Below, one piece after another: positions 1 through 64,000 of a stretch of DNA of 64,000 nucleotides. The DNA lies in assembly GCA_015058045.1 (NCBI GenBank), contig SVDC01000002.1, positions 62,001 through 126,000 of the forward strand, written 5' to 3'. The notes under the pieces were generated by a model that was given only the letters and a program-made list of their open reading frames with translations, did not search any database and had not been told where the DNA came from. The first letter of the stretch is position 1, and every line of letters begins with the position of its first letter. A program made the translations under genes and the position numbers. The DNA is from Cellulosilyticum sp. (GTDB lineage Bacteria; Bacillota; Clostridia; Lachnospirales; Cellulosilyticaceae).

Positions 1-133
1 TCTCTTAATGTAAAAAAAACAGCCGATTTAGCCTTTACTGTAAAATATTCTGCTCTCTTTATATGCCATTTCTTTTACTTTAATATTGTTATAGTAAATA
101 TTTGATAGCGTTCAAAAAGCCATATATTTTACA

Positions 134-781
134 TTATGAAGTCTTTGTTTCTTCTCTATAGTCAACAGACTGCTTCTCAAAGTACTTATCTCCATCGATA
201 AAAGCGAGGGTATGAGGCATAAAAATGTTAAGCTTTTCCATTGTTTTAAGTGCCTTTTTCTTATTAACCTCATATGGAAATGCAATAATATATTTGCTTG
301 CCAAGGCTACTGCCTGCTCTTCTCCAACAGCTGCCTTATCAGCTTCAAACTTATCCCTGCCCTTTTCATCGAGGAATCTAAGTAACGATGTTTCATATAA
401 GTCAGTGACGAACACTTCGAATGAAGTATCGTTTGTATAGAAGCGTAAGTGCATTCCAGAATTAGGCTTGTAGATATAATCGAAATCCTCTGGGTAATCA
501 TTATCAATAACATCAAGTGCTACCTGTAAAGCCATAATTGTATTCATATCAAGTGGAGCTGCTGCTTGTGAACCTTTTGTTCCGATAGTAACGTATGTAT
601 CATTTTTATCTACTCCAATTAAATAATGCTGCTCCAGGGAATGAAGCACATTGATTGTCTGGCCTGTTGTAATATGAAATTTACTACCTAGTACATAATC
701 CATCTGCTGTACTGAACAGCAACCTACTCTACCTAAAAATGTTAATGCATAGTTCTGCATTGGTGAAAAATCGTCTCTCAT
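134..781 (-). CDS. Hypothetical protein, possible winged-helix DNA-binding protein
   Basis: A 215-aa protein I do not recognise. The first 70 residues look like a winged-helix fold: helices around MQNYALTFLGRVGCCSVQQM, a second helix with TGQTINVLHSLEQ, then a short beta hairpin. The rest is mixed alpha/beta and acidic. There is no signal peptide or membrane segment. It lies downstream of virB4 in the same direction, separated by a 160-bp gap filled with ATGACGC repeats, so it could bind them. That role is inference only. Confidence 0.6.
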   Translation of the reverse strand: MRDDFSPMQNYALTFLGRVGCCSVQQMDYVLGSKFHITTGQTINVLHSLEQHYLIGVDKNDTYVTIGTKGSQAAAPLDMNTIMALQVALDVIDNDYPEDFDYIYKPNSGMHLRFYTNDTSFEVFVTDLYETSLLRFLDEKGRDKFEADKAAVGEEQAVALASKYIIAFPYEVNKKKALKTMEKLNIFMPHTLAFIDGDKYFEKQSVDYREETKTS

Positions 782-847
782 AATCTTAAATAATCCTTTC
801 TTTTCTCTACAAAAAGCGTTATTAAATGTTTACTACATCGTTTTTGT

Positions 848-942
848 GCGTCATTAAGTGTGTCATTGATACTCATATAAGCGTCATCATATTTGCTTAA
901 TGCGTCATTCACTGTGTCATAAAAATCGCTATAAGCGTCATT
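848..942. repeat. Cluster of ATGACGC direct repeats between virB4 and the 215-aa gene
   Basis: Six copies of an 8-bp unit, GCGTCATT on this strand (AATGACGC on the other), start at 848, 860, 881, 902, 914 and 935. Four have GCGTCAT and two have GTGTCAT. The last overlaps the virB4 stop codon. The motif ATGACGCTT recurs in the region upstream of parM near 15.84 kb. Such a cluster could be a binding array for a partition or regulatory protein. Confidence 0.6.
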
Positions 943-3550
943 ATTTTTGGCTTGTTTTATCAGCTAATACTTCAAGCTCGTAATCTGAAAGCTTAATTTC
1001 TAACTCGATTTTGTCATTTGATGTCACAAGCATTCCTTTTCCTCTTCCATATTTAGCAATGGCCTCGCAATCGTTATCTGTTAATCGAAGCAAGTTTCTT
1101 ACGTTAGAAAGATTTGGCGTTTTCAGCAATACCTTTAATTCACAGTTATCAATTATGTCTGTACCCATCGTTCCAATCTTATTTACATCCTTTAGGAACT
1201 GCGATGCCATAATTACCGCTCCACCGTATCCTCTGATAAGTCGAACCATGTCATCAATCTGTGCGCAACTGTTTTTATCTTTTAGGATTGCCCAACACTC
1301 ATCGATATCGATAATGCTCTTCTTTGAGTTAGGATCCTTAACTACGCTGTAGCAGAAATCTGTAACTACACTCAATATGGCAGGGAAGTATTCCTCGTCT
1401 ATCTGATCCTCATTAACATCAAAGGCAATAAATGGAGCTGTTACATCAATATTGGTTTGGCCATTAAAGTTACTATATTTGCCATATACAAATGGTTCGA
1501 GATAACCATTTAAAAATCTTAGGTCAGGATTAGAATTAAATGCTTCATATAAGTCCTGAAGAATAGGCATTGGTTTAAGCTCTCTGGTATGAATATTTGA
1601 ATAAATACTTCTATTGTCATCGGTTATACCAAAGCTTGCATAAAGCTGTTTTAATGTAATGTCTATTTTGTTGCTGATTGCTTTTGTCATTGAACCTTCA
1701 TCAACAAGCATATTGATAAACGTTCTTAGAGCTTTAGTCTTCTTAGAAAGTAAAGGGCCAGAATTTGCCTTCACATCGTCTTCATTGATAGTAGATGTAT
1801 CGATTTTCTTTTCTGGCAGTATTGCCATTATATTTATACATACTTTCATGATGTCATAATATTTACCACCAACTAAATCTGCTAATGGCTTGTATTGATA
1901 TCCCTTCTTCGGAATAATGGCATATATATTAGCTCCGTTGAAGAATAAACGCTCCAGGTATGCTTGCATAAATGTTGTTTTACCAGAACCCGTAACACCA
2001 GATACAAACATATGAGGGTTATTAAATATACCTGAGTTAAATACATCAAGAGCCATTAGCGATTGCGTTTTTCTATTAAGACCAATTACTGCTCCGTTAG
2101 GATCGAAGAACTGATAATTTGTAAATGGATAAAAACTTGCTATCTGACTTGTAATAATATTGTGCCTGATTCTTTTCCATGGCTTTGTAAAATATAAAAG
2201 TGGTAATGTCATTAGGAAGTAATCTTCACAACAAACATTACTGTCTTCAAAATCCACCTTTGGCCCTGAAGTAGAAAGCTTATTTTTTATAGCTCTCATA
2301 GAATCACCAAGAAGTCTAGGACTAGCACCACGTACAGTAAGAATAATTCCAAAATTGTATAACTCGTTTTCGCCTTCAAGACCTACAGCAATTGCATCTG
2401 CATTTTTATAATCAGCTGCATGCTTTCTAGCCTTATCGTACTTGCGCTTATCGTTGTATATCTGATATTCAGATTCCTTTAACTTCTTGTATGCTTTTAG
2501 TCCATACTGTGCTACGTGCTTAGGCACTCGATTAAAATAAATATCAACATCGTTAGAAGTTCCCTGCGTAAACCAGTTCATCCAAGGTAGTGCGACTTCC
2601 ACAGGGTAACTATTGCCTTTAACACCTAACCAACCATAGAAGTATCTATCCATATAGATATGGTTTCTGTGATTGAAATATAATCCCTTTGGAGCAATGT
2701 CATCTTCTACTCTATGTTTATATTCTTTTTTCTTCCCTACTTTTTCATTATAGGCTCTAACATCTTTTTCAACTCTGTAGGATCTTTGTACCCTACTTTC
2801 TGAATAACTGGTAGCTCTATTGAAGATGTAATAGAGAATGTCTTTTAGATGGTTGTCTAAATCTTTCCCCTTTGCTTTAATGCATTGATTACCTGCGTCA
2901 GCTAAAATACCAATCATGTTCTCACGACGCTGATTCATGTTGTGAGCTATGTCTTCAAATTTAGTCGAGTTACCCTCGTACTCGTAGATAATGAAATATC
3001 TTGTTCCTATTGTTTTTGTTGATGCATATGAATAGATGAATTTAATATATTCTGTTATGGTTTCTTGAGCTCTAGGATCTTTAATATCTTTAGTATTTTT
3101 GATAATGTTTTCTACTAACGTATTAGTATTAACAATATCGTTTGCAATTTTGATTTGTAGCTTATCTGGGGAGTCTGTAAATAAATTGCTAAATGATGCA
3201 GCTATATCCATTTGCGCTGCTACTGATTTTTTACTAAAGTTGATTGGAAGTACTTCTATGATTGAAACATATCTTCCGTCGCTAGTTCTAATTACACCAT
3301 TTTTTATCCAATCAAAAGGAAGTTCATCTTGTGAAGCTCCAGTTTTAATTGGCATTAATGATACTGACGACTTCTTATTATCTTTTTTTCTATTCGGATC
3401 TATCGTCTTCAGTATCAAATTCGCTGCTGTCGAGTTCACTGTGCTTGTAAGCGAACTCAAGTAATTTTTCCCTTGCTCCTGCGAGGAGTTGTTCAGCGAC
3501 TGTCGAATACTTGATATTGTATTCCTTGAATTCTTTCTTATTTCTGACAT
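941..3550 (-). CDS. virB4: VirB4-family conjugation ATPase (TraE/TrsE-like)
   Basis: An 869-aa cytoplasmic ATPase that would power the type IV secretion channel. Walker A (GVTGSGKTT) lies near residue 517 and Walker B (IIDIDECW) near residue 750. These are followed by VirB4-type motifs around MASQFLKDV and the C-terminal NLLRLTDND region. Length fits Gram-positive VirB4/TcpF proteins. The start at 3550 has a modest SD (AGAGG). It implies a 161-bp overlap with the upstream PrgI-like gene; the next internal Met (MPIKTG) has no SD, so the overlap is probably genuine. The small membrane partner upstream is the usual arrangement in Firmicute conjugative elements. Confidence 0.9.
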   Translation of the reverse strand: MSEIRKNSRNTISSIRQSLNNSSQEQGKNYLSSLTSTVNSTAANLILKTIDPNRKKDNKKSSVSLMPIKTGASQDELPFDWIKNGVIRTSDGRYVSIIEVLPINFSKKSVAAQMDIAASFSNLFTDSPDKLQIKIANDIVNTNTLVENIIKNTKDIKDPRAQETITEYIKFIYSYASTKTIGTRYFIIYEYEGNSTKFEDIAHNMNQRRENMIGILADAGNQCIKAKGKDLDNHLKDILYYIFNRATSYSESRVQRSYRVEKDVRAYNEKVGKKKEYKHRVEDDIAPKGLYFNHRNHIYMDRYFYGWLGVKGNSYPVEVALPWMNWFTQGTSNDVDIYFNRVPKHVAQYGLKAYKKLKESEYQIYNDKRKYDKARKHAADYKNADAIAVGLEGENELYNFGIILTVRGASPRLLGDSMRAIKNKLSTSGPKVDFEDSNVCCEDYFLMTLPLLYFTKPWKRIRHNIITSQIASFYPFTNYQFFDPNGAVIGLNRKTQSLMALDVFNSGIFNNPHMFVSGVTGSGKTTFMQAYLERLFFNGANIYAIIPKKGYQYKPLADLVGGKYYDIMKVCINIMAILPEKKIDTSTINEDDVKANSGPLLSKKTKALRTFINMLVDEGSMTKAISNKIDITLKQLYASFGITDDNRSIYSNIHTRELKPMPILQDLYEAFNSNPDLRFLNGYLEPFVYGKYSNFNGQTNIDVTAPFIAFDVNEDQIDEEYFPAILSVVTDFCYSVVKDPNSKKSIIDIDECWAILKDKNSCAQIDDMVRLIRGYGGAVIMASQFLKDVNKIGTMGTDIIDNCELKVLLKTPNLSNVRNLLRLTDNDCEAIAKYGRGKGMLVTSNDKIELEIKLSDYELEVLADKTSQK

Positions 3551-3857
3551 ATTCTGGACCTCTTAAGTGTGCCTTTCTTTTATTCTTGAGATACTTGAGT
3601 TGATCTATAAGCATCTCGGTTACAGAACGATTCTTTATTCCTCTGATTCCAAATACAGTTGCAGCACCTCCCCATAGGAGAGTGAATACTATACTAGCCA
3701 GAGTAGTGAAAGGTATATGCTGAATTACAAATACTGCAATTCCACCAAACACTAATCCTTCTATCCAATTCCTTATAGGATATCCAAGGAACTCTCCCTG
3801 CCTAATTACATTTTTGGATAAAGGGTAGGTTGCGAAATCTCTTTCTTTCTTTGCCAT
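3390..3857 (-). CDS. PrgI-family (VirB3-like) conjugation membrane protein
   Basis: A 155-aa protein with the PrgI/TcpE-like pattern: a short cytoplasmic N-terminus beginning MAKKERDFATYPLSKNVI, two closely spaced membrane helices (about residues 32-72), then a charged C-terminal tail. Family members partner with VirB4 at the inner membrane. It is the first gene of the operon, transcribed from the promoter at 3920-3948. Its last 161 bp are also read by virB4 in another frame. The SD (AAAGGAG) is about 12 nt from the ATG, slightly long. Confidence 0.75.
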   Translation of the reverse strand: MAKKERDFATYPLSKNVIRQGEFLGYPIRNWIEGLVFGGIAVFVIQHIPFTTLASIVFTLLWGGAATVFGIRGIKNRSVTEMLIDQLKYLKNKRKAHLRGPEYVRNKKEFKEYNIKYSTVAEQLLAGAREKLLEFAYKHSELDSSEFDTEDDRSE

Positions 3858-3919
3858 GTACTGACAATGCTCCTTTCAAAATTACTAAAATAGTTATAAA
3901 AATAATGCTAATTGATTGT

Positions 3920-3948
3920 ATAATAGCACAGTATCACTTTTATTGTAA
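3920..3948 (-). promoter_or_regulatory. Promoter of prgI-virB4 with AAAAGTGAT spacer element
   Basis: Read on the minus strand: -35 TTACAA, 17-bp spacer, -10 TATTAT. The spacer contains AAAAGTGAT ending 7 nt before the -10 box. The same arrangement occurs at 14.13, 20.38, 21.33 and 37.09 kb, suggesting a shared operator. Confidence 0.65.
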
Positions 3949-3970
3949 ATATTATTTTTTTACAATAAAA

Positions 3971-4007
3971 AATAGCAGAACCCTTGAAAATTTAGGATTC
4001 TGCTATT
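3971..4007 (-). terminator. Intrinsic terminator after rep
   Basis: Inverted repeat AATAGCAGAA/TTCTGCTATT. On the minus strand the stem is followed by TTTTTTATT, so it ends rep transcription. Confidence 0.8.
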
Positions 4008-4036
4008 TGCTCATTAATTTTATTCCTGATTTTTTA

Positions 4037-5335
4037 TCATTTATTTGCTTTCTTCCAGTCTATATACATCTCGTAACTTTCTTGCGGATCGTCGTATATT
4101 AATTCGAAATCCTCTAGTGAACTAAAATTCAAAGATGCCAGAAAATCTGCAATATCAGGTTTAGTCTTTGCTTTGTTCCATACTCTTGTTGCTATCTCGT
4201 CAATATTTTGTTTGTAGTTTTCTTCTATAGCAATAATTTGTTTTGTCCGTTCTCTGTCTCCATTAAGAACTGGAATTTCTTCGTAACCTCCGCTTTTAAT
4301 GTATTTAATAATCCACCCCATGTAATTGCGAACATATTCTTGTTTATCAGCCGCATCTATTGCAGCCACCACAAGTTTATCATTCATGTCAGCTGTAGTT
4401 ATAAGTAAATCTATATCTTCAGGTGTTAAATCGTTATGACCAACATAGTCTTCATAAACATACGCAAACTGTGGTAAATCACGAGGCATCTCGTATTGAT
4501 ATGTTTTGGATTTTCCTTCGGTAAAATCAGCTTTTATATCTTCAATTTCAACTACTGAAGGATTATTCTTGTGCAAATGAAAAATTATACTTATTACTTT
4601 TTTTCCTTTCTTCAATCCCTCTTCGTATTCGAAAGAAATATCTGCCTTCTCATCCAACTCTTGTTGAGCAGGGTCTAATACGCCTCTTTTGAAATCAGCC
4701 CAATTTGCATATTTTTTATCTTTTTTATCCAACGCATCAAGCAACTTATCCCAATCAATATTGTTTTGCATCTCCGACAATCTGTTTTTATGGGCCTCGT
4801 TATCTGAATTCGCAATACCAATAATAAATTTTAATTCTGATAAATTATATTCCAGGTCTAAATTACCGTCTTTGTTAGCTCTATAGTATTCGCTTTTGAA
4901 TAATTCATATAATCGGAATGCATTAACGTTTTCAAAGCTTGTCATCATTCTTAGATTAAGCTTAGTAAAATGATCCTCCATTCCTAAGATATGATTTTTT
5001 AGTGCTTGATTAAATTTTAGAGTAAACACACCATTTTCGTATTCGGCATTAGGAATCATGGAAAATGTCTTGAAATTTCCTTTTCCATCTTCTAATACAA
5101 TTACATGACCTACTATTCTTTTAGCAACCTTCTTTAAGTCTCTATAAATATGAGCCTTATCAGAAAAAATCTTTTGTAGTTCACCTGGATAAAGTTTTGC
5201 CTCCAGATTATCGTTTTCATCATTTTCAATTCGAGTAAGTCCAACTGCCATGATTTTGTTTTCTAGTAAACTGGATTTGAATTTTGCTGAAACCATGTCA
5301 TTAGACTTATTGTAGGTGGTTGCTATTTTTCCCAT
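4037..5335 (-). CDS. rep: Rep_3-family plasmid replication initiator
   Basis: A 432-aa initiator. The N-terminus (MVSAKFKSSLLENKIMAVGL) and the segment NVNAFRLYELFKSEYYRA match the tandem winged-helix Rep_3/RepB family, whose members bind iterons and open the origin. The C-terminal third is a Lachnospiraceae-type extension of unknown role. The gene sits directly downstream of an iteron array of about 500 bp that starts just upstream of its ATG, so Rep likely binds there and represses itself. Family assignment is by pattern recognition. Confidence 0.85.
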   Translation of the reverse strand: MGKIATTYNKSNDMVSAKFKSSLLENKIMAVGLTRIENDENDNLEAKLYPGELQKIFSDKAHIYRDLKKVAKRIVGHVIVLEDGKGNFKTFSMIPNAEYENGVFTLKFNQALKNHILGMEDHFTKLNLRMMTSFENVNAFRLYELFKSEYYRANKDGNLDLEYNLSELKFIIGIANSDNEAHKNRLSEMQNNIDWDKLLDALDKKDKKYANWADFKRGVLDPAQQELDEKADISFEYEEGLKKGKKVISIIFHLHKNNPSVVEIEDIKADFTEGKSKTYQYEMPRDLPQFAYVYEDYVGHNDLTPEDIDLLITTADMNDKLVVAAIDAADKQEYVRNYMGWIIKYIKSGGYEEIPVLNGDRERTKQIIAIEENYKQNIDEIATRVWNKAKTKPDIADFLASLNFSSLEDFELIYDDPQESYEMYIDWKKANK

Positions 5336-5349
5336 ATTATTATCCTTAT

Positions 5350-5844
5350 ACGAATTTTTGGTTTACTACAAGGTTAGAGTAAACCATTTTGTCGTAATGA
5401 ACAACAACCAATTTTTCGCAATAGATATGGGTAATCGTCTTTCAACAAGCTACATTGCGAAAATTTGGTTTACTTGTATGTAACAATAAAAGCCGTATTT
5501 ATCGCATTTTGTTGGCTATTACGATTTTTTGGTTTATATCTTTATGTAAGCATTTTCTTTAAACCAATTTTTCGTAATTAGGTAATTATGCATGCAAATA
5601 ATCAATATTATATTTACGATAATAAGTATTAAATTACGACTTTTTGGTTTATTTTACATCTTGTCAAAACCATTTTTTCGTAATTGCTTTCCCTGAAATC
5701 CTTTATTTACAGGATTTCAAAAGAATAAGTAATTTGTCATTACGAATTTTTGGTTTATCACCATCTCCTATAATTATCATTGCTAAACCATTTTTTCGTT
5801 TTACAATACCTTTGGAGCGTAATTAGACACCAATTTTTCGTAAT
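5350..5844. repeat. Replication origin: eleven iterons in mixed orientation
   Basis: Consensus AAACCAATTTTTCGTAAT. Forward copies start near 5380, 5406, 5560, 5666, 5784 and 5827. Reverse copies (ATTACGAATTTTTGGTTTA type) start near 5350, 5454, 5518, 5633 and 5739. The array occupies the gap between rep and the terminator of parB and contains no gene. Iterons next to a Rep_3 gene are typical of theta-replication origins; the frequent switches of orientation are unusual. Confidence 0.85.
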
Positions 5845-5954
5845 AAAAACCCTGCAAGCATTGATTTTACGGCATTCTTTATCGCCTAATATAAAACAAA
5901 ACAATTTCTTGTTGTTGAAATCCCTATTAATATTATTATTTTATTTATTATAAA

Positions 5955-5982
5955 AGCCATTCCCAGTAATTTGAGAATGGCT
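5955..5982 (-). terminator. Intrinsic terminator after parB
   Basis: Inverted repeat AGCCATTC/GAATGGCT followed on the minus strand by TTTTATAATAAA. Confidence 0.75.
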
Positions 5983-5988
5983 CTATTA

Positions 5989-6945
5989 TTATGCTTTACA
6001 GCTATCTATGATTTTCTGTAAATATGATTGCATTTCTGTTGCTTGTTTTACGATTACATCTTTCTTTTCATCAGGTATTGTTATTACCGTGTCTGGTGTA
6101 TAAGGAATGCTTACTAACTCTTTAAAAACCTGACTTGTTTTCACAGGTTTTGGTTTTTCTTCTTTGTTAGATTTCTCCTTGCCTGTAGCTATTGCGTAAG
6201 CTCTAGTTATTAAATCTGTAGTTAGTTCCTCTGATTCCATCATAGATGAAAGAACATAGGCGAATTCATCTTCTTTCCCAGTAGGTAATTTACTACATTT
6301 TTCAAGCAGGAAGCTAAATGGAACATTTTCTTTTTTGAAAAGCTCCTGCAATGAATTGTCTAATTTTAAAATTTGCTGATAACGTTTTTGCATTGCTTTT
6401 TTATAGCCGAATTTTTCTTCGATAAGTTCAGTTACGTTAGTCTTACCTTTTCTTCGTAATAGTTTTTCATATTCAGAAAGTTGTTTTGCAATATAGTATG
6501 GTCTAGGAGTTCTTTGAGCATTCATGAAGATCAACTGCTCTATTCTCTCTGCCTCTGTTGGCTCATCACCAGAGATTACACAAGTAATTGTTTTATCGCC
6601 TCTTTTCTTTGTAGCAATAAGACGCTGATTACCTGCATAGCATAAATAACGACCATTTTTTCGCCTATAGACGTAGATTACTGAATTGTTTCCGATGGTG
6701 TTGAAACTTGTTTCAATCTTCTCTAAATCCTCATAACCGAACAGCTGTTCGTTTATTTCGTCAGTATCAATTAATGATACATCAATATCAGCTATTTCTT
6801 TGCTACTACTTTGCAAATTCTTTGCATCTGGACGATTCATTATAGAATCTAAAATGTCATCATAAGAATTATTTTCTTTCTTCACGGCATTTTTATTTTC
6901 TTTAGACTGTTCGCCCATTTTTCGCAATTCGTCTAATCGAGACAT
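5989..6945 (-). CDS. parB: ParB-family partition protein
   Basis: A 318-aa protein with a ParB/Spo0J-type fold. A basic N-terminal tail (residues 1-45) could contact ParA. The ParB core around residues 50-150 includes YAGNQRLIATKKRG, corresponding to the GERR-type box, followed by a helix-turn-helix stretch (YYIAKQLSEYEKLL onward). Its ATG directly abuts the parA stop codon and the SD AAAGGAGG lies inside parA, so the two are translationally coupled. It should load on parS-like sites, perhaps those upstream of parA. Confidence 0.85.
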   Translation of the reverse strand: MSRLDELRKMGEQSKENKNAVKKENNSYDDILDSIMNRPDAKNLQSSSKEIADIDVSLIDTDEINEQLFGYEDLEKIETSFNTIGNNSVIYVYRRKNGRYLCYAGNQRLIATKKRGDKTITCVISGDEPTEAERIEQLIFMNAQRTPRPYYIAKQLSEYEKLLRRKGKTNVTELIEEKFGYKKAMQKRYQQILKLDNSLQELFKKENVPFSFLLEKCSKLPTGKEDEFAYVLSSMMESEELTTDLITRAYAIATGKEKSNKEEKPKPVKTSQVFKELVSIPYTPDTVITIPDEKKDVIVKQATEMQSYLQKIIDSCKA

Positions 6946-7719
6946 TTATACAGCCTCCTTTTCTATTCTATTAATTATCTCCTGTGCAATTTCATAATAT
7001 TCTCTTGCTTGAGCAGAACCTTTCTGTACAACAGAAATAGGTTTTTGCATCAACTTTACTTCATCAATTTTTACGCCATCAGTAACGCACTTTACAAATG
7101 GCTTGTATTCTTTTTCGTTTGAAAGTTCTTCCAATTGTTCCAATGCATATGTGTGCATTGATGCACGTTTCTTTCTTGAAAGAATATATCCAAATACTTT
7201 TGCGTGACTAATTGGAATTCTTCCGCTTGTTAGTCCCTGCAAGATTTCTTCTGTTTCATCGACACTACTCATTGAGTTTCTGTCTGCAAGTGTAGGAATG
7301 ATAATGTAATCAGCAGCAACCATTGACATAATGAAAAGATCACCTACATCTGGGTTATTATCGATGATGATGTAATCATAATTTTCTTCAACGAGTTTTA
7401 ACACTTCATCCAGGAGAAATACGTCATCACGCTCAGTAAATAATTTGCTTACTTTGTTAAGTGATTTTGATGATGTGATGAGATCAAAATATTCTGTTTC
7501 TTGAATGCACTCTGATGGATGCACTTCAGCATTCATAGCTTGAAAGATATTGCTTGCTGAGTCATCGGCAGCAATACTTCTTGTAGTGTCCCCTTGTGGA
7601 TCGAAGTCCACAACCAATACTTTCTTTCCAATTAATTTTAAGTTTGTTGCAATCTCGATAGTAGCAGTAGTTTTTCCAACTCCACCTTTTCGAGCTGCGA
7701 TAGATATTCTTGTTGCCAT
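6946..7719 (-). CDS. parA: ParA-family partition ATPase
   Basis: A 257-aa P-loop ATPase with the deviant Walker A KGGVGKTT at residues 11-18, the FDPQGD switch I box near residue 40 and IIIDNNPDVGD (Walker B) near residue 118. Small size without an N-terminal HTH is type Ib-like. It forms ATP-dependent nucleoid-bound polymers or gradients that move ParB-parS complexes. SD GGAGG precedes the start. Two palindromic sites lie immediately upstream. Confidence 0.92.
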   Translation of the reverse strand: MATRISIAARKGGVGKTTATIEIATNLKLIGKKVLVVDFDPQGDTTRSIAADDSASNIFQAMNAEVHPSECIQETEYFDLITSSKSLNKVSKLFTERDDVFLLDEVLKLVEENYDYIIIDNNPDVGDLFIMSMVAADYIIIPTLADRNSMSSVDETEEILQGLTSGRIPISHAKVFGYILSRKKRASMHTYALEQLEELSNEKEYKPFVKCVTDGVKIDEVKLMQKPISVVQKGSAQAREYYEIAQEIINRIEKEAV

Positions 7720-7731
7720 AAAACCTCCAGT

Positions 7732-7787
7732 GTCTATTCAAGTAGACAGATTGTTAAATAAATAACAAAGAGTCTATTCAAATAGAA
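7732..7787. promoter_or_regulatory. Two palindromic sites upstream of parA (candidate parS/operator)
   Basis: GTCTATTCAAGTAGAC (7732-7747) and GTCTATTCAAATAGAA (7772-7787) are near-perfect palindromes 40 bp apart, about four helical turns. Position upstream of parA suggests binding by ParB or ParA for autoregulation or partition. A possible minus-strand promoter (TTTACA, 16 bp, TAGACT) overlaps the second site. Confidence 0.6.
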
Positions 7788-7994
7788 ATTAATGTAAAAA
7801 ATTATTTCATGGTTCGAGTCTAACACATTATTTTAATATGTAAAATAGAAATCCAAAAATTTGTTGAGAAATTTATAGATTTATAAAAGAAAGATAATAA
7901 AAACAGAGAATAGAAGAGTAGTATGTAATAATAGAACATATGTTTGCAGGCTTATAAGGCTCAAATTTCAAAAATAAGCCCTCTATAATGAAAA
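7788..7994. other. AT-rich intergenic region, nothing clear
   Basis: About 200 bp with no credible ORF or strong repeat. It separates the parA promoter from the terminator of the conjugation operon. Confidence 0.4.
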
Positions 7995-8022
7995 TAGCAT
8001 CTCTTATTCAAAAGAGATGCTA
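7995..8022 (-). terminator. Intrinsic terminator of the virB2-virB6 operon
   Basis: Inverted repeat TAGCATCTCTT/AAGAGATGCTA followed on the minus strand by TTTTCATTAT. Confidence 0.75.
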
Positions 8023-8059
8023 AAATTCGTTTTTACGATATATATGGAGCTCTGTTTTA

Positions 8060-8551
8060 TTAATTGCCTATAGAAATCACGACGGAATAATCATCTAGTC
8101 CCATATTGTTACTTACTGTAATAGTGTCATTGCAATCAGATATAGAAAAAACAGCTTCATACTTTGTACCTGTTTTGGTTCCAGAGATAAATGTTAATTT
8201 CCTGGAAGTGTATCCAGAAGCTTGTAAATTTTCATTTAAAACATCATTAATTTCTGAGTAGTAGTAATAAGGCATTTCGGAATTATTATTTATAAGGTCA
8301 GTGCCGTTAATAATATAATTATAAGCACCGTCCTCGTCGCCTTCACTGTAATAAACGGTATTGTCTTGATCATTTAATAGTTGCTCTATATCTGTATCAT
8401 CATTCTTCGATATATTCCCGAGACTTTCTTTATCATTGTTTTGCACAAAAGAGAGTAGTGTAAATACCATTAATATTAGTATGACAGCTCCAAAGCCTAT
8501 GTAATGGAATACTGTAAGATCTTTAAATAATTCTTTTAATTTATTCTTCAT
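8060..8551 (-). CDS. Single-pass membrane protein of the conjugation operon
   Basis: A 163-aa protein with a cytoplasmic N-terminus, one membrane helix at about residues 18-40 (YIGFGAVILILMVFTLLSFV), and an Asp/Asn-rich outside domain with several beta strands. No family recognised. It overlaps the upstream lipoprotein gene by 11 bp, implying coupled translation, and is the last gene before the operon terminator. A structural role outside the membrane beside the transfer channel is inferred from context. Confidence 0.65.
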   Translation of the reverse strand: MKNKLKELFKDLTVFHYIGFGAVILILMVFTLLSFVQNNDKESLGNISKNDDTDIEQLLNDQDNTVYYSEGDEDGAYNYIINGTDLINNNSEMPYYYYSEINDVLNENLQASGYTSRKLTFISGTKTGTKYEAVFSISDCNDTITVSNNMGLDDYSVVISIGN

Positions 8552-9305
8552 TTGGAACCTCCGTATCTTCCCATTCTATGTCAATATTAGTAGGTTCACC
8601 ATAGAACATATACATTTGTGTTCCCTGGCCAAGTGCAACCAATAAATCACCTACATCGTATCTAGGAATATTATCGTAATATGATTTATCAGAATATGCT
8701 TCTACGTTATTTTTGTTAGGATCTCTTACCCCAACTTTCATATCATCAGAAAAGCCTTCGATTATCAAATATGTGGATAGATTTCCGTATTTGCTAGGGT
8801 GAGGTATGCGAACTATCGCAAAATCATAGGTTCCTGCTAATCCTTCAACAAGTGTATTGAAATCATAATCTAATACTTCATATGTTTCTTCTCCAGAAAA
8901 AGTATTCAAAGTATCATTAATTATAATGTTCCCATTTTTATCAAAAAGTTCTGGATAATCCTTTATTAAAACGTCGGGAGTTATCCATTTTTGAGAATGG
9001 TAACTAGCCACCATAGAAAGCACCGTAACAAGATTGCCAGATTCTGCGACAGTCTTTCCATTTTGCATAGTTACATCTTCATAATCCTGCATATATATGG
9101 CAGGGATATAGCTAAAATTGCATTCGTCTTTATTTTGAGAAGGATTATTAGGGTCAATAGGGCCAATATTATTAATAATCTCTTTATCCTTTTCTATTGC
9201 TTCAGCTGATACATTACTATCTGCATCTATTTTTTCTTCATTCTTTCCGCAAGAGGAGAGTAGAAGAGTAGTTAGCAATAGCATTGAAATAATTCTTTTT
9301 TTCAT
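8541..9305 (-). CDS. Lipoprotein with C39-like peptidase fold, probably inactive
   Basis: A 254-aa protein with a lipoprotein signal (MKKRIISMLLLTTLLLSSCG, lipobox LSSC). Residues 60-240 follow the C39_2 peptidase layout: a YMQDYEDVTM entry segment, the helix that normally carries the catalytic Cys, and GVRDPN corresponding to the family DP motif. Where active enzymes have CGPTS this protein reads AESGNLVTVLSM, and the usual GHF histidine region reads YGNLSTYLII. Both catalytic residues therefore appear lost. It may bind cell-wall peptide or act as a channel component. It sits between the lysozyme-domain gene and a membrane gene. Confidence 0.65.
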   Translation of the reverse strand: MKKRIISMLLLTTLLLSSCGKNEEKIDADSNVSAEAIEKDKEIINNIGPIDPNNPSQNKDECNFSYIPAIYMQDYEDVTMQNGKTVAESGNLVTVLSMVASYHSQKWITPDVLIKDYPELFDKNGNIIINDTLNTFSGEETYEVLDYDFNTLVEGLAGTYDFAIVRIPHPSKYGNLSTYLIIEGFSDDMKVGVRDPNKNNVEAYSDKSYYDNIPRYDVGDLLVALGQGTQMYMFYGEPTNIDIEWEDTEVPNEE

Positions 9306-9317
9306 TGCATTACCTCT

Positions 9318-11324
9318 TTAATCATAAACGCCATTTTGAATAGCATTATAGTATGACTGAGCAGATGCTCGTCTACTATCAAGACCTATATACCACCATC
9401 CGTTTGATCTAACGGTAGTATATCCAAATTTAGCATTTTTATATTTAGGATTATTAGCCTTCCAGGTAGCAATCCCTGCTTCAGTCTGGAAGTTAGCAGG
9501 ACGCTCAAATGCTCTACAAAATATATCGGTTGCTGTTTGTACGTCAGTTGCAGTTATAAAAGCATCATAAGCATTCATTGTTTTCCCACCAACAGTAACA
9601 GTATAGCCTATTTGTTGTGATTGCAATTCTTGATTAACCAAGTAAGAAGCTTGAGCTCTAATGTCTGTAACTTCAAGCCCTAAACTTGCAGCGTGATTAA
9701 TTAGTGCAGTTTTTCGTCCACCAAGCCATTGAGCTATACCAACTGAGCCCTGATCACCTTTCATTGCAGTTCTAAAACCATTTTCGTGTTGTAGATTACC
9801 CATAACACCTGCAATACATACATCGGAAAGGCCATATGCTTTCAGATATTGGTATACTACTTTTTGATTAGAGCCTTCGACGTTTTCCAGTGATACATTA
9901 TTTGCAATAGTTGATATTACAGAGTTTGATTCTCGCTCAGAATTGAGAGGAGTATCGTAATCAAGATGGTACAATTCATAGTTCTCATCATTGGAAATAG
10001 CTCTTATTTGATCAGTTCTGGTGCGCATGAAATTGTAATTATCAACAGTAGCAGACCATTTTTTATTACTGTATTGTGTGCCTATAGAAACATCGTTGCT
10101 ATCTTGTCCCATAGAAAAAAGGCTATATACATCATAAGGATATATTGTAATTACAACATAATTTGCATCACTTGAATTACTTTCATTATCATCAACCTTA
10201 GCATAGTAGCTTATATAGTAAAGATGTTTTACAGTACTATCAGCCTTCATAAATTCAGAGAAGCGAGCAGTGTCAAATTCTTCTGGATTATATCCCTCTT
10301 CGCTTTCATATTGTTCTTCATCTAACAATATGCCTGCAACTGATAATATATCTCCATAATTAGAATTTTGATAAACTTTATCCCAGGAATCAGAATTAGT
10401 CTGAGCTAATGTTTTCTTTGATTTCCACCAACTATAACCGTTTTGTTTGCAATATGCTTTTGCATCTTTTAAAGCAAGAGCATACGAAGCTTTTAGTGCT
10501 GACTCAATCTCAGTATAGTTTGATTTTAAGGAATCATTGTACTGTTGATTATGTTCATAACCAGTTAACTCATATGCGCTTGCACCATCCACAGAAATAT
10601 CTGTTTGCTCACCTTCTGTATCGGAAAAGCCTCCAAATAAGTTTGTGAAAAAAGATGTAATAGCATCTGTGAATCCTGCCCATGCGCCTGAAGCTCCTTC
10701 AGTAACAGCTTCAAATTCATAAGCAAGAACAGCCTTTAATGAATCTGGAGTCAATATATTGGCAAACGTTGAAATTAAAAATAAAACCATTAAAATCGCC
10801 CATGCAATTAAAAGGATTTTTATTTTTAAAATAGTAAAAGCTATTTTTGCTTTTATTCCGCTAGTGAGTCTACCAACAATTCCGTCTCCATCTTCGACAT
10901 CCTCATCGGTTTCATCATCATCTTCATCCTCGTCTTCTACGTCACTATTGTTATCTTCATTTGCTTCGTCACTATCATCTTTTCCGTCGGAATCCTTATC
11001 GTTTTGCTTATCTATATCAGATTTTCCGTTTTCATCATCATTTGATGATTCCTCCTGGTCATTTATTCCATCTTCGTCAAAATCATCGTTGTCATCATCA
11101 ATTTCGTTATCAGAGTTATCATCATCATAACTATCATCTAAATTATTAGCAGAAGAGGGTGGCATATCGTCACCCTCTTTGTTACTACCAATATTGCTAA
11201 GTAAATCAGATATATTGTTATAAGCATTTTGCATGTCTAGCACAGACTGAGCTGCTTTATCAAGGCCAGAAGGGTCATCATTTAATTGCAATTCATCATT
11301 ATCGTCCCATTCTAAATGTGCCAT
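9318..11324 (-). CDS. Conjugation cell-wall hydrolase, phage-lysozyme-like domain
   Basis: A 668-aa bitopic protein. Residues 55-150 are extremely acidic and low-complexity (Asp/Glu runs), a membrane helix follows at about 165-190, and an outside region leads to a C-terminal phage_lysozyme2-like domain from about residue 486. That domain has GVMGNLQHENGF with the likely catalytic Glu and GSVGIAQW. In Gram-positive transfer systems such VirB1-like proteins open peptidoglycan for the channel. The long acidic cytoplasmic N-terminus is unusual. Lies 14 bp after the VirB6-like gene. Confidence 0.8.
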   Translation of the reverse strand: MAHLEWDDNDELQLNDDPSGLDKAAQSVLDMQNAYNNISDLLSNIGSNKEGDDMPPSSANNLDDSYDDDNSDNEIDDDNDDFDEDGINDQEESSNDDENGKSDIDKQNDKDSDGKDDSDEANEDNNSDVEDEDEDDDETDEDVEDGDGIVGRLTSGIKAKIAFTILKIKILLIAWAILMVLFLISTFANILTPDSLKAVLAYEFEAVTEGASGAWAGFTDAITSFFTNLFGGFSDTEGEQTDISVDGASAYELTGYEHNQQYNDSLKSNYTEIESALKASYALALKDAKAYCKQNGYSWWKSKKTLAQTNSDSWDKVYQNSNYGDILSVAGILLDEEQYESEEGYNPEEFDTARFSEFMKADSTVKHLYYISYYAKVDDNESNSSDANYVVITIYPYDVYSLFSMGQDSNDVSIGTQYSNKKWSATVDNYNFMRTRTDQIRAISNDENYELYHLDYDTPLNSERESNSVISTIANNVSLENVEGSNQKVVYQYLKAYGLSDVCIAGVMGNLQHENGFRTAMKGDQGSVGIAQWLGGRKTALINHAASLGLEVTDIRAQASYLVNQELQSQQIGYTVTVGGKTMNAYDAFITATDVQTATDIFCRAFERPANFQTEAGIATWKANNPKYKNAKFGYTTVRSNGWWYIGLDSRRASAQSYYNAIQNGVYD

Positions 11325-11338
11325 ACAATATGTCCTTT

Positions 11339-13603
11339 CTATACATCTTGAGGAGCAGTTGGCTTAGCTTCTTGTTTCTCTCTATGAGGCGAAACAACGC
11401 CACCACGAATAACTGATGCACCTCGCTTTACAGCTGATACATGGTTAGAAGCAGGAGTATAATCAAATGATTGTTTTTCTCCATTTCTCATGTTGCAATT
11501 AAGTACGTACCCGCTTGAAGAATCTTTACCATTAATATATTCAACTGAACGAATTTCCTTAATACCAAATCCTGCAAACCCTGCGGGAGCATTATCGTTG
11601 ACTCTGAGAGTTCTGCGAATATCATTTTCTGGTATTATGTAATTTTTATTTTCATCTTTTGCATCCCATCTTGTAGTGCTGTCAATGCCATCAGTAAGTG
11701 TATAAGCTCCATTGAATTCTTGACACATATTAGCAGCCCTAAATGTAGTGCCATCCTGTGCTTTCATTACACCGTTAAAGCTACTGCCATCCTTGTTGTA
11801 GTCGATATGAGGTATACCACCTTCATTACTAAATGTGTAATGCGATAAGTCTTCATCATTACCATGTGCATCCATAACTGAATGTATGTCGTCAGCCGTA
11901 AATCCACCTAAAGAAGAAATTGGATTTCCACTTATATCGTTAGAATTAAATGCATCCTCACTCATTATGTCATTTAAAACGATACCGTCTTCCATCTCTG
12001 CTAACGAACCATTACTAAATGCCATATGCATAGCATCTCCGTTTGTTCCAGTTAAACCTATGCTATTAGCAGAGGCATCTGTACCAAGAACAAAGTTTGA
12101 GCTACCCATGTCTGTAGTGGCAGTGCCAACAAGATTTCCTTTTTGATCCATAGTTACATCTGAGAATGTAAGAGCTGCATCATTTGATAATCCCATTGCA
12201 TTTCTAATATTGTCTGAGCCAATTACATCATTTAACAAATGATTAGCATAGGCTGCTTGATCCTCAGCCCCGAGCATATTGTAAGAAGAGAGGAAAGCAC
12301 CTTTTTCTGCAAGATCTCCAGAACGTCTAAACATTCTGTCCATTGCTTCCTGCTGACCAACTCCTAAATGCTCATTGCCATCATTCATTGCTCGACCAAT
12401 AGCTCCACCTAATGAACTTCTCATTGCGGCCATAGCAGCGGCATCTCCTATACCCATTCCACCAAGAGCTGTTCCAACCTTAGCAAGAGGAACATTATTA
12501 GAAATAGCAGCGGCACCTATTAATCCCTTAGCTGCCATGTTTCTTGTCTTAGCACCAAGGTGTGACATGTTGTGAGCCGCCTGAAGCATATTATCTAGCA
12601 GGGATCCCCCAGAAGAACCGATTACGAAACCGTGCTCTCTCATAAATTGTTCTATAGAAACACCAATATTTATCCATCCAATAATGAAGAATATTGCAAG
12701 GAAATTACCGCTACTTACTTGCATAAACCAATTTGTCATACGAATGATAAAAACAGAAAGGATTATTGCAATTCCTTCGTTCGTGAAGCCACCTAAATAG
12801 TTAAGGAATATATTTTCAGTAGCTGTACTTACATAGGTAGAACAAGCAAGAGGATACGTAATATACATGAAGCACCACTTGGCATATCTTCTAGCTAACT
12901 CAATTATTAACTTCATGTAGTTATATAATATTGAGCCCAAGAAATATACTTCTACTATTGCAGCTAGAAAACCAATAAGTAAACCGCCATCAACAGCTGC
13001 CTGTTCTTCAGGTGTTATTACTGTGCCTGTTCCAATATTATCGTTTAGCACCCAGTTGCCGTTTTCATCTGTGGTTACTGATGATGACATGTAATTGTCT
13101 ACATTAGAAGCTCCAATACTATCAAGCAACGATGTTGTACCATCAGAATTAGCTGCCTTTAATACACCGCTGTCGCCTTCAATGCCTTCTCCTACAAGTG
13201 GTACTATTACACCATCGTAAAAGAAATCTACGGTCACGGATATAACATTCGTACATAGAAATTTGCTAGATGAAATAAGAATGATGCAGATAACTGAACG
13301 AATAAACATTGTTCTTAAGTTATCTTTGACATCTTTATCCTTATAAGTCCTATTAATAACGGAAACGCCCACATTCCAGGCAAATAAAATAACGAGTATT
13401 ACAAATGCTGTATTCTGAAAGGTTGAATAGATGTTATCAACATTCTCAGAGCCATTTATTATATGTTCGTTAAAATATGATGGAGTAGGGCGGAAGTTAT
13501 CTAAGTCAAAAAATCCTATTATAGCGTTTAGTAATCCGCTTACTAAACGCATCATCCAAGAACCAATTGTACTTAGTACTTCATCTGTAATATTTTTTAG
13601 CAT
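11339..13603 (-). CDS. VirB6/TrbL-like polytopic conjugation membrane protein
   Basis: A 754-aa protein whose first 330 residues hold about six or seven hydrophobic helices. One long outside loop (about residues 105-195) is followed by a helix pair around GGLLIGFLAAIVEVYFLGSILY. The second half is Gly/Asn/Ser-rich and soluble, starting with a small-residue helix region (GLIGAAAISNN). This layout matches VirB6/TrbL-like channel proteins of Firmicute conjugative elements. It follows the pilin gene, separated by a stem-loop. Confidence 0.75.
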   Translation of the reverse strand: MLKNITDEVLSTIGSWMMRLVSGLLNAIIGFFDLDNFRPTPSYFNEHIINGSENVDNIYSTFQNTAFVILVILFAWNVGVSVINRTYKDKDVKDNLRTMFIRSVICIILISSSKFLCTNVISVTVDFFYDGVIVPLVGEGIEGDSGVLKAANSDGTTSLLDSIGASNVDNYMSSSVTTDENGNWVLNDNIGTGTVITPEEQAAVDGGLLIGFLAAIVEVYFLGSILYNYMKLIIELARRYAKWCFMYITYPLACSTYVSTATENIFLNYLGGFTNEGIAIILSVFIIRMTNWFMQVSSGNFLAIFFIIGWINIGVSIEQFMREHGFVIGSSGGSLLDNMLQAAHNMSHLGAKTRNMAAKGLIGAAAISNNVPLAKVGTALGGMGIGDAAAMAAMRSSLGGAIGRAMNDGNEHLGVGQQEAMDRMFRRSGDLAEKGAFLSSYNMLGAEDQAAYANHLLNDVIGSDNIRNAMGLSNDAALTFSDVTMDQKGNLVGTATTDMGSSNFVLGTDASANSIGLTGTNGDAMHMAFSNGSLAEMEDGIVLNDIMSEDAFNSNDISGNPISSLGGFTADDIHSVMDAHGNDEDLSHYTFSNEGGIPHIDYNKDGSSFNGVMKAQDGTTFRAANMCQEFNGAYTLTDGIDSTTRWDAKDENKNYIIPENDIRRTLRVNDNAPAGFAGFGIKEIRSVEYINGKDSSSGYVLNCNMRNGEKQSFDYTPASNHVSAVKRGASVIRGGVVSPHREKQEAKPTAPQDV

Positions 13604-13627
13604 GATATAAAACCTCTAAATAAAGAA

Positions 13628-13648
13628 GGAGCTGCAAGTTGCAGCCCC
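13628..13648 (-). terminator. Stem-loop between virB2-like and virB6-like genes
   Basis: GGGGCTGCAA/TTGCAGCTCC hairpin with a U-rich tail (TTCTTTATTT) on the minus strand. Probably a partial terminator letting the pilin gene be expressed above the rest of the operon. Confidence 0.65.
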
Positions 13649-13671
13649 TTGTATCTTTGTATTGTTTGTAG

Positions 13672-14034
13672 TTACGCTGCGTTCCTGAATACATCGAAGA
13701 TTGCACTGAATGAACCATAGATGAAAGTACCACCGATACCAAACGCTACAGCAACAGCAATAGAAATACCTGCTAATTTAAACTTCTGAGTAGCATCTTT
13801 TGATGAAAATAGACCCCAGAAGAAAAAGAAGATTGCTGCGGCTATTGCCAGGACAATAGTAACTGGGGCAATAAGATCAATAAAATTGATTGCGCCCTGT
13901 TTAATAGCTTCGTCTGATTCCCAGACGTTAGAACAGTTAATTACTGTAGTTGATACTGTAACTACAGCAGGTAAGACAAAAGCCATTAGCTTGTAACAAC
14001 TTTCTTTGATTGAATTGAAAAGTTTTGTAAACAT
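13672..14034 (-). CDS. VirB2-like pilin/small conjugation membrane protein
   Basis: A 120-aa protein with a first hydrophobic helix (KLMAFVLPAVVTVSTTVIN), a short outside loop, and two further helices (APVTIVLAIAAAIFFFFWGLF and IAVAVAFGIGGTFIYGSF) separated by a basic turn SSKDATQKFK. This is the TrbC/VirB2 (Maff2-like) topology. As first gene of the operon and followed by a stem-loop, it is likely the abundant subunit. SD AAGGAGG is strong. Confidence 0.7.
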   Translation of the reverse strand: MFTKLFNSIKESCYKLMAFVLPAVVTVSTTVINCSNVWESDEAIKQGAINFIDLIAPVTIVLAIAAAIFFFFWGLFSSKDATQKFKLAGISIAVAVAFGIGGTFIYGSFSAIFDVFRNAA

Positions 14035-14122
14035 TTCATCCTCCTTGTATTTTTGTAAATAATTAATTTTTTATAACTTTTACCTAAAGGATAATATACC
14101 AAAAAAATTACAAAAAGACAAT

Positions 14123-14151
14123 ATAATAGCTTACAATCACTTTTTATAACA
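14123..14151 (-). promoter_or_regulatory. Promoter of the virB2-virB6 operon with AAAAGTGAT element
   Basis: Minus strand: AAAAGTGAT, 7 nt, -10 TATTAT, the same spacing as at 3.9, 20.4, 21.3 and 37.1 kb. The -35 (TGTTAT) is weak, so activation or readthrough could matter. About 85 bp upstream of the pilin ATG. Confidence 0.6.
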
Positions 14152-14160
14152 TAATATAAA

Positions 14161-14185
14161 AGAGCCAGTTAAAATACTGACTCTT
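14161..14185 (-). terminator. Intrinsic terminator after parR
   Basis: AGAGTCAG/CTGGCTCT stem on the minus strand followed by TTTTATATT. Confidence 0.65.
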
Positions 14186-14192
14186 TACGAAC

Positions 14193-14714
14193 TTATTGTC
14201 TAAATTGTTCAAGGAGAGAAAAATCAAAATCTTCCAGTTCATCGTCATCAATAAAGTTATCATCGTCATCATTATTTGACGCTTGTATTACATTATCTGA
14301 AGGATTGTTGAAAGCTTCATCGCTGTTATTAGCCTGCATTGGAGCTGAAGCGATAGAAGAGGTTGGAATTATTCCATTATTGGCCTGGATTGTATTCAAT
14401 GCTACTAAGATTGAATTTGCTAATTCATTCATTCCCTGCACTGGATTGGTAACGGGAGAAACCATTGGTTGTAAATCTAAATTTCCATTTGGTAAATTAA
14501 AGTCTACTGGAATAATACCTGCTAATTTTTTTGCATCATCATCCGTAAGTGAAACTAATGTTTCCTCGGATGCCAGATTGTTGTTCTCCAAAAATCGATA
14601 TATTAACGAAGCTATAAATGTACCTTGATAGTGATACAATTTGTCTAAAAACATCGAAGCTAATTTTCCCTTTTCATTCTGCGGTAGTTTGATGTTTTTC
14701 CTTTTTGTACTCAT
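14193..14714 (-). CDS. parR: ParR-like adaptor of the ParM partition system
   Basis: A 173-aa protein directly downstream of the ParM-like gene (15-bp gap). The N-terminal 45 residues (MSTKRKNIKLPQNEKGKLAS onward) fit a ribbon-helix-helix with its beta strand KNIKLP. The remainder is Asn/Asp-rich, ending in an acidic stretch and a short C-terminal segment (FDFSLLEQFRQ) of the kind that contacts the actin-like filament. ParR proteins bind centromere repeats and cap the filament. Sequence is divergent; the call relies on position and architecture. Confidence 0.7.
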   Translation of the reverse strand: MSTKRKNIKLPQNEKGKLASMFLDKLYHYQGTFIASLIYRFLENNNLASEETLVSLTDDDAKKLAGIIPVDFNLPNGNLDLQPMVSPVTNPVQGMNELANSILVALNTIQANNGIIPTSSIASAPMQANNSDEAFNNPSDNVIQASNNDDDDNFIDDDELEDFDFSLLEQFRQ

Positions 14715-14729
14715 TTAGCATCTCCCCTT

Positions 14730-15707
14730 TTATAAATTGCGACATTCAGCTTTTAAAAGCTTCTCGTAACCTACTGCATTAGCTCTAGGATTTGTAATAA
14801 AATCACATAACCTGATAAGCTTATTCTCCTTAATGAATTTGCGGAAGAGCTTGCTACCTCCACCAAGGAAAATGACAGGCTTTGAATTAAACTCTAACCC
14901 TTTTTCACGAAGCTTATTAATGATGTTGTCACACCATTCTCTTGCCATTTTCTTGATTACAGCGATTTCCTCTGCTGAACAAATTGTAACCTCATCTTTC
15001 AAAACGCTTTCAATTGTTGAGGCATCAATTGTATAACCAAAGTCTCGATTAATTACATTCTCAATCTCATCGAACATTTTTAAGACACCTAGATCAAGTG
15101 ATACACAACCGTCAACTACAGGCTTGCCTACATGGATAGGAACAACATCAACAGTGTATCCACCTATATCGATTGCATAATAATCCTTGAATTTATTTGA
15201 AACAAAATCTGGATTTTTAGGTTTATATGTTACAACAGCAGCATAATCTTGAGGATATATACATACTTGCTTGAGATTAAACTTAAATTTTATGTCGTTG
15301 TATATAAACTCTATGCCACCTTCGAATTTCTCTTTATAGTAATTCTTGAGATTTTCAGAAAGAGAGGCCATGTGCGAAGGTGGAAGACCAACACCTAAAT
15401 ATAAATCAGAGTATGCTTCAATTTCTTTTTTTACAGCCAAATCGTCGTTTTTGTCCTTACATCTATCAACTAATTCCTTTGCGATACCATAAAGAGTAAG
15501 AATGAAACACCTGTCATCAGTGGTCTTATCCTTAACATATGGAAATCTTTCTAGTGTTGGGACATATGTATGATTATTAACTGTAATAACATCAATAGCT
15601 CCGAATGGAGCTTTAGGGTATGCTTTGTATCCTGATGTCGTAGTTGTGTTCGCTGATTTGGTGTCATAATTACCGACATCAATACCAATATAAGCCTTTT
15701 TACCCAT
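14730..15707 (-). CDS. parM: ParM-like actin-family partition ATPase
   Basis: A 325-aa actin-fold protein. Phosphate-1 motif IDVGNYDTK lies at residues 8-16, phosphate-2 motif AIDIGGYTVDVV near residue 178, and the adenosine motif FLGGGSKLF near residue 290. This is the ParM/Alp7-like plasmid filament family, which polymerises with ATP to push sister plasmids apart. SD AAGGAGG lies 8 nt upstream. The preceding 200 bp hold ACGC repeats suitable as a parC centromere and a divergent ParB-like gene. Confidence 0.88.
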   Translation of the reverse strand: MGKKAYIGIDVGNYDTKSANTTTTSGYKAYPKAPFGAIDVITVNNHTYVPTLERFPYVKDKTTDDRCFILTLYGIAKELVDRCKDKNDDLAVKKEIEAYSDLYLGVGLPPSHMASLSENLKNYYKEKFEGGIEFIYNDIKFKFNLKQVCIYPQDYAAVVTYKPKNPDFVSNKFKDYYAIDIGGYTVDVVPIHVGKPVVDGCVSLDLGVLKMFDEIENVINRDFGYTIDASTIESVLKDEVTICSAEEIAVIKKMAREWCDNIINKLREKGLEFNSKPVIFLGGGSKLFRKFIKENKLIRLCDFITNPRANAVGYEKLLKAECRNL

Positions 15708-15753
15708 TTATCGAACCTCCTTGTATGTTAGAAAAAATTATTGTATTATATTT

Positions 15754-15850
15754 TAACGCATATATAGTAACGCAATATAACATATTTGTAAAGAATAAAA
15801 CGCTATTAATAACAACTTTTTAAAACAAGAAAGACGCTTTTTATGACGCT
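15754..15850. repeat. Candidate parC centromere: ACGC-containing repeats
   Basis: TAACGCA at 15754 and 15768, AAACGCT near 15798, AGACGCTTTTTATG at 15832 and TGACGCTTTTAT near 15844. The last two resemble the ATGACGC units at 848-942. Position upstream of parM matches known parMRC arrangements, where ParR binds such repeats. Minus-strand promoter elements for parM probably overlap (TATAAT near 15740). Confidence 0.55.
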
Positions 15851-15856
15851 TTTATA

Positions 15857-15885
15857 TTGTAAAAACGATTTTTTTCTTTTAAAAT
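15857..15885 (+). promoter_or_regulatory. Promoter of the plus-strand ParB-like gene
   Basis: TTGTAA, 17-bp spacer, TAAAAT; about 40 bp upstream of the ATG chosen at 15929. Confidence 0.55.
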
Positions 15886-15928
15886 TAGCTTGTAAGGACA
15901 AATTTTGACCTCGAAGGAGATAAAAGAA

Positions 15929-16918
15929 ATGGCAAACGAAATAGTGATGTTACCACTAAGTAAGCTAAAGCCTAATCCAGATAATGTTAAGATTTTTAAT
16001 ATGGCCAAAATAGATGCATTGGCGCAAAGTATAAAAAAGGACGGCTTTATTGGAGCTATAGAAGTAATAAAAGTTGATAAAGATACATATGAAATCTTAT
16101 CTGGCCATAGAAGATATGAGGCTATGAAGCTTTTAGGAAATAAGGAAATCCCTGCGATAGTTCTTGAGAATATCGATGAGATTACTAAAAGCAGAACATT
16201 GTTGTCAGCAAATATAAATAATAGAGAGCTAACAGCTATGGATAAAGCTAGAGCAATTAATTATTATATTGAACATGTTTCAAGGCCATCTGGTTCTACA
16301 AACACTCTTGATGATGCGGCAGAGTTTTTCAGTATAAGTAAATCCTCGGTTAAGAATTACAGAAAACTAACTAAATTTTCCAAGAAGTTGCAGGCAGTAT
16401 TAGAAGAAGATCTTATTTCTTATACAGGCCTTGTAGATGATGTAACAAGTTTTGATGCAAAGACACAAGATAAGCTTGCCGATGACATAAGAAAAGCTGT
16501 AAGTGAAAATGACGGTGAAGACTTAGGTTTCAAACGTGTAAGACAGTTAGTTCATAATATATCACTTGAGATTGCAAGAGAAGAGAATAGAGCAAAATCA
16601 TTAGAAGATAAAAAGCTTGATAGAGAAGAAAAGGAAGCTCAAAAAGAATTTGTAGAAATAAAAGCGCAGGAAGCTAAAGAAGAAGAGAAAAAGTCTGTAA
16701 ACTCTATAGGCACTTCTTTATTTGAGGAATTTGGTGGAATGGCAGCGTATGGTTTTGAGCAGGGTTCCTCTATCGATGATGAGACAGAATATGCTGATGA
16801 AAAAATAAATGAGGCAGTCGATTTGCTCAAAATTGCACTTAGAAGAGAGGTTAAGGGCGATATAAGTAGCCAGTTGAAACAACTAAGACAAATGATTGAT
16901 AAACTCGAAAAAATGTAA
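15929..16918 (+). CDS. Second ParB/Spo0J-family protein
   Basis: A 329-aa protein. The ORF track begins at a TTG (15905), but the ATG at 15929 follows a good SD (AAGGAG), so MANEIVMLPLSKLKPNPDN is the likely start. The ParB N-terminal domain (residues 5-95) contains LSGHRRYEAMKLLG; an HTH follows around residues 105-150 (AAEFFSISKSSVKNYRKL). The C-terminal half is a charged coiled coil with KEAQKEFVEIKAQEAKEEEK. Divergent from parM and without a ParA partner, it resembles orphan plasmid ParB proteins that regulate transcription or assist partition. Specific target unknown. Confidence 0.85.
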   Translation: MANEIVMLPLSKLKPNPDNVKIFNMAKIDALAQSIKKDGFIGAIEVIKVDKDTYEILSGHRRYEAMKLLGNKEIPAIVLENIDEITKSRTLLSANINNRELTAMDKARAINYYIEHVSRPSGSTNTLDDAAEFFSISKSSVKNYRKLTKFSKKLQAVLEEDLISYTGLVDDVTSFDAKTQDKLADDIRKAVSENDGEDLGFKRVRQLVHNISLEIAREENRAKSLEDKKLDREEKEAQKEFVEIKAQEAKEEEKKSVNSIGTSLFEEFGGMAAYGFEQGSSIDDETEYADEKINEAVDLLKIALRREVKGDISSQLKQLRQMIDKLEKM

Positions 16919-16924
16919 AATAAA

Positions 16925-16955
16925 AGGACTCTAAAGCGTAAAGCTAAAGAGTCCT
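16925..16955. terminator. Bidirectional terminator
   Basis: AGGACTCT/AGAGTCCT stem with T-rich flanks on both sides, between converging genes. Confidence 0.8.
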
Positions 16956-16980
16956 ATTTTATTGCTATGCTATAGCAATA

Positions 16981-18198
16981 TTAAGCAGCCCATTCAAAGT
17001 CATAATCATGCTCCTTGTAATCAAGGAATACACTGTTTGCAACAATATCATTGTAGCGAAGCTTTGTAGAAGGGCTAGTGAGCTGTGTAGACTGCACAGT
17101 TTTCTTCTCAAACTCAGATAAAATCTCGATAAGCTGACAATACACATCAATAGCTGTACAAGTCATGTACATATTATCGAATGTTTCAGCGATATCTAAT
17201 GAGATCTGCTTTGGAAGTCTAAGAGTCATGCATAAATGTCTTAAACAACCACCAGGATTTTTAATCTTTGTATTGGCCATCTTTTCCAATACATTCTCCA
17301 AGTCAGAGATTAATGGCATTACTTTTGGCAAAATGTTTGTTGTCCATTTTGTAATTGAAGCTCCAGTAGAGTGCTTCATGCCAATACCATCAGTAAATGG
17401 CATCTTGTAAGAAATCTTTCCATCGTCGTTTAAAACGCAAAGGAAAGGAGAAACTTTAGCAGTAGAATTTCCAACATCAGATGTAACAAATGTTAATCCG
17501 ATTTTCCATTCTTTGTTTTCTACGTTTGTTCCGATTAAGATGTCTTTGATGGTTTTTTCTGCATCCTCATCATGTAAAAGAAAGTCTGCAGAAAGAAACT
17601 CGTGATTTACCTGAGAGCCAACGAATTCAAAATCAGCCCATTCGCAAGAGAGAGCTGTTTCAAGTTCATTGAGCAATTCATTGGTAGACAATACCTCATA
17701 CTTAGAAGAGCGAACAGTGGCAATCTTATTGTCTCTAAATAAAACTTTGCAGTTTTCTTTATAAAGAGCGAGACAAGTAGAGATAATATTTGCCTTGACG
17801 GTTGGATCAAGAGCATCCACCATATTCTTTTCTTCTACATTTCTAATAGAACGGCCGCCAAGTCCTGCTCTCTCTAATAGTGGTGAGATAGCAGTATAGC
17901 GAAGAGGGAATGTTCCTAGACCACCCTTGTTATTAGGGCATTCAAGTACGAGGCCCATTTCACCGTACTCTGGGTTCATTGCTTCAACAATTTGTTCCTC
18001 AGAAATTTCTGGAGAAGGTAATTGTGAAAGACATGCCTGAGCTAAAATAGGTGAATCAAGTGGTAAACCAACGGCTTTTAATTCGTTAACATAAGGCTCA
18101 CGCCATACGTCAGTGCGTTCACGAGTCTCAACAAACTCGTGAAAATTTTCGAGATTATCGATTTTAATTTCTTCAAAGTCCTTTAAAAAGGTATTCAT
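16981..18198 (-). CDS. Hypothetical 405-aa plasmid protein
   Basis: Not recognised. A soluble, mildly acidic protein with mixed alpha/beta sequence and few low-complexity segments. Features include SRQ-poor helices at the N-terminus, a GGLGTFPLRYTAIS segment near residue 95 and a conserved-looking GGCLRHLCMTLRLP near residue 310. It is expressed alone from one of the promoter/terminator leaders at 18.33-18.43 kb plus a three-hairpin 5' UTR, with a strong SD (AAGGAGG). Extensive leader control suggests a tightly regulated product. Confidence 0.6.
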   Translation of the reverse strand: MNTFLKDFEEIKIDNLENFHEFVETRERTDVWREPYVNELKAVGLPLDSPILAQACLSQLPSPEISEEQIVEAMNPEYGEMGLVLECPNNKGGLGTFPLRYTAISPLLERAGLGGRSIRNVEEKNMVDALDPTVKANIISTCLALYKENCKVLFRDNKIATVRSSKYEVLSTNELLNELETALSCEWADFEFVGSQVNHEFLSADFLLHDEDAEKTIKDILIGTNVENKEWKIGLTFVTSDVGNSTAKVSPFLCVLNDDGKISYKMPFTDGIGMKHSTGASITKWTTNILPKVMPLISDLENVLEKMANTKIKNPGGCLRHLCMTLRLPKQISLDIAETFDNMYMTCTAIDVYCQLIEILSEFEKKTVQSTQLTSPSTKLRYNDIVANSVFLDYKEHDYDFEWAA

Positions 18199-18226
18199 GT
18201 TTTTTATCCTCCTTAGATAAAAATTG

Positions 18227-18282
18227 AGCCACCCGTCGGTGACTATTAATAATCACCTTTAGGTGCCTCTCACGTTAAGAGG
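18227..18282 (-). promoter_or_regulatory. Three-hairpin 5' leader of the 405-aa gene
   Basis: Minus-strand order: CCTCT..AGAGG hairpin, CACC-TAAA-GGTG hairpin, then AGTCACC-GACG-GGTGGCT just before the SD. The GGTGA of hairpin 2 could instead pair with TCACC of hairpin 3. The same layout occurs at 59.5 and 61.5 kb. Confidence 0.6.
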
Positions 18283-18326
18283 ATATTCATTTATGTAATC
18301 ATCATAAAAGATGTTGTTTCATTAAC

Positions 18327-18431
18327 AAAAAAATACCCCTGCTAAGCTAGGAGTTTCCTTTGTTAACGGGGGTATTAATAAGTTTAATTTATTTACTTGT
18401 ACATAATATCATATAATCATTACATTTTCAA
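18327..18431 (-). promoter_or_regulatory. Leader promoter with early terminator, copy A1
   Basis: Minus strand: -35 TTGAAA, 17 bp, extended -10 TGATATTAT, then conserved AAGTAAATAAATT in the initial transcript. This is followed by an ACCCC/GGGGT stem with inner GTTAA/TTAGC pairing and TTTTTTT ending near 18327. A transcript from here would be about 70 nt unless termination is overcome before the 405-aa gene. Confidence 0.7.
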
Positions 18432-18983
18432 TTATGATTTCACTTTAGATACGTAAACATAATAACTATCCTGGACAATATACGTATCGTCATCATCAAT
18501 ATATGCACGATTTTCTGTTATATAAGCAGTAATTTGATTTCCTTTTTTGGCTTTAAAAGCACGAGGTACGGGCAATCTTATTAGCTGATCATCTTTAGTG
18601 ATTATGCGTACATAAAAGGATTTGTCTACGAAGAAGTCTTTTTCTTTTTCTAGTTTCTTAGTAATTACGTTTTTGGCATTTGGCAAATTTGAATCATAAT
18701 AATCGCCAACAACTTTGATTACTTTGCCATTAAGGTAATTATCTATCTTAATAGATACAACAGCAATACCAGTTATTCCAAAGAGTAATCCAAATAAAAT
18801 CAAATAAGGATTAAGTGTCACTATACTAAGTACCAGAGATACAAATATGAATACGAACCACAATATGATTGTGTTCATAAAGCGACTCTGCATAATTTCA
18901 TCTATATCAAAAAATGTAGCATTAGCGTACTCGCCTCTACCTTTATAAATCTTAGATATAAGACCACGGAATTTTTCTACCAT
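18432..18983 (-). CDS. Membrane protein, two transmembrane helices
   Basis: The ORF track starts at a TTG inside the SD; the ATG at 18983, preceded by GGAGGTGTGT, is the likely start (MVEKFRGLISKIYKG, 183 aa). Two helices span about residues 37-78 (IILWFVFIFVSLVLSIVTL and YLILFGLLFGITGIAVV). The C-terminal 100 residues are soluble with several beta strands. No family recognised. It follows the zinc-ribbon membrane gene by a few bases, so the two probably work together at the membrane. Confidence 0.65.
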   Translation of the reverse strand: MVEKFRGLISKIYKGRGEYANATFFDIDEIMQSRFMNTIILWFVFIFVSLVLSIVTLNPYLILFGLLFGITGIAVVSIKIDNYLNGKVIKVVGDYYDSNLPNAKNVITKKLEKEKDFFVDKSFYVRIITKDDQLIRLPVPRAFKAKKGNQITAYITENRAYIDDDDTYIVQDSYYVYVSKVKS

Positions 18984-18995
18984 ACACACCTCCAA

Positions 18996-20336
18996 TTAAA
19001 GCATATAAATAAAATATGCTGTAAAGAATATTAACCCTGCGAAAATGCCAACGACTTTTAATATGCTACGTGGTGGGATAATATCTGGCTCTGGATCGAT
19101 AAAAGGCTGAGCGTCGCTATAATATCCATCTTTATTTGAATTGAATACGGTCTTTTCTACCTTTCTACCGATATCATCGTTAATATCAATTACACGCTCA
19201 TCATCACCAGGTAATGTATGTTTCTTCTTTGACTTTGTAATGTTCTTTACAAACTTAGCAGCTATGCTCATTTGAGGCTCTTCGTCCTCATAGTCGTCTT
19301 CAGGCAAATCATCCACATCATCTAGCCACTCATCTGCTTCGGCAACTTCCTCATAATCATCCTCATCCTCGTCGTCCTCTGGAGAATAATAATCATCATC
19401 TGACTCTACATCGTTTTCAACAACAGGCTCTGGCATGACAGGTTGTGTTGATGTAGGCTTTTTCTTAGGCTTTGGCGCACGAGTAGCCACAGCGTTTAAA
19501 TCGCTGAATAGATCTAAATCAGACTCTGACTCATCTGGGGCTTCAGTTTCACTTTCCGCTGCAACTTCTTCTGATACGTGCTCAGTTTGTTCTTCAGGTT
19601 CAGCTTCTGCAACTGTTGTTTCATTGGCTGCATCCTCGTCATCAATAGAATCATCATCTAAATAATCTTCATCTGGGATAGATACATTTGGTGTTCCAAG
19701 AATATCTGCATCTGAAAAATCATTTTCATCATCTAAATCTGCAAGCACGGCCGTAACAGGAATATCATCGTCATCATCATCGGAAGCTTCATTATCCCAA
19801 ATATCGCCAACAACCTCTTCCTCATCATCCTCATCTTCAGGATCATAGTATTCATCATCAACAACAATCGATGTTTTTTCCTCTACCTCGTTATCGACTG
19901 TGATGTAATCATCATCGTCATACAAAGCATCCAGTTCTGGTGGAATATAATCACTTGAATTATCCTCAAATAATGATAGATCTTCTTTTGGAATTGGTGT
20001 TTGTTGCTTTGGAGCGGGTCTACTATTCTGATTAAACTCTTTTTTTACAACAGGTTTATTGTTTTCAGGCTTTTGTGTAGGCTCCTGTTTTTTAGGGGCT
20101 TGCTTCTTTTCGTTATTTTTTGAAGTGTTATCGCTTTGAGTAGGGATATTAATTCCCATAAAGTTTTTGGAATTAACAACAGAACTCTTTTTATTTGATT
20201 GAGCACTTAAGCTTTTTATTACTTCTTTATTGTTTTTCAAAAAAGCATTACACAATGGACAAGTCATTGTTTTCCTAAATGCTGCAACATCGCTAATTTC
20301 CTTTCTACATGCAGGGCATATAATTTTGTTATCCAT
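18996..20336 (-). CDS. Zinc-ribbon, acidic, C-terminally anchored membrane protein
   Basis: A 446-aa protein. Residues 6-30 form a zinc ribbon (CPAC then CPLC). A very long disordered segment rich in Asp/Glu, with Pro/Lys/Gln patches, runs to about residue 370. A single C-terminal membrane helix (ILKVVGIFAGLIFFTAYFIYML) leaves the bulk in the cytoplasm as a tail-anchored protein. The acid tract resembles that of the lysozyme-domain protein at 9.3-11.3 kb. Function unknown. Driven by the AAAAGTGAT promoter class. Confidence 0.65.
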   Translation of the reverse strand: MDNKIICPACRKEISDVAAFRKTMTCPLCNAFLKNNKEVIKSLSAQSNKKSSVVNSKNFMGINIPTQSDNTSKNNEKKQAPKKQEPTQKPENNKPVVKKEFNQNSRPAPKQQTPIPKEDLSLFEDNSSDYIPPELDALYDDDDYITVDNEVEEKTSIVVDDEYYDPEDEDDEEEVVGDIWDNEASDDDDDDIPVTAVLADLDDENDFSDADILGTPNVSIPDEDYLDDDSIDDEDAANETTVAEAEPEEQTEHVSEEVAAESETEAPDESESDLDLFSDLNAVATRAPKPKKKPTSTQPVMPEPVVENDVESDDDYYSPEDDEDEDDYEEVAEADEWLDDVDDLPEDDYEDEEPQMSIAAKFVKNITKSKKKHTLPGDDERVIDINDDIGRKVEKTVFNSNKDGYYSDAQPFIDPEPDIIPPRSILKVVGIFAGLIFFTAYFIYML

Positions 20337-20375
20337 TAAGCTTTTCCTTTCTTTTAAGCATTTTTATATAACTGT

Positions 20376-20404
20376 ATAATAGCACAATATCACTTTTAAG
20401 TAAA
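20376..20404 (-). promoter_or_regulatory. Promoter of the zinc-ribbon membrane operon with AAAAGTGAT element
   Basis: Minus strand: -35 TTTACT, 17 bp containing AAAAGTGAT, -10 TATTAT, with 7 nt between element and -10. Confidence 0.65.
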
Positions 20405-20414
20405 TGTAAAAAAA

Positions 20415-20435
20415 TACCACCCACATAGGGTGGTA
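20415..20435 (-). terminator. Terminator after the XRE regulator
   Basis: TACCACCC/GGGTGGTA stem followed by TTTTTTTAC on the minus strand. Confidence 0.8.
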
Positions 20436-20444
20436 CGTAAAATG

Positions 20445-21197
20445 CTATTTATCATAGTAACTTCTTGCTTTTTGCTTATCGTAACTATATCCGTATGCCA
20501 AGTAAGCTTTTTTAAGTCCGCTATATGGAAGTACAAGTCCATCATTATTTACAAGAGCTGTTTTATTCTCGTTATGATGATACCATCCATCATATAAAGA
20601 CCTAACGGATCTATCAGTAGTAATCATCTGGATATATATAGGTTCTCGATTTAAAAGTTCTTGCATAGAAAATGATTTCTTCTGTTCAAGAGGATCATCT
20701 AGTCTACTAATATCAGCTACATAATATTTTGCTTTATTCTTTTCACACTCAACGACTTTTACAATATCATCTGAAAATACAAATATATCTCTTGACCTAT
20801 TATAAATAGCCCATCCATTTTCATGCGCCAATGTTTCACTAAAATCTACATATACTGGTTGTTTATCGAAAGCGTATAATTCCCAGAATTCAATTTCGTC
20901 CTTTTTGTAGTTAAAACTACTTTTTTCCTCATGAAATCCCTGCTCGTTATCAGTTAATCCAAGTAAATAGTCTTTAGTTACTCCGAAAAGCTGAGATAGT
21001 GGCTCAAGATAGACCATTGAAATTGCTCTGTCCCTGGTTTCCCACATAGATACCATTGACTGAGATACTTCATTTTCCTTTGGAGATAATTCAGAAAGTT
21101 TAAGCCCAAATACTTTCTGGCTCCAGTCGTTTTTTACTCTACATTTAGCAACTCGCTCATTGACAATACGAGGACCATAATCTCTTTTGTTTGGCAT
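20445..21197 (-). CDS. XRE-family transcriptional regulator
   Basis: A 250-aa protein. Residues 10-75 form a Cro/C1-type HTH with an enlarged loop (RVAKCRVKNDWSQKVFGLKL, then QSMVSMWETRDRAIS and LSQLFGVTKDYLLGL). The C-terminal 160 residues form an unrecognised sensor or dimer domain with aromatic residues. It is divergent from the 98-aa/signal peptidase operon across 190 bp that include a 27-bp palindrome next to the opposite -35 box. It is the best local candidate to bind that palindrome. Confidence 0.85.
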   Translation of the reverse strand: MPNKRDYGPRIVNERVAKCRVKNDWSQKVFGLKLSELSPKENEVSQSMVSMWETRDRAISMVYLEPLSQLFGVTKDYLLGLTDNEQGFHEEKSSFNYKKDEIEFWELYAFDKQPVYVDFSETLAHENGWAIYNRSRDIFVFSDDIVKVVECEKNKAKYYVADISRLDDPLEQKKSFSMQELLNREPIYIQMITTDRSVRSLYDGWYHHNENKTALVNNDGLVLPYSGLKKAYLAYGYSYDKQKARSYYDK

Positions 21198-21248
21198 AAT
21201 ATCTCTCCTTGTTAAATTTATCGGTCTGAAAAACCTTTTTTATCTAAC

Positions 21249-21277
21249 ATATTAAAAATAGCATAATTGCAAATCAA
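21249..21277 (-). promoter_or_regulatory. Promoter of the XRE gene
   Basis: Minus strand: TTGATT, 17-bp spacer, TAATAT, about 50 bp upstream of the start codon. Confidence 0.55.
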
Positions 21278-21299
21278 ATACCATAATTTAACAAAATTT

Positions 21300-21326
21300 A
21301 ATATAACATTTTTAAAATGTTATATT
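21300..21326. promoter_or_regulatory. 27-bp palindromic operator abutting the -35 box
   Basis: AATATAACATTTT and AAAATGTTATATT, 13-bp arms around one base, end exactly where the -35 TTGACA begins. A dimeric regulator, probably the divergent XRE protein, is the likely ligand. Confidence 0.6.
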
Positions 21327-21355
21327 TTGACATAAAAGTGATATTATGCTATAAT
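21327..21355 (+). promoter_or_regulatory. Strong sigma-A promoter of the signal peptidase operon
   Basis: Consensus -35 TTGACA, 17-bp spacer with AAAAGTGAT, then TGC and consensus -10 TATAAT. AAAAGTGAT to -10 spacing is 7 nt as in the other four members of the class. Confidence 0.85.
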
Positions 21356-21387
21356 ATAACATATAAGAAATAAGGAGGTCACACGAT

Positions 21388-21684
21388 ATGAGTGAGTTGA
21401 TACTGGATAAAAAGGCGGTATTACTTGAAAATTCAAGCCAAATGCGTCATTGCATAAAGCAATGTTACGAATGTGGTATGCTGCACAGAAAATTAAAAAG
21501 CCAAAATTTGTCCTTCCCTTGTTACATGACTATTGATCACATAAAGGATAATTTATATATGGTAGAAGTAAACACGGAAGGGCTTGAGAGTGAAAATTCG
21601 GTTGAAAAACTAGGATATTTTTCAATCACATTGAAACAGTTTAAGCAGATGACAAAGGAGATTTTTAAGAATGAAGAAGTTTAA
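21388..21684 (+). CDS. Small hypothetical protein upstream of signal peptidase fusion
   Basis: A 98-aa soluble protein with a Cys-containing segment (RHCIKQCYECGMLHRKL) and a C-terminal helix (LKQFKQMTKEIFKN). The start at 21388 has the SD AAGGAGG. The end overlaps the next gene by 14 bp, so translation is coupled. No family recognised. Confidence 0.65.
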   Translation: MSELILDKKAVLLENSSQMRHCIKQCYECGMLHRKLKSQNLSFPCYMTIDHIKDNLYMVEVNTEGLESENSVEKLGYFSITLKQFKQMTKEIFKNEEV

Positions 21685-23530
21685 TAAAATAGTATATTTT
21701 TTATTCTCTGTTATCGCTTCTTTAATACTGCTTATGCCAGTGAATGTTAATGCTGAAGGCAACTCGAAGAGCGTAGAGCTTACACTAAATAAAGACTATA
21801 AGAACTGCGAAATTAAGCTTACTTTTTCTGAAGCAGGAGATTATGAGGCATCAATAACAGATGGAACAGATAAGAATACTTATTATTTCGGTAAAGTTGA
21901 TTCAACAACAATGACTTGTCAGATTGAAAAGGCTAAGGCAGGTACATGGACAGTTACCGTAACAGGTGAAGGAAGTGTTCCGAAGTTCACAGCTTCTATG
22001 AATGGAAATGCTGATACAACAACATCAGCTGTTGATGATAGTATTTCTGTTGGTAAAGATATTGTTGGCCTAAGCGTTTATTTTAAAGACAATTATCTTG
22101 TTGCTGAATGGGCAGATGATACAGTAGGAAATGTAAATGTTAGAGTTTCTAATCTTGATAATTCAGAGCAAATTGCAAAAGAAACTGTTAGTGAAAAGCA
22201 TTTTGAAGTAGAAATCCCTGCAACAGTAAAGAATATTACTGTTGGTATTGTACCAAGTTCATCATCGTCGGTTACTGGGGCAGAGCAGGTTTTTACATTT
22301 GAAGTGCCATCATATCCAAGTGATGTAAATGTTGAATTTCCATCAGCAGAGTATGTTAATTCTACAGAATTAACTGCAAAAGTAAATATAAACGCTACAT
22401 ATTCATTTTTAGTTGAAGTAAACGGAACTAAGACATATGAAAGCAAAGACAATGGTGCGGGAGAGTATGATGTACCAGTTACTCTTTCTATGGATTCAAG
22501 TAACAATGTAAAGCTTTATGTCATTGATGAAAACGGTAATATGTTTTCTCAGACAAAGGATTATATCGTTGATCTAACAGCACCTGAGCTTTCATTAGCA
22601 GGTGATTATGATAACCTTTCAACTTATGCCGATACAGTAGAGTTTAGCGGTACTATTGCTGATTACGATACATTTGTTATCAATGACGAAAATATCGTTC
22701 CAACAAGTGATGGTACATGGACTTATAAGGCAACACTTCATTTAGGAGAAAACACTGTTAATATCAAAGCAACTGATTTAGCAGGGAATGTAACTGAATA
22801 CAATTTTGTAGTTCAGATGTTAGAGCAGAAAACAGATTATACAAAGATATACGTTACAATAGGGTTTGTACTTGTTATCATTATTGTAGCAGCTATTATT
22901 TTCATTAAGAAGAACCCTAGACAGCCAAAGCAAACAAAAACAAAAAAGGTAAAGGCTTCTAGTAAAGTACAAAAGCCTAAAACAGTAAAGGAAAAGAAAG
23001 AAAAAGAACCAGTGAAATTATCAGTATCAAAGAAGAAAGTAATCAAATTAGTAATTGATTATGTTCTTCCAGTAGTAGCAATTTTATATGTGTTTAACTT
23101 TGTACTTCTTGCAGGTATGATCTCAAGCGGAAGTATGGAACCTACATTAATGACTGGTTCAGTAATGTTTGGTAACAGACTTGCTTATGTAAAGAATGAT
23201 GTGCAAAGAGGAGATATTATTTTCTTTAAGCATGAAAATTCAGTAGCAGGCAAAAGAGTAATCGGTATTACAGGTGATAAGATTGAGTTCTTCGATGGTG
23301 ATGTTTACCTCAATGGTGAGAAGTTAGAAGAAGATTATCTTGCATTTGATACAGATACAAATTGCAGCGAATCATTCGTAGTGCCAGAGGGTAAACTTTT
23401 TGTAATGGGTGATAATAGAGAAAATTCATCTGATTCAAGAGCGTGGGAAAACCCTTATGTTGATCCATCTGATATTGTTGCTAAATTAATATTTGTGACC
23501 CCACCATGGTTTGCAAACTTATATTATTAA
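21671..23530 (+). CDS. Signal peptidase I fused to an Ig-like ectodomain
   Basis: A 619-aa protein. It opens with a cleavable-type signal (MKKFNKIVYFLFSVIASLIL) followed by an outside region of about 350 residues containing Ig-like beta domains; the last (LDLTAPELSLAGDYDN-type, then GTIADYDTFVINDENI) resembles Big/bacterial Ig repeats. A membrane helix near residues 395-415, a Lys-rich cytoplasmic linker and a second helix (DYVLPVVAILYVFNFVLLAG) precede a SipS-type catalytic domain. Ser is in SGSMEPTL (about residue 486), the Lys base in GKRVIG (about 527) and the structural motif is GDNRENSSDSR. It should cleave signal peptides outside the membrane. The N-terminal ectodomain is unusual and may recruit plasmid-encoded surface proteins. 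Confidence 0.85.
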   Translation: MKKFNKIVYFLFSVIASLILLMPVNVNAEGNSKSVELTLNKDYKNCEIKLTFSEAGDYEASITDGTDKNTYYFGKVDSTTMTCQIEKAKAGTWTVTVTGEGSVPKFTASMNGNADTTTSAVDDSISVGKDIVGLSVYFKDNYLVAEWADDTVGNVNVRVSNLDNSEQIAKETVSEKHFEVEIPATVKNITVGIVPSSSSSVTGAEQVFTFEVPSYPSDVNVEFPSAEYVNSTELTAKVNINATYSFLVEVNGTKTYESKDNGAGEYDVPVTLSMDSSNNVKLYVIDENGNMFSQTKDYIVDLTAPELSLAGDYDNLSTYADTVEFSGTIADYDTFVINDENIVPTSDGTWTYKATLHLGENTVNIKATDLAGNVTEYNFVVQMLEQKTDYTKIYVTIGFVLVIIIVAAIIFIKKNPRQPKQTKTKKVKASSKVQKPKTVKEKKEKEPVKLSVSKKKVIKLVIDYVLPVVAILYVFNFVLLAGMISSGSMEPTLMTGSVMFGNRLAYVKNDVQRGDIIFFKHENSVAGKRVIGITGDKIEFFDGDVYLNGEKLEEDYLAFDTDTNCSESFVVPEGKLFVMGDNRENSSDSRAWENPYVDPSDIVAKLIFVTPPWFANLYY

Positions 23531-23545
23531 TAAAGGCATAAAAAT

Positions 23546-23569
23546 AAGGAGTAGCAGTTGCTACTCCTT
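23546..23569. terminator. Bidirectional terminator between converging genes
   Basis: AAGGAGTAGC/GCTACTCCTT perfect stem with T-rich flanks. Confidence 0.8.
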
Positions 23570-23581
23570 AAATTATGTCAT

Positions 23582-24862
23582 TTATGATGCTTTTTTGATA
23601 ATATCAATTAAATAGAATACTTCAGAGTTCTCTAAAGTTCCCTGCTCGAACATGACATTTACAAGTGTATTGTCATTGTTTGCTGCATTCTTAAATAATA
23701 AATTGAAATCATCACCATCACCAATGAACTTCTCCTTGTCCATCGCTAAATGATATGTGGTTTTACCCTTTGAGCCGTCTTTCATCTTTCCCTTAAAATC
23801 ACACATATAAATATTACCATTTACTTTCTTAAAGGCTGATTCAATGTAGATTTCAGCGGTATTTGCTACCTGCATAGGAGTTTCTTTTTTAGGCTGCTCT
23901 GAAACTGTATTAGTTGGAACTGCCTGCTCTGACTCTACAGGTGTATCTTCATACTTAGATGAAGCATTGTTGTTAGAAGCGTTCTTTCGCTGTGCAGCGA
24001 GCATTTCTTCTGACTGCTTAATGCCTTCTCTTGTTAACTCTTCATACTTAATAGTAAAGTATTCTTCAAGTTCAGCGAAAAGTCTTAATGCTTCAGCAAA
24101 GTTAAGATTAATTGTACCAGACTTTTCATCTTCAGCAGTATCGGCAAGAATTTTATCTAATCCATTCTCTGTCTTTTCTGTCTTAGCATAATAATTAGTT
24201 ATACTAACTTTGAGAGGAGAGTCAGCTCCTGGATAGAACATAATAGAACCGTCATAGCATAATACTTTGCCATTAGAATTTTTCTTATATGCGTTTGATC
24301 TAAGACCAGACTTAAATAAGCATAACTCTATAGAATCAGCCGATGCATTGATTTGCTCGGTTGAGAGGGCAAGAGCTTCATCAATAGCATCAATGAACTG
24401 CTGATTGCTCCTGTATTCGGCAACGTGCTCCTGAAGGAATGCTCTTTGTTTTGTAAGAACTTCCCTGCCTTTTGGGTTCTCTTTAAGCACCTGGGCTGCT
24501 GTTTTACCTTGAGTATCACGACCTGATTTAAAAACAAGTGTGAAAGCGGGAGTGTTTGCACCCTTTTTTGGTGTAAACTTAGCCTTTAAGTGCATTTCTT
24601 TTGCCATGTTTGCAAGCTCTCTAAATTCTATATAAGAATTTGCATTCTCTGGTACATCAGAGAAGAATCGCATATTCATGGTAGAAGATTGACCTTTATT
24701 GATAATAGCAAAATTAAAACGAGAAAACTTCTCGTGCATTGCCGATAAAGGATTAACTCCATCTGTAAAAGAAGCTGAAGGTTCAACGATAAGCTGAACG
24801 TTTTCTCTCATAAATGGTCTAAATGATGCAGGACGCATCTCTTTATTGTTATTGTTACTCAT
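23582..24862 (-). CDS. Hypothetical protein of the recombination operon
   Basis: A 426-aa soluble protein, Asn-rich at the N-terminus. The middle (FTLVFKSGRDTQGKTAAQVL) and C-terminal beta-rich part (IYMCDFKGKMKDGSKGKTTYH) are separated by a low-complexity Asn/Ser/Pro linker at about residues 295-330. No family recognised. Its SD (GGAGG) sits at the end of the RecD-like gene and the gap is 3 bp, so it belongs to the YqaJ-RecD operon and probably acts in DNA metabolism. Confidence 0.6.
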   Translation of the reverse strand: MSNNNNKEMRPASFRPFMRENVQLIVEPSASFTDGVNPLSAMHEKFSRFNFAIINKGQSSTMNMRFFSDVPENANSYIEFRELANMAKEMHLKAKFTPKKGANTPAFTLVFKSGRDTQGKTAAQVLKENPKGREVLTKQRAFLQEHVAEYRSNQQFIDAIDEALALSTEQINASADSIELCLFKSGLRSNAYKKNSNGKVLCYDGSIMFYPGADSPLKVSITNYYAKTEKTENGLDKILADTAEDEKSGTINLNFAEALRLFAELEEYFTIKYEELTREGIKQSEEMLAAQRKNASNNNASSKYEDTPVESEQAVPTNTVSEQPKKETPMQVANTAEIYIESAFKKVNGNIYMCDFKGKMKDGSKGKTTYHLAMDKEKFIGDGDDFNLLFKNAANNDNTLVNVMFEQGTLENSEVFYLIDIIKKAS

Positions 24863-24865
24863 AAT

Positions 24866-26395
24866 TTAACTTACCTCCAATTCAAATTCGTACATGCGGT
24901 TAACAGCAGCTTCTGCTTTATACGCACAATTTAGAACTATCATTTTTTCAACTAAGAGTGAAATTCTATCTTCGTCTGCCAGTGTTTTAACAGCCTTTTT
25001 GAAGGCTTTATCCTGATATACGAGCTGACATTCCTTCTTAGCTCGTGTTATTCCTGTATATACAATGTTTCGATTTAACATCATGCCGTGGCAATTAAGC
25101 AGGCACATTATTACACAGGCATATTCTGAACCTTGCGACTTGTTTACGCTCATCGCATAGGCTAATGTCAATTGATCTAATTCATTAATTTTATACGATA
25201 CAAGTGTATTTTTTGTAGCATCTGGTCTTTTACCAAAATCTACTACAATTTTGTTATCGTCTAAGTTAATGATTTTACCAACTTCACCATTAGAGCATTC
25301 TGCTCTATTTTCTAATTGCATAACATAATCGCCTTTACAAAAATGTCTTGTCTGTCCTTCTTTAATTGACTTAATCTTTTTGACATTTTTGCCTTCCCAT
25401 AGAAGAGAGTGGATAAAGTTGTTCATCGTTTCAGATGTCACTGTATCTTTAATCCATTTTCTGTATGGAAGAAGTAAAACAATATTTTCTATTCCATATT
25501 TTTCAATAGCTTTGAAATATCGTTCTCTCAGGCCAAAGAATATTTCCTTTACGTTAGCATTGTCCTTTAGGCACTCAAATTCAAAATCGCTGCCTTTTAC
25601 AAGCTCAGCTTTTCCTTCGGCAACATTTTTAATGTTTACAAAAAGAGTTGAATTTTCGTCCTGTCTAAATGTTTTTGTGAGTCGTGTCATAGGAACAAGT
25701 CTTGATCTAATTAAATCCCTAAGAATAGCTCCTCTACCAACAGAAGGTAACTGTGCGTCATCACCAACGAATGCGATACGTTTACAGCTTTTAACAGCCT
25801 TAAAAAGCTTATCTGTTAGGTTAAGATCCATCATAGAAACCTCATCGATAACAAGCATGTCATCTTCAAAATCAATAGGTTCTGCATCCTCATCAAAAAT
25901 GTGCATCTCACTATGAAATGTCTTTGCCTTTTCTCCAGTTGATTCATTTACTCTTCGTGCAGCTTTACCCGTAGGAGCTGTAAATTTGAGTTCAATGTTT
26001 TTGTGGCATTTCCTTAAAACGTATTTTATACAATTCAAGGTGGTAGTTTTTCCAGTACCAGGGCCACCAACTAGTAAGAAGAAAGAGTTATTAACTGCCG
26101 TGTGGACAGCTTCTCTTTGGCGAATGTGAAGTGCATACCCGTGATTTTCCTCTCTAATAAATCTATCAATCCAATAATTGATTGTTTTGCTAGATATATG
26201 AGGCACTTTGACAAGCCATACGTGTTCCATAATAGCTTCAGCTACACGAGTTTCTTGTTCGTCAATATACTTAAGAGTAGATAAACCTCTTTTGCATACG
26301 ACGTTTTCGCCTGAATAAGTACCTTTTACCCATACGGTAGAGGACTTATTCAAAGCGACTTTTAGGGCAGACTCATCTAATCTTTTGTTTGCCAT
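24866..26395 (-). CDS. RecD2-like superfamily 1 DNA helicase
   Basis: A 509-aa helicase, shorter than full RecD2. Walker A GGPGTGKTTTLN lies near residue 88, motif Ia TAPTGKAARR near 117, motif II VIDEVSMMD near 160 and motif III GDDAQLPSVGRG near 190. Motif IV-like FRQDENS is near 218, and the C-terminal SH3-like/UvrD_C_2 motif LTLAYAMSVNKSQGSEY is near 405. It would unwind DNA 5'-3' using ATP. Linked with an exonuclease, annealing protein and SSB, it probably takes part in plasmid recombination or repair. Confidence 0.88.
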   Translation of the reverse strand: MANKRLDESALKVALNKSSTVWVKGTYSGENVVCKRGLSTLKYIDEQETRVAEAIMEHVWLVKVPHISSKTINYWIDRFIREENHGYALHIRQREAVHTAVNNSFFLLVGGPGTGKTTTLNCIKYVLRKCHKNIELKFTAPTGKAARRVNESTGEKAKTFHSEMHIFDEDAEPIDFEDDMLVIDEVSMMDLNLTDKLFKAVKSCKRIAFVGDDAQLPSVGRGAILRDLIRSRLVPMTRLTKTFRQDENSTLFVNIKNVAEGKAELVKGSDFEFECLKDNANVKEIFFGLRERYFKAIEKYGIENIVLLLPYRKWIKDTVTSETMNNFIHSLLWEGKNVKKIKSIKEGQTRHFCKGDYVMQLENRAECSNGEVGKIINLDDNKIVVDFGKRPDATKNTLVSYKINELDQLTLAYAMSVNKSQGSEYACVIMCLLNCHGMMLNRNIVYTGITRAKKECQLVYQDKAFKKAVKTLADEDRISLLVEKMIVLNCAYKAEAAVNRMYEFELEVS

Positions 26396-26417
26396 AAATT
26401 TAAACGTCTCCTTTGTA

Positions 26418-28160
26418 TTAATTAGCGTTTAAATCAGCAATTTCCACGTATTTAACGTTGCATGAGTTCATCTTTGTAGATGTTAGCTTCGTATCTGGTA
26501 GATAATACTTTTCTGCAATATCAGGATGATCTGCTACGAATTTCTTAGCATCTAACTTAGGTTTATGGGCCTTTAGATACAAAGCGTATTCAGCAGGGTT
26601 TCTTTTTGCTAAATCCTTAGCGAATTTAACAGCAGGCATTTTAGAATACTGCTCAAAAAGAAGCGGTTCATCCTTTTGCAATTTTTCTTCATCTAATTTG
26701 ATTGAACGTGGAAGACTCTTAAGAGTGATTTCATAAAAGCTCTTGTCATCAATTTTGACAGTAGCTCTATTAGCTTCACCTACAAGAGGGAAGATGTCTG
26801 ATGTTAATACATCAAGACGTTTACTCTCAAGTTCCTTGATTTGCTGATTTAGAAGTTCGATATTACCGTTGATTGATTGTATTTGCTGTACCTTTGGAGC
26901 TACAGTTTCATCAATCTTAACAATATCGTTAGTTAAAGAATAAGGGCCAGAGGTCTTACGATAGTATTGTAAGATATGCTCTAATGGTTCCTCATCTTCG
27001 AAATTAGGCTCTGTTTTGGTTTTTACAAGCTTCATAAATTCTTTGCCCATCTTTATAACCAAGTCCTCTACTTCAAAATTTCTTTCGATGTAGATATATA
27101 CAAGGCTATTTACATCCATGCCAGTAAGACATGCGATGTAAAAGAATGGAAGGTTTTTGCAAAGCATATACCATTGAACCTGAAGATAGTAGTGAAGTGG
27201 AACAATTCCCTGCATCCATAATGGTCTATCTGGAGATGACCACATACATGTTTTACATTCTAAGCCACCCTCGACACCATTAATTACAATGGTTCGATCT
27301 AAGTCACATAGAATGAAAGGAAGTTTTAATTCACCATTTTCATCACGCCTACCGCACTGATACATATGAGGGTCATTGAAAACTCTAATAGTATCTTCTG
27401 GGTGATCCTTTTTGTACTGATGTTCAAAATAATCAGCTACAACAGGTTCTAAAGCGTGCCCTTGAAAGAATATGTCCTCTTTTCCACCTTCTTCCATCTT
27501 TAGCTTTTCTGGAGCGACCTTAGAAAGCCAAAACTCTCTTTTGGTTTTATATGCCCCTGGCTTCTGGCCATCATAAAGCTTTAAGCTTTTTGATAGTTCG
27601 CTGCCCGCAAAAAGATTTGATACATCGGAACCACCAACAGTGTATTCGATATATCGTGGATCATTTGGATTTTGAAACTCTCCATGTGCTCGACAAATGC
27701 CTGCCCAGACATCATCTGTTAGATGAAATTTCTTACGTTGTGAGTAAGAAAAAAGAGCCTGAACTTCTGGCTCGTATCTTGCAACATCTTCGGCATCAGC
27801 ATCTTCAATTAATAGACGCTGAATAGGAGCTTCATCTTCTTTCACTAGTGATTCAAGCGAAACGCCTGATTTAGATATTGGAAATATTGTATTCTTAGGA
27901 ACGTAATTATCCTGCATAGCAATGTCTTCCAATGTCTCTATAACTTCTTGCTGATACAAGTAGCCATAGATAGGTTTAAGCCCGTTCTCTTCCTGTTCAA
28001 AGGTTGTACAAGGCTTATTATTTCCATCTCTAAAATCAAGTCGATAAAGACCTTTAGTAAGAGATGGGCTTACTTTTGCAATGTAACCATTATCAAAAGT
28101 AATCGTAGCAACGTCTCCAGTAATAGTAGGAGAGTAGCTATTTAAAAATTTCAAATCCAT
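26418..28160 (-). CDS. YqaJ-like (lambda Exo family) recombination exonuclease
   Basis: A 580-aa protein. Residues 170-370 carry the YqaJ nuclease core: YTVGGSDVSNLF, a conserved Glu/His region QGHALEPVVADYF, ILCDLDRTIV (metal-binding Asp) and the catalytic GGLECKT (E-x-K), then HYYLQVQWYML. Such 5'-3' exonucleases resect double-stranded ends for a single-strand annealing protein; the Rad52-like protein at 29.7 kb is the likely partner. The N-terminal 150 residues are extra, and a coiled-coil (VQQIQSINGNIELLNQQI) follows the nuclease. First gene after leader A2. Confidence 0.82.
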   Translation of the reverse strand: MDLKFLNSYSPTITGDVATITFDNGYIAKVSPSLTKGLYRLDFRDGNNKPCTTFEQEENGLKPIYGYLYQQEVIETLEDIAMQDNYVPKNTIFPISKSGVSLESLVKEDEAPIQRLLIEDADAEDVARYEPEVQALFSYSQRKKFHLTDDVWAGICRAHGEFQNPNDPRYIEYTVGGSDVSNLFAGSELSKSLKLYDGQKPGAYKTKREFWLSKVAPEKLKMEEGGKEDIFFQGHALEPVVADYFEHQYKKDHPEDTIRVFNDPHMYQCGRRDENGELKLPFILCDLDRTIVINGVEGGLECKTCMWSSPDRPLWMQGIVPLHYYLQVQWYMLCKNLPFFYIACLTGMDVNSLVYIYIERNFEVEDLVIKMGKEFMKLVKTKTEPNFEDEEPLEHILQYYRKTSGPYSLTNDIVKIDETVAPKVQQIQSINGNIELLNQQIKELESKRLDVLTSDIFPLVGEANRATVKIDDKSFYEITLKSLPRSIKLDEEKLQKDEPLLFEQYSKMPAVKFAKDLAKRNPAEYALYLKAHKPKLDAKKFVADHPDIAEKYYLPDTKLTSTKMNSCNVKYVEIADLNAN

Positions 28161-28198
28161 GGTGATTTAACCTCCTTTCATGGATAAGCATAAAAATA

Positions 28199-28342
28199 AG
28201 CCACGTATAAAACGTGACTTCGTAGACGCAGACAAAAAAATAACCCTGCCAAGCAGAGTAATGTTTCCTTGCCTAGTCGGGGTTTATAGTTTGTTTTATT
28301 TATTTACCTGTATATAATATCATAATATTAACATTTAAGCAA
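28199..28342 (-). promoter_or_regulatory. Leader promoter with early terminator, copy A2
   Basis: Minus strand: -35 TTGCTT, 17 bp, -10 TGATATTAT, conserved GGTAAATAAAT, then an AACCC/GGGTT stem with TTTTTTT at 28234-28280. A second hairpin AGTCACG/CGTGGCT (28199-28219) lies before the SD AAAGGAGG of the YqaJ-like gene. Confidence 0.7.
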
Positions 28343-28347
28343 TTAAA

Positions 28348-28393
28348 AAAGACTCTTAAGGTTTAATGGAATCCATTATACCTAAGAGTCTTT
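28348..28393 (-). terminator. Terminator after the primase-like gene
   Basis: Long stem AAAGACTCTTAGGT/ACCTTAAGAGTCTTT followed by TTTAATTG on the minus strand. Confidence 0.8.
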
Positions 28394-28396
28394 CTA

Positions 28397-29662
28397 TTAA
28401 CTTTCTGCAAAAGTATACTTAACAATTTTTGCTTTTTTTATTTTGTATCTTAAAACAGATCGAGTAACTAAGTCATCTGTAGGATTAACCTCGATGAATT
28501 TAGAATATTTTTGACCTATTAAAAGCTCAAAACAGTTACCATTGTCGATAACGTATTTTGCAAAATCATCAATACCCTTTAAAGAACTATTCCATAAAAG
28601 ACGAGAAGTGTTTAGCCCATGCTCTTTTATAAGCTTAGTGAGCTTTTTCTGATCGCCCTTTACATTGGAATTAGTAATATAATCCATGTCGAAAGCATTT
28701 AATATAAGCTTTACATGATTATCTTTTAATAAATCAAGTACTGGTGGCAATTCCTTTAAGTTTTTAGTTCCTGGTACTGCAATGACAGGAAGCCCTGTAA
28801 GTGCATGACAAATATCAGCCTTCATCGCTCCTTCTGTGATAATAACTACATCGCCAAGAATAGGTTTAGTCTCTTGAGTGTAGAAGTCTAAATAGAAATC
28901 ACACGCAAAATGAACAAATCCTTTGGCTCCACATCCACGTTTCTTACCCTTAGATGCAATCCAGTCGTATTTATTTTCCTTTTTACCATCTTCATCCACT
29001 TCAAGTTTTTCATCATCTTTACGAATTTGAAAGCCTTGAATATTACGATTAAAGTCACGGTATGGAACTAGAATTCCCTGCTTGCGCCAACAAAGAATAT
29101 TGTGGCCGTTTAACTTCTGTTTAGTATCTTCATTCAAGAAGAATCCAGGGATTCCAACTATAGAAATACCTTCGTCTGTGATTTTTTTAGTGATATCAAC
29201 TCTAGCCTTTTGAGATTGAATTAAAAAGCTCTTATAGCCAAGTTTTTTGACTTGTTCGAGCTGTAAACCTCTTTTCTTTAAATCAGCAATATGCTTCTTT
29301 GAAAGATTAAGGTTAGATAGAAGAGCAGAATATGCTTTATTTCTATCTTCAATACTTGCAATAGGCTCTTCAGGCTCATCATGAGGCACATATTCAAATG
29401 TGCCACCAGTGCCTTCAATTATGCGTTTAGCTGCCTCTTTTGTTGAGATACCGCAAGCTTCAGCATAATAGGAGATGTAGTTACCACCAAAATCGCATTT
29501 AAAGCATTTACCTTTAATGTCGTTAGCTTCAAAAGCTTTAGCACCACATTTAGGGCAGGGATATTTTCTTGAGGAACCCTTTTTAGTGCTTTGAATGCCT
29601 AGAAGAGATGCAACAATGGGCATTGTCGCTATTTCTTCGTATTTAGAGTAGTCTTTACCCAT
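28397..29662 (-). CDS. DnaG-type primase-like protein (zinc ribbon plus TOPRIM)
   Basis: A 421-aa protein. N-terminal zinc ribbon (residues 34-60, CPKC then CFKC) resembles the CHC2 domain of primases. A TOPRIM-type segment follows at about 275-330 (VVIITEGAMKADICHAL and VIAVPGTKNL) with an acidic LNAFDMDY segment near 340 as the likely metal site. It could make replication primers for the plasmid or act in phage-like DNA processing. It resembles DUF3854/primase-like proteins of mobile elements. Downstream of ssb and the annealing gene in the same direction. Confidence 0.75.
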   Translation of the reverse strand: MGKDYSKYEEIATMPIVASLLGIQSTKKGSSRKYPCPKCGAKAFEANDIKGKCFKCDFGGNYISYYAEACGISTKEAAKRIIEGTGGTFEYVPHDEPEEPIASIEDRNKAYSALLSNLNLSKKHIADLKKRGLQLEQVKKLGYKSFLIQSQKARVDITKKITDEGISIVGIPGFFLNEDTKQKLNGHNILCWRKQGILVPYRDFNRNIQGFQIRKDDEKLEVDEDGKKENKYDWIASKGKKRGCGAKGFVHFACDFYLDFYTQETKPILGDVVIITEGAMKADICHALTGLPVIAVPGTKNLKELPPVLDLLKDNHVKLILNAFDMDYITNSNVKGDQKKLTKLIKEHGLNTSRLLWNSSLKGIDDFAKYVIDNGNCFELLIGQKYSKFIEVNPTDDLVTRSVLRYKIKKAKIVKYTFAES

Positions 29663-29691
29663 GTTGTTACTTCATCCTTTCTTTTAAAATA

Positions 29692-29714
29692 TCAAGAGGG
29701 CAAAGCCCTCTTGA
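29692..29714 (-). terminator. Stem-loop after the annealing-protein gene
   Basis: TCAAGAGGGC/GCCCTCTTGA perfect stem followed by TATTTTAAAA; may be a partial terminator before the primase gene. Confidence 0.6.
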
Positions 29715-29715
29715 A

Positions 29716-30864
29716 TTACTGTGCCTTTGCGAGTGGAATACCTCTTGAAATAAAGTCGTTCTCAAACTCTTCATTAGAAAGAGCATAAAGACGGATAGCT
29801 TCCTTTAAACCGTCGTCCGCAGCGGGATTAGTGTAAAGGTATCTAGCTTCCTGTGGCTTTAAATCACGAACTCTTGCACCCTGCTTTTTGAACTTGCCAT
29901 AAAGTACAAATGCTGAACCAGGATCTGATTCATCATACTTTGGTGTGTTAATAACAGGTGGTGTAAGAGGAGTAACTTCCTCTTCTGGCACATTGTTTTC
30001 AGTAGGTGTCTCATGAACTTCTTCTTCAATTAAAGGGGTTGAAGCTGTATGAGTAGCTTCATCAACTGGAACCTCTTTAGAAACATTATCTGACATATTC
30101 ATAAATGCTTCAAGTGTTGGCTCTTCAATTGTTGTAGCTTCCTCTGTCTTAGCCTCTGTTGTTTCAGAAGGAGATACAAGGGTAGGAGTAGCACAGTTTG
30201 TTGCGTTAGCCTTAGTAGCTTTAGTAGTCTTGCGACCTCTCTTTGGCTTTTCTGTTGCAGCATCCTTTACCACCTTAAAATCAACGATGTCAGGATCTTT
30301 TCTAAGGTCTACAGTGAAGAACTTCTCAGAGCTCACACATTTAACAGTAAACTCAACAATCTTTCGTCTAATAGAGTCTTTATCGTCATAAGTTAATTCT
30401 GTTACTACTAAATCTTTATTAGGAATACGGAATAATTCCTGCCCAAAATCATTAGTAGTATGTGTTTCGGCCTTATGTCCAAGTAATTCAAACGGGAATT
30501 TGAACTCATATGGAATCTGCTTTAGCTCAATACCGATACCGCAAGCAAATCCTGCTCGCTTGTCTGCGTCTGTAAACTGTTTCTTGATTGCATCGTCACC
30601 TTGCTGCTCATCACCTACATTATCATAAGTCATCCATTCTTTTAATTCGTCATTATAGATTTTAATGATAGAATGAACTTCTTCAGACCCATTAGGTCTA
30701 AATACGACCTCATGAGATATCTGCCATTTACCAGGATATTTTTCCTCAAGCATTAACTGGTCAACGGTAGCTGTTTTATAAAGATTAAATGTTGCACCCT
30801 GAAGAGTTACCTCATTTACCTTTACTTCTACGTCCTCTGGGCGTAGTGGTCCAAAATTAGGCAT
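29716..30864 (-). CDS. Rad52-like single-strand annealing protein (tentative)
   Basis: A 382-aa protein. The first 180 residues are compact: WQISHEVVFRPNGSEEVHSI, then an alpha segment FTDADKRAGFACGIGIELKQIP that resembles the Rad52/Rad22-type helix (DAxKRAxxxxGIGxxLY). A basic linker (KPKRGRKTTKATKA) and a long Thr/Glu/Pro-rich tail lead to a C-terminal small domain (VLYGKFKKQGARVRDLKPQ). Partnering a YqaJ exonuclease and SSB supports an annealing role. Family assignment is inference from one motif plus context. Confidence 0.55.
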   Translation of the reverse strand: MPNFGPLRPEDVEVKVNEVTLQGATFNLYKTATVDQLMLEEKYPGKWQISHEVVFRPNGSEEVHSIIKIYNDELKEWMTYDNVGDEQQGDDAIKKQFTDADKRAGFACGIGIELKQIPYEFKFPFELLGHKAETHTTNDFGQELFRIPNKDLVVTELTYDDKDSIRRKIVEFTVKCVSSEKFFTVDLRKDPDIVDFKVVKDAATEKPKRGRKTTKATKANATNCATPTLVSPSETTEAKTEEATTIEEPTLEAFMNMSDNVSKEVPVDEATHTASTPLIEEEVHETPTENNVPEEEVTPLTPPVINTPKYDESDPGSAFVLYGKFKKQGARVRDLKPQEARYLYTNPAADDGLKEAIRLYALSNEEFENDFISRGIPLAKAQ

Positions 30865-30899
30865 ATTTTTTGCCTCCTTTCATTTTTAAAGAGAAAAAA

Positions 30900-30924
30900 G
30901 GAGCCACATATTAAATGTGACTCC
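30900..30924 (-). terminator. Terminator after ssb
   Basis: GGAGTCACAT/ATGTGGCTCC stem followed by TTTTTTCTC on the minus strand. Confidence 0.75.
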
Positions 30925-30947
30925 TAGACAAAAGTTACTGTATTAAA

Positions 30948-31385
30948 TTAGTTGAATGGAAGCTCCTCGTCGATTCCATCTGGAATGTTCATGAAGCCGT
31001 CGCCTGGATCAGAATTTGCTGACTGGAAATCGCCATTATCTGACTGCGAACCACCATTACCAGAACCCTTGCTCTCTGCAAATTCAACATTCTCAACAAC
31101 AACGTCAGTAGTATAAATCTTCTGACCATCCTTGTTAGTGTATGAGCCTGTCTGAATTCTACCTTCAGTAACGAACTTAGTACCTTTTCTTCCGTACTTC
31201 TCAATAAACTCCGCTGTCTTGCCAAATGCAACACAGTTAATAAAGTCTGCAGTCTGTTCGTCGCCTTCTCGCTTAAATCTACGGTCTACTGCAAGAGAAA
31301 ATCTTGCGACTGCACTGTTATTAGCTCCACCGTAGCGTACCTCTGGATCTCTTGTACATCTACCCATAAGAATTACTTTGTTCAT
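30948..31385 (-). CDS. ssb: Single-stranded DNA-binding protein
   Basis: A 145-aa SSB once the correct ATG at 31385 is used (MNKVILMGRCTRDPEVRYGG); AAGGAGG lies 8 nt upstream, and the longer ORF is only leader. The OB-fold occupies residues 1-105 (FINCVAFGKTAEFIEKYGRKG), followed by a Gly/Ser/Asn linker and the acidic C-terminal tip DEELPFN that recruits partners such as helicases and primase. Transcribed from leader A3. Confidence 0.95.
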   Translation of the reverse strand: MNKVILMGRCTRDPEVRYGGANNSAVARFSLAVDRRFKREGDEQTADFINCVAFGKTAEFIEKYGRKGTKFVTEGRIQTGSYTNKDGQKIYTTDVVVENVEFAESKGSGNGGSQSDNGDFQSANSDPGDGFMNIPDGIDEELPFN

Positions 31386-31419
31386 ATTGTTTACCTCCTT
31401 AATGAACGTTTGTTGACAT

Positions 31420-31527
31420 AAAAAAAGCCCCACATAAGGGTATGCTTTGCTCTCCTTATGTCGGGGTTATTAATTAGTTCTAATTTATTTACTCGATTAT
31501 AATATCATACAATCACATAAATTGCAA
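31420..31527 (-). promoter_or_regulatory. Leader promoter with early terminator, copy A3 (ssb)
   Basis: Minus strand: -35 TTGCAA, 17 bp, -10 TGATATTAT, conserved GAGTAAATAAATT, then CCCC-ACATAAGG/CCTTATGT-GGGG stem and TTTTTTT ending at 31420. The stem sequence differs from the other copies but pairs perfectly. Confidence 0.75.
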
Positions 31528-31546
31528 TTAAAGTTTGTAAAAAAAA

Positions 31547-31575
31547 TAGGAGACTCACAAAATGTGAATCCCCTA
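31547..31575 (-). terminator. Terminator after the VWA gene
   Basis: TAGGGGATTCACA/TGTGAGTCTCCTA stem followed by TTTTTTTT on the minus strand. Confidence 0.8.
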
Positions 31576-31581
31576 TAAAAG

Positions 31582-33810
31582 TTAACGTTGTTTATCGATT
31601 TCCTTTTTAAGGATTTCAACAAAGCGTTTAGGCATTTTACTTAGGTCAGTAATTTCCAAGAATTGAGGTGCAATCTTTTTAGATACGCCATATTCATACA
31701 AATCTTTGATTTCATCTGCATCATTGCCGATACCTGCTGTAATAATAGAAATTCCTTGCTTTGCACAATTTTTTTCAATTTCTACAATATCAAGCTTTGC
31801 ATTACCAGAATCTGACATCTCATAATTGCTTGGCTTATCTTTTATATAATAAAAGCCATAATTGCCATCGTTTGGAGCTCCATCCGAAATGATAATTAAT
31901 ATCTTTTCAGCAGCTTGTTCCTTTGATAATTTCTCTGCGCAGTAACGTAGAGCATAACCATCACGATTACAACCACCTACATAATTTTCTATGTTAGCAA
32001 TGCGATACAAGTCTTTTCCATCGATAGAATCAAATTCTGCAAATGAACTAAGTCGTACTGTACCTGACTTTTGATGTCCATAACAGCTAAATCTGATATC
32101 TAACTCTTTACAAAACTTATAAATAAGCATTGCGCTTTTTCTAGCAGCCTCAATTGATGGGCCATTCATAGAACCAGACATATCTATCAAAAGACAAATA
32201 CTCATATCTGGAATGTTCTCTGGTGCTTTTTTAGAAGAAAATCTCTTTAAATCAGTTCTATATGCCTGTTTTAAACGACGGCCAGAATAAAGACCATTAA
32301 GATTATCTCCAATTTGCAGATCGTGAATCTGCTTTACCCATTCTTTGATTAATCGCTTTAGGATTGTATCACATTCCTTATTGATTTCATCAAAATCTCT
32401 ACATTTACTAGTATCTGTAATTCGAGTTATGGTTGAACGGACACCTCTATGAAAATCGCTAAAGTCCATATCATTTTTAAGTGTATTACACTGCTTTTGA
32501 AGTTCTTCTTCCTGCTTTTGCTCAACTTTTTCCTGTGCGACGTTATTTTCTACATCTGAAAGCTCATTAGAGCAATCTCCGTGGTTAATAACATCATTTG
32601 AAGGAGCTTGTTGTTGCATAGAGTTAGATGAACTAGAACCACTTGAGTCTGAATTATCATCAAGAGGAGAGTAGTTGGCGTTAGAAGAATCACCTTCTTC
32701 CCCAGATAAATCATCACAAAGGTTTAGGTTATTATTTGAAGCATCTGAATTTCCAGACTCTCCATCAGAACCATCAGCAGACTCATCTGATGCACTATCA
32801 TTAGCTTCATCTGAGCCCTTCCCATTATTCGAGTCGGTATCATCTGCATCGCCCTGGTTTGATGACGAATTTTGTTCTTCATCGCCAGAATCATTTCCAT
32901 TTGCAGGGTCATTTGAATCAGAACTATCGGAACTAGAACTATTATCATTACTTGATGAATCATCGTTGTTAGATGAATCGTTCTTGTTCTGATTTTTCTT
33001 TTCTTCCTCTTTCTCCTGCAAGAAGTTGATTAATTCAGATACTATAGTTACACAGTAGTAACATCTTTTCTTTGAACTTTGCTCTATAAGAGAAGCATTT
33101 ATTGTAGGCTTCAGATACTCTAAAGCTTCTGTTGCTTCAATATTATCGAAGTTATCTGGTTCAAATCCATTTACTGCATAAGCTAATAAAAGATTTAAAA
33201 AGTCAATGACTGTATCACCAGACGAACCATTCGACTCCATGGTTTCTCTTTCCATTGCCGAAGCAAGTTGTCTCATAGCGGTGAGGTATTTTCTGTAACC
33301 CATATAGGTACTATTGAATGTACGCTCTATAGCTCCATCTTCAATGATGTTAGAGACTCTAAGAAAAAGACCTTTTACTTGTCCTCTTTGTTCTGGGAAC
33401 TTTTGCAAGTAAGCATTAAGTGCTCTTGCCTCATAGGACTGAATAGTGCCCACCTTTATTTGATTAACAATTCTGTTTGTTTCCTTAAAGTCAGTCCATA
33501 ATCTATGGCTGACTTCGTGACAAAGACAACCGATTAGAGCAGGAAAGCGGTGCTTTCTATCTAATCCCTGCAAGTAAACGTTATTTGCATTAAGTGTAAA
33601 CTCACAATTTTCATCAACACAGGCAACAATGCCTTCTTCGTCGCCCCAGAAAACGTTAATCTTGAATTTAGGCATATTATATATTTTACCAACGCCCCTA
33701 AGTAAGCTTTCGGCAAAATCTTTAAAAGCAGACGAAAGAAACACTTCCTTATCGGTTAGCTTGTCTCTTTCCGCTGATATAGCTCTTTTTAAGCTATTCT
33801 TGAAGTTCAT
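31582..33810 (-). CDS. VWA-domain protein with HExxH metal site (CobT/CoxE-like)
   Basis: A 742-aa protein. Residues 1-250 form a helical domain containing CHEVSHRLW (HExxH-type metal motif near residue 98). Residues 270-430 are a low-complexity Ser/Asp/Asn linker. The C-terminal 220 residues are a von Willebrand A domain with an intact MIDAS (LLIDMSGSMNGPS, then IISDGAPNDG). This architecture resembles CobT-like and predicted metallopeptidase-VWA proteins that pair with MoxR AAA+ ATPases; the adjacent gene is such an ATPase. The pair may remodel a protein complex. Substrate unknown. Confidence 0.8.
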   Translation of the reverse strand: MNFKNSLKRAISAERDKLTDKEVFLSSAFKDFAESLLRGVGKIYNMPKFKINVFWGDEEGIVACVDENCEFTLNANNVYLQGLDRKHRFPALIGCLCHEVSHRLWTDFKETNRIVNQIKVGTIQSYEARALNAYLQKFPEQRGQVKGLFLRVSNIIEDGAIERTFNSTYMGYRKYLTAMRQLASAMERETMESNGSSGDTVIDFLNLLLAYAVNGFEPDNFDNIEATEALEYLKPTINASLIEQSSKKRCYYCVTIVSELINFLQEKEEEKKNQNKNDSSNNDDSSSNDNSSSSDSSDSNDPANGNDSGDEEQNSSSNQGDADDTDSNNGKGSDEANDSASDESADGSDGESGNSDASNNNLNLCDDLSGEEGDSSNANYSPLDDNSDSSGSSSSNSMQQQAPSNDVINHGDCSNELSDVENNVAQEKVEQKQEEELQKQCNTLKNDMDFSDFHRGVRSTITRITDTSKCRDFDEINKECDTILKRLIKEWVKQIHDLQIGDNLNGLYSGRRLKQAYRTDLKRFSSKKAPENIPDMSICLLIDMSGSMNGPSIEAARKSAMLIYKFCKELDIRFSCYGHQKSGTVRLSSFAEFDSIDGKDLYRIANIENYVGGCNRDGYALRYCAEKLSKEQAAEKILIIISDGAPNDGNYGFYYIKDKPSNYEMSDSGNAKLDIVEIEKNCAKQGISIITAGIGNDADEIKDLYEYGVSKKIAPQFLEITDLSKMPKRFVEILKKEIDKQR

Positions 33811-33833
33811 CTTTAATTCCTCCTTAAAAAATC

Positions 33834-33857
33834 AGCAAGGAAGATAAACCTCCTTGC
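33834..33857 (-). terminator. Stem-loop between AAA+ and VWA genes
   Basis: GCAAGGAGG/CCTTGC-type hairpin with TTTTTT on the minus strand, just before the VWA gene SD; likely partial terminator. Confidence 0.55.
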
Positions 33858-33863
33858 CAAATA

Positions 33864-35753
33864 TTACTCATACATTGAGCATTCGCCAAACTTTGCATCG
33901 ATGCAGCCAGTGGCTACCTCTGCAATAGCTTCCTCGTCTTGTGAAACCTTGTTGATTACAGTTCTCTGAGCGCATTCTCTGATAATATCAGAAGTAGCTT
34001 CAGTTTCACCCATATCTTCAAGATCACACATGATTTCTATAGCCCAATTGTTAAGCTCACGCTGTCCACAGACACCATCATCAATACCCTTATCCTGGCA
34101 ATAAGCATTGATATCCTGTATCACTTCTGCCATTTCCTTAAGCATATCCTTAGAATAGAAGTCTGGAACAATCTTTAATGTTCTTTCCACCATGACATTA
34201 GCTTTCTCATTCTGGAAGTAACGAACGTCACCCATACGAGAAAGAACTGACTGGTTAAGATTAGCTGTACCAACATATCCGTTATTAGATGTGAAGATAA
34301 TAACAGCATTCTTATGCTTTTTAAGAGTCTCGCCAGTTGGGAGAGTAATGAAAGCATTACGGCCTGTCTCTAAAAGAGCGTTAAGGCCTACAGCAACACC
34401 TGCACGCTTTACGATACCAATTTCCTGTATCTCTACAGCATATCCGTATCTAATAGCCTTTGTGAGCGGGCCTTCTACGTACTTGTAATCCTTACCTTCG
34501 AGTCTCTTTGCAACACGCTTATTCACAAGATTAATCATCATCTCGATAAGCTCACCCTCATCTACATTTCCAGTAGGTCTTCTTTTGTAAATCTTAATGA
34601 ACGAGCTCTCTGGATCCATCATAATGTCTGAGACACTAGGAAGACCCATTTCTTTACGAACTCCATTAAAATCTAAAGCCTTATTAGCTGTATTAGGGTA
34701 AATCTGACCGATAAAATCAAAGATTTCCATGTCAGGGTTGCAAGTGATAATGTCATACACAAGGCCAAGTAATCCAGAAAGAATTCTTGAACCCATTGAC
34801 TTACCACATCCCGCAGGGCCTACAAAGAAGAATGTTCTAATTGGCTCTGCATACTTTGAAGATAACTTACAGTACTTTGCTGCACTTTTTGTCCACTCAG
34901 GAATATCAAGTCCATCAAGATTAGGAATTAATAACTTTTCCTTATCTGAATAGCTAGTATCTAAAGCAAAATCTGTTAAAGATACCTTGTTTGACTTCTG
35001 AGCAGTAAAATAGCGAGGAGTTCCAATAATGTCATTTCTGACCTTTGATTTTAAATCTCCCTGCGATAATGTTTTCATTGTATTGCTCTTATCAGCATTA
35101 TTATCTGGTCTGTTCTTTTCTGGAACATATAACCTTACTGTCGCATTGTTTGAACCTGAGTCAGTGATATTTCTGTAAATGCAATCTGTAAACTTAGCGA
35201 GTTTTAAAGCAAAACCGTTAAGGTTTTCTGGCTCACCGTTTGTAATCTTGCTCCAGAAATTCTTATCATCGTCAGAATACTTTGTATAAGGAACAATGTC
35301 CTCATAGCATCCCTTGATTTCGTCATTTTCATTAATCAGCTTTAGAATTAAAGCTATAAGAACAGCTGTACCAGTGTAACCAACACCAGTAGCCTTTTCG
35401 AAAATAACGTATTTTGCTGCAAGTACTGTTGATGGAAGAGTAGTATCGATTGTAGCTGCCTTTACAAGAACATTTCTGTTCTTATCAAAAGTAACCTTAA
35501 CCGCCTGCACTTCGCTTGAGTTTGAAGAATCAAGTTCTACAACATAACCGTTTGCAATTTCTCCTACATAGCACTGTCTATTAGACTTGCCATTAAGTAT
35601 CTTAACAGCCTCCCATAAATTACCAGATACGGAACAACCATTTCTCTTGTCGTTCCATGAACACTTTACCTCATCGGCACTAAAACGCTGCTTCATTGAC
35701 TGAAGCTCACCTTTAAATGAATCAGAACCGAACTGTAAAAAACTCAAAGACAT
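33864..35753 (-). CDS. MoxR-type AAA+ ATPase
   Basis: A 629-aa protein. The N-terminal 280 residues are unrecognised (several beta strands, KYVIFEKATGVGYTGTAVL). The AAA+ module has Walker A FFVGPAGCGKSMGS near residue 312, Walker B-like AVEIQEIGIVK (replacing the usual hhhDE) near 437, sensor-1 AVIIFTSNN near 485, and Arg-containing SVLSRMGDVRYF near 505. The DE to QE change in Walker B may affect hydrolysis. Paired with the VWA protein as in MoxR-VWA chaperone systems. Confidence 0.8.
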   Translation of the reverse strand: MSLSFLQFGSDSFKGELQSMKQRFSADEVKCSWNDKRNGCSVSGNLWEAVKILNGKSNRQCYVGEIANGYVVELDSSNSSEVQAVKVTFDKNRNVLVKAATIDTTLPSTVLAAKYVIFEKATGVGYTGTAVLIALILKLINENDEIKGCYEDIVPYTKYSDDDKNFWSKITNGEPENLNGFALKLAKFTDCIYRNITDSGSNNATVRLYVPEKNRPDNNADKSNTMKTLSQGDLKSKVRNDIIGTPRYFTAQKSNKVSLTDFALDTSYSDKEKLLIPNLDGLDIPEWTKSAAKYCKLSSKYAEPIRTFFFVGPAGCGKSMGSRILSGLLGLVYDIITCNPDMEIFDFIGQIYPNTANKALDFNGVRKEMGLPSVSDIMMDPESSFIKIYKRRPTGNVDEGELIEMMINLVNKRVAKRLEGKDYKYVEGPLTKAIRYGYAVEIQEIGIVKRAGVAVGLNALLETGRNAFITLPTGETLKKHKNAVIIFTSNNGYVGTANLNQSVLSRMGDVRYFQNEKANVMVERTLKIVPDFYSKDMLKEMAEVIQDINAYCQDKGIDDGVCGQRELNNWAIEIMCDLEDMGETEATSDIIRECAQRTVINKVSQDEEAIAEVATGCIDAKFGECSMYE

Positions 35754-35769
35754 GTTAATTAATCCTCCT

Positions 35770-35833
35770 TAACAAAAAAAATCAGGCCGTCACCAGGACG
35801 ACCACAGTAGTTACTGTTTAACGTCCCTTAAGA
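35770..35833 (-). promoter_or_regulatory. Structured 5' leader of the MoxR-type gene
   Basis: Minus strand: CGTC/GACG hairpin, ACAGT-AACT-ACTGT hairpin, then GGTCGTC-CTGGT-GACGGCC hairpin followed by TTTTTTTT and the SD AAGGAGG. The last hairpin is terminator-like and lies directly before translation start. Confidence 0.55.
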
Positions 35834-35857
35834 CGACTTCCTATATTAAAGAAGTTA

Positions 35858-36451
35858 TTAGGCTACAAAGTCAGTTGCGACAACGACCTTAAGTACGGTC
35901 TTTTCATCGTCGTTAATAATTGACTGAATGCCTTCATCAAGAAGTAAATCCTGAAGCTTCTTTACCTGCTCACCATCAAGCTCTGAAATGTCGTAATCAA
36001 CACCTAACTTACCGTCAAGCTTTGCCATTTCAACCTCGCCCAATATTGCTTGTAAATGCTCCTTAAGAAATTCATATTCTGCCGTTTTGACAAAATCATT
36101 AACATCTTCCTGATCAACTGGCTCACGAAAGAAAATATCTGATGTATTCTGTAGACATCTTTCTGTTGTTCCATCTGCCAAATAAACCTTAAAGCCTATT
36201 TGAGTTGTATGGACAGCAGCTGTATATTTCCCAGAACTAATTTCAAAAGAAACCATCGTAGGATACTTTCTTAAAAGATACCTACGTGCGCATTCATAAA
36301 AGAAACGCATTTTTGCATCCTTATAAGGATTTTCTTTGAACTGTTCATTATTTACATGAGCTCTTAAATCTTTGCCACCATTTAAGTTATAAGCTACAGA
36401 ACCTAAAACTGTTATGATAGCAAGTAGAAAAGCGATAAAAATAATTGCCAT
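35858..36451 (-). CDS. Hypothetical membrane-anchored protein
   Basis: A 197-aa protein with an N-terminal hydrophobic helix (IIFIAFLLAIITVLGSVAYNL) acting as anchor or uncleaved signal, then a basic segment and an acidic C-terminal half. No family recognised. Its ATG overlaps the stop of the upstream gene (TAATG), so it is coupled to it in the leader A4 operon. Confidence 0.6.
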   Translation of the reverse strand: MAIIFIAFLLAIITVLGSVAYNLNGGKDLRAHVNNEQFKENPYKDAKMRFFYECARRYLLRKYPTMVSFEISSGKYTAAVHTTQIGFKVYLADGTTERCLQNTSDIFFREPVDQEDVNDFVKTAEYEFLKEHLQAILGEVEMAKLDGKLGVDYDISELDGEQVKKLQDLLLDEGIQSIINDDEKTVLKVVVATDFVA

Positions 36452-36849
36452 TATGCGACACCTCCTTTAACTTTAGCTGTTGTTTGTTTACTAAGCTTAG
36501 ATTTTGATTGTGGCTGCTTTATAGCATCAATCCACTCAAGATCCTTAACGTTAAATGCGAATGTCGGAATTGGAACCTTTTTATTGCTCGCAGGGTCTAA
36601 GAAGGTTTTTATATACTGATTTGCATTGCAAGTCAGATTGTAATAATCACCTTTTCTTAGAATCTTTTTCCATTTCTTGAAGTTAGAGCGAGGGTTTTCC
36701 TCATCATCCTCCCAGATTGTACAGTGATAAACGTCATTATCACCATTAGTCTTAACAAAAAACTTAATATAAGAGTCTCCGTTAGAACTTTGTCCTACAG
36801 GGCTAATGTCGCAACATTTAGCGTAGGTTAAAAACATCTTTGCACTCAT
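36451..36849 (-). CDS. Hypothetical small protein, OB-like
   Basis: The ORF track start (MAYFIFRR) is part of the untranslated leader; the ATG at 36849 (MSAKMFLTYAKCCDISP) follows AGGAGG and gives 132 aa. The sequence is beta-rich (YIKFFVKTNGDNDVYHCTIW, RKGDYYNLTCNANQYIK), compatible with a small OB-like or nucleic-acid-binding fold, but I cannot assign a family. First gene of the operon that continues to the MoxR and VWA genes. Confidence 0.6.
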   Translation of the reverse strand: MSAKMFLTYAKCCDISPVGQSSNGDSYIKFFVKTNGDNDVYHCTIWEDDEENPRSNFKKWKKILRKGDYYNLTCNANQYIKTFLDPASNKKVPIPTFAFNVKDLEWIDAIKQPQSKSKLSKQTTAKVKGGVA

Positions 36850-36876
36850 GGCATATGTCCTCCTAAAAATAAAATA

Positions 36877-37020
36877 AGCCACGCATAATGCGTGACTCTT
36901 GCAGACTAAAATAAAAATAACCCTGCTAAATAGTAGAGTTAGTCCCTATTTAGTCGGGGTTAATAGTATTGTTATAATTATTTACTTGAACATAATATCA
37001 CAAAAATCACATTTAATCAA
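36877..37020 (-). promoter_or_regulatory. Leader promoter with early terminator, copy A4
   Basis: Minus strand: -35 TTGATT, 17 bp, -10 TGATATTAT, conserved CAAGTAAATAATT, then AACCC-CTAAATAG/CTATTTAG-GGGTT stem and TTTTTATTTT. A second hairpin AGTCACGCA/TGCGTGGCT (36877-36897) lies just before the SD. Confidence 0.75.
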
Positions 37021-37079
37021 ACCTAAAATAGAACATAATGGAACAGCATTAGTCTGATAGTAAAAGGAAATTTGATTTT

Positions 37080-37108
37080 TTAACTAAAAAGTGATTAAAA
37101 GCTATTAT
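37080..37108 (+). promoter_or_regulatory. Promoter of the 211-aa/HU operon with AAAAGTGAT element
   Basis: -35 TTAACT, 17 bp containing AAAAGTGAT, -10 TATTAT with 7-nt spacing; about 40 bp upstream of the ATG at 37147. This promoter and the minus-strand leader A4 are divergent. Confidence 0.65.
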
Positions 37109-37146
37109 ATATAGTGTTATGTAAAAAGTTGTGATAGTATACCTAC

Positions 37147-37782
37147 ATGGATACTTTAGGAAATAATTTAGCAAACTACATTAAGTCCTTAGAGAATGCT
37201 TTACAAAGTGCGAGAGAGGGCGCATCTTCGACAGTAGACATCGAAAAAGTTTTTATGGATTTGGAAGAATGTAAAAAGAACGCACAGTTCTTATTGTCAG
37301 ACGATCCATTTCCATATAGTGATACCAGTAAAGCTTCTTGTGATTGTACACACATCATGGATATTAGCAGAATAGGAGAGGACACTTACAAGTTTGTACT
37401 CGATAAATTGCTTCCGCATAGACTTGATTATCATAAATTAACACACAAAGTTGCATCAAGAATCAACCAGAGTTATGCAAAAAGTTTTGAGCGAGATATA
37501 TTTGATTTTTGTTTCAATGAAGATTTTAAGAAATACGAAGATACTGATAAAGTGGTAGTTGTTTTTATTAATTACTATGATTCATCAGATTCAAGTACCT
37601 GGGATAACGATAATTTAGATGTAAAAGTCTTTATAGACTACGTTATTTCGGGAAAGTTTATTGTTGACGATAGTCATGAGCATCTGTCATATTGTATGCT
37701 TTCAAAAGAAGGCAGATATACGCATACGGAAGTGTATTTAACAAAGGAATCTAATTTAGGAAGTATCCTAGCACTAATTTAG
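37147..37782 (+). CDS. Hypothetical protein upstream of HU
   Basis: A 211-aa soluble protein. The N-terminal third is helical (LANYIKSLENALQSAREG), the remainder mixed with HRLDYHKLTHKVASRINQSY near the middle. No family recognised. There is no clear SD, so translation may start from a short leader. The HU-like gene follows after 9 bp, suggesting a nucleoid or DNA-related role, which is inference. Confidence 0.55.
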   Translation: MDTLGNNLANYIKSLENALQSAREGASSTVDIEKVFMDLEECKKNAQFLLSDDPFPYSDTSKASCDCTHIMDISRIGEDTYKFVLDKLLPHRLDYHKLTHKVASRINQSYAKSFERDIFDFCFNEDFKKYEDTDKVVVVFINYYDSSDSSTWDNDNLDVKVFIDYVISGKFIVDDSHEHLSYCMLSKEGRYTHTEVYLTKESNLGSILALI

Positions 37783-37791
37783 GAGACAAAA

Positions 37792-38139
37792 TTGATTATG
37801 GAGAAATACATATCAAAAAAGGAAATCATTAAGCAGTATCATGATGATGCAGGCTGCACAATCAAAGAAGCGACCGTTTCAATCAATTTATTAATTAAGA
37901 TTGTTACTGAAGCCTTAAAAACTGGTAAGCCAGTCAGACTAGATGGTATAGGAACTTTTGAAGTACGTGAAAGAAACAAGTACAAAGGGTTTAATCCTCA
38001 GACTGGTAAAAGAATCGAAATTGGTGAAACTTCTTTTTTACATTTTTCACCAACACCTGCATTAACTAGAGATATTAATACTTGGAGATTTTGGCCAGAT
38101 GACGAAAAAAATCAGGAACAAAAACTCTTAGCTAAATAA
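37792..38139 (+). CDS. HU/IHF-family DNA-binding protein
   Basis: About 113-115 aa with the HU fold: N-terminal helices (ISKKEIIKQYHDDAGCTIKEATVSINLLIKI), the beta saddle LDGIGTFEVRERNKYKGFNPQTGK, and PTPALTRDIN. The last 20 residues (RFWPDDEKNQEQKLLAK) are an extension beyond standard HU. Either the TTG at 37792 (6 nt from AGGAG) or the ATG at 37798 could start it. Such plasmid HU proteins bend and coat DNA. Confidence 0.88.
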   Translation: MIMEKYISKKEIIKQYHDDAGCTIKEATVSINLLIKIVTEALKTGKPVRLDGIGTFEVRERNKYKGFNPQTGKRIEIGETSFLHFSPTPALTRDINTWRFWPDDEKNQEQKLLAK

Positions 38140-38146
38140 TTATATG

Positions 38147-38179
38147 GGCTTCAGATCTAAAACATCTGGAGCCTTTTTT
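38147..38179 (+). terminator. Terminator after the HU-like gene
   Basis: GGCTTCAGAT/ATCTGGAGCC stem followed by TTTTTT. Confidence 0.88.
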
Positions 38180-38313
38180 GAGGTCAAATTTTGTCTTAGG
38201 TTCTTGCAAGCAATTCTGCTTGATTAATTTTCAAAAAAACTTTAGTTATGAAATAGTCTAAAAATGTTATATTAAGTAGAGGGAAGCCATAGTTGTGATA
38301 TAGATTATATATT
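38180..38313. other. Intergenic region, nothing clear
   Basis: AT-rich, no ORF or strong repeat seen before the palindrome at 38314. Confidence 0.4.
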
Positions 38314-38361
38314 AATGTCGGTAAACCTACGTTTGACGACATTACTTTAACGTGATATAAT
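38314..38361 (+). promoter_or_regulatory. Sigma-A promoter with overlapping 30-bp palindromic operator
   Basis: -35 TTGACG, 17-bp spacer, -10 TATAAT (38356-38361). Arms AATGTCGGTAAAC and GTTTGACGACATT (12 of 13 pairs) around CTAC span 38314-38343 and cover the -35 box, a typical repressor operator. It serves the run of small plus-strand genes. Confidence 0.75.
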
Positions 38362-38420
38362 AGTTTTATGATAAAGATTTCTAATAAATTACTACTATCT
38401 TTATAGAGAAAGGCCTATAT

Positions 38421-38582
38421 ATGGAAAAGATATATGAATACAATAAATCTTTTAGAAATGGTTGGTATTTACGATCTATTGACGGTAAAGATTATAAATT
38501 ATTCCCAACAGATATTTCTTTAAAGATTTACGCCAAGGAAAACGACATCACCCTTGTAAAAGGTGAAATTAATAAATATTAA
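38421..38582 (+). CDS. Small hypothetical protein (53 aa)
   Basis: Not in the ORF track. MEKIYEYNKSFRNGW... reads 53 codons to TAA at 38582. AAAGG lies 7 nt upstream of the ATG, and the gene directly follows the strong promoter at 38333-38361. Beta-rich with conserved-looking GWYLRSIDGKDYKLFP. Function unknown. Confidence 0.6.
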   Translation: MEKIYEYNKSFRNGWYLRSIDGKDYKLFPTDISLKIYAKENDITLVKGEINKY

Positions 38583-38593
38583 GGAAATGATTT

Positions 38594-39085
38594 ATGAGAA
38601 TTCCAATTGCGAAAGAAATTCAAGAAAAAATAAATAACGGAGATGTTTTAATTGCGGTAGATTGGTTTAAATGGACTTTATTTGGTCTAAGATTTACGTA
38701 TCATACAGCTCCAGACAAAAGATGGTCATGTAGCAAACTGCATGCAATTGAAAGAAATGATTTTTCTAATGAAGAATATGCTTCAGGCTATGAGATTGAT
38801 GATAAATTTTTACGTCTCTCTCCTTTTAAGAACTTTGGAATCCCCCTTAAGGGGCAAGGATATGTCTGTGGACTCAGTTTAGAGTCTGATGGCATATATT
38901 ACGATTTTATATATGAAACTGAATATTTGGCTCATATTAAAGTAAAAATGACTGAAGACGGTATATTTGAAGGAAAAATCATTGTACCGCCTACATGGGA
39001 TCTAACAAAAAGGGAAAAAGTACTACTCTATTCTGCCAAAAACGTAAATGTCGTTTGCACTGATATTTTAGGCAGGGCTGCATAA
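38594..39085 (+). CDS. Hypothetical protein (163 aa)
   Basis: Soluble, beta-rich and Trp-containing (IAVDWFKWTLFGLRFTYHT, IIVPPTWDLTKREKVLLYSA). SD AAGGAA is close to the ATG. No family recognised. Second gene in a run of eight small plus-strand genes leading to an integrase, spacing 11 bp from the previous one. Confidence 0.6.
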   Translation: MRIPIAKEIQEKINNGDVLIAVDWFKWTLFGLRFTYHTAPDKRWSCSKLHAIERNDFSNEEYASGYEIDDKFLRLSPFKNFGIPLKGQGYVCGLSLESDGIYYDFIYETEYLAHIKVKMTEDGIFEGKIIVPPTWDLTKREKVLLYSAKNVNVVCTDILGRAA

Positions 39086-39105
39086 AATAATTATAAGGAG
39101 TTTAT

Positions 39106-39276
39106 ATGGCTAAGAAAAATATTATTAACTTTCCAAGTCTTGAGGAAAGAGTTTTAAGTAGTTACGAATTAAATGATACTGACGATGTATCTACAGAACG
39201 ATTGTTAGCTATGGTTGCAGATGATTGCAATTGCTCTATTTCAGATGTAGTAGATATACTAAGTAAATCAGTATAA
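39106..39276 (+). CDS. Small hypothetical acidic protein (56 aa)
   Basis: Not in the ORF track. MAKKNIINFPSLEERVL... with SD AAGGAG 8 nt upstream. Two predicted helices, with a C-terminal part LLAMVADDCNCSISDVVDIL reminiscent of a small helical dimerisation or HTH-like unit. Unknown function. Confidence 0.55.
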   Translation: MAKKNIINFPSLEERVLSSYELNDTDDVSTERLLAMVADDCNCSISDVVDILSKSV

Positions 39277-39288
39277 AGGAATATATTA

Positions 39289-39576
39289 ATGCAATTATTG
39301 AATAAATGCCCTATTTGTGGCGGTAAACTCTATGAGGATAACTTATATCAATACAGCAGGATTTATGAGATAGGTAAGTCTGGAAAGACTTTATCTAAAT
39401 ACAAAAAAGGGGTTGACTGTCCAATGGAATGCGCCCAATTATACTGTGAAAATAAAGATTTCATTACTGATTTTGAATTTAATGTAGAAATTCCTGATGG
39501 ATTTGATGGTAGAATTATTAGAGAAAATGGAAAATATTATATAGATACAGAAAAACATGGTTGGTGGGATTATTAA
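39289..39576 (+). CDS. Small zinc-ribbon protein
   Basis: A 95-aa protein with N-terminal CPICGGKL and later CPMECAQLYC, giving a candidate four-Cys zinc site, then an acidic beta-rich tail ending HGWWDY. Common in phage and plasmid small-gene clusters; precise role unknown. Confidence 0.6.
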   Translation: MQLLNKCPICGGKLYEDNLYQYSRIYEIGKSGKTLSKYKKGVDCPMECAQLYCENKDFITDFEFNVEIPDGFDGRIIRENGKYYIDTEKHGWWDY

Positions 39577-39600
39577 ATGTAAAGAAGAAAGGAGTCTTAT

Positions 39601-39942
39601 ATGTATGGTACATATCGAGAATGCTTTGATGATAATGGCGTAGCATATAGTTCTGAAGCTGAAATGGCTCGTGCTCATGGTGTTTTACCCAGTACATTTA
39701 ATAAGCGTAAGCTTGATGGAGCTCCATTAAGTGTTTGCTTAAAGCCTTACAAAAGTCCTTTCAATAATGGAAAAGATTATTTTGTTTATAAAGAAAAACG
39801 GTATAAAAGCTTAAGGGCCTGTTGTATGGAACTTGAAATTTCTTATAGTGCTGTTGCAAATAGAATTCGTAGGGAATACTGCTCTCCTGCTGAGGCAATT
39901 AAGAGCGTATTAGAAAAGAAATCAAAAAATACATTAGGGTAA
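39601..39942 (+). CDS. Duplicated HTH-like small protein, copy 1
   Basis: A 113-aa basic protein made of two internal helix-turn-helix-like units: SEAEMARAHGVLPSTFNKR and SLRACCMELEISYSAVANR, separated by a PYKSPFNNGKDYFVYK linker. The gene at 40174 encodes a clear paralog with the same two-unit layout. Such units resemble the DNA-binding repeats (NUMOD/IENR-like) at the ends of homing nucleases, but no nuclease domain is present. Likely a DNA-binding protein. Confidence 0.65.
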   Translation: MYGTYRECFDDNGVAYSSEAEMARAHGVLPSTFNKRKLDGAPLSVCLKPYKSPFNNGKDYFVYKEKRYKSLRACCMELEISYSAVANRIRREYCSPAEAIKSVLEKKSKNTLG

Positions 39943-39962
39943 ACCCTGCAAGGTGCATTGAT

Positions 39963-40169
39963 ATGGCTTTTAATCCAGATAATTGCGGGATTAGATTGAT
40001 TCCAAATACCGCTATCCAAAAATGGATACAAGATATAAGTAAAGATGACTCAAAGTTGCAGAAATACCTACATGCCTCAGTAGGTCAACTTTATGACTAC
40101 TCTATATCTCCTACTGAAGAACAGTTTTTAGAGATATTAGGTAATGAAAATATAGAATTTAAGGACTAA
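39963..40169 (+). CDS. Small hypothetical protein between HTH paralogs
   Basis: 68 aa, with WIQDISKDDSKLQKYLHASV and YSISPTEEQFLEILGNENI helical. Start ATG at 39963 with a GCAAGG-type weak SD. Unknown. Confidence 0.5.
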   Translation: MAFNPDNCGIRLIPNTAIQKWIQDISKDDSKLQKYLHASVGQLYDYSISPTEEQFLEILGNENIEFKD

Positions 40170-40173
40170 AAAA

Positions 40174-40509
40174 ATGAATTTATGTATAGATCATAATGGC
40201 AAAATATATGAAAGCGAGTCAGAAATGTGTAAGGCTCATGGAGTAAGCTTAAGTCTTTACCAGTCCAGGCGTAAAAATGGACTACCTCTAAAGAACTGTC
40301 TAACTCCGTATAAAAATCCCTATTCGCAGGGAAAAACGTTTACTTATAAGAATACGCAATATAAGAGTTTGAGAACCTGCTGTGAAGATCTCGATATTTT
40401 ATATCACTCAGTATATCAGCAGATTAATAGAAACGGTCTTACTCCTACAGAAGCAATAGATAAAATTATTGCTAATAATAAAAAGAGAAAATGTAAGAAT
40501 GTAGCTTAA
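40174..40509 (+). CDS. Duplicated HTH-like small protein, copy 2
   Basis: A 111-aa paralog of the product at 39601. Aligned positions include EMCKAHGVSLSLYQSRR, LTPYKNPYSQGKTFTYK, and YKSLRTCCEDLDILYHSVY with a TPTEAI ending matching SPAEAI in copy 1. The basic C-terminus (KKRKCKN) suits nucleic acid binding. Tandem duplication with one small gene in between. Confidence 0.65.
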   Translation: MNLCIDHNGKIYESESEMCKAHGVSLSLYQSRRKNGLPLKNCLTPYKNPYSQGKTFTYKNTQYKSLRTCCEDLDILYHSVYQQINRNGLTPTEAIDKIIANNKKRKCKNVA

Positions 40510-40550
40510 ATTATGCTAAACTAATATTTATAAGATAAAGGGACAAAAAT

Positions 40551-40718
40551 ATGATTAAAACATGGATTGTGGATATTGCATTAGACTCTATTTCTGGAGA
40601 ATATCGTGTTGAGGCTGAGGATAGCTACGATGCTAAACTACTTGCAATAAAACAATTTAATATTGAATTCGATACTATCGCTCATCTTAGCGATATAGAA
40701 AGATGTATTGAAAAATAA
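40551..40718 (+). CDS. Small hypothetical protein (55 aa)
   Basis: Not in the ORF track. MIKTWIVDIALDSISGEYRV... ends at TAA 40718, two bases before the integrase ATG. Weak SD (AAAGGGAC). Resembles small single-domain proteins with a KLLAIKQFNIEF helix often seen in phage clusters. Unknown function. Confidence 0.5.
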   Translation: MIKTWIVDIALDSISGEYRVEAEDSYDAKLLAIKQFNIEFDTIAHLSDIERCIEK

Positions 40719-40720
40719 TT

Positions 40721-41812
40721 ATGGAAACATACGAACAGATTAAAAATGAAGAATATAGAATAAAGACTAAAGCCTTGCTTGATGAGCTGCCAGATTATTG
40801 CACTTCCTTTTTAAATGGTGCTTTGAGGGATAAACAGCCAAGAACAAGGCTTTCGTATTTGCAGGATTTAAGGATATTTTTTATATTTTTAAAACAAACC
40901 AACCCTACGCTCTCTTCTATGGCTGTTAAGGATATTGATTTAGATGTACTTAATAATCTTAAACGAGAAGATATAGTCGAATATGATATGTGGTTAGAGT
41001 CTTATTATATCGATGGCCGTCATATTACAAATACAGAGCCAGGACGCAAGAGAAAAATATCTACTCTTAGAGTATTCTATAATTTTTTAGTAAATACTGC
41101 AGAGTATATTACAAACAACCCTGCCGCTAAAGTAAAACCTGCTAAGATTGAGGATAAAGAAGTAATTCGAACCGTGGAAGCCGACGAACTACCAAAGCTC
41201 TATGATGTACTTGATAGAAGGTATGAAAAAGCTGTTCAATTATTAGAGCAGACTCCAGAAGATAAACAAAATCAGCGTATCAAACTAGGCCCCGCTATTG
41301 CAAAGCGTGATTATGCTATTTTTGTCTTATTTATAGGCACAGGACTGCGAATAACAGAATTAATTGGCATTAATACATTAGATATTAAGTGGGACGCAGC
41401 AAGAATAAATATAATTAGAAAAGGTGGAAAAGCTGATCACATTTATATGCCAGATGAAGTAGTTGACGCAGTTAGCGAATATTGCTTCGAGTATAGAGAT
41501 ATGTTCTCAGATTTTGACGAAGAAGATGCTCTCTTCTTGTCATCTAAGCATTGTAGAATTACTGATAGGCAAGTTGAAAGATTGTTTAAAGAATTATGTG
41601 ATGAGGCGTTAGGCGAAAAGCACGGTCTTACTCCACATAAACTAAGAGCAACTTTTGCTACTAATCATCTTAGAAAATTTAATGACGTATCAGGCACAGC
41701 AAAGGTTTTAGGCCATAAATCTGTTGAAACAACAATTAGACATTATGCTAAGCCTTCAGAAAAAGTGAAACTTAATGTGCGCAATATGGATATTAGAAAA
41801 ATTGAGGAGTAA
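40721..41812 (+). CDS. Tyrosine recombinase/integrase (XerC/D-like)
   Basis: A 363-aa protein. The N-terminal core-binding SAM-like domain spans about residues 20-125. The catalytic domain carries Arg in GTGLRITELIG, Lys near IRKGGKADHI, HKLRATFA (H-x-x-R), LGHKSVETTIRHY with His and the nucleophilic Tyr. All active-site residues are present. It could resolve plasmid multimers or integrate/excise an element. No attachment site was identified nearby. The next gene begins 2 bp after its stop. Confidence 0.92.
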   Translation: METYEQIKNEEYRIKTKALLDELPDYCTSFLNGALRDKQPRTRLSYLQDLRIFFIFLKQTNPTLSSMAVKDIDLDVLNNLKREDIVEYDMWLESYYIDGRHITNTEPGRKRKISTLRVFYNFLVNTAEYITNNPAAKVKPAKIEDKEVIRTVEADELPKLYDVLDRRYEKAVQLLEQTPEDKQNQRIKLGPAIAKRDYAIFVLFIGTGLRITELIGINTLDIKWDAARINIIRKGGKADHIYMPDEVVDAVSEYCFEYRDMFSDFDEEDALFLSSKHCRITDRQVERLFKELCDEALGEKHGLTPHKLRATFATNHLRKFNDVSGTAKVLGHKSVETTIRHYAKPSEKVKLNVRNMDIRKIEE

Positions 41813-41814
41813 AT

Positions 41815-42126
41815 TTGATATTTAGTAAAAAGGATATTGAACGCTTCCTTAGAGGCGATTATTTTGAAGTATATAGGTCTGATGAACGTGAAATCACTGT
41901 TCTGTCTAAAAATAGTGAGGACTTTTGGGATTTAACTATCTTCCAGAATAAAATTGAAATCAGACATAAGCACAAGCTCAACCATCCATATCATAAAGAT
42001 AAATGGTATGCTACTAACTTAGAAGACGCTAGAGAACGTATTATAAAACATGATCTATATGTGATGAACGGACGAAAGCCAATAGAGCCTGAGTTTTTAA
42101 ATCACATTTTAAAGTTCTATAAATAA
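41815..42126 (+). CDS. Hypothetical protein after the integrase
   Basis: A 103-aa protein probably starting at TTG 41815, with GAGGAG (end of the integrase gene) as SD; no nearer ATG exists. Basic, His-rich segment IEIRHKHKLNHPYHKDK. No family recognised. Translationally coupled to the recombinase. Confidence 0.55.
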   Translation: MIFSKKDIERFLRGDYFEVYRSDEREITVLSKNSEDFWDLTIFQNKIEIRHKHKLNHPYHKDKWYATNLEDARERIIKHDLYVMNGRKPIEPEFLNHILKFYK

Positions 42127-42149
42127 TTAATATGAATCAATGAAAGGGT

Positions 42150-42494
42150 ATGAAAATGGCAAAGAAATATCAGGTATTGTTCTTTAACGCTATTGTTGCT
42201 ACTGACTGGGTAAAAATAGAACCTGTTAGTAAGGAGATTTCTGCAAATGGCGAGCATGAAGTAAAAATCTCGGTTGAACAAGGATATACAATACAAAAAG
42301 TAGAAAAAGACCCTTATTTCTACATCCAAAAAGCTTTCAAATGGCTTCAAGAAAAGAACTTCTTCTCAGTTAGCTATCCATATGAAGCTGTGAGTAAGGA
42401 GCTTCAAAAGGAATATGAAAAAGATTTTAATGAGTATTTATGTAATACAGATCAAGTAACTGATTTAATTCCATATGAGGAAGAAAATAATTAA
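42150..42494 (+). CDS. Hypothetical protein upstream of the RM enzyme
   Basis: 114 aa from ATG 42150, or 112 aa from ATG 42156, which better fits the SD (GAAAGGG). Aromatic-rich with SYPYEAVSKELQKEYEKDFNEYL helix. No family recognised. The restriction-modification gene follows after 21 bp. Confidence 0.55.
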   Translation: MKMAKKYQVLFFNAIVATDWVKIEPVSKEISANGEHEVKISVEQGYTIQKVEKDPYFYIQKAFKWLQEKNFFSVSYPYEAVSKELQKEYEKDFNEYLCNTDQVTDLIPYEEENN

Positions 42495-42515
42495 TAAACC
42501 AGGAGAAACGACAGC

Positions 42516-45329
42516 ATGAGTGACGAAAAAAGGCGTGAAGCCGCTAGACAGTTTTACCAAAAGTGGGTTAACAGGGGAAAGGAAGATGAAGATGACAGGT
42601 CTTATTGGCTTGATTTCCTTCAGAAAGTATTAGGCATTGATGACGCTACGGACCGAATCGACTTCCAGAAGAAGGTTATCGGCCCAGATGGAAATACAAA
42701 AAGAATTGATGCTTATATCCCTGAAACAAGGGTTTTAATTGAGCAAAAAAGCTTAAACATTGATTTATCTAAGCCTCAATCTGGCCATAATGGAATGACA
42801 CCATATGAGCAGGCTAAAATGTATGATAATAGCCTTCCTGTATCAGAAAAGGCTAAATGGATTATCCTATCAAATTTCGCTGAAATATGGGTATATGATA
42901 TGGATACAGCTCGTCCAGAGCCAGTGAAGTACTCTCTCATCGAGCTTCGTGATAAGTACCCTGAATTTGAGTTTCTTATCAATCAAAAACAGACTAAAAT
43001 TACACACGAAATGGAAGTATCTGTTAAGGCGGGCGAATTTGTCGGTCTTATTTACGATGCTTTATATAAGCAGTATAAAGATCCAGACGAAGCTAGTCTT
43101 CGCTCTTTAAATATGCTTTGTGTAAGACTAGTATTCTGCCTTTATGCTGAAGATGCTCTTATCTTTGGCTCTAATGGCCACATGTTCCATGACTACTTAG
43201 AACAGTTTGAAACCAAGGACTTGAGACGAGCTCTTATCGATTTATTTAAGGTGTTAGACCAGGACCCAGAGAAGGGCCAACGTGACAAATACCTTGATGA
43301 AAGTCTTGCAGCATTTCCTTATGTAAATGGTGGATTATTTGCTGATGAAGACATTGAAATTCCACCTTTCACAGATGAAATTAGAGACATTCTTCTTTCC
43401 AAAGCTTCTGCAGGGTTTGATTGGAGTCAAATATCTCCTACTATCTTCGGAGCTGTATTCGAGTCAACCTTAAACCCAGAAACTAGACGTTCTGGCGGAA
43501 TGCACTATACATCTATTGAGAATATTCATAAGGTTATTGACCCATTATTCTTAGATGAATTAAAAGCTGAATTTGAAGAAATCAATGCCATCCAGGTTGA
43601 AAAGACTAAGAAAGCAAGATTGGAAAAATTTCAAGATAAGCTCTCTTCTCTCTCATGGTTTGACCCTGCTTGTGGAAGTGGTAATTTCCTCACAGAAACA
43701 TTTATCTCTATCCGTAGACTTGAAAATAAGGTTATTAGAGCAATTCTTGATTGCGACAAGAAACAAGTAGATGGCCAGATTGTCATAGGCGCAGTTATTA
43801 ACCCTATAAAGGTTGGTATTGAACAGTTCTATGGTATTGAGATTAATGACTTTGCCGTAACGGTAGCAAAAACGGCCCTGTGGATAGCGGAAAGTCAGAT
43901 GATGAAAGAAACTGAAGATATGATCCATATGTCTTTAGATTTCCTGCCACTTAAAACAAACGCATTTATTCATGAAGGTAACGCTCTTCAGATTAAATGG
44001 GAAGACATTGTAGATAAGAGAAAACTTAGCTATATCATGGGTAATCCTCCATTTTTAGGCTCATCTTTGCAGTCATCTTCTCAAAAAAAAGATATTCAAT
44101 CAGTATATATCGATGAAAAGGGTAAGACTTACAAAGCAGCAGGTAAGATTGATTATGTATCTGGTTGGTATTTTAAGGCTGCTGAATACATCAATAATAC
44201 AAATATACAAGTTGCATTTGTTTCAACTAATTCAATAACACAGGGCGAACAAGTTGCTAGTATATGGAAACCTTTATATGAACGCTTCGGTATTCATATA
44301 GATTTTGCATATAGAACATTTATATGGGATAGTGAAGCTTCTGCCAAGGCTAACGTACATTGTGTAATAATATCTTTTAGTTGTGCTCATAAAAATAGTG
44401 AAAATAGGATATATTATGATTCATACTATCAAGCTGCTAGTAATATAAATGCATATCTACTTGATGCTGATAATATTTTCGTAGAAGGTAGAACAAAAGC
44501 ATTATGTGAGGTCCCTGAAATATGTAGTGGTTTTAAAGCCGCAGATAACGGTTATCTTATTTTAAATGAAGACGAGAAAAAAGAACTTCTTTCAAAAGAA
44601 CCATCTGCTTCTAAATGGATTAGACGATATTCTATGGGAGTTGAATTTATAAATAAAATACCAAGATATTGTCTATGGCTAAAGGATATTTCTCCTACAG
44701 AGCTTCGCAATAGTGTTGAAATAAGAAAAAGAGTCCAAGCATGCAAAGAATGGCGTGAAAATGCTACTCCTACAGGTGACGCATTTAAGCTAAAGGATAC
44801 TCCACATTTATTTAGGCCATGCAAACAGTTTAAGGATAGTACGTATATTGCCATACCTCTTGTATCTTCATCTAATCGTAGATACATACCTATGGATTAT
44901 ATTAACGATGGAATGATACCAGGTAACAATCTTTTCTGTGTTTTTGATGCATTACCATATCATTTTGGAGTCCTTACATCTAATGTACATATGGCTTGGA
45001 TAAGGGCAATAGGTGGATTTTTAAAAAGTGATTGGCGATATTCAAAAGATATCGTTTACAATAATTTTCCATGGCCAACACCAACGGAAGAACAAAAGAA
45101 AAGGATTGAAGAGACTGCTCAGGGCATTCTTGACGCTAGAGCTAAGTATCCTAACTCGTCTCTTGCTGATCTTTATGATCCACTCACAATGCCTCCAGAA
45201 TTATTAAAGGCTCATCAGCTTAACGATAAAGCTGTAATGCAAGCATATGGATTTTCTATTAAGGATACTTCTGAAGCTGATTGTGTAGCTAAACTAATGC
45301 AAATGTATAAGGAGTTAACTGAAGGATAG
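42516..45329 (+). CDS. Type IIL/IIG restriction-modification enzyme (MmeI/YeeA-like)
   Basis: A 937-aa single-chain enzyme. An N-terminal PD-(D/E)xK nuclease occupies residues 1-160 (RIDAYIPETRVLIEQKS as the catalytic D..E-x-K). A helical connector follows, then an N6-adenine methyltransferase with motif I FDPACGSGNFLTE near residue 381 and motif IV NPPFLG near residue 510. The C-terminal third is a target-recognition domain. It should methylate one strand of its site and cut unmethylated DNA a fixed distance away. The gene is intact. Specificity cannot be read from sequence. Confidence 0.9.
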   Translation: MSDEKRREAARQFYQKWVNRGKEDEDDRSYWLDFLQKVLGIDDATDRIDFQKKVIGPDGNTKRIDAYIPETRVLIEQKSLNIDLSKPQSGHNGMTPYEQAKMYDNSLPVSEKAKWIILSNFAEIWVYDMDTARPEPVKYSLIELRDKYPEFEFLINQKQTKITHEMEVSVKAGEFVGLIYDALYKQYKDPDEASLRSLNMLCVRLVFCLYAEDALIFGSNGHMFHDYLEQFETKDLRRALIDLFKVLDQDPEKGQRDKYLDESLAAFPYVNGGLFADEDIEIPPFTDEIRDILLSKASAGFDWSQISPTIFGAVFESTLNPETRRSGGMHYTSIENIHKVIDPLFLDELKAEFEEINAIQVEKTKKARLEKFQDKLSSLSWFDPACGSGNFLTETFISIRRLENKVIRAILDCDKKQVDGQIVIGAVINPIKVGIEQFYGIEINDFAVTVAKTALWIAESQMMKETEDMIHMSLDFLPLKTNAFIHEGNALQIKWEDIVDKRKLSYIMGNPPFLGSSLQSSSQKKDIQSVYIDEKGKTYKAAGKIDYVSGWYFKAAEYINNTNIQVAFVSTNSITQGEQVASIWKPLYERFGIHIDFAYRTFIWDSEASAKANVHCVIISFSCAHKNSENRIYYDSYYQAASNINAYLLDADNIFVEGRTKALCEVPEICSGFKAADNGYLILNEDEKKELLSKEPSASKWIRRYSMGVEFINKIPRYCLWLKDISPTELRNSVEIRKRVQACKEWRENATPTGDAFKLKDTPHLFRPCKQFKDSTYIAIPLVSSSNRRYIPMDYINDGMIPGNNLFCVFDALPYHFGVLTSNVHMAWIRAIGGFLKSDWRYSKDIVYNNFPWPTPTEEQKKRIEETAQGILDARAKYPNSSLADLYDPLTMPPELLKAHQLNDKAVMQAYGFSIKDTSEADCVAKLMQMYKELTEG

Positions 45330-45341
45330 AAAGGAAGTAAT

Positions 45342-46199
45342 ATGGCTTATATTAACATCGATACATATGAAATCTTAGAATGCCCAGAGGAAAATGATAA
45401 AGACAATTATTTCGAGTGCGACGAATTTATTGCACCAATAATATCCCTGCTAAATAAAAAGGGCTATAAAACTAAGTTCTGCTGCGAGGGCCATTTATAC
45501 GATGAGGCAATGGCTAGTATATTTTCACCTTTTGAGGAAAATGAAGAACCAAGTGAAAATACTATTTTTGGTTATATCTCTCACGAAGAGCTTAATGACT
45601 CATATTACAGGTATCTAGTGCATAAAAGGAATTCGGGCTTGCATGGCTATATAACATTTGAGCCATTTGTAAATTTTGGAAACCTCCTGGATTCCTTTCC
45701 TGAAGACAACGCTTTTCCTTTTTATGACCAAGCTAGTAATTCAATAAGATGGGACTATATAAAAAGAGATAAGAAAAGTTTTATAGAAAGAAGAAATAAA
45801 GAGATAGTGCTACAATCAAAGCCATATGAGCACTTTAGAGCAAGACTAGATTTCTTAAAAGCTGTTTATGACTGGGTTGATAATCTTCCAAATTACGATG
45901 ACATTATCACTGATGATAATAAGCGAAAAAAAGATTTCTTTGTAACCGAGCTTCCACTGATCAAAAAGCGTGTTAAGGATGAGTCAGAATCTCCAGAGAT
46001 AATTGAAACTTTCTTCGACGTATATCTTATGAATCATCGAATTCTAAAAAGTAAATACGGAACATTTGAAGATATGTTACTTCTTGATTCTGAAAAAAAG
46101 ATTAGTTTCTTCCTCGACCTTTCAAAGGAAATGATTGTAAAAGATGATGAAGGCGAATACTGCATAAGAATTGAATATAAAGATGCAGTAGAACTATAA
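45342..46199 (+). CDS. Hypothetical protein after the RM enzyme
   Basis: A 285-aa acidic protein. The N-terminal part has CDEFIAPIISLLNKKGYKTKFCCEGH, a pattern shared by many uncharacterised phage and plasmid proteins. The middle has FEPFVNFGNL and the C-terminal half is helical. SD AAAGGAAG is good. It sits 12 bp downstream of the RM gene, so an accessory role is possible but unproven. Confidence 0.6.
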   Translation: MAYINIDTYEILECPEENDKDNYFECDEFIAPIISLLNKKGYKTKFCCEGHLYDEAMASIFSPFEENEEPSENTIFGYISHEELNDSYYRYLVHKRNSGLHGYITFEPFVNFGNLLDSFPEDNAFPFYDQASNSIRWDYIKRDKKSFIERRNKEIVLQSKPYEHFRARLDFLKAVYDWVDNLPNYDDIITDDNKRKKDFFVTELPLIKKRVKDESESPEIIETFFDVYLMNHRILKSKYGTFEDMLLLDSEKKISFFLDLSKEMIVKDDEGEYCIRIEYKDAVEL

Positions 46200-46217
46200 T
46201 TTAAAATTGTATCAAAT

Positions 46218-46247
46218 AACCCTGCTAGAAATCACTCTGGCAGGGTT
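46218..46247. terminator. Bidirectional terminator between converging genes
   Basis: AACCCTGC/GCAGGGTT stem with TTTATTTTTA after it on the plus strand and TTATTTGATA on the minus strand. Confidence 0.7.
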
Positions 46248-46252
46248 TATTT

Positions 46253-47116
46253 TTAGAATCTGAAACCTCTACGTACTCTCTTAGGGTATCTAGGCGGTGT
46301 CCATGTAGCAGTCTTGTGAACTTGCTGTTGTGGTTGATTTTGTAAGTTCATCTGTTGCGCCATTCTAGTAAGCTTTTCGAGCTCATCGTGCAACCATTCT
46401 ACTTCTGAAATAAAGAATTCATTTATATCCATTTCACTAGTAATATTTATATTGTGGACGGACATCCAGATATCTTCATAGTCGTTTGTTTGATGTATCA
46501 GTCGATGAACAACGTCGCTATCGTCGTAATTTACGCATATGCTGTAGTTTGACATTTGAAGTACATCTAGCTTAGGATTTGTGGATTTAATTGCTCTAAG
46601 TGCCTTTCTAGGGCACCTGTTCCAGTGGTAATGTAAATTCTTATGCCAATAAGAAAAGCTTTCATCGTCTTCTTGCCTAAATCTTCCAAATTCTGCTTCA
46701 GGGTGAGCATCATTTCTTTCATAAAACACCCAAACAATGCGTCTTCCGTGAGAAGTATGGAACAATGTTCTTGAAACAAACTCTTCATCTGATATCCTGC
46801 TCTTCTGAAACTCTATAACAGTATTACTCTCTTCCAGAAAAACATCAGCTATATGTATCTCACCAGTTCTTTCATCTACAAAGCGTTTTTCGAGCGTTTC
46901 TAGCGGAAATAGCTCCTGCATATGCATATGCCATTCAGATTTACTATCCTTGTCGAAAGGACAGTTAGAATCGCTCATATGGGCGAAATGAGGCCTATAT
47001 ACATTGCCTTTTCTAAATCTTATTGTCTCTCCGCAAAAAGGACAGATATAATCTACTCCCTTTTTGGCTTCTCTTGAAAATATAGTATTGCCATGCTGAT
47101 CTAAAGCTGTAAACAT
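46253..47116 (-). CDS. CoiA-like nuclease-domain protein
   Basis: A 287-aa protein from ATG 47116 (MFTALDQHGNTIFSREA), which follows AGGAGAAGG; the longer ORF start is leader. Zinc-ribbon-like CPFCGETIRFRKG with PHFAH leads to a PD-(D/E)xK-type segment (HIADVFLEESNTVIEFQKS, residues about 95-115). This is the CoiA competence-protein layout. CoiA proteins process incoming single-stranded DNA in transformation; plasmid copies are common in conjugative elements, where they may aid establishment. Gln/Asn-rich C-terminus. Confidence 0.8.
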   Translation of the reverse strand: MFTALDQHGNTIFSREAKKGVDYICPFCGETIRFRKGNVYRPHFAHMSDSNCPFDKDSKSEWHMHMQELFPLETLEKRFVDERTGEIHIADVFLEESNTVIEFQKSRISDEEFVSRTLFHTSHGRRIVWVFYERNDAHPEAEFGRFRQEDDESFSYWHKNLHYHWNRCPRKALRAIKSTNPKLDVLQMSNYSICVNYDDSDVVHRLIHQTNDYEDIWMSVHNINITSEMDINEFFISEVEWLHDELEKLTRMAQQMNLQNQPQQQVHKTATWTPPRYPKRVRRGFRF

Positions 47117-47168
47117 TATCCTTCTCCTAATAAAAAGCGGACTCATATTATTGACACACTACACAGTA

Positions 47169-47330
47169 TTACCAATTTCTATACATTTCATTAAGACAAT
47201 CTACAAGTTCTTTGACGCACTGAGGTGTCTCACTTTCTCCCTTTTGCTCTATGAACTCCATAAGAATATCTACAGTTTGTCCAACTTCATTTCGAGTTTC
47301 AAATTTAATAGTATCAAGATTGAGTTTCAT
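47169..47330 (-). CDS. Small hypothetical protein (53 aa)
   Basis: Not in the ORF track. Minus-strand MKLNLDTIKFETRNEVGQTV... ends at TAA 47169. The SD AAAGGA lies about 13 nt upstream. Acidic helical protein with two Cys (PQCVKELVDCLNEM). Unknown. Confidence 0.5.
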   Translation of the reverse strand: MKLNLDTIKFETRNEVGQTVDILMEFIEQKGESETPQCVKELVDCLNEMYRNW

Positions 47331-47501
47331 AATTATTTTTTTCCTTTATTTTTAATATTTATTATACTAGCAGATTTTTAATAAAATTAAAAAGGATTTG
47401 TTCCTTTTAAATTTAATCCGTAGATATTGCTGGGTAGGGTTCGGGAAACGGGCGAATAATGCAATCATTCCTTTACAGTTTGAGCAAATATTATAAATAA
47501 A

Positions 47502-47531
47502 AAAGACCAACGCAAAATTGCGAAGGTCTTT
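47502..47531 (-). terminator. Terminator of the minus-strand accessory operon
   Basis: AAAGACCTTCGCAA/TTGCGTTGGTCTTT stem followed by TTTATTTATA on the minus strand. The 170 bp between here and 47330 hold nothing recognisable. Confidence 0.75.
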
Positions 47532-47566
47532 AAATTGATTTTATAATCTATGCGATTATATATTTA

Positions 47567-47854
47567 CTAACTTAATTTGGCCATTTGTATTAAACGGATT
47601 GCCTGCTTAAGCAACTGAGTTTCCTTGATATTTGATTCTACATAGACTGGCTCATTATCTTCGCCTACATAGTAAACGCCTGGATCCATAATATAGTAAT
47701 ATGGATTTTCCTCCTTACCATCGACACTTTCATCGTATACGTATTTAACATCAAATCGTCTTTTCTTGATTTCCTTTGTGTCTATATCTGTAGACTCGAA
47801 TTCAATAACGTAGATGTAACCAGTAATATCGTCAATCTTTTCAATTATTTTCAT
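47567..47854 (-). CDS. Hypothetical protein (95 aa)
   Basis: Beta-rich, acidic (MKIIEKIDDITGYIYVIEFE, YYIMDPGVYYVGEDNEPVYV) with a C-terminal helix. SD AAGGAAG. No family recognised. Last gene of the run before the terminator, 19 bp after the previous gene. Confidence 0.55.
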   Translation of the reverse strand: MKIIEKIDDITGYIYVIEFESTDIDTKEIKKRRFDVKYVYDESVDGKEENPYYYIMDPGVYYVGEDNEPVYVESNIKETQLLKQAIRLIQMAKLS

Positions 47855-47873
47855 AATATCTTAGCTTCCTTTC

Positions 47874-48251
47874 TTAGGCGTAGTTATACACGAACACTTC
47901 ATTTTCTGTTAAGTTATCCATTCCAAGACTTACAGCACCAATGTGGCGATACTTTTTTGCATTCTTTTCTGAGGCTTCAAAGTGAAACTCGCCAAACATA
48001 TCATGTACTGCATTCATAATAGGTCTTAACAGATGATGCATTCTGTATGTACTTAAGATTTCAAGCCAATTAACGTATACTGGGCATGCAATCCCATTTG
48101 CTGTTTCTGTATCTTCTGAAATATAGATGTGTCCTACGGTATAAGTGTCATTAGCAGTTATTTCAAACTGTCTTTCAGCACCACAACCGCAGTAATTTAT
48201 TGCATCCTCATCATCCCAGTTATAAGGGACTTCTTTTAATGTAATTTTCAT
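47874..48251 (-). CDS. Hypothetical protein, possible GNAT-like fold
   Basis: A 125-aa protein. The central part (VYVNWLEILSTYRMHHLLRP then FEASEKNAKKYRHIGAV) has the strand, helix and YxxxGA rhythm of GNAT acetyltransferases, but the acetyl-CoA loop is not obvious; this is a weak guess. Preceded by a two-hairpin leader with complementary loops. Confidence 0.5.
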   Translation of the reverse strand: MKITLKEVPYNWDDEDAINYCGCGAERQFEITANDTYTVGHIYISEDTETANGIACPVYVNWLEILSTYRMHHLLRPIMNAVHDMFGEFHFEASEKNAKKYRHIGAVSLGMDNLTENEVFVYNYA

Positions 48252-48267
48252 AATACCTCACAATCTA

Positions 48268-48317
48268 TTACTCCCCTATAGCGGTACGGGAGTAATCAAT
48301 CTTCCCTACCGCAGGGA
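48268..48317 (-). promoter_or_regulatory. Kissing-loop 5' leader, copy B1
   Basis: Minus strand: hairpin TCCC-TGCGGT-AGGGA, 12-nt linker, hairpin TTACTCCC-GTACCGCTATA-GGGGAGTAA. Loop GCGGTA (48307-48312 complement) is perfectly complementary to loop TACCGC (48281-48286). The two units could also pair end-to-end as one long stem. Located between the 330-aa and 125-aa genes. Confidence 0.65.
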
Positions 48318-48336
48318 TTAATACATTGTTTAGTCG

Positions 48337-49329
48337 TTATGCTACATGCCTTGATGCTTCTCTTTTGAACCAGTCCTTAGTCATATACCCTTGATATACA
48401 AACCATGGCTGTTCGTCCCAAGCAGTATCAAGCTTGTCTAGGAATAATCCTTTTATATCACCATTGTCCTTATATTGAGCGATGTACATATCCATAATAC
48501 AAGCAAGTCTAAAAAGCTTATTGGCATTTTCCTTAACAAATAAGCGTAAATTCTTCATTAGAGCTTTCTCTGAAGAAAAACGTGATTTCCCTGCAATTGC
48601 AATTGGAATTCTAACAAATGGTGTTTGGATTAATACCTGCCAACCATTGTTATAGTATTCGCTACAGTCATGCTCAATAATGAATTTAAGCGTATTGTCT
48701 GAACTGGTACTTGAAAGTCTCTTTTGATATACCTGCCTATCATTCCTGTGACCAGGAGCGATACAATGGGTGTCATCAAGATAGATTCTTTCAAGTCTTT
48801 CATAATCAGCTACATGCTGTTTTAATGCGCTTAAGTCTTCCTTTGCAGCAATTTTGATAGCCTTGCTAAAGTCAATAACATCATCAAGCAAATCCTCATC
48901 ATATGAGATTGCTCTATAGATTTCAGTTTCCTTTTCAAAGAGATATAAATATTTATTAATCTCTTCTAAGTTATCGGTATCTACAGTAAGAAGTAGCTTG
49001 CCGTAATGGTAAACTTTCAAGTAGTAATTACTTGAGTCGTAGATATAACCATATTCAGCATAAGTCCAATCATCAATGCTTCTTGACATCCTATCTGGTT
49101 TAATCCAGTTAAGAGCAAAATTCTTACAGTCATTATCATTGCCATTACAAGCAATGTTTTTGTTACGCTGATTTTCAACCCACGCATTAATGCCGTGGTT
49201 TACAGTGGCATTCTCAATAGCCTTTAATATCTGAAGGCCATACCAACTCAAATAAGCATCGCTACTTAAATAAGCTACATTAACAATCTCATTTTTTCCT
49301 TTGGTAATACATACATATCCTCTTGTCAT
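48337..49329 (-). CDS. Hypothetical protein (330 aa)
   Basis: Soluble, Asn/Tyr-rich protein. N-terminal MTRGYVCITKGKNEIVNVAYLS suggests a beta sandwich start; a helical middle (LSALKQHVADYERLERIYL) precedes IIEHDCSEYYNNGWQVLIQTP and a C-terminal helical region. No family recognised. SD AGGAGG. Located in a run of unrelated minus-strand genes each with its own structured leader. Confidence 0.55.
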   Translation of the reverse strand: MTRGYVCITKGKNEIVNVAYLSSDAYLSWYGLQILKAIENATVNHGINAWVENQRNKNIACNGNDNDCKNFALNWIKPDRMSRSIDDWTYAEYGYIYDSSNYYLKVYHYGKLLLTVDTDNLEEINKYLYLFEKETEIYRAISYDEDLLDDVIDFSKAIKIAAKEDLSALKQHVADYERLERIYLDDTHCIAPGHRNDRQVYQKRLSSTSSDNTLKFIIEHDCSEYYNNGWQVLIQTPFVRIPIAIAGKSRFSSEKALMKNLRLFVKENANKLFRLACIMDMYIAQYKDNGDIKGLFLDKLDTAWDEQPWFVYQGYMTKDWFKREASRHVA

Positions 49330-49360
49330 TGTTTTTCCTCCTAAAAAAAAGAAGGAAACT

Positions 49361-49392
49361 ATTTCCCCGAAGGGAAATATAATTCCCTTCAG
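49361..49392 (-). promoter_or_regulatory. Kissing-loop-like 5' leader, copy B2
   Basis: Minus strand: CTCTGAAGGGA upstream, then hairpin ATTTCCC-TTCG-GGGAAAT. CTGAAGGGA can pair with TCCCTTCGG in 8 of 9 positions, giving mutually exclusive structures before the SD AGGAGG. Confidence 0.45.
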
Positions 49393-49401
49393 AGTTATTC
49401 T

Positions 49402-50130
49402 TTATACTTGCTGAGTCATACTGTTTTCTCTTCCGTTATAAAATGAAACCTTAGTTTCATATATCTTATAGCGAATAGGAGTTTCAGCATATGTGTAATG
49501 CTTACCATAAAGCGAATGCGAGTAGATGTTTACCATCTGATCATACGCTTCCTCATAAGTATCGAATTCTTTGATATTACCATCAGCATCCTTAAGTATA
49601 TCTTCTTTATGGGCTTTACCGCATCGTAAGGTGTAATAGGTACGATTCTTGTTTTCACTAGGCATTGTATAGCCATTTAACATAGCTAAAGCCTCATCGC
49701 ACCAATCTTCCTCAGAATCATTTATTCCCATTAAATTTGCCACAGAAACGCCAAGCTCTTCTTCAAAGAAATGCCATATATATTCTCTATGAGTACCTGC
49801 TTCAAAGATATTCCAGTCGCTTTCTATGTTTCCATCGTCATCAACTATTACATCTTCAAGCTTATCCCATAAATATCTGGCCACTGTAGTATGCTTCTCA
49901 AGAGTAGGCCCTACAGTAATGACAGTAGTCTGCTTCTCGGAAAGATTTGGATTTACTGTGATTTTTAATGTATATGGAGCAAGGTAGTTGCTAAAGTTAT
50001 GATTCTTTACTGAATCAACTGAATGACCATCTTCATCTACCCAGTAAGCATCTTCTTCAATTAACTGCTTCATAATCATTTGATTAGCTCTTGCTGAATT
50101 AACAAAAACTAACTGTTCTTCTATATTCAT
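49402..50130 (-). CDS. Hypothetical protein (242 aa)
   Basis: Acidic soluble protein. Segments YTLKITVNPNLSEKQTTVITVG (beta) and FFEEELGVSVANLMGINDSEEDW (helical) stand out; the C-terminal part ends in a Tyr-rich strand pair. No family recognised. Its 5' UTR is the kissing-loop leader at 50155-50224, with SD GGAGG. Confidence 0.55.
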   Translation of the reverse strand: MNIEEQLVFVNSARANQMIMKQLIEEDAYWVDEDGHSVDSVKNHNFSNYLAPYTLKITVNPNLSEKQTTVITVGPTLEKHTTVARYLWDKLEDVIVDDDGNIESDWNIFEAGTHREYIWHFFEEELGVSVANLMGINDSEEDWCDEALAMLNGYTMPSENKNRTYYTLRCGKAHKEDILKDADGNIKEFDTYEEAYDQMVNIYSHSLYGKHYTYAETPIRYKIYETKVSFYNGRENSMTQQV

Positions 50131-50154
50131 CTTTTTATACCTCCAAAATGAATA

Positions 50155-50224
50155 GACTATCCCTGCTGATAGGATAGTCGTTGATAATTACTACCCTTCA
50201 GCATGGGTGTCCCTTTTGGGGATA
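50155..50224 (-). promoter_or_regulatory. Kissing-loop 5' leader, copy B3
   Basis: Minus strand: TCCCC-AAAA-GGGA hairpin, ACCC-ATGCTGA-AGGGT hairpin, 13-nt linker, then GACTATCC-TATCAGCA-GGGATAGTC. Loop TGCTGA is the exact reverse complement of loop TCAGCA. The same architecture with different loop sequence is at 51.9 kb. Confidence 0.7.
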
Positions 50225-50247
50225 TTAAATTTTAGACAAAGATAATT

Positions 50248-50637
50248 TTATGCAACCTTGTAGCCTAAATAATCGAGTGAGAAATGAGTCATTTCTCTTT
50301 CAGAAAGTCTTCTGCTGTAAGAAATAACATCGTAGTAATCTCTTTGAGTCATACCTTTAAAATCATCTTCTCTACAAATAAAGCCTTCATCTGGTTGAGC
50401 ACCTGTAGAACATCCTCTTACACGCATTCCGTAAATAAACTTTACGGGCTTACCTTCATCAATTCTATTCTGAAGCTTAATCTGCTCTACCTCGATATCC
50501 TTAAGACTTGTTATTGCTTCCTGTAATGTAATAAGGCCTCTCTCATACTGAGAAATAACTCTATCTGCAAGTGGAAGCTTTGAAAGCTCCTTAAGGCGAT
50601 TAGCACAGTCCTTCATAAAATTCATAGTCTTTTCCAT
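50248..50637 (-). CDS. Hypothetical protein (129 aa)
   Basis: Helical protein: MNFMKDCANRLKELSKLPLA, then coiled-coil-like LQEAITSLKDIEVEQIKLQNRI, ending in FIYGMRVRGCSTGAQPDEGF and a basic segment. No family recognised. First gene after leader A5, SD GGAGG. Confidence 0.55.
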   Translation of the reverse strand: MEKTMNFMKDCANRLKELSKLPLADRVISQYERGLITLQEAITSLKDIEVEQIKLQNRIDEGKPVKFIYGMRVRGCSTGAQPDEGFICREDDFKGMTQRDYYDVISYSRRLSEREMTHFSLDYLGYKVA

Positions 50638-50695
50638 AGTTTTCCTCCAAACTAAAAATTTATTAAATTCTATATGTAAACAGGAAAACTCTATC

Positions 50696-50878
50696 CAGAG
50701 TATCCTGCGAAACGAATGTTGCAGGGATTACTCTGAATATATAATGATCATCAATAGATGTTATTAAGAAACTAAAAAAAACTCCCTAGAAACAGGAGTA
50801 TCCTTGTTCTCTGGGAGTTATTAATAAGTCATATTTGTCTTACTATGCAATAGTATCACAAAACCTGAAAAATAGCAA
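50696..50878 (-). promoter_or_regulatory. Leader promoter with early terminator, copy A5
   Basis: Minus strand: -35 TTGCTA, 17 bp, -10 TGATACTAT, partly conserved TAGTAAGACAAAT. Then AACTCCC-AGAGAACA/TGTTTCT-GGGAGTT stem and TTTTTTTT (50775-50820). A second long hairpin, CAGAGT..ATCCCTGC/GCAGGAT..ACTCTG (50696-50735), precedes the 129-aa gene. Confidence 0.7.
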
Positions 50879-50894
50879 TAAAAGGCAAAATAAT

Positions 50895-50922
50895 AAGGCC
50901 TAAGAGATAACTCTTAAGCCTT
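50895..50922 (-). terminator. Terminator after the 320-aa gene
   Basis: AAGGCTTAAGAG/CTCTTAGGCCTT stem followed by ATTATTTTG on the minus strand. Confidence 0.7.
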
Positions 50923-50938
50923 ACGTAATTATTTGAAA

Positions 50939-51901
50939 TTAAATATCTGTACTTCCCCAGATAACCTTCTTACCATAAGTAATACTATCGATCTGGTCAG
51001 TATAAATATCACCTCTTCGACCTTCTAAAGCAAATAGCTCACAAGCTTCATCGCCCTCTTTTTGAGTCGCAAATTGCCAGTTAATGTAATCATTGCTTCT
51101 TATGCAGCGCATAAGGCCATCTGCATTAAGTTTATACCACTTCCACTTGCCATTACCGTTAATTCGGCAATTAACAGTCTTAGCTTCTGTGGCGGCAATA
51201 GCCTTATACATGATTACTGAAGGTTCATTGCTAAAGTCTAAACCCATAGAATAAGCTGTAGCAAGCTTTTCTTGAAATAATTCTGTTTCCCATTTGAAGT
51301 AAAACTCTTCTGCAACCTTCTTAATCGTTCTTTCAGAATCAAGTGATAAGAATATATTTTCAAAATCCTCGTGACTTAATTCAAATCGTTCAATATGCTC
51401 TGTTGCTCGCTTGCTTTCACCTAAATACGCTATATCCCAAGCAATCTGTTCTCCAAGTTCTTTAACACCTTCTACAGCTGTTAAATCATCTGGAACAGGA
51501 CGCTTATTTAATAGGTTTCTCACCTCATTTAGCACCTGACTCTCTATTTGAGCATATGCTGATTTGAGTGAAGCTTTATACTTTCCATTGAAGTATTCTT
51601 CAGCCTCCTCATCAGAACCCTCTCTACTATAGCATGGGCCTGCTTCAGGCCTTCTAAGGACATCTGTATCCCTGCCGTAAAGTACACCGTCTACATAGTA
51701 TCCGATGCACTCAAATTTCATATTACCAGGGAGCATATGATAGCCTGTTTCACCATAAATAACCTTGTTTCCAAGATACGCAGGACCAACGTTCATAATA
51801 AAGAATGTAGCCTCCGCATTGGGAAAACTAAGCTGTCTTGCTGCTGAATGTTCATCACATGTTTCGCATCCTTTGATAAGCCCTTTTATAATTTCAAACA
51901 T
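50939..51901 (-). CDS. Hypothetical protein (320 aa)
   Basis: Soluble protein; N-terminal MFEIIKGLIKGCETCDEHSA has a CxxC pair, the middle is a long helical segment (residues 95-210) and the C-terminus a small beta domain (CRINGNGKWKWYKLNADGLM). No family recognised. Downstream of a kissing-loop leader and of the toxin-antitoxin pair. Confidence 0.55.
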   Translation of the reverse strand: MFEIIKGLIKGCETCDEHSAARQLSFPNAEATFFIMNVGPAYLGNKVIYGETGYHMLPGNMKFECIGYYVDGVLYGRDTDVLRRPEAGPCYSREGSDEEAEEYFNGKYKASLKSAYAQIESQVLNEVRNLLNKRPVPDDLTAVEGVKELGEQIAWDIAYLGESKRATEHIERFELSHEDFENIFLSLDSERTIKKVAEEFYFKWETELFQEKLATAYSMGLDFSNEPSVIMYKAIAATEAKTVNCRINGNGKWKWYKLNADGLMRCIRSNDYINWQFATQKEGDEACELFALEGRRGDIYTDQIDSITYGKKVIWGSTDI

Positions 51902-51923
51902 TTGTTATACCTCCAAAATGATA

Positions 51924-51990
51924 GACTATCCCCATCAGTAGGATAGTCAAAATAATTGCTACCCTCTGATGTGGGTGTCCCTTTTGGGGA
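51924..51990 (-). promoter_or_regulatory. Kissing-loop 5' leader, copy B4
   Basis: Minus strand: TCCCC-AAAA-GGGA, ACCC-ACATCAG-AGGGT, linker, GACTATCC-TACTGATG-GGGATAGTC. Loop CATCAG pairs perfectly with loop CTGATG. Stems match copy B3, while both loops have changed together. Confidence 0.7.
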
Positions 51991-52004
51991 TATTAATTTT
52001 TTAA

Positions 52005-52328
52005 TTAAAGTAATGAATATCTGTTAAGTACAGAATATAATTCTTGCCTATCATCAATAATGAGTCTAAGAATAACTTTTTTATTCTTCTCATCAATTGT
52101 ATATATGACATAGTTATGAGGTATTACTAAAACCTTATAGCCCAGTCTTGATAAAGCCGCAAATTTATCACTTCCTATGTAAGGATTGGATAATCGATTG
52201 ATATGTTCCTCTATGCTTTTCAAACTCTTTTCCATAGTATCCATATCAAAATTTTTAGCTATCATAAAAGCAATTTCTAACAATGATGATTCGAATGTAT
52301 CTGTTCTTTCAATGATATAATTATTCAT
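52005..52328 (-). CDS. RelE/ParE-type toxin
   Basis: A 107-aa protein of the RelE/ParE fold: MNNYIIERTDTFESSLLEIA, the two-helix hairpin with SLKSIEEHINRLSNPY, the strand VLVIPHNYVIYTIDEKNKKV, and a C-terminal arginine-containing strand (ILRLIIDDRQELYSVL). Its start overlaps the antitoxin gene by 8 bp. RelE-type toxins cleave mRNA on ribosomes and ParE types block gyrase; which applies cannot be decided here. Probably stabilises the plasmid. Confidence 0.8.
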   Translation of the reverse strand: MNNYIIERTDTFESSLLEIAFMIAKNFDMDTMEKSLKSIEEHINRLSNPYIGSDKFAALSRLGYKVLVIPHNYVIYTIDEKNKKVILRLIIDDRQELYSVLNRYSLL

Positions 52329-52608
52329 TGACGCTCATACTCCTCACCTTTTCTTTGATTCTGTCGAACATTCCATCAATAGGTTCGACCCTACCATTTC
52401 GAACATCATCTTCAGATTGAGCAAGAAGTTCATATAAACGTAACTCATTTTTTAATTGTTTAAAATCATCGTAGCTCATGGAAACAGTGTCGCCTTTACC
52501 GTTAACTGTAATAATAACAGCTTCACGTTTCTCACGGCATTGTCTTGATATTTCGCTATAATGGTTTCTTAAATCTGATGATGGTCTTATATCTTCTGTC
52601 ATATACAT
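52321..52608 (-). CDS. Phd/YefM-type antitoxin
   Basis: About 95 aa from ATG 52608 (MYMTEDIRPSSDLRNHYSEI); GGAGGTG is 6 nt upstream, while the longer ORF starts have no proper SD. The N-terminal Phd/YefM DNA-binding domain (residues 1-60, VIITVNGKGDTVSMSYDDF) is followed by a helical toxin-neutralising tail. The promoter contains an inverted repeat, the expected autoregulatory operator. Confidence 0.85.
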   Translation of the reverse strand: MYMTEDIRPSSDLRNHYSEISRQCREKREAVIITVNGKGDTVSMSYDDFKQLKNELRLYELLAQSEDDVRNGRVEPIDGMFDRIKEKVRSMSVNE

Positions 52609-52622
52609 AGGCATCACCTCCA

Positions 52623-52658
52623 TAGTCAAATTTTATCATTATTTGACTAATTTATCAA
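52623..52658 (-). promoter_or_regulatory. Toxin-antitoxin promoter with operator
   Basis: Minus strand: -35 TTGATA, 17 bp, -10 TAAAAT. TAGTCAAA (52623-52630) and TTTGACTA (52642-52649) form an 8-bp inverted repeat with 11-bp spacing that flanks the -10 box. Confidence 0.7.
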
Positions 52659-52685
52659 ATTATGTTTCTTTCAGGAATTTCTCAT

Positions 52686-52940
52686 TTACTCAAGACTTTG
52701 TTCAAGATAATTACAAAATCCTTCGTAATAATCCTGGATTGATTCTTCGATTTTATCGACGATTGCTTTTGCCTCCTCCTCACTAAGAGTACAGCCTATC
52801 AGCTCACCGTCTTCATCAAGAATCGCTCCATCTTCTACATCGTCATCATATGAATGTCCTGCTAAACATTCCCATTCAATTTCATTACATTCTGATGATG
52901 TATAATATTCATTAGAGTATGGACAACCAACACATTTCAT
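52686..52940 (-). CDS. Small Cys-rich acidic protein
   Basis: 84 aa; N-terminal CVGCPYSNEYY with later CNEIEWEC suggests a four-Cys metal site, followed by an acidic helical tail (AKAIVDKIEESIQDYYEGF). One base separates it from the preceding gene stop, so it is coupled. Function unknown. Confidence 0.55.
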   Translation of the reverse strand: MKCVGCPYSNEYYTSSECNEIEWECLAGHSYDDDVEDGAILDEDGELIGCTLSEEEAKAIVDKIEESIQDYYEGFCNYLEQSLE

Positions 52941-52941
52941 A

Positions 52942-53526
52942 TTAATTATCCCCTTCCTTTGAATTTAACTGCTCAGTAGCAAGCTCAAAAGCAAGCATGT
53001 AAAGCTCTAAGATTTCTGTATTCTTTCTTCCAATACTATCAAAGTATTCAAAGCAATCCTGATCATACTCGTTTAAAAGCTCATATGCTTTACTGCCTAA
53101 TCCATTACGAGAATTGAAATCGTCCATGATTTCTTGAATTTTCTCTTCTCTAAGCTCGTCTTGAGTTTCGTCGCAGAATGAATCAAATTCCACATCTGCT
53201 AAACGTTCATTTAACTCTTTTACCGCAAGCTCTTCGTCATACTCGTAGATAGGTCTACTAGCACAGTCAATCTTTCCCTTAAAATATCCTATATTATGAA
53301 CAAAGTCTTTAAAACCTTCAAAAGTCATATTATTGTAGTTAGTGGCCACAAGCTCACCCAAGTCTCCAGATATATGACATCTGCACCAATCTTCCTCAAA
53401 TATAAATCTGATACGGTAATTAATGCTTTCAGGGTTCTTAAAATCAAGAACTTTTATATCGCCATAATCTTTTAATGTGGCAACATGATTTTTGAAATGC
53501 TCTATTTGTCTTTCTCTATTAAACAT
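52942..53526 (-). CDS. Hypothetical phage-type protein (194 aa)
   Basis: N-terminal helix, then INYRIRFIFEEDWCRCHISGDLGELV, a pattern seen in many uncharacterised phage and plasmid proteins, then a long helical acidic region. SD GGAGA. No function recognised. The leader at 53544-53590 precedes it. Confidence 0.55.
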   Translation of the reverse strand: MFNRERQIEHFKNHVATLKDYGDIKVLDFKNPESINYRIRFIFEEDWCRCHISGDLGELVATNYNNMTFEGFKDFVHNIGYFKGKIDCASRPIYEYDEELAVKELNERLADVEFDSFCDETQDELREEKIQEIMDDFNSRNGLGSKAYELLNEYDQDCFEYFDSIGRKNTEILELYMLAFELATEQLNSKEGDN

Positions 53527-53543
53527 AATGATTTCTCCTACAA

Positions 53544-53590
53544 GCTATCCCGATGCACCGAGATAGCAATTTACTATCCCGTGCATGGGA
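53544..53590 (-). promoter_or_regulatory. Kissing-loop 5' leader, copy B5
   Basis: Minus strand: TCCC-ATGCAC-GGGA hairpin, 9-nt linker, GCTATC-TCGGTGCATCG-GGATAGC hairpin. ATGCAC and GTGCAT are exact reverse complements. It lies just after the methyltransferase stop codon. Confidence 0.7.
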
Positions 53591-53604
53591 ACATCTTAAT
53601 TTAC

Positions 53605-54401
53605 TTACGCTGCCTTCTTAAGTGTTTCTTTAGAAGTATTAGTGGCAAGCTTCATATCACTGATTAATTCTGGATACTGAGCAAATAATGATTTAAAAAT
53701 GTGCTCTAATACTGGAACGCATATAGAGTTCCCTGCGAGCTTTGCAATCTGTGCTTCAGTCAGTCCTGCTTTAATCATTTTATCATAGTCTTCATCTCTG
53801 AATCCCATAAGTCTTAACTTTTCCTTTGATGTAAACATTCTAAATTTATCATCAATAAGAACGCCCTGACGAGGCGATGTTGTAAGTGTGCTTGCGCAAT
53901 CTCCAACTCTGCCCCTACGGTTCTTTGAGTTTGGAAAAGCTAAATCTACTCGCTGATATTCATTGATAGGCACATAGCCAACACCTGCACCAAAGTCACC
54001 TTTTACAGCTTGTTTTACATACCACTGACCATTTACTTTCTTCGTAATTGCAAGCTCAGTATCTGTAAAGCTATTGTCTTCAAAACTTGCAGACAAGTCT
54101 AAGAACTGCTTAAGTGTATATCTTTCCTCTTCAGGTATAGCCTTTGGCATTTCAAAAACACCGTTTCTATCAGCAATATCATTAAGTACAGAAATACAAA
54201 AGAAACGATCTCTTGCTTGTGGAATGCCGTATTCTGATGCATCAAGCATATATGGAACCATAATGCTTCGCTCTGATACGTAACCACCTTTATCTACGTA
54301 TTTATTGCTACCACAAAATGTATTTGTGTAGCCGTAAGATTCCATAGTTCTAAGATAGTTTTCTAGTACTTCTGCATGCGAATATGCCATGTTAGATAGC
54401 G
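53605..54401 (-). CDS. C5 DNA methyltransferase, 3' exon (split by group II intron)
   Basis: Encodes the last 264 residues of the split enzyme. After splicing, exon 1 GTA-C joins CG-CTA-TCT to read ENVPLSNMAYSHAEVLENYL in frame. It contains motif VIII (GIPQARDRFFCISV), the target-recognition region, and motifs IX/X (RMFTSKEKLRLMGF and LAGNSICVPVLEHIF). The enzyme methylates cytosine at C5 in DNA. Full length after splicing is about 426 aa. The unspliced ORF starting at MAYSHAEV lacks the catalytic Cys and would be inactive. Confidence 0.85.
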
Positions 54402-54444
54402 ATAGGTAATCTTTTGATACAATCTCCAGATTTTCCCCCGCTCC

Positions 54445-54478
54445 GCACCGTGCATGCGACTTTCACCGCACACGGCGC
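54445..54478 (-). ncRNA. Group II intron domain V
   Basis: 34-nt catalytic hairpin with GCGCCGTG/CATGCACGGTGC-type pairing and a GAAA tetraloop in GGTGAAAGTC. The triad at its base reads CGC rather than the more common AGC. Confidence 0.85.
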
Positions 54479-54545
54479 ACCCTCGTTTTAATGTTTTCTT
54501 CAATTACTAGCTTATAACAAACTCCATTTTTCGAAATTAACAGAA

Positions 54546-56477
54546 CTAGTTTTTAACAGCTATAATTGGTTCTAACTCAATCAACTTTCTTAATTTATTC
54601 AACTTACTTAATTGCATTTCATCTAAATTTAATATCTTTAGATATTTATTGATTGTCTCAGCTCTCGTGGCATGCAGTAATATGTGAACGTCTTCTAGTA
54701 TTAGAATTAGGTTCGCATATTTGTCGCTTCCACCAAGAGATTTAGGAATTTTATGGTGACAGTGGATTTCACTAGCATTTTCGAATTCCTTATCAGTTAT
54801 ATAACATTTGCCCATTTGTGCTGAGAATAATGATATACGATTATCTGCATATTCAACCGTACCATGTACAGTCTGTCGCATCAATTCGTGCATTACTCTG
54901 GTGTTAATGCTCAAGTCTTTGTGCATCATCGCACGTCCTTCCTTAGTGTACGGAGTCTTGCCTCTTTTAAGGTTAGACGGGGCTTTGGTTTGTACATAAC
55001 TTATTGGATAGATTGGAGTACCTGTTGCCTTATCAAAGCGTAGCGTTTTGGATTTTCCATATCGCTGTTTTTCGTTTGGCGTTAGTTCTCTTCCTTTGCG
55101 AGAAAGTCTACCCTTTTCTCTTGTTGTTCTGAGCTGATGCATCATCACATCATTAATCAACCATGCTACTCTAGCAAAGTCTTTATTAATGTGTGAAGCG
55201 TGTTGATAGTAATTCTGCATACCCATTACCATTGAGTTATATCTCAAGGCTTGAGTAAGTGCGTCTTTATCATCTTTTGGATGTGCAATTCTCTTAATTT
55301 GTTGTTTTAATTTTTCAGTTTCACGAATTAAGTTCTTGTCTGCTACGTGTGACTCTGTAACAAACTTTCCTTTCTTTGGACGAAGACTAATTTTAAACCC
55401 TAAGAACTCACAATATTGCTTTTCCATATTAACTACCTTCGTTTTCTCTTCTGAGATATCAAGGTTAAGTCTTTGTTTAAGCCATTGTGTCACTGCATAT
55501 TTTGTCTTTAATGCAGATTCTTTAGTTCTACACAGTATCCTAAAGTCATCTGCATATCGTACAATATACATTTCTTTGAGATTAGTCTTCTTCATTGCCC
55601 TATATCCGCTGCCTTTGTTCTCGCTTCCATTTTTGTTAATCGTAACTGCATATTTGTATGCAACTGGATTCTTTTCCCATTGACTTTCAATCCAATGGTC
55701 GAGTTCGTTGAGAACAATGTTCGCAAGTAGAGGAGAAATAATACCTCCCTGAGGGGTTCCTTTATGGGGAATGTATTTCTCACCATTAGGCATCATAATA
55801 GGTGCTTTAAGGATTTGTTTGATTACATAGATAAGCTGTTTGTCTTGAATTCCAAGTGCCCATATTTGTTTGATAAGCTTTTGATGGTCAACATTGTCGA
55901 AGAATCCTCTAATATCAAATTCCACAACATAATGTAATCCCGTATAAGTGCTGTATCGTTCTAACTCAGCGATAGCATTCTCAGTAGAGCGTCCTGGTCT
56001 AAAACCATAGCTGTGCTCACTGAATTTGGCTTCACATATAGGCTCTATTACTTGCTTGATACATTGTTGTATCAATCTATCCCACATACAAGGGATACCA
56101 AGAGGCCTAACAGAACCATTTGGTTTTGGAATGTCTTTTCTTCTAACAGCTCTAGGGTTGTATCCTCTTTTTCCTGTAACGAATTTTCTGACATTAGAAA
56201 CTATCTCTTCAGAACTTAGCTTTTTCAAGTCATTGATACTAAGCTTGTCCGTTCCTGGAGTTATGCTGCCATGATTGGCTTTAATGTTTCTATATGCTAG
56301 AAGAATATTTTGCGAGCTTAAAATTAATGGCATCAATGAGTCAAAGATTTCCCCATCCTTTGCCTTAGCATAAAGCTCATCAAATGTTTCCTGCATATCA
56401 TAATATTCGTTATGACGGATACTATCCACTTTTGTTTGTAGCTCGTTGTCTTGTCTGTTTCGATACTGTTTTGCCAT
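54546..56477 (-). CDS. ltrA: Group II intron-encoded reverse transcriptase/maturase with HNH endonuclease
   Basis: A 643-aa LtrA-type protein. The reverse transcriptase domain includes PKPNGSVRPLGIP, YGFRPGRSTENAI, KGTPQGGIISPLLANI and the catalytic YADD (VRYADDFRI, about residue 308). The maturase X domain follows (residues about 385-500). A C-terminal HNH endonuclease closes the protein (CYITDKEF, then CHHKIPKSLGGSDKYANL). It helps the intron fold for splicing and carries out retrohoming by target-primed reverse transcription. No stop or frameshift is evident. SD GAGGTGATG precedes the start. Confidence 0.95.
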   Translation of the reverse strand: MAKQYRNRQDNELQTKVDSIRHNEYYDMQETFDELYAKAKDGEIFDSLMPLILSSQNILLAYRNIKANHGSITPGTDKLSINDLKKLSSEEIVSNVRKFVTGKRGYNPRAVRRKDIPKPNGSVRPLGIPCMWDRLIQQCIKQVIEPICEAKFSEHSYGFRPGRSTENAIAELERYSTYTGLHYVVEFDIRGFFDNVDHQKLIKQIWALGIQDKQLIYVIKQILKAPIMMPNGEKYIPHKGTPQGGIISPLLANIVLNELDHWIESQWEKNPVAYKYAVTINKNGSENKGSGYRAMKKTNLKEMYIVRYADDFRILCRTKESALKTKYAVTQWLKQRLNLDISEEKTKVVNMEKQYCEFLGFKISLRPKKGKFVTESHVADKNLIRETEKLKQQIKRIAHPKDDKDALTQALRYNSMVMGMQNYYQHASHINKDFARVAWLINDVMMHQLRTTREKGRLSRKGRELTPNEKQRYGKSKTLRFDKATGTPIYPISYVQTKAPSNLKRGKTPYTKEGRAMMHKDLSINTRVMHELMRQTVHGTVEYADNRISLFSAQMGKCYITDKEFENASEIHCHHKIPKSLGGSDKYANLILILEDVHILLHATRAETINKYLKILNLDEMQLSKLNKLRKLIELEPIIAVKN

Positions 56478-57173
56478 AGGGCATCACCTCCTCTTATCAG
56501 GAGTGACTTCTTTTTATCTTACTCGAAATCCCTATTACAAACTATGTATTGAATCATTCATTAAAACGACTTGAGGCCATCATTCCTTTTCCCATTACAG
56601 GAAATATCATCACTTCGACCTCTACTTTTCGGCATTAGTTAAGGAGCTTATTGTTCTTCGTCTCCAACATCAATAGATGTCTAATACCTTTCCTTGTTCC
56701 GATAATCCTATCTTTACATATACCCTTAGGTTCCTACTCTAGGCCTGTTTTACTTGAGTATGCCTGTAACATACTATGGACTTTCATAACGTACAAATTT
56801 TACTCATCCACATAAAACTCCTAATTAAAGGAAGATACATTTCTATATCTTGGAAATATAGACCCGTACATTCGCAGGTTCGTCAGTTTCTTCGGCTCGA
56901 AACATTCTAACCATAGGTATTTTATAGACCTCCGGCATATAGGGTATATAGCTCACCTCTGAGCCACTTTCGTCACCATTATGTGTTACGATACCTCTCT
57001 GCCGACTTTAGCGGGCTTCACACATCTTAGTTTTCACTATATGATGCATGCCGCAGTATCAAGGGAAGCGTTTCAGGGCGTTACCCCATCATTCCACTTC
57101 TCGGATTGTCAGTTTACAAACTGATTATAATTTCAGCTTGTAGCCAACCTTTTCAGTTAGCAACAAGTCGCAC

Positions 57174-57657
57174 GTACGTTTTCCCATATAACAACCTTTG
57201 GCTGTCTTGTGAGCTCTCTATACCCATCAGAAGGGTTAGGGTCTAATATCTGAAGTGTTCTCTCATAAAGAATAGAACGGCCAGTATTTATATCGTTTTT
57301 GCCCTCCCTGCTGAAATCCTGACATGGTGAGCCATGTACCAGGATATCTACATTCATATTCCATAGACGTATATCCTGTGGTCTATTAGATAAATCAAAC
57401 ATCTGATTATAGGCCTGTACTGCAAAAGGAAGAACTTCGACATAATCGATACTCTTTACCTTTTCAGCTGCCAAGTTTCTAAGCTGACGCTTATTTGCAT
57501 CTGGGTTTGAATCCTTAACCATCTGTGATATTACGTTTTCTAATGCTCTTCTTGGGGCTCCAATACCACCAAAAAGTTCAAGTAAGTGAAGTGGCTGTGA
57601 CTGCATATCACAATCTACTACATTTTTCTCTTTGTGATTCTTAAAATCACGACTCAT
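57174..57657 (-). CDS. C5 DNA methyltransferase, 5' exon
   Basis: Encodes residues 1-161 of the split enzyme. Motif I is [15 protein letters not shown] (residues 26-40), motif [11 protein letters not shown] carries the catalytic Cys, and motif VI VIWENV ends exactly at the intron junction. Start ATG 57657 has SD AAGGAGG. In the unspliced transcript translation would run into the intron and stop after RATCC. The adjacent gene order (105-aa protein, second C5 methyltransferase) suggests a methylation cassette without an obvious cognate endonuclease. Confidence 0.88.
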
Positions 57658-57685
57658 ATTTTCTGCCTCCTTAAATTAAAATAAA

Positions 57686-57738
57686 GAGACTATCCCAAAC
57701 AAGGGACAGTCTCAAGAACCAATTTCCTTGCAGGGTTT
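57686..57738 (-). promoter_or_regulatory. Two-hairpin 5' leader before the split methyltransferase, copy B6
   Basis: Minus strand: AACCCTGCAAGGAAATTGGTT hairpin region, then GAGACTGTCCC-TTGTTT-GGGATAGTCTC. GCAAGG can pair with CCTTGT (one G-U). Weaker than the other copies because the complementarity overlaps a stem. Confidence 0.45.
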
Positions 57739-57741
57739 CTT

Positions 57742-58059
57742 TTAAGCAGCTTTTAGTGCTCTTTTTGTATGATTTAATTGATCGACATAATCAATAGCTC
57801 TCATAGCATTGATTTTGTCTTCTGGCATAGTCTTAATATTATGAAATTCATATATAGTCTTTGGATCAATAATATCTTCACCAAAGTAAAGATTATCAAT
57901 ATTCTCTTCAGGTATATATGAACAGCTGTAGCATAATGCTGCAACTATCCATCTTACCTTTAAAGATACGACTTTATCATTCTTTATAACCATATCAAGA
58001 ACTTCTACTAAGCCACCAATTGAATCATATATTGTTAAATCTGCTACTGTTTTTTCCAT
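57742..58059 (-). CDS. Hypothetical protein between two methyltransferases
   Basis: 105 aa, MEKTVADLTIYDSIGGLVEV, with a VLDMVIKNDKVVSLKVRWIV strand-helix and C-terminal helix MPEDKINAMRAIDYVDQL. SD AAGGAGG; 13 bp after the upstream methyltransferase gene. No family recognised; co-transcription suggests a link to methylation or simply shared regulation. Confidence 0.55.
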   Translation of the reverse strand: MEKTVADLTIYDSIGGLVEVLDMVIKNDKVVSLKVRWIVAALCYSCSYIPEENIDNLYFGEDIIDPKTIYEFHNIKTMPEDKINAMRAIDYVDQLNHTKRALKAA

Positions 58060-58072
58060 CTTTAAAACCTCC

Positions 58073-59515
58073 TTATGCTACTGCCAATGAAAGTCCAAGG
58101 CTCTCGTTTGAATATCTGTAAAGAGCATTTTTAATGATGCTCTTCGCAAATGAGGAGATTGCCTGTGTTACGCCATTTCCGCACTGTTGCTGTCTATCGT
58201 TTATAGAACCCAAAAACTTAAAGTTCTTATCAAGTCCCATAATAGCAGCTGCCTCAGATACAGATAAAATTCTGTTTTCTGTAGGATGTGTGAGGTTTAC
58301 CTTACGCCAGTTTGTAATGGTTACAGAAGGCTCATTTTCGTCTAAACGTCTATAGACATTACTATGACGATCTAAATGTTCCATCTCCTTGATGTACTTA
58401 TAATTTCCACCTTGAGGAACCTGAGCCATCTTAGCCTGCGTAGATGCCGAAGCTTTAGTAATATCATTGTAGTTGTACCACTCTGATGTTACTTTCTTTA
58501 AAGCATCCTTTACTACCTTTTTTGATGTAAGGCATACATCTGGAATAACAATCTTTCCCATTGCTTTGATTGAACCTATTAATAGCATTCTTTTACGTTT
58601 GCTATATCCACCTACTTCCCAGTCATTAACGACTGAATAAGTGATGTTATAGTCATCAGAAAGAGCTGTTAGTACTCTTTCTAAGTACTTGCCCTTTTCC
58701 TTTGTAATAAACTGCTCTACATTTTCAATCAAAAACATAAGTGGCTTCTTAGCCTGTACAATACGAATGTAATCATCAATAAGAAGTCTCTTTGAATTAT
58801 CCTGCACCTCATTGCCCGCTCTATTAGCATTGCTATATCCCTGGCAACATGGGCCACCGATAATTAAATCAGCGTTTGGAACCTGAGCTTCTTTTAAATC
58901 TCGAATATCCATACATAAGATATGATCTCCAATGTTAGCTTTATAAGTTTCGCAAGCGGATTTATCAAAATCCACAGCAAACTTAATATCAAAGCTTTCA
59001 TCTTTCTTGAACGGATAATCAAGTAACCCTGCTCCAGAAAACAGTGAAACTGTATCATACACATACGATAAATCAGTTCTAGTCTTCTGAGAAAACAGGC
59101 CTGAAGCTGTGAGCATATCAACTAAAGCTGAGTCATGCTCGATAAGAGAACTCTTATCAATTTCAAAGGTAATATCTTCAGATTTGTCGATTAAATCAAC
59201 AATATCTCTATCAGATAAACCTTCTGTATTTACATTCTTTTTTATTACATGGACGATAATCTTATTATCTAAGACTTCTACTTCCATGTATGCTGCCATG
59301 CTCATCACCTGTCTGATTTCCTCATTTCTAAGGTCAACAAGTGGCTTTGCATTAGCACCTTTTCTACTCATCTTATATTTGCCTTTTTCATCGGCTAAGA
59401 TGATTACCTCTGAGCTTGCATTATCTACAATATATCTATAGTGTGTGCCTGCCCTAAAATGTTCGTTTTCTGCAAATGAGAATGTTAGTCCTCTATTGCT
59501 TTTCTTAATACGCAT
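58073..59515 (-). CDS. C5 cytosine DNA methyltransferase (second)
   Basis: 480 aa from ATG 59515 (MRIKKSNRGLTFSF), preceded by AGGAGG; the longer ORF start is leader sequence. The N-terminal 155 residues are extra. The methyltransferase core begins with motif I SLFSGAGLLDYPF, motif IV GGPCCQGYSN carries the catalytic Cys, motif VI is FLIENV, motif VIII GGYSKRKRMLLIG, and motif X near CGNGVTQAIS. All key residues are intact. No restriction enzyme adjoins it, so it may protect the plasmid from host restriction. Driven by leader A6. Confidence 0.9.
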   Translation of the reverse strand: MRIKKSNRGLTFSFAENEHFRAGTHYRYIVDNASSEVIILADEKGKYKMSRKGANAKPLVDLRNEEIRQVMSMAAYMEVEVLDNKIIVHVIKKNVNTEGLSDRDIVDLIDKSEDITFEIDKSSLIEHDSALVDMLTASGLFSQKTRTDLSYVYDTVSLFSGAGLLDYPFKKDESFDIKFAVDFDKSACETYKANIGDHILCMDIRDLKEAQVPNADLIIGGPCCQGYSNANRAGNEVQDNSKRLLIDDYIRIVQAKKPLMFLIENVEQFITKEKGKYLERVLTALSDDYNITYSVVNDWEVGGYSKRKRMLLIGSIKAMGKIVIPDVCLTSKKVVKDALKKVTSEWYNYNDITKASASTQAKMAQVPQGGNYKYIKEMEHLDRHSNVYRRLDENEPSVTITNWRKVNLTHPTENRILSVSEAAAIMGLDKNFKFLGSINDRQQQCGNGVTQAISSFAKSIIKNALYRYSNESLGLSLAVA

Positions 59516-59542
59516 CTTTATTAACCTCCTAAAAATAAAATA

Positions 59543-59600
59543 AGCCACCCGTCGGTGACTAAAACTATAATCACCTTCTGGTGTCTCTTACGTCTAAGAG
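59543..59600 (-). promoter_or_regulatory. Three-hairpin 5' leader of the second methyltransferase
   Basis: Minus strand: CTCTTA-GACG-TAAGAG, CACC-AGAA-GGTG, AGTCACC-GACG-GGTGGCT, then T-rich and AGGAGG. Nearly the same as 18227-18282 and 61545-61602 despite unrelated downstream genes. Confidence 0.65.
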
Positions 59601-59669
59601 GATTCACTTAATATATGATAAAAAGCAATAAAAATAGCCGTCTAATATGACGACTTGCTTGTAACAAAA

Positions 59670-59774
59670 TAAAAAAATACCCTGCTGCACAAGATATTCC
59701 TTTTCTTGTCGGGGTATTTAATAAGTAATATTTATTTACTAGCATATATTAGCATAATATAACTATTTTTGCAA
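59670..59774 (-). promoter_or_regulatory. Leader promoter with early terminator, copy A6
   Basis: Minus strand: -35 TTGCAA, 17 bp, -10 TAATAT, conserved TAGTAAATAAAT, then ACCCCG-ACAAGA/TCTTGT-GGGT stem and TTTTTTT. Divergent from the plus-strand HTH promoter at 59781. Confidence 0.7.
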
Positions 59775-59780
59775 TATTAC

Positions 59781-59810
59781 TTGACTAACTATACCCCAAT
59801 GGGTTATAGT
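59781..59810 (+). promoter_or_regulatory. Promoter of HTH gene with internal palindrome
   Basis: -35 TTGACT, 18 bp, -10 TATAGT. ACTATACCCC/GGGTTATAGT (59788-59810) is an imperfect 23-bp palindrome filling the spacer and -10, a likely autoregulatory operator. Confidence 0.75.
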
Positions 59811-59828
59811 ATTAATAGAGGAATTGAT

Positions 59829-60278
59829 ATGAATAAGAATGTGAAAGAATTAAGAGAATTAACAGGTTTATCTCAAAGCCAGTTTTCTAAAGAGTTCAAT
59901 ATACCGATAAGAACTTTGCAGAAGTGGGAATCTGGTGACAGAAAACCGTCAGAATATATCGTAGAGTTAGTATGTGAAAGCCTTTTATATAGAGGCCTTC
60001 TTGAACCTTGTGATGTTTTTGGAAAGGAAAATAACGATATGATAAACGAAACACTAAAAACCTACTTTGGAACAACTGTAGAGGAGCTTAATACTATTGA
60101 TATAAAAGAGTGGACAGCCTCCCACCCTAACCGCTGTGCTCTTGTCATCTTAAATGATGATGGCAAAACAGCAAAAATAGTTGTTCAGACGGCTCTTAAA
60201 GGAAAATCCGCTATGGAACAAAGAAAAAATCTGATGTTTCCAGATAACGATAAATTTGCAGTTATAAGTCAGTCTTAA
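59829..60278 (+). CDS. XRE/HTH-type regulator
   Basis: 149 aa from ATG 59829 (MNKNVKELRELTGLSQSQFS), after AGAGG; the upstream ORF extension lies in the promoter and operator. The HTH covers residues 3-55 (LSQSQFSKEFNIPIRTLQKWESGDRKPSEYI), close to HigA/antitoxin-type plasmid regulators. The C-terminal part (WTASHPNRCALVILNDDGKTAK) is an unrecognised small domain. It probably represses its own promoter and perhaps the divergent leader A6. Confidence 0.82.
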   Translation: MNKNVKELRELTGLSQSQFSKEFNIPIRTLQKWESGDRKPSEYIVELVCESLLYRGLLEPCDVFGKENNDMINETLKTYFGTTVEELNTIDIKEWTASHPNRCALVILNDDGKTAKIVVQTALKGKSAMEQRKNLMFPDNDKFAVISQS

Positions 60279-60294
60279 TAAGGAGAAAAGAACT

Positions 60295-60564
60295 ATGAGT
60301 AAGAAAATAGATACAGCTATCACAGAACTTAATAAGCTTCTTGAATTAAAGCCTGAAGATGGTGTTGGGCGTGATATGTACAACATCATTAACGAGCAAA
60401 AGAAAATCAAGAAAGCAATTGCTGTCTTGAGTAACAGCGGATCTTCTGAAGAGACGATTAGCAAAGCTGATGTACTTAAAATCGTAAAAGATCTGCACGA
60501 TTTTTGCCGTCCAGATGTCCTTGATGACGCTGTAAAACAAATAGAAGCACTTACGACTGCATAA
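60295..60564 (+). CDS. Small helical hypothetical protein
   Basis: 89 aa, almost entirely helical (IDTAITELNKLLELKPEDG, ADVLKIVKDLHDFCRPDVLDDAVKQ). SD AAGGAG; 16 bp after the HTH gene, so the two are one operon. Unknown function. Confidence 0.6.
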   Translation: MSKKIDTAITELNKLLELKPEDGVGRDMYNIINEQKKIKKAIAVLSNSGSSEETISKADVLKIVKDLHDFCRPDVLDDAVKQIEALTTA

Positions 60565-60566
60565 AA

Positions 60567-60599
60567 ATAAGCCCTAGCCTCATAAAAGTTAGGGCTTAT
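60567..60599. terminator. Bidirectional terminator
   Basis: ATAAGCCCTA/TAGGGCTTAT stem between converging genes, T-rich on both sides. Confidence 0.75.
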
Positions 60600-60603
60600 A
60601 TAT

Positions 60604-61089
60604 TTACTGTTTCTTTGCTTTGCAATTTTCGATATCTTCATCAGTTGGCTCGCAATAGCAAGTCACAAACTTAAATCCCATATCATCTTTTCTCATTGCC
60701 TTCGCCAGTACAACAACTATTCTATGGCACTCGCAAGCACCATCATTCCAGTTATGCCATTTATAACTATAAAATCCATGACCTAAAAGCTTATCACAGT
60801 CAAATTCTGCAACATAGCTATCACCATCGCTATAGTCATTAAGCCATTCTACAAGCTCATCAGCATAATCAAGAAGAGCTAGTTTTGCAGCTTCAACAAC
60901 TTCATCTTCTGTAAGGATAAAGGTTGATGCACCATATATACCATTGCCATCAGATGTTTTTGTTGTAGTTACACGATGTATTAAATCTGAATCAGTCATG
61001 TTAAGGTGTCTATCAATGTGACATCCCATAGCTTTCATATTGTATACATCTAAACCGTTTATTATTCTTGTAAATTCATTCTTTTGCAT
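60604..61089 (-). CDS. RNase A-like (CdiA-CT type) domain protein
   Basis: 161 aa from ATG 61089 (MQKNEFTRIINGLDVYNMKA), after GGAGG. The sequence follows the bacterial RNase A-like CdiA C-terminal domain: CHIDRHLNMTDSDLIHRV near the start, GASTFILTEDEVVEAAKLAL and ADELVEWL in the middle, IVVVLAKAM and FVTCYCEP at the end. The His to Arg spacing (H, then R eleven residues later) and the C-terminal T-x-Y match the catalytic set described for CdiA-CT of Yersinia kristensenii. If so, it would cut RNA. Here it is stand-alone, without secretion signal or delivery protein; an immunity gene is not obvious. Confidence 0.65.
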   Translation of the reverse strand: MQKNEFTRIINGLDVYNMKAMGCHIDRHLNMTDSDLIHRVTTTKTSDGNGIYGASTFILTEDEVVEAAKLALLDYADELVEWLNDYSDGDSYVAEFDCDKLLGHGFYSYKWHNWNDGACECHRIVVVLAKAMRKDDMGFKFVTCYCEPTDEDIENCKAKKQ

Positions 61090-61116
61090 AGTCGCAAACC
61101 TCCAAATCATAAAACC

Positions 61117-61197
61117 GTCACCCAAGGGTGACACAATAAAGTAACACCCTTGAAAGGGACGGATAAGCTTTCGCTCTTATGGTTGTCCGTTTACAAC
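61117..61197 (-). promoter_or_regulatory. Multi-hairpin 5' leader of the RNase A-like gene
   Basis: Minus strand: GTTGT-AAACGG-ACAAC, ATAAG-AGCGAAAG-CTTAT, CCCTT-TC-AAGGG, then GTCACC-CTT-GGGTGAC. AAGGGTG can pair with CACCCTT (7 bp), and ACGGA with TCCGT, offering alternative or kissing structures before the SD. Confidence 0.5.
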
Positions 61198-61210
61198 CCG
61201 CAATATTAAA

Positions 61211-61516
61211 TTAACAAGCTACCTCTGAAAGATACCTTTCGTTATCCTTCTTCAGCATGTGGAAACCTCTACCGTTATATAAACGGTTGCGCCACTCATA
61301 ATATGAAATTACCTGGCGACCATTATGAAGTTCCGCACTTTCCTGCTCACACATAGCACGTTCTAAGTGTCTGTGATATGCTCTACTGCTTAGATCAGAA
61401 GTGATTGACGAATACTCCTCATCGCACTTCTTTTCTACTGTATAGGCTACACCATTTCTGTCTAACACTGTTGTCATGTAACCTATCAAATTTGTTCTTA
61501 TATTTCTTTTAGCCAT
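61211..61516 (-). CDS. Hypothetical protein (101 aa)
   Basis: Starts at ATG 61516 (MAKRNIRTNLIGYMTTVLDRNG), after GGAGG; the longer ORF is leader. Basic, helical C-terminal half (AYHRHLERAMCEQESAELHNG). No family recognised. Preceded by the third copy of the three-hairpin leader. Directly upstream of the RNase A-like gene; a partner role is possible but unsupported. Confidence 0.55.
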   Translation of the reverse strand: MAKRNIRTNLIGYMTTVLDRNGVAYTVEKKCDEEYSSITSDLSSRAYHRHLERAMCEQESAELHNGRQVISYYEWRNRLYNGRGFHMLKKDNERYLSEVAC

Positions 61517-61544
61517 ATTAATTAACCTCCAGTCTTTATATAAA

Positions 61545-61602
61545 AGCCACCCGTCGGTGACTATAAAATAAATAATCACCGATTGGTGCCTTCCGTCGAA
61601 GG
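61545..61602 (-). promoter_or_regulatory. Three-hairpin 5' leader of the 101-aa gene
   Basis: Minus strand: CCTTC-GACG-GAAGG, CACC-AATC-GGTG, AGTCACC-GACG-GGTGGCT. Hairpin 1 has a different stem sequence from the other two copies but keeps the GACG loop. Confidence 0.65.
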
Positions 61603-61616
61603 TTTTAAATATGCTC

Positions 61617-62141
61617 TTAAGCCACTATTTCGACATTACAGCAAACCGATGTCTCATTGCAATCAAATGGAAGTACTTTGTATTTCCTGCCTAAAAGCTT
61701 GCTTTTTGCCTCAATAGATGGCATATATTCAGATACGATTACCTTGTCTCCATTTGCCAGTGTAAGTCTAAACTTTCTTTCTGGCAGGGTTATTTTTACT
61801 GCTCTAGGCACGAGTGGAGCAATACGTGAGAAGTTCTGATCTCGTCGAACGCAATCAGATTTTACATAGTACACTTCAAAATTCTCATTACCTGTTGATT
61901 CTGTGTGAAGATAATAATATTTATCCTCACCAAAAATGTCAGCATAAAAGCCACCTAAATGTCCTGTAAGATAATCGATCTTATTTTCCTTACACCAATT
62001 AGCCAAGTTACTCTTGATTGTTCCTTTATCAAACTTAAATTCAAAAAGGTAATTGTAATCATAAGAATTAACCTGTGGTGGGTTCATATACTTAGCAAAG
62101 TCATCCTGCTTTGCTTCAGTAACGATATAATCGAAACTCAT
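61617..62141 (-). CDS. Hypothetical protein (174 aa)
   Basis: Starts at ATG 62141 (MSFDYIVTEAKQDDFAKYMN), after AAGGAGG. Tyr-rich N-terminal half (SYDYNYLFEFKFDKGTI, YADIFGEDKYYYLHTES) and a beta-rich C-terminal part (FRLTLANGDKVIVSEYMPS). No family recognised. One base after the stop of the preceding gene. Confidence 0.55.
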   Translation of the reverse strand: MSFDYIVTEAKQDDFAKYMNPPQVNSYDYNYLFEFKFDKGTIKSNLANWCKENKIDYLTGHLGGFYADIFGEDKYYYLHTESTGNENFEVYYVKSDCVRRDQNFSRIAPLVPRAVKITLPERKFRLTLANGDKVIVSEYMPSIEAKSKLLGRKYKVLPFDCNETSVCCNVEIVA

Positions 62142-62142
62142 A

Positions 62143-62397
62143 CTATGCAACCTCCTTACTAGCATCAAAGACCTTCTGTGCAATCTCTGTAAGATTATAC
62201 TGAGTAAGGATTGTGAGAGCATAATCAATACCCTGCTTGAAATCTTCAGAACCTTTCAAATATCTATATACAATATCATTAAATGCATCATGTACTGAAA
62301 CATCTGGGTCTGTTAAAAGATTGCATATAACCTCGTCTGCTTTAGCAGGATCTACGTTGCAATTTGCATCTGCAATTAACACTTCGTTTCTTTTCAT
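62143..62397 (-). CDS. Hypothetical protein (84 aa)
   Basis: Helical acidic protein (ADEVICNLLTDPDVSVHDAF, YALTILTQYNLTEIAQKVF). The only SD-like sequence, GGGGAG, is in the 3' arm of a leader hairpin about 13 nt upstream of the ATG. Unknown function. Confidence 0.55.
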   Translation of the reverse strand: MKRNEVLIADANCNVDPAKADEVICNLLTDPDVSVHDAFNDIVYRYLKGSEDFKQGIDYALTILTQYNLTEIAQKVFDASKEVA

Positions 62398-62410
62398 TTT
62401 CTTTAATTTA

Positions 62411-62462
62411 CTCCCCTAAAACGGGGAGAAGGTAGTCCTTTCTAGCTACCAAACACCCCGTA
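62411..62462 (-). promoter_or_regulatory. 5' leader that may hide the Shine-Dalgarno sequence, copy B7
   Basis: Minus strand: ACGGGG, then GGTAGCTA..GACTACC hairpin, then CTCCCC-GTTTTA-GGGGAG hairpin whose 3' arm is the only SD of the 84-aa gene. The upstream ACGGGG is complementary to CCCCGT and could displace the arm, freeing the SD. Confidence 0.55.
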
Positions 62463-62475
62463 GGGAATAAACTAT

Positions 62476-62817
62476 TTACTCGATGATAAAACTTACAAGC
62501 TCAACATCGTAACCTTCAGTTGCATCATCTTCGATTTCAAACTCTGCCATAACACCGCTAACAAGAGCCTTAAACTCTTCAATAGCGTCCACATCATAAA
62601 TGTGATGACCATTGTCTCCAAAGATGTTTCTGTCATTAATATTCCAGATATAGCAATCATTCCAGTCCATACTGAAAATGCCATCTCTTTCTACATCAAC
62701 TTCAGTCTCATCTCTATCTACAGTAATATAAGAGCCATCTTTAAGATGAAATATTACTGCATTTATCATTACTGGTTGCTCTGGCATATTTGTTTTGCAC
62801 ATAAAATTAATATTCAT
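62476..62817 (-). CDS. Hypothetical protein (113 aa)
   Basis: Starts at ATG 62817 (MNINFMCKTNMPEQPVM), 7 nt after AAGGAG; upstream Met codons lie too close to the SD. Acidic, Asp-rich (GSYITVDRDETEVDVERDGIF, IYDVDAIEEFKALVSGVM). No family recognised. Confidence 0.55.
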   Translation of the reverse strand: MNINFMCKTNMPEQPVMINAVIFHLKDGSYITVDRDETEVDVERDGIFSMDWNDCYIWNINDRNIFGDNGHHIYDVDAIEEFKALVSGVMAEFEIEDDATEGYDVELVSFIIE

Positions 62818-62828
62818 TCGCATACTCC

Positions 62829-63164
62829 TTATGCAGCAATCCAATCAATAGAATTTTCAAGCTCCTTATCATTTAAGTGGCCAGTTTCATTATCACAATC
62901 TATATCTATCATTGTGTAATTAATCCCTGCCTTATCAAGAAGCTCTGTAGCAGGCTCAGAATAACCTGCGCATCCTATCCATCCTGCATCTTCAGAGTCA
63001 AAATCGGGTAAAAACTCGCCCTCGGCTACAGCCTCTGGATTACCCCAGGCAGAAAGCCCTTTTGAAACGAGTTCAATAACCTTTTTTTCATCTTCGTCCG
63101 CTACAATAAATGCAAAGCATATTTCAGGGTTAGTAACCTGCTCAAAACCTATTCTTTTGGCCAT
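62829..63164 (-). CDS. Hypothetical protein (111 aa)
   Basis: Acidic alpha/beta protein with DEDEKKVIELVSKGLSAWG, GWIGCAGYSEPATELLDKAG and a C-terminal ELENSIDWIAA. SD AGGAGG. No family recognised. Nearly contiguous with flanking genes in the operon. Confidence 0.55.
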   Translation of the reverse strand: MAKRIGFEQVTNPEICFAFIVADEDEKKVIELVSKGLSAWGNPEAVAEGEFLPDFDSEDAGWIGCAGYSEPATELLDKAGINYTMIDIDCDNETGHLNDKELENSIDWIAA

Positions 63165-63174
63165 CGCATACCTC

Positions 63175-63585
63175 CTACTTATGTGTGACTCTAAATAAGA
63201 GTGCGTTGATGTTTTCCCAATAATCTAGGTTGGCATCATACTTGCCCTGCTCTACCCAAAGATCAGCAACAGCGTAAGCAGCTGCGTCAACATCTGCATC
63301 TGTCATTCCTTCATATTTTGAATCATTAGCCATAACTGACTTTGTATCCTCAATGATGGAATCCATTTGCTCCATATTTCTGATGTAACGCTTCTGATCA
63401 TAGTTAAGAAGTTCGTATAAATCTTCCTTTGGATAAGACTTAATAATCTCCTTTACCTGCTCATCAGAATACGCTTTCTTCTGGTCTGCTGCCTTTAGCG
63501 ACTCTGCAATATCACTTGCGGACTTTGCAAGACTTTGTACAGCGTATACGAATTGATAATCAATTTGTGTTTCAAAACAACTCAT
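63175..63585 (-). CDS. Hypothetical protein (136 aa)
   Basis: Starts at ATG 63585 (MSCFETQIDYQFVYAVQSLA); the ORF-track start is a TTG that overlaps the SD (TTGGAGG). Mostly helical with AYSDEQVKEIIKSYPKEDLYELL and coiled-coil-like middle. No family recognised. It follows the hairpin leader at 63608-63666. Confidence 0.55.
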   Translation of the reverse strand: MSCFETQIDYQFVYAVQSLAKSASDIAESLKAADQKKAYSDEQVKEIIKSYPKEDLYELLNYDQKRYIRNMEQMDSIIEDTKSVMANDSKYEGMTDADVDAAAYAVADLWVEQGKYDANLDYWENINALLFRVTHK

Positions 63586-63607
63586 CTTTTTAACCTCCAA
63601 TTAAAAT

Positions 63608-63666
63608 AGCCCTCGTCAGGGCAAATTAATAATTTACCCTGTGGGCTACCTCTCGTCAGAGGTACT
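63608..63666 (-). promoter_or_regulatory. Multi-hairpin 5' leader before the 136-aa gene
   Basis: Minus strand: TACCTC-TGAC-GAGGTA-type hairpin, then GCCCT-GACG-AGGGC. Alternatively GGGTAAATT/AATTTGCCC pair across the linker, which would prevent the second hairpin. Confidence 0.5.
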
Positions 63667-63673
63667 TGTGAGT

Positions 63674-64000
63674 TTAAGCGATATAATCAAATATTGTCAT
63701 CTGGTCAGCTTCACTTCGAAGATTATCAACCCATTTATTGAGTACTCTTTCTTCGATCACATCAGCACCAACACTTTTAAACAACCACACTTTTCCCTTT
63801 TCCTCTAAGATACGTTTTTCTGTATTTTTAATACAATCAAACAAGTACTTAAATTTATCGGGAGCAGTTAATGCTAAAAATGCCATTTCCTTCATTGAAA
63901 GGAATGGACACAACATACAACCCTGTCTATCGAAATAGCGATAGTAATTAAGTCTTCTACCTGCAAGTCCATGCTTTAATGCAAGCCATGTATCAGGTAC
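63674..64000 (-). CDS. PAPS reductase-like protein, C-terminal part (runs off the window)
   Basis: The track gives 80 aa, but the frame stays open to the window edge. The sequence upstream of the listed Met reads VPDTWLALKHGLAGRRLNYY then YFDRQGCMLCPFLSMKEM, so the true gene begins beyond 64000. The GCMLCPF motif resembles the C-terminal Cys pair (GCxxCPF) of phage and plasmid phosphoadenosine phosphosulfate reductase-like (CysH/DndC-related) proteins. The N-terminal ATP-PPase loop is outside the window, so the call is tentative. Confidence 0.5.
   Translation of the reverse strand, partial: VPDTWLALKHGLAGRRLNYYRYFDRQGCMLCPFLSMKEMAFLALTAPDKFKYLFDCIKNTEKRILEEKGKVWLFKSVGADVIEERVLNKWVDNLRSEADQMTIFDYIA

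What the first reader, a model, noticed from the sequence alone, without database searches (positions are those of the whole stretch)
60604..61089. Stand-alone RNase A-like protein resembling CdiA toxin domains
Sequence shows H-x(10)-R spacing in DRHLNMTDSDLIHRV, the ASTF segment, EWL and a terminal VTCY, matching the bacterial RNase A-like CdiA-CT family, including its reported His/Arg/Thr/Tyr active site. CdiA-CT domains normally sit at the end of giant secreted proteins with an immunity gene. Here it is a 161-aa cytoplasmic-looking plasmid gene with a structured leader, which may hold expression down.
Basis: partly seen in the sequence, partly recalled or inferred. Interest (0 to 1): 0.68.

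Follow-up and report, generated by a model that had tools for sequence, protein, structure and literature searches.

The report
Stand-alone RNase A-like plasmid protein
A large bacterial plasmid carries a small protein that is a free-standing version of the RNA-cutting tip of a bacterial competition toxin, with its known active-site residues kept but without the delivery part or the usual immunity gene, so it most likely acts inside the cell that carries it.

Summary
The gene is on the minus strand (61089 to 60604, 161 aa). It matches PF18431 (bacterial CdiA-CT RNase A domain) at E = 6e-5, 24.2 bits, just under the 27-bit cut-off. The four active-site residues reported for the Yersinia kristensenii toxin fall in register as H28, R39, T143 and Y145. 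A profile built without this protein scores it 27.6 bits; the best of 5,000 shuffles scores 8.0. An AlphaFold model built with four relatives matches that toxin's structure (5e3e) first among 350,542 PDB chains; without relatives the model is useless.

It is a stand-alone gene on a megaplasmid with conjugation genes: no secretion trunk, and no CdiI_2-type immunity gene was found. A second, conserved stand-alone family turned up in Blautia, Parablautia, Hungatella and others (8 loci, catalytic residues invariant, purifying selection).

The leader is real (z = -5.8; start codon paired), but structured leaders are common on this plasmid, so it is no sign of toxin-specific silencing. The protein is unusually acidic (-12).

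Best reading: an intracellular RNase A-superfamily enzyme of mobile elements, used in conflict with the host or its defences. Activity, substrate and antidote are untested.

The parts
60604..61089 (-). RNase A-like stand-alone gene, 161 aa (P0001), ATG at 61089 behind GGAGG
   Evidence: Pfam PF18431 E = 6.2e-5; codon usage typical of the plasmid, CAI 0.79, GC3 0.25
60655..61020 (-). RNAse_A_bac domain, residues 24-145 (profile positions 3-112 of 113)
   Evidence: fold match to 5e3e_B, probability 1.00, target TM-score 0.72
61006..61008 (-). codon of H28, in register with catalytic His175 of CdiA-CT Ykris
   Evidence: alignments; active site from PMC9086364
60973..60975 (-). codon of R39, in register with Arg186
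60661..60663 (-). codon of T143, in register with Thr276
60655..60657 (-). codon of Y145, in register with Tyr278
61090..61210 (-). structured 5' leader: local hairpins possible, or one long nested fold that pairs the start-codon region; terminator-like hairpin at 61133-61116
   Evidence: (z = -5.8)
61211..61516 (-). upstream neighbour, 101 aa, pI 8.5, no family match, own structured leader; possible but unsupported antidote
60295..60564 (+). convergent 89-aa protein, no credible family match; possible but unsupported antidote
59829..60278 (+). XRE/HTH_3 regulator just upstream of the 89-aa gene
   Evidence: HTH_3 E = 5.5e-9
58073..59515 (-). C5 cytosine methyltransferase with a strong structured leader
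   Evidence: E = 7.6e-50; leader

Best explanation
P0001 is a stand-alone bacterial RNase A-superfamily enzyme, a divergent relative of PF18431, made in the cytoplasm of the plasmid's host and not delivered to other cells. SHOWN: homology, all four catalytic positions in register, no secretion trunk, megaplasmid with conjugation genes, structured leader, and a second conserved stand-alone family in Lachnospiraceae. INFERRED: it is catalytically active and cleaves RNA or cyclic nucleotides by a metal-independent His/Arg/Thr/Tyr mechanism; the leader keeps its level low or conditional; and the plasmid uses it in conflict with the host or its defences during establishment or maintenance, as it presumably does its neighbouring methyltransferases, R-M gene and toxin-antitoxin pair.
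For: PF18431 match. Profile without P0001: 27.6 bits against 8.0 for the best of 5,000 shuffles, unique on the contig. H28/R39/T143/Y145 aligned with the Ykris catalytic residues. Foldseek top hit 5e3e_B, E = 2.9e-4, probability 1.00. Eight stand-alone relatives in Lachnospiraceae with all four residues invariant and dN/dS about 0.03-0.16 where dS was computable, in gene blocks with PAPS reductase- and PcfK-type genes. Megaplasmid backbone with VirD4-type coupling protein, TraG ATPase, Rep3, ParA, actin-like protein, topoisomerase and SSB. Neighbouring C5 MTases, MmeI-type R-M and Phd/ParE pair. Leader z = -5.8.
Against: No activity data. No close homologue of P0001 was found, so its own selection cannot be measured. 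Net charge -12 against about +2 to +5 for canonical members is odd for an enzyme that binds RNA. The domain has an extra insert with CxCH, and a CxC around the catalytic Tyr. The fold model is moderate (pLDDT 64) and depends on relatives in the alignment. No relaxase of the one family tested (PF03432) was found, so self-transfer is not shown.
Confidence: 0.58

Rival explanations
1. It is the toxin of a plasmid addiction (toxin-antitoxin) pair, neutralised by the upstream 101-aa protein or the convergent 89-aa protein.
For: Catalytic residues kept; small neighbours of unknown family; the upstream 101-aa protein is basic (pI 8.5) and could bind an acidic partner. In the Lachnospiraceae family a ~90-aa gene always follows directly (8 of 8 loci).
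Against: The 101-aa gene lies 121 nt away with its own leader and the 89-aa gene is convergent, unlike most toxin-antitoxin operons. No CdiI_2 match near it or, above cut-off, in the genome. The ~90-aa gene of the Lachnospiraceae loci was not seen here, and the gene after it is equally conserved there, so partnership cannot be singled out.
Confidence: 0.22
2. It is an orphan toxin cassette left over from a polymorphic toxin system, with no present role of its own.
For: Canonical family members are C-terminal toxin domains (L011 with a CdiI_2 neighbour). L009 looks like a loose cassette beside IS elements.
Against: Proper ribosome site, strongly structured leader, plasmid-typical codon usage (CAI 0.79) and an intact catalytic set argue for a resident working gene. 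No trunk gene lies nearby.
Confidence: 0.1
3. The fold has been kept for binding only: an acidic, non-catalytic regulator or decoy.
For: Net charge -12, pI 4.8, an insert and 7 cysteines set it apart from canonical members.
Against: At about 22-25% identity all four catalytic residues are still kept, which binding alone does not explain.
Confidence: 0.1

Closest known systems
CdiA-CT of Yersinia kristensenii 33638 (PDB 5e3e; Batot et al. 2017, read through the review PMC9086364)
   Same: Predicted fold (top Foldseek hit) and the H/R/T/Y catalytic residues with identical local spacing (11 and 2)
   Different: That one is the C-terminal tip of a giant secreted protein with CdiI next to it, is slightly basic (about +2) and has no cysteines. 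P0001 is free-standing, acidic (-12), has 7 Cys, an insert and a 16-residue tail, and no CdiI_2 gene was found
Stand-alone 146-aa RNAse_A_bac proteins of Lachnospiraceae (L023-L030: Blautia, Parablautia, Hungatella and others; found here)
   Same: Free-standing, no secretion trunk, all four catalytic residues invariant, in element-like gene blocks
   Different: Closer to canonical PF18431 (82.6 bits), only slightly acidic, always followed by the same ~90-aa gene, which was not seen here; pairwise hhalign with P0001 gives only E = 0.0013
NCBIfam NF041883, RNase A-like domain-containing lipoprotein
   Same: Same kind of domain, weak match (E = 0.0084)
   Different: Named as a lipoprotein; 16 bits against a cut-off of 200, so P0001 is not a member
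pLS20 EGeRS1 establishment-gene upstream regions (PMC8708921)
   Same: Repeated inverted-repeat regions in front of plasmid genes, predicted to fold as ssDNA or RNA
   Different: 400-600 bp and GC-rich, against leaders of about 100 nt here; no sequence relation was tested

Membership tests
PF18431 RNAse_A_bac | Profile score over the curated cut-off (27 bits) | tested here: not met
   24.2 bits, E = 6.2e-5, nearly full length; a divergent relative, not a curated-threshold member
PF18431 RNAse_A_bac | Catalytic His, Arg, Thr, Tyr in register | tested here: met
   H28, R39, T143, Y145
PF18431 RNAse_A_bac | RNase A-like fold | tested here: met
   Foldseek top hits 5e3e_B/D, probability 1.00, target TM 0.72-0.76; the model was built with family relatives, and the single-sequence control was uninformative
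PF18431 RNAse_A_bac | Metal-independent RNase / cCMP hydrolysis | not testable with these tools
   needs the protein
CDI / polymorphic toxin effector | C-terminal position in a large secreted protein | tested here: not met
   161-aa gene with its own ribosome site; 23 residues before the domain
CDI / polymorphic toxin effector | Adjacent CdiI immunity gene | tested here: not met
   no CdiI_2 in the tested neighbours; one sub-cut-off match with stops elsewhere in the genome; an immunity gene of unknown type is not excluded
Type II toxin-antitoxin pair | Tightly coupled partner gene that neutralises it | tested here: inconclusive
   121-nt gap and separate leader upstream, convergent gene downstream; neutralisation not testable here
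NF041883 RNase A lipoprotein | Score over cut-off | tested here: not met
   16.1 of 200 bits

The most novel reading that the evidence does not exclude
Conjugative plasmids and integrative elements of gut Clostridia have adopted the bacterial RNase A fold as an intracellular establishment factor that destroys a defence signal or guide (for example cyclic oligonucleotides, cCMP or CRISPR RNA) in the new host.
Probability: 0.15. Interest if true: 0.75.

Novelty: new variant of a known kind. Interest (0 to 1): 0.46.

Why it matters
[quoted passage not shown] Two separate stand-alone lineages on apparent mobile elements, one of them under purifying selection with an intact active site, do not fit that picture. 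They suggest the fold also works inside the cell, in plasmid-host conflict. The proteins are small, the catalytic residues are predicted, and simple expression and hydrolysis assays would settle the question.

Tried and rejected
Close homologues of P0001 in genomes, viral contigs, phages and plasmids: none. The partial match in G019 (L003) covers only profile positions 72-113 of an unrelated-looking protein and was dropped. The 7rdr hit is a sum of weak matches to a repeat protein and was rejected. The single-sequence model was too poor to use. P0001 has no match in PADLOC or PHROGs. No similar fold among viral proteins. The Roseburia plasmid with the nearest Rep protein carries mostly unrelated metabolic genes in the part read (about 97 of 243 kb) and was not pursued. 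The leader as toxin-specific silencing was rejected because many plasmid genes have strongly structured leaders.

Full report
What is there. The interval 60604-61089 read on the + strand is full of stops. On the minus strand it is a 161-aa gene with ATG at 61089 and GGAGG in front. The window lies in a 128,557-base contig of a 4.16-Mb genome in the same taxonomic order as Lachnospiraceae.

Is the resemblance real? Pfam PF18431 matches residues 24-145 to profile positions 3-112 of 113 with E = 6.2e-5, 24.2 bits against a curated cut-off of 27. To test this independently I built a profile from 11 other members without this protein. It scores P0001 27.6 bits, while 5,000 shuffles of P0001 reach at most 8.0, and it picks only this frame among the contig's 431 open frames. 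The profile of alignment A2 (which includes P0001) matches the chain of CdiA-CT from Y. kristensenii at E = 1.3e-22; P0001 alone does so only at E = 1.2. In these alignments the published catalytic residues His175, Arg186, Thr276 and Tyr278 (PMC9086364) fall on H28, R39, T143 and Y145 with the same spacings (11 and 2).

Fold. An AlphaFold2 model from a five-sequence alignment (P0001 and four relatives) has pLDDT 64 and pTM 0.55. Its best PDB matches are two chains of the CdiA-CT/CdiI entry 5e3e, with probability 1.00 and target TM-scores 0.72-0.76; the next hit has probability 0.10, and a vertebrate RNase A-family protein (RNase 6) appears weakly at rank 23. A model from the single sequence is useless (pLDDT 38.5), so the fold evidence leans on the relatives used and is not independent of the homology.

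Stand-alone or fragment? The gene has its own ribosome site, only 23 residues before the domain, no apparent signal sequence (by eye) and plasmid-typical codon usage (CAI 0.79). No large secreted protein precedes it. The canonical arrangement was seen in L011: a 438-aa protein ending in the domain, followed by a CdiI_2 gene (E = 1.6e-18). No CdiI_2 relative was found in the tested neighbours of P0001, and only one sub-cut-off match with stops elsewhere in the genome.

Relatives. PF18431 is rare in these samples: matches over the cut-off in 2 of 392 genomes of the order, 1 of 391 of the class, 1 of 399 of the phylum and 3 of 348 of the family of G282. One of these led to a second stand-alone family. 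It is 146 aa, found in 8 Lachnospiraceae-type loci including Blautia, Parablautia and Hungatella, with H38, R49, T141 and Y143 invariant in the seven aligned. dN/dS is about 0.03-0.16 for pairs where dS was computable; dS is saturated in many pairs. It stands at the head of a gene block with a ~90-aa gene and a ~226-aa gene (both present in 8 of 8 loci) and, further on, PAPS-reductase and PcfK-like genes; PcfK is known from conjugative plasmids (own knowledge). That these blocks are mobile elements is inferred from gene content. The direct hhalign comparison of P0001 with this family gives E = 0.0013 over residues 25-146, although hhalign's own probability is low (18%). No viral relative was found by sequence or fold.

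Surroundings. The contig carries a VirD4-type coupling protein, a TraG ATPase, Rep3 initiator, ParA, actin-like protein, topoisomerase, SSB, RecD2 and RecG helicases: a large plasmid with conjugation genes. No relaxase of family PF03432 was found in the genome, so self-transfer is not shown. Within about 20 kb of P0001 are two C5 methyltransferases (one split by a group II intron), an MmeI-type R-M gene and a Phd/ParE-type pair.

Leader. The leader folds much better than shuffles (z = -5.8, 0 of 200) and its predicted structure pairs the start-codon region, with the GGAGG partly exposed. Such leaders are common here. Of 55 leaders on the contig, 15 have z < -3, against 3 of 73 on other contigs of the genome (Fisher p = 2e-4), and all 15 are in front of minus-strand genes. 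That scan took a wrong start for the RNase gene and gave it z = -2.4; the value for the true start is the one. A hairpin AGTCAC...GTGGCT before the ribosome site occurs 7 times in the genome, 6 of them on this contig, with inner pairs that differ in a compensatory way between copies. The RNase leader has a similar but not identical hairpin. Several of these leaders, like the RNase leader, can form either separate local hairpins or one long nested structure that buries the ribosome site or start codon. Repression is therefore plausible but inferred, and it is not special to this gene. A precedent for repeated structured regions in front of plasmid establishment genes is pLS20 EGeRS1 (PMC8708921).

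How it most likely works. Established: an RNase A-superfamily protein with the catalytic set in place, free-standing, plasmid-borne, with a structured leader. Inferred: it is active, cuts RNA or a cyclic nucleotide without metal, is kept at a low or conditional level, and serves the plasmid inside its own host. The neighbourhood fits a conflict or establishment role; methyltransferases, toxin-antitoxin genes and SSBs are families enriched in plasmid leading regions (PMC11541004), but I could not place an origin of transfer. The strong negative charge (-12) is the main reason for doubting bulk RNA as substrate.

Verdict. The added result is that stand-alone forms exist in at least two lineages on apparent mobile elements. 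The toxin-and-antidote reading with the 101-aa neighbour is unsupported.

Noticed in passing
window about 4.2-63.6 kb, minus strand (for example 18.2k, 28.2k, 30.9k, 36.9k, 50.2k, 51.9k, 59.5k, 61.5k, 63.6k); also L034 on contig C22: Many short structured 5' leaders, the strong ones all on minus-strand genes, with a covarying hairpin AGTCAC...GTGGCT before the ribosome site in several; not matched by any Rfam family. Possibly a shared RNA-level control.
   Followed up: partly
window 28236-28290, 36913-36967, and near 31.4k and 59.7k: A second repeated element, on the minus strand ACCCCGAC-stem-GCAGGGT (or similar) followed by a T tract, in front of several genes.
   Followed up: no
window 53605-57657: C5 methyltransferase gene split by a group II intron with its reverse transcriptase (54396-57117), giving 166-aa and 261-aa halves.
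   Followed up: no
L023-L030: A conserved gene block in Lachnospiraceae headed by a stand-alone RNase A-like gene: ~90-aa gene, ~226-aa gene and, further on in several loci, PAPS reductase and PcfK-like genes.
   Followed up: partly
window 60604-61089, residues 109-122 and 143-146: An insert with CxCH (C119, C121, H122) and a CxC (C144, C146) around the catalytic Tyr: a possible metal site not seen in the relatives.
   Followed up: no
L005, 1387-2319: A 310-aa protein with the RNase A-like domain at the N-terminal side and an extra C-terminal part, followed by a 180-aa gene: another unusual arrangement of the family.
   Followed up: no
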